Positions 1 through 45,335 of a DNA stretch of 45,335 nt are shown here, piece by piece (within the stretch, counting starts at the first letter, position 1; the number at the start of each line of letters is the position of its first letter). The DNA comes from Formosa sp. (GTDB taxonomy: Bacteria > Bacteroidota > Bacteroidia > Flavobacteriales > Flavobacteriaceae). Position numbers and translations under genes: made by a program. The stretch is from NCBI GenBank assembly GCA_002698705.1, contig NZZM01000042.1, forward strand, positions 34,821 through 80,155, written 5' to 3'. The notes under the pieces were generated by a model, which was not told the origin of the DNA, made no database searches, and saw only the letters and a list, made by a program, of their open reading frames with translations.

Positions 1-1
1 T

Positions 2-376
2 AAATATTCAAAAGATATAATCGCAGGCTTTAGAAATGGATATTTTAAAAAAGAAGAGGAAAAACATATTGCCAAACAAATTGCTTCAAGTGGCGCAAAT
101 ATTTTATTTGTAGCCATTAGCTCACCTACTAAAGAAAACTTCCTCTATATGCATAGAAAATTGCTCAGTAAAGTTAATTTTATTATGGGTGTTGGAGGTA
201 GTTTTGATGTCATTGCTGGTAAAGTAAAGAGAGCACCTTTGTGGCTACAGACCATAGGCTTGGAATGGCTTTATCGTCTTTATCAAGAGCCCAAGCGGAT
301 GTGGAGGCGCTATTTAATAGGGAACTGCAAGTTTATTTTGTTGGTATTGAGAGAGAAATTTTTAAAGCTAATTTAA
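2..376 (+). CDS. WecB/TagA/CpsF family glycosyltransferase, 3' part (gene truncated by window start)
   Basis: Frame 2 is open from base 2 through the listed ORF; the translation contains GGSFDVIAGKVKRAPLWLQTIGLEWLYRLYQEPKRMWRRYLIGN, typical of WecG/TagA C-terminal regions. Confidence 0.85.
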   Translation, partial: KYSKDIIAGFRNGYFKKEEEKHIAKQIASSGANILFVAISSPTKENFLYMHRKLLSKVNFIMGVGGSFDVIAGKVKRAPLWLQTIGLEWLYRLYQEPKRMWRRYLIGNCKFILLVLREKFLKLI

Positions 377-441
377 TTTCTTTCGCCACACTCGATCTAA
401 ACCAAACAAACTAATTATATTTGGGCAAAGAAATTATTTTT

Positions 442-1431
442 ATGCCCAAAACTATTTTAATTACTGGAGCTGCAGGCTTCCTAGGTTCTCACCTTTGTGA
501 TCGTTTTATTGGAGAGGGCTTTAATGTAATTGGAATGGATAATTACATCACAGGTGATCCAGATAATATTCGTCACCTTCTTTCCAGACCAAAGTTTAAA
601 TTTATTGAACATGATGTTACTAATTATATTTCAATTTCAGAAAAAATAGATTATGTGTTACATTTTGCCTCTCCAGCTAGTCCAATTGATTATCTAAAAA
701 TCCCAATCCACACTTTAAAAGTAAGCTCCATAGGATGTCATAATTTACTAGGATTAGCTAAGTCTAAAAATGCTAGAGTTTTGATTGCGTCTACCTCAGA
801 GATTTATGGCAATCCTCTTGAGCACCCACAGAAGGAAAATTATTTTGGCAACGTTAACACCATAGGTCCACGTGGGGTTTACGACGAGGCTAAACGGTTT
901 CAAGAGGCTCTAACCATGGCCTATCACCGTTTTCATGGCGTAGAGACCCGTATAGCAAGAATATTTAACACCTATGGACCTCGGATGCGTTTGAATGATG
1001 GCCGAGTAATTCCTACTTTTATGGGTCAAGCTTTAAGGCACGAAGCTCTTTCTGTCTTTGGCGACGGAAGTCAAACCCGATCCTTTTGCTATGTAGACGA
1101 TCTAATAGAAGGTATTTATAAACTTTTATTTAGTGACTATGTCTTACCCGTAAACCTTGGAAATCCAGATGAAATCAATATTTTAGATTTTGCAAATGAG
1201 ATTATATCCTTGACAAATTTAGACTTAAGTATTCAATATAAGCCTTTGCCTGAAGAGGACCCATTAGAGCGCCAACCAGATATCAGTTTAGCAAAAAAAG
1301 TCTTAAATTGGCAACCGATAATTAAAAGAGATAAAGGTATCCTCAAGACATTTGAATATTTCAAAGCTTTACCAAAAGCCAAACTATTAAAAGTCGAAAA
1401 CAAAGACTTTTCAAAACACATTAAAAGTTAA
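442..1431 (+). CDS. NAD-dependent epimerase/dehydratase, UDP-glucuronate decarboxylase (UXS)-like
   Basis: [14 protein letters not shown] Rossmann motif, [37 protein letters not shown] at 442 preferred over the upstream TTG at 421. Confidence 0.88.
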
Positions 1432-2790
1432 GTGAGTAATTTTAGACAAGGCAGATATTCATGGATGATTAAGCCAATTTCTTATGCCATAGATCTTACT
1501 ATAATTCAAAGCGTTGCATTATTTTGTCTTTTTCCTCAAAATTCATTTTTGAAATTTATTTTTATAGGCTCTTTTGGGTGGATTGCTACAGCTATGATCT
1601 CAAAATTCTATGAAGTTTACCGATATTCTAGTGTGGTAAGAGTTTTTCAACTTTTAGTTCGGCAGAGTTTATTTTTCGCCTTATTTATATTTGCATATTC
1701 TGGATTTTATCCAGTTTATGAGATAAATCCTTTACAAAACTTTGAGTACCTAGGAACTTGTTTCATTTTTATTTTCATTTTTAAATACACAATTTTCTTT
1801 CTATTGAAAAGGTATCGTGCGTATTTCAAAGGAAATATTAGAAGAACTATTATTCTAGGCACGAATAAACAAGCAAAAGATGTAGCAAGATTTTTTGAGG
1901 ATACACCAGAATCTGGATTTATAAACACAAAACTAGTTACTGTTCAAAAAACAAAATCAATAAATTTAGAAGAGCTTTTTAAGTATATTGAAAAAGAAAA
2001 AGTTGATGAGATTTATTGTTCTTTATCAGAAATTTCACCAAGAGATGTTAAAGCAATTACCAAATTTGCAGATAACAATTTAAAGATCGTAAAATTTATA
2101 CCTCAAGAAAATACAATTTTAAATAAAGATTTAAAACGTGATTTTTATGGCTTAGCACCTGTTTTAGAGTTTAGATCTATTCCTTTAGATGACTCTTATA
2201 ATTTAGCTTTCAAGCGTATTTTCGATATTATTTTTTCAGTTTTTGTCATTTTTTTTATAATGTCTTGGCTCACTCCATTGCTTGCCATCCTTATTAAGTT
2301 AGAGTCTTCAGGCCCCGTTTTTTTTACACAAAAGCGAAACGGATATAGTTATCAGTCTTTTAACTGCATTAAGTTTAGATCAATGATTTTAAATGACAAG
2401 GCAGATATTATACAAGTTTCTAAAGCTGATGAACGCATAACTAAAATAGGAAAGATAATGCGTCAAACAAGCATGGATGAACTACCTCAGTTTCTTAATG
2501 TACTTTTGGGAGACATGTCTGTTGTTGGTCCACGGCCACACATGTTAAGCCACACTGAAATGTATGCTAGAAAAGTTGATAAATTTATGGTTCGTCACTT
2601 TGTCAAGCCTGGTATTACCGGCCTTGCCCAAGTAAGTGGATTTAGAGGTGAAATAGAAACAGATAAAGACATAATTGGACGGGTAAAGTTTGATATTTAT
2701 TACATAGAGAACTGGTCTTTATTTTTAGATTTGAAAATTATAATTAAAACAATAATAAAAGCCATCAAAGGGGATGAAAAAGCGTATTAA
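1432..2790 (+). CDS. Exopolysaccharide biosynthesis polyprenyl glycosylphosphotransferase (bacterial sugar transferase, WcaJ-like)
   Basis: Multiple N-terminal TM segments, then KRIFDIIFS...CIKFRSMI...RQTSMDELPQFLNVLLGDMSVVGPRPH...KPGITGLAQVSGFRGE; GTG start directly after the upstream stop. Confidence 0.9.
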   Translation: MSNFRQGRYSWMIKPISYAIDLTIIQSVALFCLFPQNSFLKFIFIGSFGWIATAMISKFYEVYRYSSVVRVFQLLVRQSLFFALFIFAYSGFYPVYEINPLQNFEYLGTCFIFIFIFKYTIFFLLKRYRAYFKGNIRRTIILGTNKQAKDVARFFEDTPESGFINTKLVTVQKTKSINLEELFKYIEKEKVDEIYCSLSEISPRDVKAITKFADNNLKIVKFIPQENTILNKDLKRDFYGLAPVLEFRSIPLDDSYNLAFKRIFDIIFSVFVIFFIMSWLTPLLAILIKLESSGPVFFTQKRNGYSYQSFNCIKFRSMILNDKADIIQVSKADERITKIGKIMRQTSMDELPQFLNVLLGDMSVVGPRPHMLSHTEMYARKVDKFMVRHFVKPGITGLAQVSGFRGEIETDKDIIGRVKFDIYYIENWSLFLDLKIIIKTIIKAIKGDEKAY

Positions 2791-2793
2791 TCA

Positions 2794-4065
2794 ATGAATA
2801 TTTTAGTATTAGGCTCAGGAGGTAGAGAACACACATTTGCTTGGAAAATCAAGAAAAGCCCGTTATGTAGCCATTTATTTGTAGCACCTGGTAATTCTGG
2901 CACAGCCGAACTTGCTATTAATCTCCAAGTCGAGGTTAATGATTTTGAGGGCATAAAAGCTGCAGTTCTCAAGCACAAAATAGATATGGTAATTGTTGGG
3001 CCTGAAGATCCACTGGTTAATGGGATTCATGATTATTTTTTAAATGATAATTCTTTAAAAAAAGTTACTGTGATTGGACCTCAAAAGGCAGCAGCTCAAT
3101 TGGAAGGGAGTAAGGAATTTGCTAAAGAATTTTTATTTCGACATGATATACCTACAGCAGGCTACCAAAGTTTTAAAGTTAATGAACTCAAAAAAGGGTA
3201 TGATTTTTTAGAATCACTATCCCCTCCTTATGTTCTGAAGGCTGATGGCCTGGCTGCAGGGAAAGGTGTTCTTATTATTGACGAAATTGATGAGGCTAAA
3301 ACAGAGTTAAAGAAAATGTTAGTTGATTCTAAATTTGGAGATGCTAGCGCGAAGGTAGTTATTGAAGAGTTTCTTGATGGTATTGAACTTAGTTGTTTTG
3401 TGCTAACCGATGGTGAAAATTATAAAATATTACCAACAGCAAAAGATTATAAACGTATAGGGGAGGGAGATACAGGACTAAACACTGGAGGCATGGGTGC
3501 CATATCACCAGTTCCCTTTGTCAATAACATATTATTAGATAAAATTGAAGAACAAATTGTAAAACCCACCATTAATGGATTAAAAAAAGACAAATTACCT
3601 TATAGGGGTTTTATTTTTATTGGATTAATAGTTGTTGATAATCAGCCAATGGTTATTGAATATAATGTTAGGATGGGAGATCCTGAAACAGAGGCCGTTT
3701 TACCACGCTTAAATACTGACTTAGTGGAGCTATTCGTTGCAATTAGGGATCAAACATTAAACAAAATATACTTAAATATTAACTCAAAATCAGCCACCAC
3801 TGTGGTTCTTGTTTCTGGAGGCTATCCTGAAGCATATGCTAAAGGAATGGAAATTTCAGGTCTTGAAGCTGTAAGCGATGCAATTATTTTTCATGCCGGC
3901 GCAGAAAACATTAATGGTAAAGTTGTTACTTCTGGGGGCCGTGTAATCGCTGTAACAGCCCTTGGAGAAGATTATAAATCAGCACTAGCAACCACTTACC
4001 AAGCTGTGTCAAAAATTAATTTTAAGGGAATGAACTATAGGAAAGACTTAGGTTTTGATTTATAA
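2794..4065 (+). CDS. purD: Phosphoribosylamine--glycine ligase
   Basis: MNILVLGSGGREHTFAWKI, ADGLAAGKGV, GEGDTGLNTGGMGAISP, NVRMGDPETEAVLPRL motifs. Confidence 0.96.
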   Translation: MNILVLGSGGREHTFAWKIKKSPLCSHLFVAPGNSGTAELAINLQVEVNDFEGIKAAVLKHKIDMVIVGPEDPLVNGIHDYFLNDNSLKKVTVIGPQKAAAQLEGSKEFAKEFLFRHDIPTAGYQSFKVNELKKGYDFLESLSPPYVLKADGLAAGKGVLIIDEIDEAKTELKKMLVDSKFGDASAKVVIEEFLDGIELSCFVLTDGENYKILPTAKDYKRIGEGDTGLNTGGMGAISPVPFVNNILLDKIEEQIVKPTINGLKKDKLPYRGFIFIGLIVVDNQPMVIEYNVRMGDPETEAVLPRLNTDLVELFVAIRDQTLNKIYLNINSKSATTVVLVSGGYPEAYAKGMEISGLEAVSDAIIFHAGAENINGKVVTSGGRVIAVTALGEDYKSALATTYQAVSKINFKGMNYRKDLGFDL

Positions 4066-4287
4066 GAATGAGTGAGAACTTATAGTTTTATCCTCTTCAT
4101 TATTGTCACTGAAAGCTTTAAGTTGGAACATCCAATATGTGACACTAACAACAAGAATAGCTAAGAAAACCCAAGTTACAATATTTGCAAACCACCAGTT
4201 ATCTAATTCGATCTCCCTTAACATATTAAATGGTACAAATAAAACAGTTTCAAAAAGCTCTTGAATAGCAGTAAAAAATTCTTTCAT
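4060..4287 (-). CDS. Small single-TM protein, DUF6341-like
   Basis: 75-aa ORF with one hydrophobic segment (IVTWVFLAILVVSVTYWMFQLKAFSD); position next to a DUF6427-like gene fits flavobacterial synteny as I recall it. Confidence 0.65.
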   Translation of the reverse strand: MKEFFTAIQELFETVLFVPFNMLREIELDNWWFANIVTWVFLAILVVSVTYWMFQLKAFSDNNEEDKTISSHSFL

Positions 4288-4372
4288 AGCAAAAGGTTAA
4301 AAATTTTGTAAGCAAACTACAGTTTTAAAGAATAGGCTTATATTTATACAGCAAATATAATCAACTCTTGAG

Positions 4373-5317
4373 ATGATTACAAGGTTTTTTAGAATATCTA
4401 AGCCATTTCACTATGTCCTTTTTTTTGGGGCATTAATTTTAGTGTATTTTTTACAGCGCGGGAATTATCTATATACTGCTCAGCATTTAAACTTTTTGTT
4501 AGAGCTAGCTATATTTTCATCTTTTTTGGTTTCAATATTTTTGATGATATTTATAATAACCAAAAATAACTTAACACAAAATAATAGTTTTGCAGCTCTT
4601 TATTTTTCGTTATTTATATTGTTGGTTCCTGAGTCAATAGCAGAGCCAAAAGTTATTTTTTCAAACATGTTTGTATTGCTCGCCTTTAGAAGAATATTCA
4701 GCGTTCAAACTAAAATAAATTTAAAAAAAAAATACTTTGATGCAGGGCTTTGGCTATCTCTTGCCACTGTGTTTTATGTTTGGGCAATTCTTTATTTTAT
4801 TCCTTTACTAGCAACAATCTTTTTGTGGAAAACAGACCAGGTTAAACATTTATTTGTGATTATTTTTGGGGCTCTATCAGTATTTGTTATTACACTTATT
4901 TCAAACATTATACTTAATACAGATTTACCTGATTTAGTGCTTGAGCTTCCTACCCAAGAGATTGATTTTTATTCCTCACTGACTTTTCAACTTAAAATTA
5001 GTATGGCACTTATTATGGTAATTTCAATATGTTCTTTTTTCACCACACTTAACCAATTAGTTTTTAAAAATATTCAAACCAGGTCACTTTTTATCACATT
5101 ATATTTAATGTTTTTAACAGGCGTTTTAATTTTTTTAATAACATACGATAAAACTCCCAAAAACCTTCTTTTTTTAACCTTTCCGCTGGCTGTTATAGCA
5201 GCAAATTTTACTCAAATGAAAAAAACTCTTTGGACCGCTACATTGTTTATACTTACATTAATTATTTTTGTAGCTGTAAGATGTTATGATCACATCAAAT
5301 TTATTTTAGAAATTTAA
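4373..5317 (+). CDS. Polytopic membrane protein, DUF6427-like
   Basis: 314-aa multi-TM protein beginning MITRFFRISKPFHYVLF; family assignment from memory of neighbourhood and architecture. Confidence 0.6.
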   Translation: MITRFFRISKPFHYVLFFGALILVYFLQRGNYLYTAQHLNFLLELAIFSSFLVSIFLMIFIITKNNLTQNNSFAALYFSLFILLVPESIAEPKVIFSNMFVLLAFRRIFSVQTKINLKKKYFDAGLWLSLATVFYVWAILYFIPLLATIFLWKTDQVKHLFVIIFGALSVFVITLISNIILNTDLPDLVLELPTQEIDFYSSLTFQLKISMALIMVISICSFFTTLNQLVFKNIQTRSLFITLYLMFLTGVLIFLITYDKTPKNLLFLTFPLAVIAANFTQMKKTLWTATLFILTLIIFVAVRCYDHIKFILEI

Positions 5318-5330
5318 AAAGTAATTCCAT

Positions 5331-5338
5331 TATATTTG
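5331..5338 (+). promoter_or_regulatory. Candidate -7 element TATATTTG (Bacteroidota TAnnTTTG) upstream of the DUF4254 gene
   Basis: Exact match to TAnnTTTG 19 nt upstream of the ATG at 5358; no clear -33 TTTG. Confidence 0.45.
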
Positions 5339-5357
5339 CCTTTAAATAACTGAGTTT

Positions 5358-5966
5358 ATGTTTTCAAAAAAAGCAAATGAAATTTTTATTGATGCGATAA
5401 TACAATTTAAAGAGGTTGGCTCCCTGGTTGAACCATTTGTTAACAAATACGATAAAAATCAAGATTTAATCTCACATTTGCTATTTAGAAAATGTTGGAT
5501 TGATGCTGTTCAATGGTCATATGAAGATATTATAAGAGACCCCTGTATTAAACCCCTAGATGCATTAAAGTTGAAACGTAAAATAGATGCCTCAAATCAG
5601 GACAGAACCGATACAGTTGAATATATTGACAGTTATTTTTTGGAGAAATACAAGGATGTTAAGCCTAGGGTTGACGCAACTATAAATTCAGAAAGCCCAG
5701 CCTGGGCGATTGATCGTCTATCTATTTTAGCATTAAAAATTTATCATATGCGTGCAGAGAGTGTTAGACAAGACGCAACTCAATCTCATAGGAATGCATG
5801 TGAGATAAAGTTGAATATACTTTTCGAACAACGCCAAGACTTATCTTTAGCTATTGACAATCTTTTAATTGATATTTCTAATGGAGACAAGTACATGAAG
5901 GTTTATAAGCAAATGAAAATGTATAATGACTCTGAGTTAAACCCTGTTTTGAGAAAAAATAAATAA
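5358..5966 (+). CDS. DUF4254 domain-containing protein
   Basis: 202-aa soluble protein; LLFRKCWIDAVQWSYEDIIRDP and ...SPAWAIDRLSILALKIYHM... resemble DUF4254; located directly before a GT9 gene. Confidence 0.7.
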   Translation: MFSKKANEIFIDAIIQFKEVGSLVEPFVNKYDKNQDLISHLLFRKCWIDAVQWSYEDIIRDPCIKPLDALKLKRKIDASNQDRTDTVEYIDSYFLEKYKDVKPRVDATINSESPAWAIDRLSILALKIYHMRAESVRQDATQSHRNACEIKLNILFEQRQDLSLAIDNLLIDISNGDKYMKVYKQMKMYNDSELNPVLRKNK

Positions 5967-5975
5967 AACTACCAT

Positions 5976-6995
5976 TTGGCTGATCCTGTAAAGCACATAT
6001 TACTTATAAGATTTTCTTCTTTAGGTGATGTGGCTATGATAGTTCCTGTCATAGCTATTTTTTTAAGATCTCATCCAGAAGTTAAAATTTCCATTCTTAC
6101 CAAGGAGCAATACGCTCCACTATTTAGCCACTTGACAGGTGTAGAGGTGATTCATGTTAGCTTCGAAAAGGGGATAAGAGGGTTTATTAGTCTTTTTAGC
6201 CTTGCTAAAAAAATTAAAACGCTAGAAGTTGACTCCATTGCGGACTTACACAACGTTTTAAGAACAAAATTATTAAAACTCTTACTTCCTAGCCTAAATT
6301 TCAGTTCTCTTGATAAAGGCAGGGATGAAAAGCGCAGGCTTACAAAAGGTAAAATTTTTACTCCACTAAAATCAACTTTTGAACGTTATGCGGATGTAAT
6401 TAGAAATCTTGATTTTAAATTATCATTAAGTGAGCACTATATTAAAAAGCCGTTAGCCCTTAGTAAGGAAATTCAGAATCAAATAGCTTACTTTGACAAA
6501 CCAATGATAGGCATAGCTCCTTTTGCAGCATTTAAATCTAAGATGTATCCATTACAACAAATGAAGCGAGTGATATCCTCCCTTTCCAAGAATTATTTTA
6601 TAATATTATTTGGTGCTGGAGATTACGAAATCAAAACTATTAATAACATTGTAAGCTGTACTCCTGGGACATATTCTGCAGCTGGGAAATACACGCTGGA
6701 AGACGAACTAAAACTTATATCTAACTTGAAAGGGATGATTGCAATGGATTCTGGCAATGCCCATATGGCGGCAATGATGGGAGTGAGCGTAATTACGTTA
6801 TGGGGGGTAACACACCCATATGCTGGATTCAAACCGTTTAATCAACCTTTTAAAAATTGCTTGTTGGCTGACAGAAAAAAATTCCCTAAAGTTCCAACTT
6901 CTGTATATGGCAATAAATACCCCAAGGAATATGAAGGTGCAATTTCAACAATTTCAGAAGATTCTATTTTACAAGCAGTAAAAAGAAGTTTTTAA
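5976..6995 (+). CDS. Glycosyltransferase family 9 (LPS heptosyltransferase-like)
   Basis: ILLIRFSSLGDVAMIVPVI N-terminus, IGIAPFAAFKSKMYPL, MAMDSGNAHMAAMMGVSVITLWGVTHPYAGF; TTG start. Confidence 0.88.
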   Translation: MADPVKHILLIRFSSLGDVAMIVPVIAIFLRSHPEVKISILTKEQYAPLFSHLTGVEVIHVSFEKGIRGFISLFSLAKKIKTLEVDSIADLHNVLRTKLLKLLLPSLNFSSLDKGRDEKRRLTKGKIFTPLKSTFERYADVIRNLDFKLSLSEHYIKKPLALSKEIQNQIAYFDKPMIGIAPFAAFKSKMYPLQQMKRVISSLSKNYFIILFGAGDYEIKTINNIVSCTPGTYSAAGKYTLEDELKLISNLKGMIAMDSGNAHMAAMMGVSVITLWGVTHPYAGFKPFNQPFKNCLLADRKKFPKVPTSVYGNKYPKEYEGAISTISEDSILQAVKRSF

Positions 6996-8047
6996 ACATC
7001 ATCAAAGTCTATATTTATTTTGGATGACGTTGGCACTGCTTGGCAGCTTAAAACTAAGCCTTCTTCAACTTCGCTTTCTGATAAAATACTATTTTGACGC
7101 ATTTCTGCAGTACCTTCTCTGATTCTACAAATACAACTACTACAAACCCCTCCTTTACACGAGTAAGGAACATCTAAATCTTTTTCCAATGCCGCCTCAA
7201 GAATTGTTTGCTGCGGTAAGATTGTTATGCTTTCTGTTTCATCGTCAAATAAAATAGTTGCTACAGTAGATGTAATATTTTTTTTAATAATCTTTTCTTC
7301 GCTCGATTGGGTGGTGGTAAAAAGTTCAAAGAAAATTTTATTCTCAGGAATGTTGTAATCGTTTAAAGTGTTTTTAACATTATGAATCATTCCCTCTGGG
7401 CCACATAAATAATAAATACAAGATTCTTTTTTTGGTATAATGTTTTTTAATGCATGAATTGTATTTTTGGAATCAATGCGGCCGTTTAGATGTCCAGGTG
7501 ATTTTTCGCGACTATAAATAAAATGAATTTTTAAGCGGTCTCTGTAGTGCGATTCAAGTTCAGTTAGAGTTTTGTGAAAAATAGTTGTATTCTTTGTTTG
7601 ATTTCCGTAAAATAGGATACATTTTTGATTTGTAGTTTCTGTCAAAACGGTTTTTATGATGCTCATAATTGGAGTTATGCCACTTCCGGCAGCAAAAGCC
7701 ACGATTGTATTTGAAGATTCTTTACTCGGCTCAAAAATAAATCTACCTTTAGGGGTGGCTACTTTTAAAAAATCTCCTTTTTTCAAAGATTTATTCGCAT
7801 ATGATGAAAATAAACCATTTTTAATTTCTTTTATTGTTACGTTTAATTCACCGCTGTTAGGACTTGAGCTTATGGAGTAATCTCTATTAGTTAAATCTCC
7901 ATTAATCATTGTTTCTAGGGTTAGATATTGCCCAGCAATAAATTTATAATCCTCCTTAAGGCTATCAGGCAGTGCAAAACTCAAACTCACAGACATAGAA
8001 GTTTCCCTAACGATTTCTTTAATTGCCAATAACTGTTTTAATGCCAT
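6992..8047 (-). CDS. Ferredoxin-NADP reductase / PaaE-like oxidoreductase with C-terminal 2Fe-2S ferredoxin domain
   Basis: NRDYSISSSP, AAGSGITPIMSIIKTVL, YLCGPEGMI, PYSCKGGVCSSCICRI; internal ATG (MALKQLLAIKEI) preferred over the ORF start at 8080. Confidence 0.88.
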   Translation of the reverse strand: MALKQLLAIKEIVRETSMSVSLSFALPDSLKEDYKFIAGQYLTLETMINGDLTNRDYSISSSPNSGELNVTIKEIKNGLFSSYANKSLKKGDFLKVATPKGRFIFEPSKESSNTIVAFAAGSGITPIMSIIKTVLTETTNQKCILFYGNQTKNTTIFHKTLTELESHYRDRLKIHFIYSREKSPGHLNGRIDSKNTIHALKNIIPKKESCIYYLCGPEGMIHNVKNTLNDYNIPENKIFFELFTTTQSSEEKIIKKNITSTVATILFDDETESITILPQQTILEAALEKDLDVPYSCKGGVCSSCICRIREGTAEMRQNSILSESEVEEGLVLSCQAVPTSSKINIDFDDV

Positions 8048-8255
8048 AACTAAAATTTGTGTAAAATTAACAAAGAGCAATTAAAAGGTTTGTTAATGTA
8101 CCGCTAAATTTTATGTGCGATCAGGTTAATCAAGATTTTTAGATTGGGGTAAAATGAGCCAAAAAATTAGATTTATTCAAAAAGATGAGTATTTTTACAA
8201 ACTTTGCATAACATACATAAACTTTTTAAGTTATAAAGTACAAACTAAATCACAG

Positions 8256-10775
8256 TTGAAAACCGCTTTTAAATATATTACTGTTTTTACGTGTCTTTTT
8301 ATTTTAGCCTCTAGCTGTTCTAGAAAAAAAGATCGTTTTTTAAACCGTCATTGGCATGCTTTAAACACTAAGTACAATGTCTTATATAATGGAGGGCTTG
8401 CTTTAGAAGAAGGAATAAATGAACTTGATGCTTTGTATAAAGACAACTACTGGGGCACACTTCCGGTAGAGCGATTGACTCTTGAAGAAACTTTAGATTT
8501 TGAGGACCAAAATTTAAATCCAAATTTTGAACGCTCAGAAGAAAAAGCAATTAAAGCAGTTCATACCCATGGAATGAAAATTAAGGGTAAAGAGAAAAAT
8601 AACCAAATTGATGAAGCTTATATTATGCTTGGAATAAACCGTTACTACAGCGGTCGGTTCATACCCGCGATTGAGGCATTTAACTATATACTTTTCAAGC
8701 ATCCAGCAAGCAATAACATTAATACCGCAAAACTTTGGAGGGCCAAGGCAAATTTACGTTTAGAAAATGAATTTATTGCTTTAAATGATTTAAAGGAATT
8801 GCTTCAAAATGAGGATTTGTCAGAGATAAATCAAATACAAGCCCATGCATCACTTGCACAATTATATATTAATACAGGTTCTTTAAAAAATGCACTTAAT
8901 TCTTTAGAAAATGCCGCTAATACAACAAAGGATAAAATGTTTAAAGGGCGTCTACGTTTTATTCAGGGCCAGTTGTACAACATTGAAGGTAAAAAAGACA
9001 GCGCAGACCTTGCTTTTCAGAAAGTGATTAATTTAAAGCGGAAGGTTCCAAGATCATACAGAATTAATGCATTTCTAGAGCAAGTAAAAAACTTTAACTA
9101 TTCTTCAAAGAAGTTAGATTCTTTGGAAGATTTCCTAGATGATATTGCATCAAATAGAGAAAACCGCCCCTATTTAGATCGTATTTACTACACTACAGCT
9201 AAACATTATTTGAAGACAAATAAGGACTCCATCGCTATTTCTTATTTTAACAAATCCCTTCAAACAAAATCTCAAGACTTGTATTTAAATGCGCTTAACT
9301 ACCATACTATTGCAGATTATTATTATGAGAATTCCAATTATACTTCAGCTGGAGTATACTACGATAGTACATTGGCAAACTACAAGAAGAGAACTAAGCC
9401 TTACAGGGCTGTCAAAAAAAGATTAGATAATTTAAAGGATGTTATCTTATATGAATCGATTGTAAAAGTCAATGACAGTATTTTAGAACTTGTTTCTTTA
9501 CCAGAGAATGAATTAATAAGTTACTTTGAGAGTTACATAACGGCCTTAAAAGATAAAAGCGAGAAAACCAAAAACAAGCGAACAAAATCGAGGCGCATGA
9601 CTATCAATAGTGCGGGGGATAAAAAGAACATTAAAGCTGGCAGCTTTTACTTTTATCAGAATACTACAGTTGCTTACGGTAAGGGGGAGTTTAAGACCTT
9701 TTGGGGTGAGCGCCCTTTAGAAGACAATTGGCGCTGGTCTTCAAAAAAAGTTACAGGAAATTCAAATGATAAATATTATGATATAAATAAGGAGACCAAA
9801 TTCACAGATTCTCTCACTCCTATTGTACTGATAAACCGACTGCCCAAAGACTCTACTATTATAGATAGTATTTCACGCAGGAGAAATTTTGCTTATTTTA
9901 AGCTAGGATTAATTTATAAAAATAAATTTAAAGATTATAGCCGTTCTAGACTTAAGTTAGAAACCCTTCTAAAGCGGGACCCCGAGCAACGACTTATTCT
10001 TCCAGCTAATTATAATCTTTATAAAGTCTATGTTTTATTGGAAGAAACAGCCCTCGCAGAAACGTTAAAGAAAAATATTATCAATAATTACCCACAATCA
10101 AGATATGCCCAAATTCTTATGAACCCATTAGCTATTTTGGAACACAACAATCAAAGCCCACAGGCTCGTTATAAGGTTCTTTATGATGCTTTTGAACTTG
10201 AGGATTATCAAAAAGTAATAAAAGAATGTGAATTAGATATTCTTCGCTTTGAGGGTGATGACATTGTCCCTAAACTCGAGCTTTTAAAAACAAGTGCAAA
10301 AGGACGCCTGTATGGTTTTGAGGCTTACAAGGAGGGCTTAAGTTATATCGCTTTAAATTTCCCGAACAATAGTGAAGGAAAAAAAGCACAAAAACTTATT
10401 GATAATGATTTGAAATCTATGGAAAATGAAGCATTTGAAAAAGATTCACTAGGAGGTAATTTTAAAACAATTTTTCAATTTCCTTCCTCAGACCTTGAAG
10501 TTATAAATGAATTTAAATCGAAACTTAATATTGCAATTAAAAAAGAAGATATTTTTCAGCTAAGCTTATCAGAAGACATTTATGATATAAACACTACCTT
10601 TGTTGTTGTTCACGGATTAAAAAGTATTGATGGCGCTATGGGCTTTACGGAAATTTTGAATATTGAAATTCCCGAAATTGTTGATAAATCATATTTTGCT
10701 ATTTCATCATCTAATTACAAAACGCTTCAAATTCATAAAAATTTGGGAGCTTATTTAGAACTAATAAAAAATTAA
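8256..10775 (+). CDS. sprE: TPR-containing lipoprotein, SprE/PorW-like (type IX secretion/gliding)
   Basis: Lipobox ILASSC, then SRKKDRFLNRHWHALNTKYNVLYNGGLALEEGINELDALYKDNYWGTLPVERL; multiple TPR-like repeats. ORF opens at 8154; TTG at 8256 gives a conventional lipoprotein signal. Confidence 0.82.
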   Translation: MKTAFKYITVFTCLFILASSCSRKKDRFLNRHWHALNTKYNVLYNGGLALEEGINELDALYKDNYWGTLPVERLTLEETLDFEDQNLNPNFERSEEKAIKAVHTHGMKIKGKEKNNQIDEAYIMLGINRYYSGRFIPAIEAFNYILFKHPASNNINTAKLWRAKANLRLENEFIALNDLKELLQNEDLSEINQIQAHASLAQLYINTGSLKNALNSLENAANTTKDKMFKGRLRFIQGQLYNIEGKKDSADLAFQKVINLKRKVPRSYRINAFLEQVKNFNYSSKKLDSLEDFLDDIASNRENRPYLDRIYYTTAKHYLKTNKDSIAISYFNKSLQTKSQDLYLNALNYHTIADYYYENSNYTSAGVYYDSTLANYKKRTKPYRAVKKRLDNLKDVILYESIVKVNDSILELVSLPENELISYFESYITALKDKSEKTKNKRTKSRRMTINSAGDKKNIKAGSFYFYQNTTVAYGKGEFKTFWGERPLEDNWRWSSKKVTGNSNDKYYDINKETKFTDSLTPIVLINRLPKDSTIIDSISRRRNFAYFKLGLIYKNKFKDYSRSRLKLETLLKRDPEQRLILPANYNLYKVYVLLEETALAETLKKNIINNYPQSRYAQILMNPLAILEHNNQSPQARYKVLYDAFELEDYQKVIKECELDILRFEGDDIVPKLELLKTSAKGRLYGFEAYKEGLSYIALNFPNNSEGKKAQKLIDNDLKSMENEAFEKDSLGGNFKTIFQFPSSDLEVINEFKSKLNIAIKKEDIFQLSLSEDIYDINTTFVVVHGLKSIDGAMGFTEILNIEIPEIVDKSYFAISSSNYKTLQIHKNLGAYLELIKN

Positions 10776-10787
10776 TTTTTAAAAACT

Positions 10788-11216
10788 ATGTTTAAAGATT
10801 CAAAAAGACCCAAGTCTCAACAAAGTGGATTATCCCAACAAAATATGATTGCTCATGGGACTATTTTTGAGGGTGATTTAAAAAGTGAAGGGGACTTCAG
10901 GATTGAGGGTGTGATTAAGGGGACACTTTTTACAAAAGGAAAGGTTGTTATAGGCAGTACAGGAACTATTGAAGGCAGCTTAAATTGTGACAATGCTGAT
11001 ATTGAAGGCCAAGTTAAAGGTAAGCTGTTTATTTCAGAGACCCTAAGTTTGCGTGCATCTGCGCATGTAGATGGAGATGTTCAAACCGGGAAACTTGCAG
11101 TAGAGCCAGGTGCCACATTTAATGCGAATTGCCAAATGAAAGATGCTGTTAAAGCGCTCAAAACAAATCTAAATCCAACATTAGAAACTGGTGCTAAATC
11201 AGAACAAACAGCTTAA
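10788..11216 (+). CDS. Bactofilin (polymer-forming cytoskeletal protein)
   Basis: IAHGTIFEGDLKSEGDFRIEGVIKGTLFTKGKVVIGSTGTIEGSLNCDNADIEGQVKGKLF beta-helical repeats. Confidence 0.93.
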   Translation: MFKDSKRPKSQQSGLSQQNMIAHGTIFEGDLKSEGDFRIEGVIKGTLFTKGKVVIGSTGTIEGSLNCDNADIEGQVKGKLFISETLSLRASAHVDGDVQTGKLAVEPGATFNANCQMKDAVKALKTNLNPTLETGAKSEQTA

Positions 11217-11418
11217 AAATTTTGCGGAGCTTTCAAGTCTAGGTTTCCAGATGGTATCTATCATTGGAGTCTGCACCTTTCTGGGACAAAAGCTAGATGC
11301 ATTTTATTCAAATTCAACCACTAATTACTATACTTTAGGATTCGTATTGTTTGGCGTTATTTTAGCCACGGTATGTGTTGTTAGAAAGATTCTTAAACGC
11401 CCACAGATCATAGAATAA
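11191..11418 (+). CDS. AtpZ/AtpI family protein (F-ATPase accessory)
   Basis: 75-aa two-TM protein QLKNFAELSSLGFQMVSIIGVCTFLGQKLD... upstream of the atp genes; GTG start inside the bactofilin 3' end. Confidence 0.8.
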   Translation: MLNQNKQLKNFAELSSLGFQMVSIIGVCTFLGQKLDAFYSNSTTNYYTLGFVLFGVILATVCVVRKILKRPQIIE

Positions 11419-11424
11419 ACACGA

Positions 11425-11823
11425 ATGGAAGTGTTCAAGAAAAGACAAGTTTCGTTTTTATTACAATTGATTGTTATCACATTAGTATTGCTTGTGACTC
11501 ACTCATATTTACACCATTATTTTTCAAACTCAAATCCGCTGTTTTTTCCGATTTGGCAGGTTTACGCCTTTCATGTTTTTGTAACCACAGCTATATATGG
11601 CATAATAAACTACAAGTACTCTTTTGGTCAAAAAGTAATTTTCAATTTATTCATGGGAATGACTTTGCTTAAAATGATTTTGTCGATTTTATTTTTACTC
11701 CCCTTGTTTTTGTCTGATTTTGAAGCAAAAAGAGCCGATATTTTTAACTTTTTTGTACCCTATTTCTTTTTTCTTTTCTTTGAAATTTTTAGCTTAACAA
11801 AGCTGCTTCAAAATCCAGAATAG
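11425..11823 (+). CDS. Small four-TM membrane protein, DUF6168-like, between atpI-like gene and atpB
   Basis: 132-aa hydrophobic protein; family name from position and architecture. Confidence 0.6.
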   Translation: MEVFKKRQVSFLLQLIVITLVLLVTHSYLHHYFSNSNPLFFPIWQVYAFHVFVTTAIYGIINYKYSFGQKVIFNLFMGMTLLKMILSILFLLPLFLSDFEAKRADIFNFFVPYFFFLFFEIFSLTKLLQNPE

Positions 11824-11893
11824 TTTTATTTTTAAACCTGCTTCAAGGATGAGTTTTTTTCCAAAAACTTTCAAAATTAACCACAAAATTATG

Positions 11894-11924
11894 TTTGTCA
11901 ATTCATATAATGTGTGTAAATTTG
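11894..11924 (+). promoter_or_regulatory. Bacteroidota promoter for atpB operon: TTTG (11894-11897) - N19 - TAAATTTG (11917-11924)
   Basis: Exact -33/-7 consensus with 19-nt spacer, 38 nt upstream of the atpB ATG. Confidence 0.75.
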
Positions 11925-11962
11925 CAGCGTATAAAAAACTGGGTATTACAAAGCTGTAAATA

Positions 11963-13069
11963 ATGAAATTAATCAACCTAAAAAGTAAGTTAATAACAAT
12001 TTTATTTTTGTTTTTTGGTTTTATCGGTTTTGCTAAAGATGCTAACGAAAGGCATGATAGTGGTAAAAAATTTGATCCAAAAGAGATGATTTTACACCAC
12101 GTTAAAGATGCTTATGGGATGCATATTGCAACTTTAAATGCAACCGAAGATCACCCAATACACATCTCAATTCCATTACCGGTCATAGTATACACAAAAA
12201 AAGGGATTACTGTTTTCTCATCATCTGCTTTCCACCACGACTATCACGGTCATGAAATTGTTGAAAAAAACGGTCAACGCTTCATCAACCTTCATGAAAA
12301 GGTATATGTTTTAGATCCAGGTGCCAATGAAGTCATGCTGGACGCAGACGGATACGCCATAAATGCACATCGGCCCAAATTTGACCTGTCCATCACACGA
12401 AACGTTTTTATGATGTGGGTGTCTATTGCACTCTTGCTTTTTATATTTTTATCCGCCGCCCGCCGCTATAAAAAGGCAGAAAACTACGTGCCTTCTGGGA
12501 TTGCAAGTTTTGTAGAGCCTTTAATTGTTTTTGTAAGAGATGAAATCGGTAAACCGATGATCGGTGCTAAAAAGTATAAGCCTTATATGCCCTATTTGTT
12601 AACCATCTTTTTCTTTATTTGGATTAATAATATTTTTGGATTGATTCCAATTTTAAATGGCGCTAATCTAAGTGGTAATATAGCTTTTACATTTACATTA
12701 GCAGTACTCACTTTTATCATAACAACATTTAGTGGTAATAAAAATTACTGGAAGCATATTTTTTGGATGCCCGGCGTACCTGTGCCTATGAAAATATTTT
12801 TAATGCCCATCGAAATTATTGGCATGTTTGTCAAGCCAATATCTCTAATGATTCGTTTGTTTGCCAACATTACGGCAGGGCACGTTATTATTTTAGCATT
12901 AATGTCATTAATCTTTGTATTTAAGTCTGTTGCAATCGCACCAGTTTCTGTAGCATTCTCGTTGTTTATTACAGTCATCGAAGTTATTGTAACCGCAATA
13001 CAAGCATATATATTTACAATATTGTCAGCTCTATATTTTGGAATGGCAACAGAAGAAGAACATCATTAA
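11963..13069 (+). CDS. atpB: F0F1 ATP synthase subunit a, with N-terminal signal peptide and periplasmic extension
   Basis: PISLMIRLFANITAGHVIILALMSLIF and VIEVIVTAIQAYIFTILSALYFGMA. Confidence 0.95.
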   Translation: MKLINLKSKLITILFLFFGFIGFAKDANERHDSGKKFDPKEMILHHVKDAYGMHIATLNATEDHPIHISIPLPVIVYTKKGITVFSSSAFHHDYHGHEIVEKNGQRFINLHEKVYVLDPGANEVMLDADGYAINAHRPKFDLSITRNVFMMWVSIALLLFIFLSAARRYKKAENYVPSGIASFVEPLIVFVRDEIGKPMIGAKKYKPYMPYLLTIFFFIWINNIFGLIPILNGANLSGNIAFTFTLAVLTFIITTFSGNKNYWKHIFWMPGVPVPMKIFLMPIEIIGMFVKPISLMIRLFANITAGHVIILALMSLIFVFKSVAIAPVSVAFSLFITVIEVIVTAIQAYIFTILSALYFGMATEEEHH

Positions 13070-13081
13070 CTTAAATTATAA

Positions 13082-13294
<213 letters not shown>

Positions 13295-13300
13295 AAAAAT

Positions 13301-13339
13301 AAACTACAGAAGCAACGGTTGGTTGTTTCTGTAGTTTTT
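13301..13339 (+). terminator. 16-bp stem-loop plus T-tract between atpE and atpF (terminator/attenuator-like)
   Basis: AAACTACAGAAGCAAC (13301-13316), loop GGTTG, GTTGTTTCTGTAGTTT (13322-13337), then TT; only one wobble pair. Confidence 0.75.
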
Positions 13340-13366
13340 AATTTAAGTTATTTTAATAGAACGCAA

Positions 13367-13861
13367 ATGGATTTAATAACACCAGAGTTTGGACTTGTTT
13401 TTTGGACCTTGATAACATTTTTGGTCTTACTTTTTATTTTAAAAAAATTCGCTTGGAAGCCTATTTTAGGTGCTGTCAGTGAGAGAGAAGAAGGCATAAA
13501 AGAAGCTTTGGCCTCCGCTGTAGAAGCTCGTAAAGAAATGGAAAACTTAAAAGCTGACAACGAGCGTATTTTAAAGGAGGCTCGCGCCGAACGGGAAGCC
13601 ATGCTTAAAGAAGCAAGTGAGTTAAAAAATAAAATGATTGACGATGCGAAGCAAGACGCCAAATCACAGGCGAGTAAACTTGTAATACAAGCTCAAGCTG
13701 CTATCGAAGCAGAGAAAAAAGCTGCGATTGCAGATTTAAAATCACAGGTTGCGCAAATCTCCATCTCAATTGCAGAGAAAGTGGTGCGTCAGGAATTATC
13801 AAATCCAGAAAAGCAAGAGAAATTGGTCGAGGCCATGTTAGATGAAACTACTTTGAATTAA
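13367..13861 (+). CDS. atpF: F0F1 ATP synthase subunit b
   Basis: MDLITPEFGLVFWTLITFLVLLFILKKFAWKPILGAVSEREEGI; ATG at 13367 preferred over the TTG at 13319, which lies inside the hairpin. Confidence 0.95.
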   Translation: MDLITPEFGLVFWTLITFLVLLFILKKFAWKPILGAVSEREEGIKEALASAVEARKEMENLKADNERILKEARAEREAMLKEASELKNKMIDDAKQDAKSQASKLVIQAQAAIEAEKKAAIADLKSQVAQISISIAEKVVRQELSNPEKQEKLVEAMLDETTLN

Positions 13862-13870
13862 AGCAATACT

Positions 13871-14407
13871 ATGTCAGGTACAAGAGCAGCCATTCGATAT
13901 GCCAAAGCTATTTTAAGCGTGGGGACAGACAACCAAACTTCGGAAAAAATCCAATTAGAAATGGATCAAATTGCCCACGCGATTGAATCTAATGCCGCAT
14001 TGAACGAGGCCTTAAAATCTCCAGTAGTAAAACTGTCAGTAAAAGCAGTAGTTTTAGATAAAGTCTTTAATAACTTTAGTCCCGAACTAAAGTCTTTATT
14101 TCAAACTTTAGTACAAAATAAGCGCATTGATTTACTAGAGGAAATTGCCTTGCAGTACAAGCAGTTATTTAACCAGCTCAACAACAAGGAAGAGGCGATC
14201 GTCATCACAGCAGTACCAATGACCTCGGCCATGGAAGTAAAGATTATGGCAAAACTTAAAACTTTGTCAAGTAAAGATTTAAGCTTAAAAAAAAGGGTAG
14301 ATGAGACCATACTTGGAGGTTTTATTTTACGAGTTGGGGACCAGCAATACAATGCCAGTGTTTCCAACCAATTAAATGAATTAAAAAATAAATTTCAAAT
14401 AAATTAA
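13871..14407 (+). CDS. atpH: F0F1 ATP synthase subunit delta
   Basis: [15 protein letters not shown]... and C-terminal [39 protein letters not shown]. Confidence 0.95.
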
Positions 14408-14408
14408 A

Positions 14409-15986
14409 ATGGCAGATGTAAAAGCAGCTGAAATTTCAGCAATTTTAAAGCAACAACTTTCAGGATTTGAAGCGAATGCGTCCCTAGACGAAGTAGGAAC
14501 TGTATTAACTGTAGGAGATGGGATTGTCCGCGCCTACGGATTGTCTAACGCACAGTACGGTGAATTGGTTCAATTTGAAGGCGGTCTTGAAGGGATTGTT
14601 TTGAATCTTGAAGAAGACAATGTTGGAATTGTACTTTTAGGTGCTTCTAAAGTTGTAAGAGAAGGTTCAACAGTTAAACGTACAGGCCGTATCGCATCCA
14701 TAAATGTTGGAGAAGGTATTGTGGGGCGTGTGGTGGATACCCTTGGTACACCCATTGATGGAAAGGGGCCTGTTGAAGGCGATCTTTATCAAATGCCATT
14801 GGAGCGTAAAGCACCTGGTGTTGTATTCCGAGAGCCGGTTACTGAACCACTTCAAACAGGAATAAAATCTATTGATGCTATGATCCCAGTAGGGCGTGGC
14901 CAAAGAGAACTTGTAATTGGAGATCGTCAAACAGGGAAAACTGCAGTTTGTATCGATACCATATTAAATCAAAAAGAATTCTATGATGCAGGGGAACCTG
15001 TTTACTGTATTTATGTTGCGGTAGGACAGAAAGCGTCCACTGTTGCTTTAATTTCAAAAACACTTGAGGAAAAAGGTGCCTTGGCTTACACCACAATTGT
15101 AGCAGCAAATGCATCAGACCCTGCACCAATGCAGGTTTATGCACCGTTTGCAGGTGCTGCAATTGGAGAGTATTTTAGAGATACAGGCCGACCCGCTCTT
15201 ATTGTTTATGATGATTTGTCAAAACAAGCTGTGGCTTATCGAGAAGTTTCACTTTTATTACGCCGCCCACCAGGACGAGAGGCTTATCCAGGAGATGTAT
15301 TTTATTTACACTCGCGTTTGTTGGAGCGTTCTGCAAAAGTGATCAACGATGACACCCTTGCAAAGGATATGAACGATTTACCTGAATCCTTGAAGCCTTT
15401 GGTGAAAGGCGGGGGATCTTTAACAGCACTTCCAATCATTGAAACGCAAGCGGGGGATGTATCTGCTTATATTCCTACAAACGTGATTTCGATTACAGAT
15501 GGTCAGATTTTCTTAGATGGTGATTTATTCAATTCTGGCGTTCGACCGGCGATCAACGTCGGCATTTCTGTGTCTCGTGTGGGAGGAAATGCACAGATTA
15601 AATCCATGAAAAAAGTATCTGGAACATTAAAGCTTGATCAAGCACAATTCCGTGAATTAGAGGCTTTTGCCAAGTTTGGTTCAGATTTGGATGCCGTTAC
15701 ATTGAATGTTATTGAAAAAGGAAAACGAAACGTTGAAATCCTTAAGCAAGCCCAAAATGACCCTTTTAAAGTAGAAGATCAAATTGCGATTATTTATGCA
15801 GGATCTAAAAACTTATTGCGGGATGTTCCTGTTAATAAAGTCAAAGAGTTTGAAGCTGAATTCATAGAATTTTTAAAAGTAAAACACAGTGGAGTTCTGT
15901 CTACTCTTAAATCTGGCAAGCTTACAGATGAGGTCACAGACACCCTAACAAAAGTAGCACAAAACATGTCTGCTAAATACAATTAG
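14409..15986 (+). CDS. atpA: F0F1 ATP synthase subunit alpha
   Basis: [16 protein letters not shown]-loop, [60 protein letters not shown]. Confidence 0.98.
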
Positions 15987-15994
15987 TCTAAAGC

Positions 15995-16852
15995 ATGGCA
16001 AATTTAAAGGAAATAAGAAACAGAATTTCGTCTGTATCCTCTACGATGCAGATCACAAGTGCCATGAAGATGGTTTCTGCCGCCAAGTTAAAGAAGGCCC
16101 AAGACGCCATCACAGCGATGCGCCCATACGCGGACAAGCTTACAGAGCTTTTACAAAATTTAAGCGCTACCTTGGACTCGAGCAACGGGAGTAAATTTGC
16201 AGAACAACGCGAGGTAAAAACAGTACTTATTGTAGCGATTACCTCCAATAGAGGGCTTTGTGGCGCCTTTAATTCCAACATCATCAAACAGGTAACCCAT
16301 TTAGCAAGGGCATATGCGGATCAAAAAGTTTCTGTACTGGCCATTGGAAAGAAAGGCAATGATGCACTTGAGAAAGAGAACCAAGTCATTTCAAATCAAA
16401 GTAATGTTTTTGAGGATTTGACTTTTGAAAATGTCGCAAAAATTGCTGACACGTTGATGGCACAGTTTGAATCGGGTGCGGTTGATAAAATTGAGTTAGT
16501 ATACAATAAATTCAAAAACGCAGCTACTCAAATTATTTTGACGGAGCCATTTTTACCCATTGTTCCAAATACGGAAATTGTAAATTTAAATCAAGACTAT
16601 ATATTTGAGCCTTCTAAATCGGAAATTGTCGAAACCTTAATACCAAAGTCTTTAAAAACACAGTTATTCAAAGCCGTAAGAGACAGTTTTGCAAGTGAAC
16701 ATGGTGCCCGAATGACAGCCATGCACAAGGCTACGGACAATGCCACAGAGCTAAGAGATCAATTAAAATTGACCTACAACAAAGCAAGACAAGCAGCCAT
16801 TACCAATGAGATTCTTGAAATTGTTGGTGGTGCTGAGGCGTTGAACAACTAA
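15995..16852 (+). CDS. atpG: F0F1 ATP synthase subunit gamma
   Basis: MANLKEIRNRISSVSSTMQITSAMKMVSAAKLKKAQ and TDNATELRDQLKLTYNKARQAAITNEILEIVGGAEAL. Confidence 0.97.
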   Translation: MANLKEIRNRISSVSSTMQITSAMKMVSAAKLKKAQDAITAMRPYADKLTELLQNLSATLDSSNGSKFAEQREVKTVLIVAITSNRGLCGAFNSNIIKQVTHLARAYADQKVSVLAIGKKGNDALEKENQVISNQSNVFEDLTFENVAKIADTLMAQFESGAVDKIELVYNKFKNAATQIILTEPFLPIVPNTEIVNLNQDYIFEPSKSEIVETLIPKSLKTQLFKAVRDSFASEHGARMTAMHKATDNATELRDQLKLTYNKARQAAITNEILEIVGGAEALNN

Positions 16853-16964
16853 AGTAAGCGCTGCAAACACAAACAGTCCTGAATCCAGCACCCTACTGCC
16901 TTCCCATTAATAATTATTATATCTGCCGTAAAAAGTGTATTTTTAAGCCTATAAATCCAGTAGT

Positions 16965-18425
16965 TTGACACAGCTTAAAACACTTTATAAGCAAACATTT
17001 ATTTACGGGTTGGCTACGGTGATTCCTAAAATGCTCAGTTTTTTACTGGTGCGTTTGCATACGGATAAATCAGTGCTAGCAAACGTAGCTGATTATGGTG
17101 ATGTCTCTTTAATCTTTGCTTATTTTGTATTGTTCAATGTACTTTTGGCTTATGGGATGGAAACCGCTTTTTTCCGCTTTTTTAATAGCAATCACAAAAA
17201 AGAAACAGTTTTAAGCACTTCTGCAATTTCCTTGTTATTGACCTCCTCACTGATTTTTATTGTTGGCTATCTATTGAAACAAGAGATCTCAAGCTATATT
17301 AACATCGATGCCGATTATATAGTCTTGGTTTTGTGGATTTTATTTTTTGACGCCTTGGTAATCATTCCATTTGCATATTTACGCGCCCTAGGTAAGCCAG
17401 CCAAATACACAGTCATTAAGCTCGTGAATGTAGCGCTCAATTTAGGGCTTAATATTGTCTTGTTATTATTTTTAAAATCATGGGCCGAAACGTCCTCGTT
17501 TTGGGAATTGTTTTACCGTCCGAATTTTGAAGTACACTATATTTTTATAGCCAATTTGATAGCAAGCGTCGCCACTCTTTTATTCTTAATTCGGTTTTAT
17601 TTTCAGCTCAATTATAATTTTAATGTCAAACTTTGGATGCAGATGTTGCGCTATGCAGCCCCAGTACTTATTGCAGGAATTGCCTTTTCCATCAATGAAA
17701 CTTTTGACCGAATTTTATTAGAGTGGCTGTTACCTGAAAATCTATCTAAAACCGCCATCGGAACCTACTCTGCTTGTTATAAATTAGCCTTATTCATGAC
17801 CTTATTTGCTACGTCCTATCGATTGGGGATTGAGCCGTTCTTTTTTAGTACTGCAAAGGAGGAAGAGGCCAAAACTAATTATGCCAAAACATTAGAATTT
17901 TTTGTCATATTCGGAGCATTGATTCTTTTGATTGTTGTCGTTTTTGTTGATGTATTAAAATTAATTTTGATTCCAAACGAAGCTTATTGGGATGCTATGA
18001 GTGTTGTGCCGATCTTGTTACTCGCTTATTTATTTTTAGGGATTTATCACAACTTGTCTGTATGGTATAAAGTAACTGATCGCACAAAATTCGGGGCTTA
18101 TATCTCTATTTTTGGGGCCCTATTAACAATACTTATTAACCTTTTGTTTATTCCAAAGTTTGGTTATATGGCTTCGGCCACTGCCACACTGGCCGCCTAT
18201 GTTACTATGGCTTTTATTTCCTACATACTTGGGCAAAAGCATTATAAAGTCCCTTATAACTTAAAAAAAATAGGGCTTTACTTAATGCTTTCTATTGGGT
18301 TTTCTGCCTTGTCTTTTTATGTTTTCAGAGAACAATACATTGTTGGAAGCGTTTTGATTATTATGTTGATAGCCGTTGTATGGGTTAAGGAGAAAAACGA
18401 TCTAAAACAACTTATTAAATCCTAA
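16965..18425 (+). CDS. Oligosaccharide flippase / polysaccharide biosynthesis C-terminal family protein
   Basis: [27 protein letters not shown] and polytopic MATE/Wzx-like architecture; TTG start. Confidence 0.87.
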
Positions 18426-18427
18426 TT

Positions 18428-18862
18428 ATGAAAATTAATATCATTAATAAATCTTCTCACGAACTTCCTAACTATGAGACCATCGCTTCAGCTGGTATGG
18501 ATTTACGCGCTTACATTGAACATGATATAATTCTAAAGCCACTTGAAAGGTACATTATTCCTACCGGACTTTTTATGGCACTCCCCGTAGGTTTTGAAGC
18601 CCAAATTCGGCCTCGTAGTGGTTTAGCTGCCAAACACGGGGTCACGGTTCTGAACAGTCCTGGGACTATTGACGCTGATTACAGAGGTGAGGTTGGGGTA
18701 ATTTTAATTAACCTTTCTGACGAAGATTTCACAATACAAAATGGTGAACGCATCGCTCAGATGGTCATTGCCAAGCATGAGCGTGCCATATGGAATCTCG
18801 TTCAAAGTTTATCGGATACAAGTCGCGGCGCTGGTGGATTTGGAAGCACAGGAAGCCAATGA
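18428..18862 (+). CDS. dut: dUTP diphosphatase
   Basis: [66 protein letters not shown] motifs. Confidence 0.97.
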
Positions 18863-20214
18863 CACATCCAAAGTGGTTAATATTATTTTTTTTCAGCTTT
18901 TTTCTAGGCGCAATGGCCTCTGAACAAAAAAAGCATGACAGTATCCCGGGCTTAGTAACAACTAATGCAGAACTGCAATTTCAAGGCAAATTTTACGAAG
19001 CCTTAAAACAAAAAGGAATTGAAAATTATACTAAAGCGATTGACGCTCTAATAAGCTGCTCTAAATTATACCCAGAGCGCGCTGTAGTTTATTATCTACT
19101 AGGAGATCTTTATTACAAAACAAAAGCGTATTCTCGTTCTGAAAATAATCTACAAAAAGCTATTGTTTTAGACAAAAATAATTTTTGGTACAAAGAAAAA
19201 TTATATCAACTATATGTCCATACTGATGATTATAACAAAGCAATAGCAGCGGTAAAACCACTCCTTTTCAAACGCCAAGCCTTAAAGGAGGACTTGGTAC
19301 ATTTAAATGTTAGCGCAGGTCATTATGAAGTAGCTTTGAAGCAGATTGAAAAACTGGATTTACAGTATGGTTATAAGTTGGAACGCGATCAATTCCGCGT
19401 CAATATTTATTTGCAAACCAACAATCAAAATGCACATATACAGTTTTTAAAGAAACGCCTTAGTGAATCGCCAGAAAACGCCCAACATTTTTTAAATTTA
19501 ATTTATACTTTAAGTAAGTATGGTTTAAAGAACGAAGCCTTCATAACTTCCAAATCTTTTTTAAAAGCCCACCCCAAATCTCACTTTGCACATGTGGGCC
19601 TGTATAAGTTTTATCTAGACGACAAGGCCTACGAAAAAGCAATTAAGTCTATGAAAATAGTAACGAGTAGCAATGTATTGGCGCCATACATAAAAGCCAA
19701 AGTTTTAAGTGATTTCCTTCAGTTTGTTAAAGACAATCCTGCCTATAAAGCGGTACTGGCTGAAGTGGAGCCCACTTCTTCATTGGATGTTTCAAACCGT
19801 TCCAATTTAGAATGGGCTGCTTACTACAATGAAATAAATAAACCGCTTAAAGCCTTGAACTTTTATGAAAAAGAGCTGCTAAAGATACCTCAAGATTTAG
19901 GACTGATTCAAACAATTGCCAGCCTTTACTTGGAAACAATGCAATATGAACGCGCCGTTGAATTTACTTTAACACAATTGGAGTTTTTTCCGACACAAAT
20001 TCAGCTGTATTTAATTTGTGGACAGGCTCAATTTCAATTGCAGCGTTGGGGAGCGGCTTTAGATTTGCTTGAAATCGGATTAGATTATATTTTTGAAGAC
20101 AATGAAACAGCTGAAAGATATTATATTTTAATGGCTGATCTTTACTCCAAAAACAACAATATTGCAAAAGCAAAAACGTTTAATGATAAAGCAAAAGCAC
20201 TTAATAGGCAATGA
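18859..20214 (+). CDS. Tetratricopeptide repeat protein with N-terminal signal
   Basis: ATGA overlap with the dut stop gives start [20 protein letters not shown]; repeated TPR signatures. The ORF track start at 18790 is inside dut. Confidence 0.85.
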
Positions 20215-20975
20215 TAAAAAAGTTCATATATAGTTTAATAGCAGTTTTATTTTTTAGTTGTGGGATTGTAAAAAAAATTGGTGTGGAGCCAGTGCTAGAC
20301 TCAAAATTGAAAGCAAAGCAAATATTAAAAACACACCAAAAACAAAAGACGGACTTTACAACCCTTCAATCACGACTTAAGTTGGAATTGACGGAAGGCA
20401 ATAAATCACAGACACATACGCTAACACTTCGAATGGAGCGTGGTAATACGATATGGGTCAACGCTTTTTTAAATATGGTACGTTTAAAAATAACGCCAGA
20501 AAAAGTTCAAATGTATAATAAATTAGACCGTACGTTTTTTGATGGAGACTATGAAATTATAACAGACTTCTTAGGCATTACACTCAATTTTTCTAACCTT
20601 GAAAATGTATTGCTTGGAGATGCTCTTTTTAACCCCAAAGCAAATGCTTTAAAAAAAGAATTAAACCAAACGTCTTATGTCTTGACACCAAAAAAAGTTA
20701 ATGAATTATTACAAGTCTTGTATTTTATCAACCCTCGCTCCTTTAAACTGGAAGGTCAGTCCGTATACCAGCCTCTTGAAAATCGAAGTCTTGACATAAA
20801 TTACCAGAGTTTTCAAGATATTGATAAACAATTATTCCCCAAATCAATAACAATCAAAGTCCTGGAAAACCAAAACGAAACTAACTTGAAATTGAATTTA
20901 AAATCCGTAATTTTAAACCAGCCCTTACGGTTTCCATTTAAAATGCCCTCGGGCTATAAACAGATTGATCTCTAA
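20211..20975 (+). CDS. DUF4292 domain-containing lipoprotein
   Basis: [22 protein letters not shown] lipobox; ATGA overlap with the TPR gene; position before the M23/EnvC gene as commonly seen in Flavobacteriia. Confidence 0.78.
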   Translation: MIKKFIYSLIAVLFFSCGIVKKIGVEPVLDSKLKAKQILKTHQKQKTDFTTLQSRLKLELTEGNKSQTHTLTLRMERGNTIWVNAFLNMVRLKITPEKVQMYNKLDRTFFDGDYEIITDFLGITLNFSNLENVLLGDALFNPKANALKKELNQTSYVLTPKKVNELLQVLYFINPRSFKLEGQSVYQPLENRSLDINYQSFQDIDKQLFPKSITIKVLENQNETNLKLNLKSVILNQPLRFPFKMPSGYKQIDL

Positions 20976-22204
20976 TGGCCTCAAAGCTTAAATATTTATC
21001 TTTCATTTTTTTCATTTTTTTGGCCTTAGGCTCGTGGGGAGTTAATGCGCAAAACCAACGCCAACAGGAATTAGAAGGCCGAAGACGGGAATTACAAAAA
21101 GAAATAAAACAAATAACAGCTTTATTATTTGCAAGCAAGAAGGAAAGGAAATCTATAATAAATACGGTTGATGACTTGAGTTATAAAATTAGTGTTAGAA
21201 AAAATTTAATTCGTATAACAAACCAACAAGCGAATTTATTGACCAGAGAAATAAATTTTAATGAAAATAAAATTTTAGATAAACAAAATAAGTTGAAAAT
21301 ATTAAAACAAGATTACGCTGCTATGATCTTAAGATCTTACAAAAGCCGCGATCGCAAAAATAAGCTGATGTTTTTATTATCTTCCTCAAACTTTCAGCAG
21401 GCTTTTAGGCGCTTACAGTATATTAAGCAATATGCAAATTATCAGAAAGATCAGGGAAAGCTTATTAAAGAAGAAACAAAAAAGCTACAATTACTCAATC
21501 AAGATCTCGTAAGTAAAAAAGAAGAAAAGAAAAAAATAATTAATGAAAATCGATTTGCAAAAGAAGCTTTGGATGAAGAGAGAAATACACAAAAAGTTTT
21601 GATAGCGTCAATTCAAAAAGATTTATCAACCTTTTCACTTAAAATTAAAACCAAACAAAAAGAAACCCAAAAATTAAATGAAGAAATCCGAAAGTTAATT
21701 CAAGAAGCAATTGCAGCATCAAATAGGAAGGCAGGAAAATCCGAAGATTTGAACGTATTCTCTCTGACACCAGAACAAAAAGCATTAGCTAAAAATTTCA
21801 CATCTAATAAAGGAAAATTACCTTGGCCAGTAGCCAATGGGATAGTGAAATTGCGCTTTGGGACAAACCCATCACCTATTGACCCAAGTATTAAAATTAG
21901 GAGCAATGGCGTTCGCATTGCAACTAATAAAGGTGAGCCAATAAGAACTGTTTTTGAAGGAGTCGTTCAGGGTATTATGACTCCAAAAAATGGTAACAAT
22001 ACCATTATGATTCGCCACGGCAACTACATTACAGTTTATAAAAACTTGTCTAAGTTTTATGTGTCAAAAGGGGATAAAGTTACAACCAAACAAATTATTG
22101 GAGAGGTTATTACAAATAAAGCAACAGGCGAATCTATTTTAAGCTTTGGGATTTATAAGGATAGCTCTATTCAAAACCCTTCAAGTTGGATTTATAAGCT
22201 ATAA
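20975..22204 (+). CDS. Murein hydrolase activator EnvC-like, coiled coil plus M23 peptidase domain
   Basis: Signal peptide, long coiled coil, LPWPVANGIVKLRFGTNPSP...NNTIMIRHGNYITVYKNLSKFYVSKGDKVTTKQIIGEV. Confidence 0.9.
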   Translation: MASKLKYLSFIFFIFLALGSWGVNAQNQRQQELEGRRRELQKEIKQITALLFASKKERKSIINTVDDLSYKISVRKNLIRITNQQANLLTREINFNENKILDKQNKLKILKQDYAAMILRSYKSRDRKNKLMFLLSSSNFQQAFRRLQYIKQYANYQKDQGKLIKEETKKLQLLNQDLVSKKEEKKKIINENRFAKEALDEERNTQKVLIASIQKDLSTFSLKIKTKQKETQKLNEEIRKLIQEAIAASNRKAGKSEDLNVFSLTPEQKALAKNFTSNKGKLPWPVANGIVKLRFGTNPSPIDPSIKIRSNGVRIATNKGEPIRTVFEGVVQGIMTPKNGNNTIMIRHGNYITVYKNLSKFYVSKGDKVTTKQIIGEVITNKATGESILSFGIYKDSSIQNPSSWIYKL

Positions 22205-22717
22205 TTTATTTACAAAAAGTGCCTTCAGTTCTGTAGCTTGATTTGCTTTCATTTTCCCAGCCAATACTAAACTTAATTGACGTCTTCTTAGAGCTCCATC
22301 AAAACGTTTTATTTCTTCTTCAGTTTCAGGGATAAGCTTAGGAACTTGAATCGGGTTTCTATTTTGATCGACAGCTACAAATGTAAATATCGCTTCATTT
22401 GCTTTTAGTGGAGTGTTAAAATTATTGTCTGTATACCACACATCTAAATAAACTTCCATTGATGTGTTAAATGCACGAGAAACCTTAGCTTCAATTGTTA
22501 CAATACTGCCTAAAGGAATAGTATGGTTAAAGGCGACATGATTTACTGATGCAGTAACAACAACTTTTTCAGAGTGTTTTTGGGCTGCAATACTGGCGGC
22601 ACGGTCCATTCTTGCCAAAAGCTCACCTCCAAATAGAGTATTAATTGAATTCGTTTCACTTGGCAGTACTAAATCTGTTACAACGGTTTTCGAATTAGAG
22701 GGTTTTTTTGAAATCAT
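22199..22717 (-). CDS. Acyl-CoA thioesterase (hotdog fold)
   Basis: NSINTLFGGELLARMDRAASIAAQKHSEKVVVTASVNHVAFNHTIPLGSIVTIEAKVSRAFNTSMEVYLDVW. Confidence 0.92.
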   Translation of the reverse strand: MISKKPSNSKTVVTDLVLPSETNSINTLFGGELLARMDRAASIAAQKHSEKVVVTASVNHVAFNHTIPLGSIVTIEAKVSRAFNTSMEVYLDVWYTDNNFNTPLKANEAIFTFVAVDQNRNPIQVPKLIPETEEEIKRFDGALRRRQLSLVLAGKMKANQATELKALFVNKL

Positions 22718-22778
22718 TGGCTTTTCATGAAAATTGTAAATGTAGTTTTCAATTTAATAAAGAAGGTTTAATTAAAAC

Positions 22779-23680
22779 TTAGTTTAAATCCTTCACTAAT
22801 AGCCAGGCCTCCGGATTTTGTTCCTTTTTTATTTTGTAAAGTTTGCGAATGGCCTGTTCGCGTGTAGGGAAACTTTCAAAAACTACTTGATATAAACCAT
22901 AACTATTTTGGCCAATGATATTAGCATTAAAACCTAAGCGTTTTAATTCACGGAGTTTGCGCTCACTATTTTTTTTAACTCTAAAAGCCCCAGCTACGAC
23001 ATGAAAATTTCCCTTATTAATTTTTAAATTTAAAGTTAAAGGTGGTAGCGGTGTACGTACAGCAAATGTAGCTTCTTGAATTTGATTACCTAACAAAACG
23101 TTGGCTTTCTCTTGGGCTATAATATTTTGATCTTCAATATATTGATTATAATTAAAGTTAAATACTCCTGCTAAACTTATTAGAAGAATTCCAACAGCAG
23201 CATATTTAATTAATGACTTTGTAGGATTCTTTTTTGCTCTTTGAAAGTTAATAATTTTCCCCCTTGAAATTTCTGAAGCTAGAAATTCACTAAGACCAAA
23301 AGCATCTGTAAGGTAATTTAGTTTATAACAAGGCTCAAAGATTAAAATCCCATTTTTATTTAGCTGTAAATTTCCAATAGAGTTAAGAACAAAAGTTTGA
23401 TTTTTATTGAGAATTCTTTGCATTTCATTGACTTGCTTAGCTATTTTAGCTAATGCATTTTCATATGAAATTTTCTCGCTTTCAGACACGTGATTGGCTA
23501 AGATTCCATCGTTGGATGTTAGTTGTTCGTTGAAGGATAATCTTTTTTTTGGAGGGTACAACGTTTGGGTCTTGGAATCAATTCTGCAGAAATCTTATGG
23601 CTCAGAAATGCCCCAAAGTTAGGCACAACAACACATTCGTATCGGTACAAAAGAGTATTTATATGATCGCTTAATTTCAT
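22779..23680 (-). pseudogene. HU-CCDC81 and SPOR domain protein, reading frame interrupted by an apparent 1-nt deletion near 23580-23581
   Basis: N-terminal frame (23519..23680) reads MKLSDHINTLLYRYECVVVPNFGAFLSHKISAE then diverges; the C-terminal frame (22779..~23582) reads ..DSKTQTLYPPKKRLSFNEQLTSNDGILANHVSE...SPOR. Offset is exactly one missing base. Confidence 0.8.
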
Positions 23681-23756
23681 ACTTTCAAATTTATAATTTT
23701 TTTTTCAATTTTACTAAAATCACTAAAAAAATGAAGATGAATTTTCAGGAAATTTT

Positions 23757-24725
23757 TTAATATCCGAGTTTTTTTCGAACACGACTAAGAACTTTATTGG
23801 CAACAACAGAAGCTCTAGCAGCGCCAGAATTTAATATTTTTTCAACCTCCTCCGGGTGCGCCATGTAGTAGTTGTATTTTTTGCGCTCATCAATAAATTT
23901 GTCGCAAATAAGCTCAAACAATGCTTGCTTCGCATCTCCATAGCCATAACCACCTGACTCATAATTTTTTTTCATTGCTTCAACGTCTTTATTTGACGCT
24001 ATTAATTCGTAAATAGCAAAGCAGTTACATGTAGACCAATTTTTTGGCATCTCAAGAGAAACGCTATCCGTCTTTATACCCATTATTTGTTTCCTTAGGT
24101 CTTTATCGCCTTGAAAAATATTTATAACATTGTTTTTACTTTTGCTCATTTTATGGCCATCTGTTCCAGGAATTAATTTAGTTTCCTTATGAATTTTTGC
24201 CTCTGGTATTACAAAGGCTTTACCCATTTTTGCATGAAACCTTGAGGCAACATCTCTGGTCATTTCAATATGTTGAAGCTGGTCTTTACCAACAGGGACT
24301 ATATCAGCATCGTACAATAAAATATCGGCAGCCATTAGCATTGGATAACTAAATAAGCCGCCATTAACATCTTCTAAGCGATTAACTTTGTCTTTGAAGC
24401 TGTGAGCTAGTTCTAATCTTGAAAATGGAAAAAAGCAGTTTAAAAACCAAGCGAGTACTGTTACTTGGGGAACATCACTTTGCTTGTAAAAAACCGTTTT
24501 CTTTGTATCCAATCCACAAGCTAGCCATGCAGATGCAGTCGATAAAGAGTTTTGAAAAAGAGTTTTAGCGTCTTTTATTTGTGTAAGTGAGTGCAAATCG
24601 GCAACAAATAAAAAAGAATCATTAGATTGCTTTCTACTCATTTCAATAGCAGGGAGTATTGCCCCTAAAATATTCCCCAAATGAGGAGTACCTGTGCTTT
24701 GTATGCCGGTTAAAACTCTAGCCAT
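23757..24725 (-). CDS. trpS: Tryptophan--tRNA ligase
   Basis: ARVLTGIQSTGTPHLGNILGAI, PVGKDQLQHIEMTRD, GTDGHKMSKSKNNVI. Confidence 0.96.
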   Translation of the reverse strand: MARVLTGIQSTGTPHLGNILGAILPAIEMSRKQSNDSFLFVADLHSLTQIKDAKTLFQNSLSTASAWLACGLDTKKTVFYKQSDVPQVTVLAWFLNCFFPFSRLELAHSFKDKVNRLEDVNGGLFSYPMLMAADILLYDADIVPVGKDQLQHIEMTRDVASRFHAKMGKAFVIPEAKIHKETKLIPGTDGHKMSKSKNNVINIFQGDKDLRKQIMGIKTDSVSLEMPKNWSTCNCFAIYELIASNKDVEAMKKNYESGGYGYGDAKQALFELICDKFIDERKKYNYYMAHPEEVEKILNSGAARASVVANKVLSRVRKKLGY

Positions 24726-24752
24726 TAGCCTCTAGATTATCTGATTTAAATA

Positions 24753-24760
24753 CAAAGGTA
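24753..24760 (-). promoter_or_regulatory. Candidate -7 element TACCTTTG for trpS
   Basis: Exact TAnnTTTG on the minus strand (plus-strand CAAAGGTA), near-consensus ATTG about 20 nt upstream. Confidence 0.5.
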
Positions 24761-24792
24761 ATTTTTTTGAGCTAATCGCTCAATATTTTTAG

Positions 24793-24800
24793 TAGTTTTG
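24793..24800 (+). promoter_or_regulatory. Candidate -7 element TAGTTTTG for plsC-like gene
   Basis: Exact TAnnTTTG ending 6 nt before the ATG at 24807. Confidence 0.4.
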
Positions 24801-24806
24801 GTTGTG

Positions 24807-25547
24807 ATGAAATTTATGTGCTATCCAATTTGGTTAATTTATAGGATCTGGTTCTATGTTCTGGTAGGTTTATGCACTTTTCTTCTTTCTCCGCTATTAA
24901 TTTTATCCATTCTAAAGAGATCTTGGTATCCTTACTTTTTTAAAGTAGCCCGATTTTGGGCGCAATCAATATTAGCAGGTATGGGTTTTTGTTGGTCCGT
25001 GGTTTGGGAAGAAGATTTAATGCCTGGTAAGAGCTATATTTTTGTTGCCAATCACACCTCAATGATTGATATTATGTTGATGTTTTCAATTATAAAGAAT
25101 AATCCTTTTGTATTTGTAGGAAAAAAGGAATTGGCAAAAATTCCGTTATTTGGTTTTTTCTACAAACGCACTTCTATTTTGGTAGACCGTGGAAATGCTA
25201 TAAGTAGAAAAAAAGTGTTTAGTTATGCCCAAGAACGCATCCAGCAAGGACTTAGTATCTGTATTTTTCCAGAAGGAGGAGTCCCAAAGGAGTCGGTCGA
25301 GTTAGATCGTTTTAAAATAGGTGCTTTTAAACTTTCAGTTGAACATAAGTTGCCCTTAGTTCCAATTACTTTTTTGGATAATAAAAAACGATTTTCTTTT
25401 ACATTTTTTAGCGGAAGCCCAGGTAGGATGAGGGCTAAATCTCATAATTTTTTAAACCCCGAAGATTACAATACTGATTCGCTCAGACTAATGAGTGATA
25501 ACGTTTACAATCAAATATTAAATAATCTAAGGGAAAATACAGCTTAG
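24807..25547 (+). CDS. plsC: 1-acyl-sn-glycerol-3-phosphate acyltransferase
   Basis: IFVANHTSMIDIMLM (NHxxxxD) and ICIFPEGGVPKE motifs. Confidence 0.9.
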   Translation: MKFMCYPIWLIYRIWFYVLVGLCTFLLSPLLILSILKRSWYPYFFKVARFWAQSILAGMGFCWSVVWEEDLMPGKSYIFVANHTSMIDIMLMFSIIKNNPFVFVGKKELAKIPLFGFFYKRTSILVDRGNAISRKKVFSYAQERIQQGLSICIFPEGGVPKESVELDRFKIGAFKLSVEHKLPLVPITFLDNKKRFSFTFFSGSPGRMRAKSHNFLNPEDYNTDSLRLMSDNVYNQILNNLRENTA

Positions 25548-25550
25548 AAT

Positions 25551-26555
25551 TTATAACTGAGATTTAATAGTTTCTTTAATTTTTCCCTCAAGCTCGTCCA
25601 TTAAATCTGGGTTATCTTTAATCATATTTTTAACCGCATCTCTTCCTTGTCCTAGTTTTGTTTCATCATAACTAAACCAGGAGCCACTTTTTTGAATGAT
25701 ATCGAATTCTACAGCAATATCTAATACCTCTCCAACCTTCGATATTCCTTCTCCATACATTATATCAAATTCAGCTAGCTTAAAAGGCGGCGCAACTTTA
25801 TTTTTTACAACTTTCACTCTTGTTTTATTCCCAAGAACATTCCCATCAGTATTTTTTATTTGAGTTGAACGTCTAATATCTAACCTGACTGAAGCGTAAA
25901 ATTTTAATGCATTACCTCCAGTAGTGGTTTCTGGATTGCCAAACATAACTCCGATTTTTTCTCTCAGTTGATTAATAAAAATCATTGTACAGTTAGTTTT
26001 ACTAATAGTGCCAGTAAGTTTTCTTAGTGCCTGTGACATAAGACGTGCATGTAGCCCCATTTTAGAGTCACCCATTTCTCCCTCAATTTCACTTCTTGGA
26101 GTAAGAGCAGCTACTGAGTCAATAACAATCATGTCAATTGCACCTGACCGAATTAGGTTTTCGGCAATCTCTAAAGCTTGTTCGCCATTATCAGGTTGGG
26201 ATATGATGAGGTTATCGATATCGACTCCTAAGTTTTCTGCGTAAAAACGATCAAAAGCGTGTTCTGCATCAATAAATGCAGCGATGCCTCCAGCTTTTTG
26301 TGTTTCAGCTATTGCATGAAGAGTTAGTGTTGTTTTACCAGATGATTCTGGGCCATAAATTTCAACGACTCTACCCCTAGGATAACCCCCAACCCCTAAG
26401 GCTACATCAAGTCCCAATGAACCAGATGAGATAACATCAACATCAACAACAGGGGCATCACTCATTTTCATAACAGTTCCTTTACCGTAGGCCTTATCAA
26501 GCTTGTCAAGTGTTAATTTTAAGGCTTTTAATTTAGCATCTTTTTCTTTACTCAT
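25551..26555 (-). CDS. recA: Recombinase RecA
   Basis: [106 protein letters not shown]. Confidence 0.99.
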
Positions 26556-26700
26556 TGTTTTTTTTGGTTTAAATAACTACTGCTAAAATAATGTTTCTTT
26601 ATATAATTTACACAATTGAAGTTGTCTTTTTCATGTAGTTTAACTAATTGAATTGTAATATTGTTTTTTGATAAAAAAATTCAAAAGAACGAAAAAACAC

Positions 26701-26708
26701 TACATTTG
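26701..26708 (+). promoter_or_regulatory. Candidate -7 element TACATTTG upstream of trhO
   Basis: Exact TAnnTTTG about 36 nt before the ATG at 26744; no well-spaced -33. Confidence 0.4.
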
Positions 26709-26743
26709 TTTTTTTACTATTATTAACTTAAAATACGTATGGC

Positions 26744-27796
26744 ATGCAACTGTACAACAACTTGAGCAATAATGAAAGAGCTTCATTGATCCAAAAAGCT
26801 GGCAAAGATCGTTTAACAATTTCTTTTTACAAGTACGCTAATATTAGTAATACATCAATTTTTAGAAATCACTTATTTGTTTTTTGGCATTCTATTGATG
26901 TTCTTGGCCGCATTTACGTAGCCAATGAAGGTATTAATGCACAACTATCTCTTCCTGCTGAGAATTTTAAATTGTTTAAGAATCACTTGGACTCTATATC
27001 TTTTTTAGTAGATGTACGTATTAACATTGCTGTAGAACATAATATTTTTTCTTTTTTAAAACTCAAAATTAAAGTTAGAAATAAAATTGTTTCAGACGGT
27101 CTTGAAGATTCTAGTTTTGATGTTACTAATATCGGAACCCATGTAGCCGCAGCAAAGTTTAATCAACTCATTGAAGATGAAGATGCGGTTATAGTTGATA
27201 TGCGTAACCATTATGAAAGTGAAATTGGCCATTTTAAAAATGCAGTCACCCCTAACGTTGATACTTTTAGAGACTCCTTAAATCTCATTGAAGAGCAATT
27301 GAAAGAACATAAAAGCTCTAAGAAATTAGTAATGTATTGCACTGGAGGCATACGTTGTGAAAAAGCAAGTGCTTATTATAAGCACAAAGGTTTCAAAGAT
27401 GTTTTTCAATTGGAAGGAGGAATCATTAACTATAAACGCCAAGTAGATCAGCTAGGAATAGAAAATAAATTCGTTGGTAAAAATTTTGTTTTTGATGAAA
27501 GACGTGCTGAAAAAATTAGTGACGATATTATTGCGCAATGTCACCAATGTGGCACACCCGCTGACATACATGTTAATTGTGCCAATGAAGCTTGCCATCT
27601 TTTATTTATTCAGTGCGATTTATGTAAAGTAGAAATGGAAAATTGTTGTTCTTTAAAATGTATGGATATTAATCGATTACCTGCGAAGGAGCAAAAAACT
27701 TTACGTAAAGGACAAGGTAATAGCAATGACATCTTTAAAAAAGGCCGCTCAAAGAATCTTAAGTATAAGGACGATAATATATTTTTGACTCCTTAA
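26744..27796 (+). CDS. trhO: Rhodanese-related protein, oxygen-dependent tRNA uridine(34) hydroxylase TrhO-like
   Basis: DMRNHYESEIGHFKNAV, MYCTGGIRCEKASAYYKHKGFKDVFQLEGGIINY, C-terminal Cys-rich CHQCGTPADIHVNCANEACHLLFIQC. Confidence 0.93.
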   Translation: MQLYNNLSNNERASLIQKAGKDRLTISFYKYANISNTSIFRNHLFVFWHSIDVLGRIYVANEGINAQLSLPAENFKLFKNHLDSISFLVDVRINIAVEHNIFSFLKLKIKVRNKIVSDGLEDSSFDVTNIGTHVAAAKFNQLIEDEDAVIVDMRNHYESEIGHFKNAVTPNVDTFRDSLNLIEEQLKEHKSSKKLVMYCTGGIRCEKASAYYKHKGFKDVFQLEGGIINYKRQVDQLGIENKFVGKNFVFDERRAEKISDDIIAQCHQCGTPADIHVNCANEACHLLFIQCDLCKVEMENCCSLKCMDINRLPAKEQKTLRKGQGNSNDIFKKGRSKNLKYKDDNIFLTP

Positions 27797-28050
27797 AACA
27801 AGACTCAACTCAAAGAATTGATTGTTAGTCGCAACGCCTTTTTAATTTTTTAAGTTCTTAAATAAACTTATATTTACAATACTAAAAAAACCATAAAATA
27901 TTTTATTGAGGTTTGATATTATTTGAATTGTAAATATAATAATCTATGAGTTTTAGCACTCTAACATTTATTAATTATAATAAAGGGCAGTATTTTGACT
28001 TCCCCTTTTTGAAAACACCCTACTTTAAGTTTTTTGAGTGTCAAAGCTAC

Positions 28051-28551
28051 GTGGCGGTTTGGCTCAAAAATCTAATCTATATTTTGTTCCTTTTTATGGT
28101 CACATCATGTAATAAAAGTACAATTTTTGACAAATATAGCTCTGTAAAACCATTTTGGGATAAAGACACATCAATTGTTTATGATTTTAGAATTACAGAC
28201 ACAGTTAGCCCACAAAATTTATTTATAAAGTTAAGAACCAACCAATCTTATAAGTTTAGTAATGTGTTTTTGAAGGTTACCTTACAGTATCCAAATGGTA
28301 AAATTCAAAAAGATACTTTGGAATATAAAATGGCTCGTCCAGACGGATCTATGCTTGGCCAAGGTGGAATGTTTTTAAAAGAACATAAATTGTGGTACAA
28401 AGGGCACAAAAATCAATTTATTTTTTATGAGTCTGGTAAATATAATTTGAGTATATCTCATGCTATGAGAGAACAGGGTAATGAGGTTACCTTGAAGATG
28501 CTTGAAGGGGTGGTAGATGTGGGTTTTAGTATTGAATCTGTTGATCTCTAA
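28051..28551 (+). CDS. gldH: Gliding motility lipoprotein GldH
   Basis: Lipobox MVTSC then NKSTIFDKYSSVKPFWDKDTSIVYDFRITDT...GKYNLSISHAMREQ; GTG at 28051 proposed, ORF open from 27946. Confidence 0.82.
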   Translation: MAVWLKNLIYILFLFMVTSCNKSTIFDKYSSVKPFWDKDTSIVYDFRITDTVSPQNLFIKLRTNQSYKFSNVFLKVTLQYPNGKIQKDTLEYKMARPDGSMLGQGGMFLKEHKLWYKGHKNQFIFYESGKYNLSISHAMREQGNEVTLKMLEGVVDVGFSIESVDL

Positions 28552-28554
28552 ATT

Positions 28555-30891
28555 ATGGTTAAAAGAAAAAAATCTAGGTCTGATTTTACTAAGCCAAAAA
28601 AATGGTTTTGGGGTTTATTTTTTTTAGGTTTTTGTACCATTCCAATTATTTTCGTCTTAGCATCCTTTGGCGTTTTTGGTACTATGCCAGATCATACAAC
28701 TCTTGAGAACCCCAGCACAAATTTAGCCACTGAAATAATTTCCTCTGATGGTGTAACCCTTGGCAAATTTTACTTCGAAGATAATCGTACTCCAATTGAA
28801 TATAACGAACTGCCAAAGCACTTAATTGATGCTCTCATTGCTACTGAGGATTATCGTTATTCTGATCATTCTGGTATAGACGCTAAAGGCACTCTTAGAG
28901 CTATTTATAAACTTGGGAAAGGCGGTGGTGGAAGTACAATTTCTCAACAACTTGCAAAGCAACTTTTTCATGGTGAAGGATCAAGACAAACATTTGGGCG
29001 CATCACTCAAAAGATTAAGGAATGGATAATTGCCATACGTCTCGAAAAGCAATACACAAAAGAAGAGATAATAGCTCAATATTTTAATATCTATGATTTT
29101 GGGAATAATGCTGACGGAATTCGAAGTGCTGCACGAATTTATTTTGGTAAAGAGCCCTCAGCTTTGAATATTACAGAATCAGCCATGTTAGTTGGGATGT
29201 TTAAGAATTCGTCTTTGTACAATCCACGTCCAAAAAGAAATCCCATTGGTACTAGGAACCGAAGAAATGTCGTCCTTTCGCAGATGTTTAAATATGGTTT
29301 TATAAATGAAGCAACAAAAGATTCTCTACAAGATACCCCACTTAATTTAAATTATACCCCAGAATCACATCGCGAAGGAATCGCTACATATTTTCGCGCT
29401 TATTTAAAGGAGTTTTTAAAGGACTGGGTTAACCAAGATAACAACAAAAAGGCTGACGGAAAAAAATACAATATCTACAGAGATGGTTTAAGGGTGTACA
29501 CATCAATTGATTCTCGAATGCAAATTATTGCAGAAACTAGCGTTTCACAGCACATGAAAGCCCTACAGGCAGAATTTTTTGTTCAAAATACCAAACAAAG
29601 AAATCCCACAGCACCATTTCTTGAACTGGAAGAGGAAGATGTTGAAAGGCTCTTAAATTTAGGGATGAAGCGCTCTGAAAGATGGCGCAAAATGCGTTAT
29701 GACCTAAAAAAACCAATAAATGAAATTGTCAATTCATTTAATAAGCCTATTTCAATGAAAATATTTTCATGGGATGGGCCAAATAATGAAATTGATACAG
29801 TAATGACTCCAATGGATTCTATGATATATTACAAATCTTTTCTTCGTGCAGGAATGATGTCAATGGAGCCTCAAACTGGTTTTGTGAAATCGTGGGTAGG
29901 AGGCTTTAATTATAAGCATTTTCAATACGATATGGTTAAACAAGGGAAACGACAAGTAGGCTCAACCTTTAAACCATTCGTTTATGCAGCTGCAATTGAT
30001 CAACTTCACCTATCTCCTTGTGATACATTTCCTAAAGCTCAAATTACCATTCCGGCTTTTAAATTCGGAAACGTGAAGGCTTGGGCCCCAAAGAACTCTA
30101 GCAATAATTACTCTGGTTTTGAAACTTTAAAATCTGCTCTAGCAAATTCAAGAAATACTATCACTGCAAGACTAATGAATGAAATTGGACCAAAGCCTGT
30201 AATAAATATGGCAAAAGATTTGGGAGTGGAACAAAGCCTTCCCGCAGTCCCATCAATAGCCTTGGGAACACCTGATTTAAGCGTTTATGAGATGGTGGCA
30301 GCATATTCAACCTTTGCAAATAAAGGGGTTTATACTAAGCCTGTGATGGTCACTAAGATTGAAGACAAAAATGGTACTTTATTGTATCAGTTTACTCCCG
30401 AATCACGTGATGTTTTAAGTGAAGAAATTGCATATGTCGTTGTCAATTTAATGGAAGGTGTTACAAAATTTGGTTCAGGACAGCGCTTACGTCACAATTT
30501 CGCAAAAGAACAAACGGTATATAAAGAGATAGTAACTGGCTATCCATATGAATTTGATAACGCAATTGCTGGAAAAACAGGGACCACACAAAATCAAAGC
30601 GACGGTTGGTTCATGGGAATGGTTCCTAATCTAGTTACCGGTGTTTGGGTTGGAGGGGAAGACCGCGCCACTCATTTTGAAACTATTACTTACGGGCAAG
30701 GCGCTTCAATGGCGTTACCAATTTGGGCTAATTTCATGAAAGGATGCTATACTATTGATGCTTTAGGAATCTCAAAAGATGAGTTTTCAATACCCGAAGA
30801 ATTATCTATTATCACTGAGTGTAAGCAATATAACGAAGAAGGTGAAGTGTTTAAAGTAAATGAAGTGATTAATCCGGAAATTGATTTTTAA
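28555..30891 (+). CDS. Penicillin-binding protein 1A (transglycosylase/transpeptidase)
   Basis: ATEDYRYSDHSGIDAKGTLRAI, GGSTISQQLAKQLF, KRQVGSTFKPFVYAAAID, NSRNTITARLM, AGKTGTTQNQSDGWFMG. Confidence 0.95.
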   Translation: MVKRKKSRSDFTKPKKWFWGLFFLGFCTIPIIFVLASFGVFGTMPDHTTLENPSTNLATEIISSDGVTLGKFYFEDNRTPIEYNELPKHLIDALIATEDYRYSDHSGIDAKGTLRAIYKLGKGGGGSTISQQLAKQLFHGEGSRQTFGRITQKIKEWIIAIRLEKQYTKEEIIAQYFNIYDFGNNADGIRSAARIYFGKEPSALNITESAMLVGMFKNSSLYNPRPKRNPIGTRNRRNVVLSQMFKYGFINEATKDSLQDTPLNLNYTPESHREGIATYFRAYLKEFLKDWVNQDNNKKADGKKYNIYRDGLRVYTSIDSRMQIIAETSVSQHMKALQAEFFVQNTKQRNPTAPFLELEEEDVERLLNLGMKRSERWRKMRYDLKKPINEIVNSFNKPISMKIFSWDGPNNEIDTVMTPMDSMIYYKSFLRAGMMSMEPQTGFVKSWVGGFNYKHFQYDMVKQGKRQVGSTFKPFVYAAAIDQLHLSPCDTFPKAQITIPAFKFGNVKAWAPKNSSNNYSGFETLKSALANSRNTITARLMNEIGPKPVINMAKDLGVEQSLPAVPSIALGTPDLSVYEMVAAYSTFANKGVYTKPVMVTKIEDKNGTLLYQFTPESRDVLSEEIAYVVVNLMEGVTKFGSGQRLRHNFAKEQTVYKEIVTGYPYEFDNAIAGKTGTTQNQSDGWFMGMVPNLVTGVWVGGEDRATHFETITYGQGASMALPIWANFMKGCYTIDALGISKDEFSIPEELSIITECKQYNEEGEVFKVNEVINPEIDF

Positions 30892-30913
30892 GTATTAAAC
30901 CAAAATATGTCTT

Positions 30914-31615
30914 ATGATTAATAAATATGTAAATAATGTTCACAAAGCTTTGGATGGTGTTGAAAGCGGGATGACTTTACTTTTAGGAGGATTTGGCTTA
31001 TGCGGTATACCAGAAAACGCTATATCAGAACTTGTAAATATGAACGTAAAGAATTTAACTTGCATATCAAACAATGCTGGTATTGACGATTTTGGCTTAG
31101 GTCGATTACTTAAGGCGCATCAAATTAAAAAAATGATTTCCTCATATGTTGGGGAGAATGAGGAATTTGAAAGACAGATGCTTTCTGGAGAACTAGATGT
31201 TCAACTCATTCCACAAGGTACTTTAGCCGAACTTTGTAGAGCTTCACAAGCAGGTATTCCCGCAATTTATACTCCTGCTGGCTTTGGTACCGAAGTAGCT
31301 ACTGGAAAAGAAACTCGTGAATTTGACGGCAAGATGTATGTTTTAGAATATGCATTTAAAGCAGATTTTTCATTTGTAAAAGCATGGAGGGGTGATACTT
31401 CAGGTAATTTAATATTCAAGGGAACAGCAAGAAACTTCAACCCAAATATGTGTGGTGCGGCCAAGATAACAGTAGCTGAGGTTGAAGAGTTAGTTCCTGT
31501 CGGATCCTTAGACCCAAATCAAGTACATGTACCAGGTATTTTTGTACAACGAATTTTTCAAGGTAAAAACTATGAAAAAAGAATAGAACAACGCACAACA
31601 ATGCCAACTTTATAA
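30914..31615 (+). CDS. 3-oxoacid CoA-transferase subunit A
   Basis: LLLGGFGLCGIPENAI, IKKMISSYVGENEEFERQ, GFGTEVATGKETREFDGK. Confidence 0.94.
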   Translation: MINKYVNNVHKALDGVESGMTLLLGGFGLCGIPENAISELVNMNVKNLTCISNNAGIDDFGLGRLLKAHQIKKMISSYVGENEEFERQMLSGELDVQLIPQGTLAELCRASQAGIPAIYTPAGFGTEVATGKETREFDGKMYVLEYAFKADFSFVKAWRGDTSGNLIFKGTARNFNPNMCGAAKITVAEVEELVPVGSLDPNQVHVPGIFVQRIFQGKNYEKRIEQRTTMPTL

Positions 31616-31622
31616 TTAATAT

Positions 31623-32276
31623 ATGTTAGATAAAAATGGAATAGCAAGAAGAATTGCAAAGGAAGTAAAAGACGGATATTATGTTAACCTTGGAATAGGT
31701 ATTCCAACTTTAGTTGCTAATTTTGTACAAAAAGACATTGAAGTTGATTTTCAAAGTGAAAATGGAATTTTAGGGATGGGGCCTTTTCCTTTTGAAGGGG
31801 ATGTAGACCCTGATTTAATTAATGCAGGTAAACAAACCATAACAGCATTAAAAGGAGCTAGTTTTTTTGATTCTGCTATGAGTTTTTCAATGATTCGAGG
31901 AAAACACGTAGATTTAACTATTTTGGGCGCCATGGAAGTAGCCGAAAACGGGGATATTGCTAATTGGAAAATTCCAGGCCGATTAGTCAAAGGTATGGGT
32001 GGAGCAATGGACCTGGTTGCTAGCGCTGAAAATATTATAGTGGCAATGATGCATACCAATAAAAAAGCTGAATCTAAACTTTTGAAAAGATGTAATCTAC
32101 CACTTACAGGGGTTAACTGTGTTAAGAAAATAGTCACAAACCTGTCAGTAATTGAAGTTACTGACCTAGGATTTAAGCTTTTAGAGCGCGCTCCAGGTGT
32201 CAGCATCGAGACAATTAAAAATGCAACTCAGGGTAATCTTATAGTTGACGGTGAAATCCCAGAAATGTCGCTATAA
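31623..32276 (+). CDS. 3-oxoacid CoA-transferase subunit B
   Basis: RIAKEVKDGYYVNLGIGIPTLVANF, SENGILGMGPFP, MGGAMDLVASAENIIVAMMHTNK. Confidence 0.94.
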   Translation: MLDKNGIARRIAKEVKDGYYVNLGIGIPTLVANFVQKDIEVDFQSENGILGMGPFPFEGDVDPDLINAGKQTITALKGASFFDSAMSFSMIRGKHVDLTILGAMEVAENGDIANWKIPGRLVKGMGGAMDLVASAENIIVAMMHTNKKAESKLLKRCNLPLTGVNCVKKIVTNLSVIEVTDLGFKLLERAPGVSIETIKNATQGNLIVDGEIPEMSL

Positions 32277-33962
32277 TTCTTTGGGAATCGCACTTATTAA
32301 ACGTTTAGTATACTTTTGTTTTGGATTTTTATAAACCTCATCAGCATCTCCTTGCTCTTCAATTCTCCCATTGTTCATAACAAGTATTTTATCTGACATA
32401 TGTTTTACAACGGCGAGGTCATGAGAAATAAAAATATAAGTAAATTTAAAATCCTCCTTCAGGGAATTTAAAAGATTTAGGACCTGTGCTTGGACTGAAA
32501 GATCAAGAGCTGAAACGGATTCGTCACATATAATTAATTTTGGCTCTACTGCTATTGTTCTTGCAATCACTATACGTTGTCTTTGCCCTCCTGAGAATTC
32601 GTGAGGGTATCGATCGAAACTATTTTTGTCAATGCCTACTTTTTCAAGGATATCAAGTGCTTTAGATTTACGACAGCTATAATTGTCATACAATTTATGT
32701 ACTACCATAGGTTCAATTATAGCCTCCCCAATTGTAAGCCTAGGATTCAAAGACGCCAAAGGATCTTGAAAAATAATTTGAATTTCTTTTCTTAGATGCC
32801 TGAGATCTTTTTTTGATAATTTGTGTAGGTTTTTCCCTTTGTAAAAAACAGAACCAGAAGTTGCTCTATTTAATTGTAAAATGGCATTTCCAAGGCTAGA
32901 TTTTCCGCAACCTGATTCACCTACTAGTCCTAAAGTTTCGCCTTCAAATAATTTGAAACTTACATTGTCAATAGCTTTAAATGATGTCTTTCCAGAAAAC
33001 AAACCGTATCTTTTAAAGTATATCTTTTCAAGGTTTTCAACTCTTAATATTGGTGGAGAGTTATAAATTTTTTTATGTCTTTTTTCTCTCTCTTTTTTTG
33101 TAATAATTTCAAGTTTGTTAGAACCAGATAAGATATCTTTTATGGTTGGTAATTTTTTAAGTCTTTTTCCTGTTTTAGGTTTTGCAGAAATAAGAGCCTT
33201 AGTATAAGGCTCTTTTGGAGTTTTTAAAACTGTGTTTGTCTCTCCATTTTCAATAATCCTACCCTTATACATTACTAGAATCCTATTCGAAATTTCTGAA
33301 ACCAAAGCTAAATCGTGACTTATAAAGATTATGCTCATTTTTGTTTCTTTCTGAATTGAACTGAGTAATGCGATAATTTCTTTTTGAACAGTAACGTCTA
33401 GGGCTGTTGTTGGTTCATCTGCAATTAAAATTTTTGGTTTACACGCTATTGCCATAGCAATCATTACACGCTGTTGTTGCCCTCCTGAGAGTTCATGTGG
33501 ATATTTTTGTACCGCCATATGTGCATCAGGTATTTTAACACTATTGAATAACCTGAGAACCTCATCATTAAGATCTTTTTTATTGACAACATCGTGGTGC
33601 AATAATATTTCTCTAACCTGTGATCCGCACGTCATAGAGGGGTTTAATGCACTCATAGGTTCCTGAAAAACCATAGCAATTTCTCTCCCCCTAACAGATT
33701 GGATCTCTTTTTCAGAAAGCTCTTTTATGTCCATACCTTTGTATGTCACGGTACCTGAAAATTTAGTTTTTTCACTAAATTGGATTAGCCTCATTAGTGA
33801 CAATGCTGTTACAGATTTACCGGAACCACTTTCTCCAATAACACCTACTATTTCATTTTCGTAAACATCAAAAGAAATAGAGTTAACAGCCTTGCTTAGT
33901 ACATTATTACTATTAAAACTAATAGATAATTTTTTTACACTAAGAAGTAGTTTTTTTTCCAA
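32271..33962 (-). CDS. ABC transporter ATP-binding protein with two NBDs (oligopeptide/dipeptide type, YejF-like)
   Basis: Two Walker A motifs (GESGSGKSVT, GESGCGKSSL) and two signature motifs (LSGGQQQRV, FSGGQRQRI). Confidence 0.93.
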   Translation of the reverse strand: MEKKLLLSVKKLSISFNSNNVLSKAVNSISFDVYENEIVGVIGESGSGKSVTALSLMRLIQFSEKTKFSGTVTYKGMDIKELSEKEIQSVRGREIAMVFQEPMSALNPSMTCGSQVREILLHHDVVNKKDLNDEVLRLFNSVKIPDAHMAVQKYPHELSGGQQQRVMIAMAIACKPKILIADEPTTALDVTVQKEIIALLSSIQKETKMSIIFISHDLALVSEISNRILVMYKGRIIENGETNTVLKTPKEPYTKALISAKPKTGKRLKKLPTIKDILSGSNKLEIITKKEREKRHKKIYNSPPILRVENLEKIYFKRYGLFSGKTSFKAIDNVSFKLFEGETLGLVGESGCGKSSLGNAILQLNRATSGSVFYKGKNLHKLSKKDLRHLRKEIQIIFQDPLASLNPRLTIGEAIIEPMVVHKLYDNYSCRKSKALDILEKVGIDKNSFDRYPHEFSGGQRQRIVIARTIAVEPKLIICDESVSALDLSVQAQVLNLLNSLKEDFKFTYIFISHDLAVVKHMSDKILVMNNGRIEEQGDADEVYKNPKQKYTKRLISAIPKEL

Positions 33963-34016
33963 TTTTTCAGTTTGTAGTTTAACAAAATAATTCTTTCAGT
34001 AAAATCTCACCACACT

Positions 34017-35171
34017 CTATTTATAATTAGCTAGCATTTTGTAGGCCTCTTCAATATAAATACTGATATCTCCATTGTAGGGGTTTCTCCCAAAAGAATC
34101 TTTTCCATGGCCTAGACGAACAATAATAAGATTATCATTTGGAGCCACGATAACACATTGTCCTAGGTGTCCTTCCATCATAAAAAAAGATTTCTTTTTG
34201 TTTTCTAGTAGCCAGAAACCGTAACCATATTCAGGGCTATTTTGAAATCTAGGCTTAATGCTTTTAGCGACAAAAGTAGAATCTAAAATCTGTTTCTTTC
34301 CCCATTTACCGTAATCTTTATAAAGCTTTCCTAGTCTTGCAAAATCTTTTGCTGTACTTCCTATACAGCAGTATGCCTTAACTAGATCATTTTCTTTACT
34401 ATCTACTTGCCATATAGCATCATTTTCCGACTCTAATGGAATCCAAAAACTTTCGGACAAGTAGTTATATATTTTTTTCCCAGTCGCCTTTTCAATGACC
34501 ATTGCAAGCAGTTGGGTATCTCCACTTGAATATTCAAATGATTGTCCAGGTAACTTAATCGTTTTTAAACCCAAAATAGTTTTTTCAAGCTCTTTTCCGT
34601 AATATGCTTGTGCAGTAATATTAATAGGCCAATAATAATCTTCTATCCAACTAGAGCCAGAAGACATTGAGGCAAGATCTCCAACAGTAACTTTACTGGA
34701 AAGTAATCCGTTATAATTTGGGAAAAAGTCAGCAACTGGCTGGTCTAGATTTTTTATGTGCCCTTCCATAATAGCTTTTCCTAGAAGTGCACAAACATAG
34801 CTTTTGGCCATTGAAAAGGAATTACTTTTTGAATTTTCATTGTATTCATCAAAGTAGTCCTCATGAATAATACTATCATTTTTTATAATCATAAATGCGA
34901 CAGTTCCTTTTGAACGGTGTAAATCCATTAACCTATCAGTACTAGATATTTTATTATAATCCTTGTGTAGAGGCCATTTTTTTGGACTTCCAGCCTTTAT
35001 TGTAGAGTTATCAAAATAAACATAGTCATCAATTGAGGCAGTTGTATGCCCTTTAAAATAAACAACTCGGACAGCTTTAATCAAGTAATCCGTATCAGTG
35101 ATGTAAAGTAACATTATTAGGGCAGCAAGACTCATGATTATCCATTTGATTACTTTTATCATTAATTTCAT
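34017..35171 (-). CDS. Serine hydrolase (class C beta-lactamase/PBP4 family), membrane anchored
   Basis: N-terminal TM; SFSMAKSYVCALLGKAI (SxxK), FEYSSGDTQLLAMVIEKATGKKIYNYL. Confidence 0.9.
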   Translation of the reverse strand: MKLMIKVIKWIIMSLAALIMLLYITDTDYLIKAVRVVYFKGHTTASIDDYVYFDNSTIKAGSPKKWPLHKDYNKISSTDRLMDLHRSKGTVAFMIIKNDSIIHEDYFDEYNENSKSNSFSMAKSYVCALLGKAIMEGHIKNLDQPVADFFPNYNGLLSSKVTVGDLASMSSGSSWIEDYYWPINITAQAYYGKELEKTILGLKTIKLPGQSFEYSSGDTQLLAMVIEKATGKKIYNYLSESFWIPLESENDAIWQVDSKENDLVKAYCCIGSTAKDFARLGKLYKDYGKWGKKQILDSTFVAKSIKPRFQNSPEYGYGFWLLENKKKSFFMMEGHLGQCVIVAPNDNLIIVRLGHGKDSFGRNPYNGDISIYIEEAYKMLANYK

Positions 35172-35221
35172 TTTGTTTAAAGTTTACATTAAAGGTAAAT
35201 AATAGTTAAGCCTCGTTGTAT

Positions 35222-36211
35222 TTAACTAATCAATTTTATGATGTCTTTTGCAAAATAACTGGCGATGATATCAGCGCCAGCACGCTTAAAAGCCATTGTT
35301 GTTTCCAGCATTACTTTGTCCTGGTCCAACCACCCTTTTTCACTTGCTGCTTTAATCATTGCATATTCTCCGCTTACCTGATAGGCCGCAATTGGTATAT
35401 CAAATTTATTTCTAACATCTCTAATAATATCTAAATAGGCCATACCAGGTTTAATCATAATAATATCGGCTCCTTCATTTATATCTGTTTCTACTTCTCT
35501 TACAGCTTCTAAGCGGTTTGCATAGTCCATTTGATATGTTTTTTTATCTTTTGGGATGTTTTTTTTATTTACAGGAGCTGAATCTAAAGCGGCCCTAAAT
35601 GGCCCATAAAACGATGAGGCATACTTAGCGCTGTAGCTCATAAGCCCCACATCTTTGTAATTTTCTCTTTCTAAAGCTTTTCTAATGGTTTTTATACGGC
35701 CGTCCATCATATCACTTGGAGCCAGGAAGTTTGCTCCAGCATTAGCATGAGAGATACTCATTTTTGCTAAAATTTCGATGGTTTGGTCATTCATTATTTG
35801 TCCTTTTTCAACTACCCCATCATGTCCATAAATAGAGTACGGGTCCAAAGCAACGTCTGTCATAACTAAAATTTCTGGACATTTATTTTTGATAGTTTTG
35901 ATGGCGCGCTGCATAAGTCCGTTTGGGTTAATCGCTTCTTTGCCGAAATTATCTTTGAGAGTGTCTTCAACTTTAACAAATAATAATACAGCTTTTATTC
36001 CTAAGCCCCACAGTGAAACAACCTCTTTTTCAAGGGTATCTAAACTGTGCCTAAAGTAATTTGGTATTGAAGGTATCTCATCTTTAATTCCTTTGCCTTC
36101 CACAACAAAAAGAGGAACTAAAAAATCGTTTGAAGTGATATTATTTTCTTTCACCAAGTTTCTTATTGATTTATTTACTCGTAAGCGTCGATTTCGTTTT
36201 AAGGGATACAT
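35222..36211 (-). CDS. hemB: Porphobilinogen synthase
   Basis: MTDVALDPYSIYGHDG, GANFLAPSDMMDGRI, MIKPGMAYLDIIRDV, AAYQVSGEYAMIKAA. Confidence 0.97.
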   Translation of the reverse strand: MYPLKRNRRLRVNKSIRNLVKENNITSNDFLVPLFVVEGKGIKDEIPSIPNYFRHSLDTLEKEVVSLWGLGIKAVLLFVKVEDTLKDNFGKEAINPNGLMQRAIKTIKNKCPEILVMTDVALDPYSIYGHDGVVEKGQIMNDQTIEILAKMSISHANAGANFLAPSDMMDGRIKTIRKALERENYKDVGLMSYSAKYASSFYGPFRAALDSAPVNKKNIPKDKKTYQMDYANRLEAVREVETDINEGADIIMIKPGMAYLDIIRDVRNKFDIPIAAYQVSGEYAMIKAASEKGWLDQDKVMLETTMAFKRAGADIIASYFAKDIIKLIS

Positions 36212-36212
36212 G

Positions 36213-37124
36213 TTAAATCCAGTTTTTAGGTTTTTTTAATACTTTAATTAACTCTTCTTCTTTGCTATTTGGGGCTGGTTTATATCCGTAAGACCATTGT
36301 ACTTGTGGAGGTAAACTCATTAGAATGCTTTCAATCCTTCCATTAGTTTTAAGACCAAATAAGGTGCCTTTATCGTGAATTAAGTTAAACTCTACATACC
36401 GACCCCTTCGAATTTCTTGCCATTGCCGTTCAGTCGCAGAATAGGTAATATTTTTCCTTTTATTGACTATCGGTACGTAAGAATTTAAAAAGTTGTCAGC
36501 TACATCTTTAACAAAATCATACCATTGCTCTATTGTCATGGAGTCATTTCCCTTACAATAGTCAAAAAATAAGCCACCTACACCTCGTGCTTCGTTTCTA
36601 TGGCTGTTGTAAAAATAGGAGTCACAATCTTTTTTATATTTTTTGTAGAAATTCTTATTATGGCGGTCACAGGCACTCTTACACTGCATGTGAAAATACT
36701 TAACGTCATCATCGAATAAATAATAAGGGGTTAAATCCATACCTCCTCCAAACCACTGGTCTATGATAGACCCATCTTTATTGTACATTTCAAAATAGCG
36801 CCAATTTGCGTGAACCGTGGGCACCATAGGATTCTTGGGATGCATTACAAGGCTTAAGCCACAAGCAAAAAAATCAACATTTTCAACTCCGAAATAGCTT
36901 TGCATAGCTTTTGGCAGAGCTCCATGAACTTTTGAAATATTTACTCCACCTTTTTCAAAAACATTACCATTAAGGAGTATGCGTGTGCGCCCTCCTCCTC
37001 CTTCTTCTCTCTCCCAAATGTCTTCGTCAAATGTAGCGCAACCATCGATTGCTTCAAAGGCCATTGTGATTTTATTTTGAAGTGCTTCGATGTATTTATA
37101 GAAGGTTTCTGTAATAGGCTGCAT
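36213..37124 (-). CDS. hemF: Oxygen-dependent coproporphyrinogen oxidase
   Basis: EREEGGGGRTRIL, VHANWRYFEM, WFGGGMDLTPYYLFDDD, HRNEARGVGGLFFDY, FNLIHDKGTLFGLKTNGRIESILMSLPP. Confidence 0.97.
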   Translation of the reverse strand: MQPITETFYKYIEALQNKITMAFEAIDGCATFDEDIWEREEGGGGRTRILLNGNVFEKGGVNISKVHGALPKAMQSYFGVENVDFFACGLSLVMHPKNPMVPTVHANWRYFEMYNKDGSIIDQWFGGGMDLTPYYLFDDDVKYFHMQCKSACDRHNKNFYKKYKKDCDSYFYNSHRNEARGVGGLFFDYCKGNDSMTIEQWYDFVKDVADNFLNSYVPIVNKRKNITYSATERQWQEIRRGRYVEFNLIHDKGTLFGLKTNGRIESILMSLPPQVQWSYGYKPAPNSKEEELIKVLKKPKNWI

Positions 37125-37129
37125 AGAGT

Positions 37130-38155
37130 TTATCCGTTATACGATTTTACAGCATCAATAAAAGCCTTAGCATGATCCACTGGGATATTAGGTAAGATAC
37201 CGTGTCCTAGATTTACAACGTATTTGTCCTTACCGAATGAATTAATCATTTCATGTACCATTTTTTTTATTTCATCAGGGGGCGATAATAAGCGAGAAGG
37301 GTCAAAATTTCCCTGTAATGTTTTATTCCCACCTGTAAGATAGCGTGCATTTCGAGCTGAGCATGTCCAATCGATTCCAATGGCGGCGGCATTGGATTTC
37401 CCCATTTCGTGCAATGCGAACCAACATCCTTTGCCAAAGGAAATCACAGGAGCATCATTTTTGAGTGCTTCTATAATTTGATTAATATATTTCCATGAAA
37501 ACTCTTGGTAATCATTAGGGGATAGCATACCTCCCCATGAATCAAAAATCTGAAGTACATCTACACCAGCCTTTACTTTTGCCTTCAAATAGGCTATAGT
37601 GGTTTCAGTAATTTTTTGTAGTAACACATGTGCTGCTATGGGATTTGAAAAACAAAAAGCCTTAGCTTTGTCAAAATTTTTACTTCCCTGCCCTTGAACA
37701 CAATAGCAAAACACAGTCCATGGCGAGCCAGCAAACCCTATTAGGGGGACTTCATTATTCAGCAATTCTTTGGTAGCTTTGATAGCTTTATACACATAAT
37801 CTAGTTCAATATTTACGTCCGGGACAATAACTCTGTCTAGATCTTTTTGCGTTCTAATAGGGTTTGGCAAGAAGGGTCCAAAATTAGATTTCATTTCGAC
37901 CTCGATATTCATAGCCTGTGGTATGACCAAGATATCACAAAATAATATTGCGGCATCCATCCCAAATCGGCGAATAGGTTGTAATGTAATTTCACTAGCC
38001 AACTCAGGTGTCCGACAACGTGTGAAAAAATCGTATTTATTTTTAATTTGCATAAATTCGGGTAAATAGCGCCCTGCTTGGCGCATCATCCAAACGGGTG
38101 GCCGAGTAACCACTTCACCTTTTAGGGCACGTAAAAATAAATCGTTTTTAATCAT
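37130..38155 (-). CDS. hemE: Uroporphyrinogen decarboxylase
   Basis: [71 protein letters not shown]. Confidence 0.97.
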
Positions 38156-39746
38156 TTTTTTTATCCTTTATAATGTGTTTTTGATTGACTAATTCAATAA
38201 CACTTTCTATCGTTGGAATTTTGGCAGTATAAACATCTTTAAAATGTTTTCTAGCTTTTTTTGCAGTTGTTTCTCCAATACAGTAAGCTATACATGTTGG
38301 AGTATTTTTCTTCAAAAAACTTTCTATCGTTGAGGGGCTATAAAATAAAACCTCTCTTACTGATTTTGAGAGTTTGGGTGCCTCAAGTTTTGTGCTGTAA
38401 GCTTCAACTTCGTTGACTGTAATGTTATTGTTTTCTAAAATTCCCGGCAGTTCGTCCATTCGAATATCACTACAAAAGTATGTTATTTCTTTTCCCTCTA
38501 AAAATTTAATTAAATATTCAGCTAGAGCCTTTGAATTTTTTGCACTGTGTCTAACAGGACCAATTTTTTGCTCAATTAGCTTTTTAGTTCGTCGTCCCAC
38601 ACAATAAATTGTTTCAAATTTTAGGTCTTCAGATGTACAATTATTTAAAATTGCCTCAACACCGTTTTTACTTGTGATTACTACATTTTTGTGTGCTGCT
38701 TTTAATATTGTAGGCTTAATTCTGTTTGGAGTAGTTTTAATAAAATCGATGCTCTCTACTTTTATGGATTTAGGGAATAAATCTAATTGGCCAGCACTTA
38801 ATATTTTTGAAGAAATTATAGTAGTATCTTGTGGCTTAATTGCTGCTTTACTAATTAGGCTTTTACCACCACGCTCAACAATAAAATTCAAGCATTCTTC
38901 TACTAGGCACTCATGTTTTCCAAGGGGAGCACTTCGTTTTGCCTCTACTTTTTTTGTACCATCTTCATTCAAGATAATACCATGAAAATGCACTTCTTCG
39001 TTTTTAATAAATCCTAAAGCTCCTATAGGTGAGCTGCACCCACCTTCTAGCTTATTTAAAAATTCACGCTCCATGGTTGTGCAAATTTCTGTTTCGTCAT
39101 CATTAAGTCTGCGGCACACTTCAAGGATATCCTTTTCTGAATTAAGGCAAGTAATCATTATAGCGCCTTGCCCGGGGGCAGGCACCATCCACTCTAGATT
39201 AACAGAGTTTTCGGGTGTCAACCCTATTCTTCCAAGGCCCGCAGCAGCAAAAATAGCTCCGTTCCATGTCTTTGAGTTATTTAATTTTTCAAGTCTAGTA
39301 TTAACATTACCCCTAAGTGCTACAGTAGAGTGTGAAGGATAGCGATTAAGCCATTGGGCTTTTCGCCTTAAGCTTCCAGTAGCTATTATTGCATTCCTTT
39401 GTGCTAAAAATTCTTCATTATTTTTAAATACTAATGTGTCTCTAACGTTGCCACGTTTAAGAACAGCTGCCTGAGTAATGCCTTTGGGTAGCAATGTAGG
39501 AACATCTTTAAGCGAATGTACAGCAATATCAACTTCATCGTTAAGTAGTGCAATATCTAATGTCTTAGTAAAAATTCCAGTGATACCAAATTCATATATT
39601 GGTTGATTTTGTGCTAAGTCACCAATAGATTTAATTGGAACTAAAGTTGTTTTACAGCCAAGACCTTCAAGTTGTGATTGGACACTTTTAGCTTGCCAAA
39701 GCGCTAGTTCGCTTTCACGAGTCCCTATACGTATTAGCTTTTGCAT
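38148..39746 (-). CDS. hemC: Hydroxymethylbilane synthase fused to a C-terminal uroporphyrinogen-III synthase domain
   Basis: N-terminus [18 protein letters not shown]...[10 protein letters not shown]...GSLRRKAQW...[12 protein letters not shown]-terminal ~220 aa [12 protein letters not shown]...[12 protein letters not shown]...VEAYST...[15 protein letters not shown]...[13 protein letters not shown] fits HemD. Confidence 0.92.
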
Positions 39747-39748
39747 GA

Positions 39749-40996
39749 CTAAGCTTTGAGTTGAAAAATTTTATTAATAAGATCCAAGCTTTCTTTTGAA
39801 GTAGCCGTATCTTCCTTTAGATGAAGAGCAAAATGGTTTGTAATTTTTTGAACAATATTAGAACTGATTAAATCTGCTTGATCGAAATCAAAACCAGCAT
39901 TTTTTTTACCCTGATTATTAATCTCAGTTTCAGCAAACACTTTTAATTTTTCTTTAAGTGCTTTAATTGTTGGAGCAAATCTACGCTGTTCAACCCATGA
40001 CTCAAATTCTTCTTTTATACTTTTTATAATACCTTCAGCGATTGGGATATTTTTTTCTCTTTTTTGGAGTGTATTGTCTGTTATAGTGGAGAGCTCGTCA
40101 AGGTGGGTTAAGGTAACATTTGGATGGGTTTTGACATTTTCGTCGACATTTTTAGGAATTGAAAGATCTAAAATCAATAGCTCTTTTTTCCCAATAATGA
40201 GCTGCTTGTCAATTGTTGGATTTTGGGCACCTGTAGCAACAATTAAAACGTCGGCCTTTGCAATTTCTTCTCGAAGTTGGCTGTAGTTTCTGGCGTGAAC
40301 TTTGAATTTTCCAGCTAATTTATCTGCCCGTTCTCTAGTTCTGTTTATAAGTGTTATATGTTCATTTTTAGTATGTTTTATAAGATTTTCGCAGGTGTTT
40401 CTACCAATTTTACCAGTACCAAACAGTAAAATATTTTTAGTTTGGACATTTTTTATTGTATTTAAAATATACTGAACTGATGCAAATGAGACAGATGTTG
40501 CGCCTGAAGATAGTTCAGTTTCATTTTTAATCCGTTTACTCGCTTGAAGTACAGAGTTTACTAGTCTTTCCAAATAACTATTTAATAGATTATACTTTTT
40601 TGAAATTTTTGCACTTAACTTAAGCTGACTTATTATTTCAAAATCTCCTAATATTTGACTGTCAAGTCCAGCACCAACCCTAAACACGTGCTCAATAGCT
40701 TCACTGCCTTTTAATATATAGCATACTTTTTTAAACACATCAAAGTGTCCTTTAGTATTTTCGCACAAAAGTTTAATGAGCACATTAGGATCTTTAACTA
40801 ATCCATAAATTTCTGTTCGGTTGCAGGTTGAGGTTGCTATTAATCCGTTTAAGCCAATAGCTTTTCCTTGTTTAAGAATATTTGCTTTTTTTGTGGGGCT
40901 TAAGCTAAAACTACCTCGCAATTTTGCATCTGCCTTTTTGTAGCTGATTCCTATGACATAAAAAGAGTGATTAGAATCGTTATTTTTTAACTGCAT
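39749..40996 (-). CDS. hemA: Glutamyl-tRNA reductase
   Basis: ATCNRTEIYG, VGAGLDSQILGDFEIISQLK, GTGKIGRNTCENL, VLIVATGAQNPTI. Confidence 0.96.
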   Translation of the reverse strand: MQLKNNDSNHSFYVIGISYKKADAKLRGSFSLSPTKKANILKQGKAIGLNGLIATSTCNRTEIYGLVKDPNVLIKLLCENTKGHFDVFKKVCYILKGSEAIEHVFRVGAGLDSQILGDFEIISQLKLSAKISKKYNLLNSYLERLVNSVLQASKRIKNETELSSGATSVSFASVQYILNTIKNVQTKNILLFGTGKIGRNTCENLIKHTKNEHITLINRTRERADKLAGKFKVHARNYSQLREEIAKADVLIVATGAQNPTIDKQLIIGKKELLILDLSIPKNVDENVKTHPNVTLTHLDELSTITDNTLQKREKNIPIAEGIIKSIKEEFESWVEQRRFAPTIKALKEKLKVFAETEINNQGKKNAGFDFDQADLISSNIVQKITNHFALHLKEDTATSKESLDLINKIFQLKA

Positions 40997-41014
40997 ATAT
41001 TTGGGAGCAATTGC

Positions 41015-41031
41015 TTGTGATCACAAAAATA
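41015..41031 (-). promoter_or_regulatory. hemA promoter region: -7-like TATTTTTG overlapping the palindrome TTGTGATCACAA (41015-41026)
   Basis: 12-bp perfect palindrome; minus-strand TATTTTTG (plus 41024-41031) fits TAnnTTTG and overlaps it by 3 nt. Confidence 0.5.
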
Positions 41032-41105
41032 AGTCCAAATAGAACTAAAAAGTAACGATAGAAGAACTTTATTTGTCGTTTGGAGGTTTCTCACAAAAAA
41101 ATTCC

Positions 41106-41113
41106 TACTTTTG
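41106..41113 (+). promoter_or_regulatory. Candidate -7 element TACTTTTG for the araC-hemH operon
   Basis: Exact TAnnTTTG 57 nt before the ATG at 41170; a TTTG lies upstream at a 23-nt spacing (long). Confidence 0.45.
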
Positions 41114-41169
41114 TAAATTGTATTAAATTATCAGGTTTAAACCACAAAAAAAAACAATTTTTATTTATA

Positions 41170-42090
41170 ATGAATCTAAATAAAGAAAATTTAATATTGG
41201 ACCCTACTGCTGCCAAAAGTATCGCTTCAGGTTCTTTTTTAGAAACTCCTATTGAACAAGGATTTTTTGTGTTGACCTTTCAAAATGATTCTGATGACTT
41301 AAAAGTGCTAGAAAAAGATATAGATAGCTCATTTATTCAATTCCATTTTTGCTTAAAGGGGAATACGCAATTTTGTTTTAATAACAATAATTACACACTT
41401 GATATTCCTGAAGAAAATACTCTTCTGTTATACAACCCCCAAAGGGATTTACCTATTAATATTATTGCTGGCCCTAAAACTTGGATGGTATCTATTTTAA
41501 TTTCAATTAAAAACTTCCACGCTCTATTTTCTCATGAAGCTAATTATATCTCTTTTTTAAAGGATGATAACAAATTAAAAAAATATTATAAAGATGGTTA
41601 CATTACTCCATCGATGGCAATTGTACTTAACCAAATCATAAATTATAACCTTAATACAAATCTTCGTGAACTATATTCTAAGGCTAAAGTTTATGAACTT
41701 TTAAGCTTATATTTTAATCGTGGCGAAGATGTCAATATAGAACAATGCCCCTTTCTAGCGGATGAATCAAATGTTATTAAAATAAAGGCGGCTAAAGATA
41801 TTATAATCCAACGCATTGCAGAGCCACCCAGCTTAATTGACCTTTCCTCTGAAATTGATCTTAGTCTAAAAAAACTTAAAGAAGGTTTCAAACAAATTTA
41901 TGGGACGACTGTTTATGGCTTCTTATTTGATTACAAAATGGAGTTAGCTCGAAAATTATTAGAATCAGGGACTCATAATGTAAATGAAGTTGGCTTAAAA
42001 GTTGGCTACAGCACAGCTAGTCATTTTATAGCGGCCTTTAAAAAACAATATGGTACGACTCCAAAAAAATATATACAATCCTCAAATTAA
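41170..42090 (+). CDS. AraC family transcriptional regulator, divergent from hemA, upstream of hemH
   Basis: C-terminal AraC HTH: EIDLSLKKLKEGFKQIYGTTVYGFLFDYKMELARKLLESGTHNVNEVGLKVGYSTASHFIAAFKKQYGTTPKKY. ATG at 41170 preferred over 41080, which precedes the promoter. Confidence 0.93.
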   Translation: MNLNKENLILDPTAAKSIASGSFLETPIEQGFFVLTFQNDSDDLKVLEKDIDSSFIQFHFCLKGNTQFCFNNNNYTLDIPEENTLLLYNPQRDLPINIIAGPKTWMVSILISIKNFHALFSHEANYISFLKDDNKLKKYYKDGYITPSMAIVLNQIINYNLNTNLRELYSKAKVYELLSLYFNRGEDVNIEQCPFLADESNVIKIKAAKDIIIQRIAEPPSLIDLSSEIDLSLKKLKEGFKQIYGTTVYGFLFDYKMELARKLLESGTHNVNEVGLKVGYSTASHFIAAFKKQYGTTPKKYIQSSN

Positions 42091-42103
42091 TCAAACTTAA
42101 AAA

Positions 42104-43135
42104 ATGAAAGGTATTTTATTAGTTAATCTGGGTTCTCCTGACAGCCCAAGCCCCAAAGACGTAAAAAAATATTTAGGAGAGTTTTTGATGGATGAACGCG
42201 TAATTGACGTCCCTAAGTGGGCCAGAACGTTGTTAGTTAAAGGTATTATATTAAACACTCGACCCAAGACCTCTGCCAAAGCTTATAAAAAAATATGGTG
42301 GAAAGAAGGCTCTCCACTAATTGTTTTATCAGAGCGCCTTAAAGAAAAGGTGCAAAAACAAGTAGATATTCCTGTGGTTTTAGCAATGCGTTACGGCAGT
42401 ATGAAGATTAAAAATGGCCTTCAAGATTTGGTGGATAAAGGAGTAGATGAGGTTCTAATCATTCCATTGTATCCACAGTTTGCAATGGCTACAACTGAAA
42501 CTATTTTAGTTTTAGCAGAAAAATTGACTAAGGAATTTTTCCCGCATATCTCCTTGGAAAGCTTACCACCCTTTTACAACAACCCTGAATATATTAAAGT
42601 ACTTTCAGCTTCTATTAAGAATCACTTAAAGGGTAAAAAGTATGATCATTTATTGTTCTCATACCACGGTATCCCAGAGAGGCACATTCGCAAAAGTGAT
42701 ATTACAAAATCTCACTGTAAAATAGATAAATCATGCTGTAGCACTTCTTCTGAAGCCCATGCTTATTGTTACAAGCACCAATGTGTTGAGGTAACTCGTT
42801 TGGTCGGCGCTGCTCTTGAGATGGAACCAGAGATGTTTTCTACATCTTTTCAGTCCCGACTTGGAATTGATCCATGGCTGCAGCCTTACACAGATCGTAC
42901 TATTGAACGACTGGGTAAAAAAGGTACAGAGAATATGGCTATAGTTACTCCTGCATTTGTTAGTGATTGCTTAGAAACATTAGAGGAAATTGCAATGGAG
43001 GGGGAAGAAATTTTTCACGAAGCCGGCGGTAAGGATTTTACTACGGTACCATGTTTAAATGATGATCCTAATTGGGTAGCATTGCTTGCAAAATGGATTC
43101 AGGCCTGGAATAAAAAAGCCCTAACGGTTTCGTAA
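42104..43135 (+). CDS. hemH: Ferrochelatase
   Basis: MKGILLVNLGSPDSP, LIIPLYPQFAMATT, LLFSYHGIPERHI, FQSRLGIDPWLQPYTD, VTPAFVSDCLETLEEI. Confidence 0.97.
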   Translation: MKGILLVNLGSPDSPSPKDVKKYLGEFLMDERVIDVPKWARTLLVKGIILNTRPKTSAKAYKKIWWKEGSPLIVLSERLKEKVQKQVDIPVVLAMRYGSMKIKNGLQDLVDKGVDEVLIIPLYPQFAMATTETILVLAEKLTKEFFPHISLESLPPFYNNPEYIKVLSASIKNHLKGKKYDHLLFSYHGIPERHIRKSDITKSHCKIDKSCCSTSSEAHAYCYKHQCVEVTRLVGAALEMEPEMFSTSFQSRLGIDPWLQPYTDRTIERLGKKGTENMAIVTPAFVSDCLETLEEIAMEGEEIFHEAGGKDFTTVPCLNDDPNWVALLAKWIQAWNKKALTVS

Positions 43136-44482
43136 ATGAATAACCCTGTTGCTTCTGATTTTGGTACAAATTCTATTGGGAAGTTACTAATTCGCCAAGC
43201 TGTCCCAGCATCAGTAGGTATACTGGTTATGTCATTAAACATTCTTATTGATACTATTTTTGTAGGCCAATGGATAGGCTCTCATGCTATTGCCGCAATT
43301 AATGTAGTTTTACCAGTATCGTTCTTTATTGCTGCCTTAGGAATGTCTATTGGAGTTGGAGGAGCTTCTATTATTTCAAGAGCACTTGGAGCTACCACTA
43401 AATCAAAAGCAATTCGAACATTTGGTAACCAGATTACCTTGACATTAATACTTACTCTAACACTTGTTATATTTGGACTTTATTTTACAGATGAAATTGT
43501 CCCAATCTTTGGAGGTAAAGGTTCCATATATACACCCGCTAAGACTTATTATAGGATTATACTTTATGGAGTTCCATTGTTAGCCCTTTCTATGATGGGC
43601 AATACAGTTATACGCGCTGAAGGGAAGCCAAAATTTGCAATGTATGCTATGATTATACCTTCAATTACAAATTTAATTTTAGACATCATACTAATAAAAA
43701 TTTTAAATCTAGGGATGTATGGTGCAGCATGGGCAACCACAGGCTCTTACTTATTATGTTTTTTATTTATTTTATGGTTTTTTATTTCGAAGCACTCTGA
43801 AATGAAATTACGATTACATGATTTTAGGCTAAATAAACAAATTGTTTTAGAGATTAGTAGTTTGGGTTCAGTCACATTATCTCGCCAGGCTGTAGTAAGT
43901 GTGACTTATTTATTGATGAATAATATCTTATATGATTTTGGAGGCGAAACCTCGGTTACAGCTTATGCCATTGTCTCAAGAATGTTGATGTTTGCTTTGT
44001 TCCCAATTTTTGGTATAACACAAGGATTTATTCCAATTGCAGGTTATAATTATGGTGCAAAAGAATATAAACGAGTAAAACAAACTATAACTATTTCGTT
44101 AAGATACTCTATAGCTTTAGCCACTATAGTTTTTTTATTATTGTTTGTATTTTCGGAGCTTATTACTCGGGCTTTTACTACAGATCTTTTGGTGATTCAA
44201 AAAACTCCTAATGTCATGCGATGGGTTTTTGCAGCAACGCCGATAATTGCAATCCAACTGATAGGTGCGGCCTATTTTCAAGCTATTGGCAAAGCAACGT
44301 CTGCTTTGTTACTATCACTTTCACGTCAAGCATTTTTATTTATTCCTTTAATTTTTATATTACCTTTATGGTATGGTGAACTAGGGGTATGGATTGCTTT
44401 TCCTGTAGCAGATTTATTATCTACTATTTTAACCGGATATTTTTTGAGAAAAGAGATAAAACAAAACTTAAAAATAATATGA
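43136..44482 (+). CDS. MATE family efflux transporter
   Basis: 448-aa polytopic protein; IDTIFVGQWIGSHAIAAINVV, GGASIISRALGA, AYAIVSRMLMFALFPIFGITQGFIPIAGYNYGA. Confidence 0.93.
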   Translation: MNNPVASDFGTNSIGKLLIRQAVPASVGILVMSLNILIDTIFVGQWIGSHAIAAINVVLPVSFFIAALGMSIGVGGASIISRALGATTKSKAIRTFGNQITLTLILTLTLVIFGLYFTDEIVPIFGGKGSIYTPAKTYYRIILYGVPLLALSMMGNTVIRAEGKPKFAMYAMIIPSITNLILDIILIKILNLGMYGAAWATTGSYLLCFLFILWFFISKHSEMKLRLHDFRLNKQIVLEISSLGSVTLSRQAVVSVTYLLMNNILYDFGGETSVTAYAIVSRMLMFALFPIFGITQGFIPIAGYNYGAKEYKRVKQTITISLRYSIALATIVFLLLFVFSELITRAFTTDLLVIQKTPNVMRWVFAATPIIAIQLIGAAYFQAIGKATSALLLSLSRQAFLFIPLIFILPLWYGELGVWIAFPVADLLSTILTGYFLRKEIKQNLKII

Positions 44483-45015
44483 TGGAATATTATAATTATA
44501 TTAAATCTTTTCACTTGATTTTTGTAATTACTTGGTTTGCAGGGCTTTTCTACATCCCCCGCCTATTTATTTATCATATTGAGGCGCAACAAAAACCTGC
44601 ACCTGAAAAGACAATTCTATCTAATCAGTTAAAGTTAATGGCTCGTAGACTATGGTATATTATTACATGGCCGTCGGCTATTTTAGCAACTATGTTCGCG
44701 CTCTGGTTGCTATACTTATCACCTTATTGGGTTCAGCAGTCTTGGATGCAGGTAAAATTAGCATTTGTATTTTTACTTATAGCTTATCACCTTAAAACAC
44801 ATTTTATTTTCAGAGAGCTTCAAACGGATAAAATAAATTATACTTCAAATTTTATGCGTATTTGGAACGAAGGGGCAACGTTACTTTTATTCGCTATTGT
44901 ATTTTTGGTAATTCTAAAAAATACACTTAATATGGTTTTGGGATTGTTAGGCCTTTTAGGCCTTGCATTTGTTTTAGTATTTGCGATTCGATTATATAAA
45001 AGGATTCGTAATTAG
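44479..45015 (+). CDS. hemJ: CopD/HemJ family protein, probable protoporphyrinogen IX oxidase
   Basis: MMEYYNYIKSFHLIFVITWFAGLFYIPRLFIYHIEA...W.QVKLAFVFLLIAYHLKTHFIFREL; four-TM HemJ architecture; ATGA overlap with the MATE gene. Confidence 0.85.
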   Translation: MMEYYNYIKSFHLIFVITWFAGLFYIPRLFIYHIEAQQKPAPEKTILSNQLKLMARRLWYIITWPSAILATMFALWLLYLSPYWVQQSWMQVKLAFVFLLIAYHLKTHFIFRELQTDKINYTSNFMRIWNEGATLLLFAIVFLVILKNTLNMVLGLLGLLGLAFVLVFAIRLYKRIRN

Positions 45016-45066
45016 AAGTAATAACAATACTGCATTTTTCCTATATTTATAAAAAAGTATTTCTTC

Positions 45067-45335
45067 ATGAGGAATCATAGCTTGTCATTAAGTTCTAGAA
45101 TCTTCTTTTATATGATTCTTTTAGTTGTGTTAGCCTCAATTCTAATAGCTTCTATTACCGTTTATCAGTTTAATGAACAATCACAGGACTACCATCGAAT
45201 GCGTTTAGAACGTAAAGAAGCCCAACTAATTTCGAGTATCAATTACGTCCTAAAAGAATCAGACCTAGAAATTAAGCAAGAAAATTTAGATGATATTTTC
45301 AAACAAAAAATATATGAAATATCAAATATTCATAA
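45067..45335 (+). CDS. Probable sensor histidine kinase, N-terminus (truncated by window end)
   Basis: MRNHSLSLSSRIFFYMILLVVLASILIASITVYQFNEQSQDYHRMRLERKEAQLISSINYVL: one TM and start of a sensor domain, open to window end. Confidence 0.6.
   Translation, partial: MRNHSLSLSSRIFFYMILLVVLASILIASITVYQFNEQSQDYHRMRLERKEAQLISSINYVLKESDLEIKQENLDDIFKQKIYEISNIH

Follow-up and report, generated by a model that had tools for sequence, protein, structure and literature searches.

Does a conserved single-copy envelope gene of this Formosa sp. genome truly carry a frameshift, or does only its recorded sequence lack a base? The question arises at positions 22779–23680 (minus strand) of the window, by which we mean the whole analysed stretch of 45,335 nucleotides. 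There, the given sequence splits the gene into two open reading frames (ORFs). The break is most likely explained by a consensus-sequence error or a mutation of very recent date, and not by a new mechanism.

One gene in two frames

The upstream ORF (23519–23680, minus strand) opens with an ATG at 23680 and has 53 codons before its stop at 23519–23521. It matches positions 3–37 of the HU-CCDC81_bac_1 profile (PF18174, E 2e-12) and then runs into an out-of-frame tail. The downstream ORF (22779–23561, minus strand), with 260 codons counted from a TTG, holds the end of this first HU domain, the second HU-CCDC81 domain (HU-CCDC81_bac_2, full profile, E 1.7e-23), a hydrophobic segment and a C-terminal SPOR domain (E 7e-7, 29.9 bits against a cut-off of 21). 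The initial annotation had named the family HU-CCDC81/SPOR, with the HU-CCDC81 start opened by the ATG, its frame ending at 23519 and SPOR in the downstream frame, and the Pfam scans and ORFs bear it out on each of these.

The break falls within HU-CCDC81_bac_1, which is present but divided, with profile positions 3–37 in the ATG frame and 34–59 in the downstream frame by the HMM scans and the genome search. In the genome profile search, the two pieces abut at about 23580 and both exceed the Pfam cut-off. They are parts of one broken gene, not two genes. The Pfam split and the comparison with relatives put the site, one base shorter than in the relatives examined, at 23577–23584 (minus strand) and the frame change itself at about 23580–23582, in agreement with the position of about 23580–23581 first suggested.

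The gene is an ordinary flavobacterial one, present in a single copy, whose product combines two HU-CCDC81 domains with a hydrophobic segment and SPOR. It is the sole HU-CCDC81_bac_1 match and the sole SPOR match in the genome by profile search at the thresholds used. A PDB search gave no match, and a literature search on HU-CCDC81 found no paper in the library searched. From general knowledge of SPOR domains only, we presume that the product is a membrane protein binding peptidoglycan through SPOR.

The flavobacterial proteins with PF18174, HU-CCDC81_bac_2 (PF18175) and SPOR (PF05036) share with the window gene the same domain order, a similar length, the break aside, and a thioesterase-like gene downstream. 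Compared with them, the window gene is one base shorter in domain 1, hence the two ORFs on record. Its downstream neighbour (22199–22717, minus strand) is acyl-CoA thioesterase-like, resembling YciA but scoring below that model's curated cut-off, and is found near the gene in relatives too. The upstream neighbour is trpS (23757–24725, minus strand), which adjoins the gene in the window and at L005, L007 and L014, whereas about 1.2 kb lies between the two in many congeners (L003, L004, L006 and L008–L011).

The break site in relatives

Of the 40 genomes searched, 38 had a homologue, as did every one of the 10 other genomes of the genus. Reading frames were followed in 33 relatives; whole genomes supplied 29 of these and contig sequences four. 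A single continuous frame, absent from the window copy, runs through the break site in all 33, the 10 congeners included, which leaves the window copy as the exception. Looking for the base in close relatives had been proposed at the outset, and the extra base or the intact frame was found in every relative read. It had also been asked whether relatives start at the downstream frame, and none of the 33 does. Their ORFs begin at the ATG equivalent to 23680, or slightly upstream of it by mechanical start choice.

Restoring one base had been suggested before; this reconstruction was nearly right, and it placed the break correctly. However, the restored motif SAEFD, with Phe, is unlike the homologues. 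Nine of the 10 congeners have an Ile codon at the site and one has Val, followed by D, H, N or Q, in motifs such as SAEID, SAKID and SAEIH. These codons suggest that Phe was probably not the ancestral residue.

Three intact representatives all have full first and second HU domains, and SPOR exceeds the cut-off in two of them. One candidate lesion in a congener (G001), a single TAA, was rejected because its position makes it that gene's own natural stop, two or three residues early.

Probable consensus error, possible recent deletion

The initial annotation had listed assembly error, recent inactivation and tolerated frameshifting, which is the right set; the comparisons shift the weighting within it. 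In our ranking, a consensus error is the most likely cause, followed by a recent mutation or strain allele and then by partial rescue through slippage.

The assembly is a 1.77-Mb draft, 83% complete and 5.5% contaminated, and the window lies in its contig 31. Most of the contig stretches retrieved, the remainder of contig 31 among them, contain single Ns at scattered positions, as though uncertain bases of the consensus had been masked across the draft (G000). The window itself holds no N, apparently because it was cut between Ns; the base directly before it (base 34820 of contig 31, L137) is an N.

For a survey of the draft, 622 kb of it was set against the proteins of a single-contig congener (G005). 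Ortholog-like matches were found for 507 of these proteins at a median identity of 72%, and after inspection three other likely frameshifts remained. In contig C38 (L175), at about 1740–1770, a 649-residue protein similar to that at 127974–129923 of G005 shifts frame at an A9 tract, which makes it the draft's second candidate for a homopolymer indel. In C8 (L146, 8688–9741) and C26 (L164, 7897–8587), frame changes relative to the congener both lie in N-rich stretches. Three more candidates were not accepted as coding lesions, being upstream of a conserved internal start (C21), at the start of an over-extended ORF (C27) or in a divergent match of 23–29% identity (C6).

The other scattered frameshifts in this draft and its many Ns favour a consensus error. 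We lean, by a modest degree, to the recorded sequence being one base short for this reason, in which case the gene in the organism is probably whole. The base would have been dropped from the assembly while still present in the cell, whose gene would be continuous. The draft's incompleteness and contamination are consistent with this, as are the unbroken frames of all the relatives, the near-universal presence of the homologue, the lack of any other HU-CCDC81_bac_1 or SPOR match in the genome, and the coding pattern downstream with no other lesion. On the other hand, the site lies outside any long homopolymer, the window is without N, and four likely frameshifts are few for 622 kb.

Cooley and Wright show that assembly artefacts account for many of the frameshift pseudogenes in public genomes (PMC11017572). 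The present candidate resembles those spurious pseudogenes in that a lone single-base indel interrupts a draft-genome gene that is otherwise conserved. This case is an ordinary one.

A genuine single-base deletion, very recent and either fixed or one strain's allele, is a real but clearly lesser possibility. The gene would be inactivated, or its product would be without most of HU domain 1. The sequence as recorded is in its favour. The window copy also has a long end branch in the gene tree (0.66 versus 0.26–0.27 for the nearest rows), and its identity to the congeners, mostly 55–62%, is slightly under the 66–68% between congeners. However, the branch of the intact G001 copy is 1.29, longer still, so branch length is no sign of decay and is uninformative on relaxed selection. 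A tree of the thioesterase neighbour gave no consistent rate signal.

The downstream frame also counts against a genuine deletion. No additional stop or frameshift and no loss of coding pattern, the marks of a decaying pseudogene, were found across its 260 open codons. The differences from the congeners are about 0.31–0.43, 0.18–0.25 and 0.52–0.63 at codon positions 1, 2 and 3, respectively, which is the pattern of protein-coding sequence with most substitutions at third and least at second positions. Thus, any true inactivation is recent. The near-universal conservation in relatives moreover argues that the gene is useful.

Possible rescue at the A8 run

A real lesion could also be partly rescued by transcriptional slippage or by −1 ribosomal slippage at an A8 run (23543–23550, minus strand), and the resulting protein would be almost full-length, with a short stretch scrambled. 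We regard this as unlikely. The run had been noted before and does exist, but the distance from the break to it (23550–23543) is about 31 nt, not about 40. The ATG frame is open from the lesion to the run and reads it as A_AAA_AAA, so slipping by −1, or an additional A in the transcript, would lead into the downstream frame. The slippery run is thus suitably placed and in the right phase, and the predicted slipped product of about 300 residues compares with 305–312 in three relatives measured. This phase and this length make a rescue possible on paper.

Rescue by transcriptional slippage has been proposed for the frameshifts at poly(A) tracts in Blochmannia, an AT-rich endosymbiont (PMC3017870), and the insertions made during transcription rise with run length (PMC5574713). 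The window resembles Blochmannia in its AT-rich genome, the A run near the lesion and the phase that restores the frame. It differs in that the indel is outside the run, the run has 8 rather than 9 or more residues and nothing is conserved across species. Moreover, one genome-wide survey found no frame restored through transcription errors (PMC5574713), and the evident selection against runs is mostly at 9 nt (PMC1088944).

The run belongs to a conserved PPKKR motif, and six of the 10 intact congeners have A7 at the homologous position, so rescue need not be the reason that it arose. Runs of at least 8 are not rare: the window contains 21 of A or T. When single-base deletions were simulated in the congener genes, a run of at least 8 was met before a stop in 2% and one of at least 7 in 8%, so the coincidence is mild. 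The arrangement is common to no relative, all of those read being intact. More doubtful still is the idea that slippage at the A8 run corrects the frame often enough for this flavobacterium to live with a real frameshift in a conserved envelope gene of which it has a single copy.

A native start at the TTG at 23561, put forward earlier as the source of a truncated protein, or at another downstream position in this species is very improbable and was rejected: the TTG is available, but all 10 congeners have a Phe codon and no start codon there, their frames continue to the ATG homologous to 23680, and the 34 residues ahead of the break are still 65–74% identical to most congeners compared.

A lesion that was both real and rescued would take slippage rescue beyond insect endosymbionts, although nothing here requires that. 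The finding is mainly a caution. Automatic annotation of this draft would give two fragments or a pseudogene, and it could falsely report the loss of the genome's only SPOR match.
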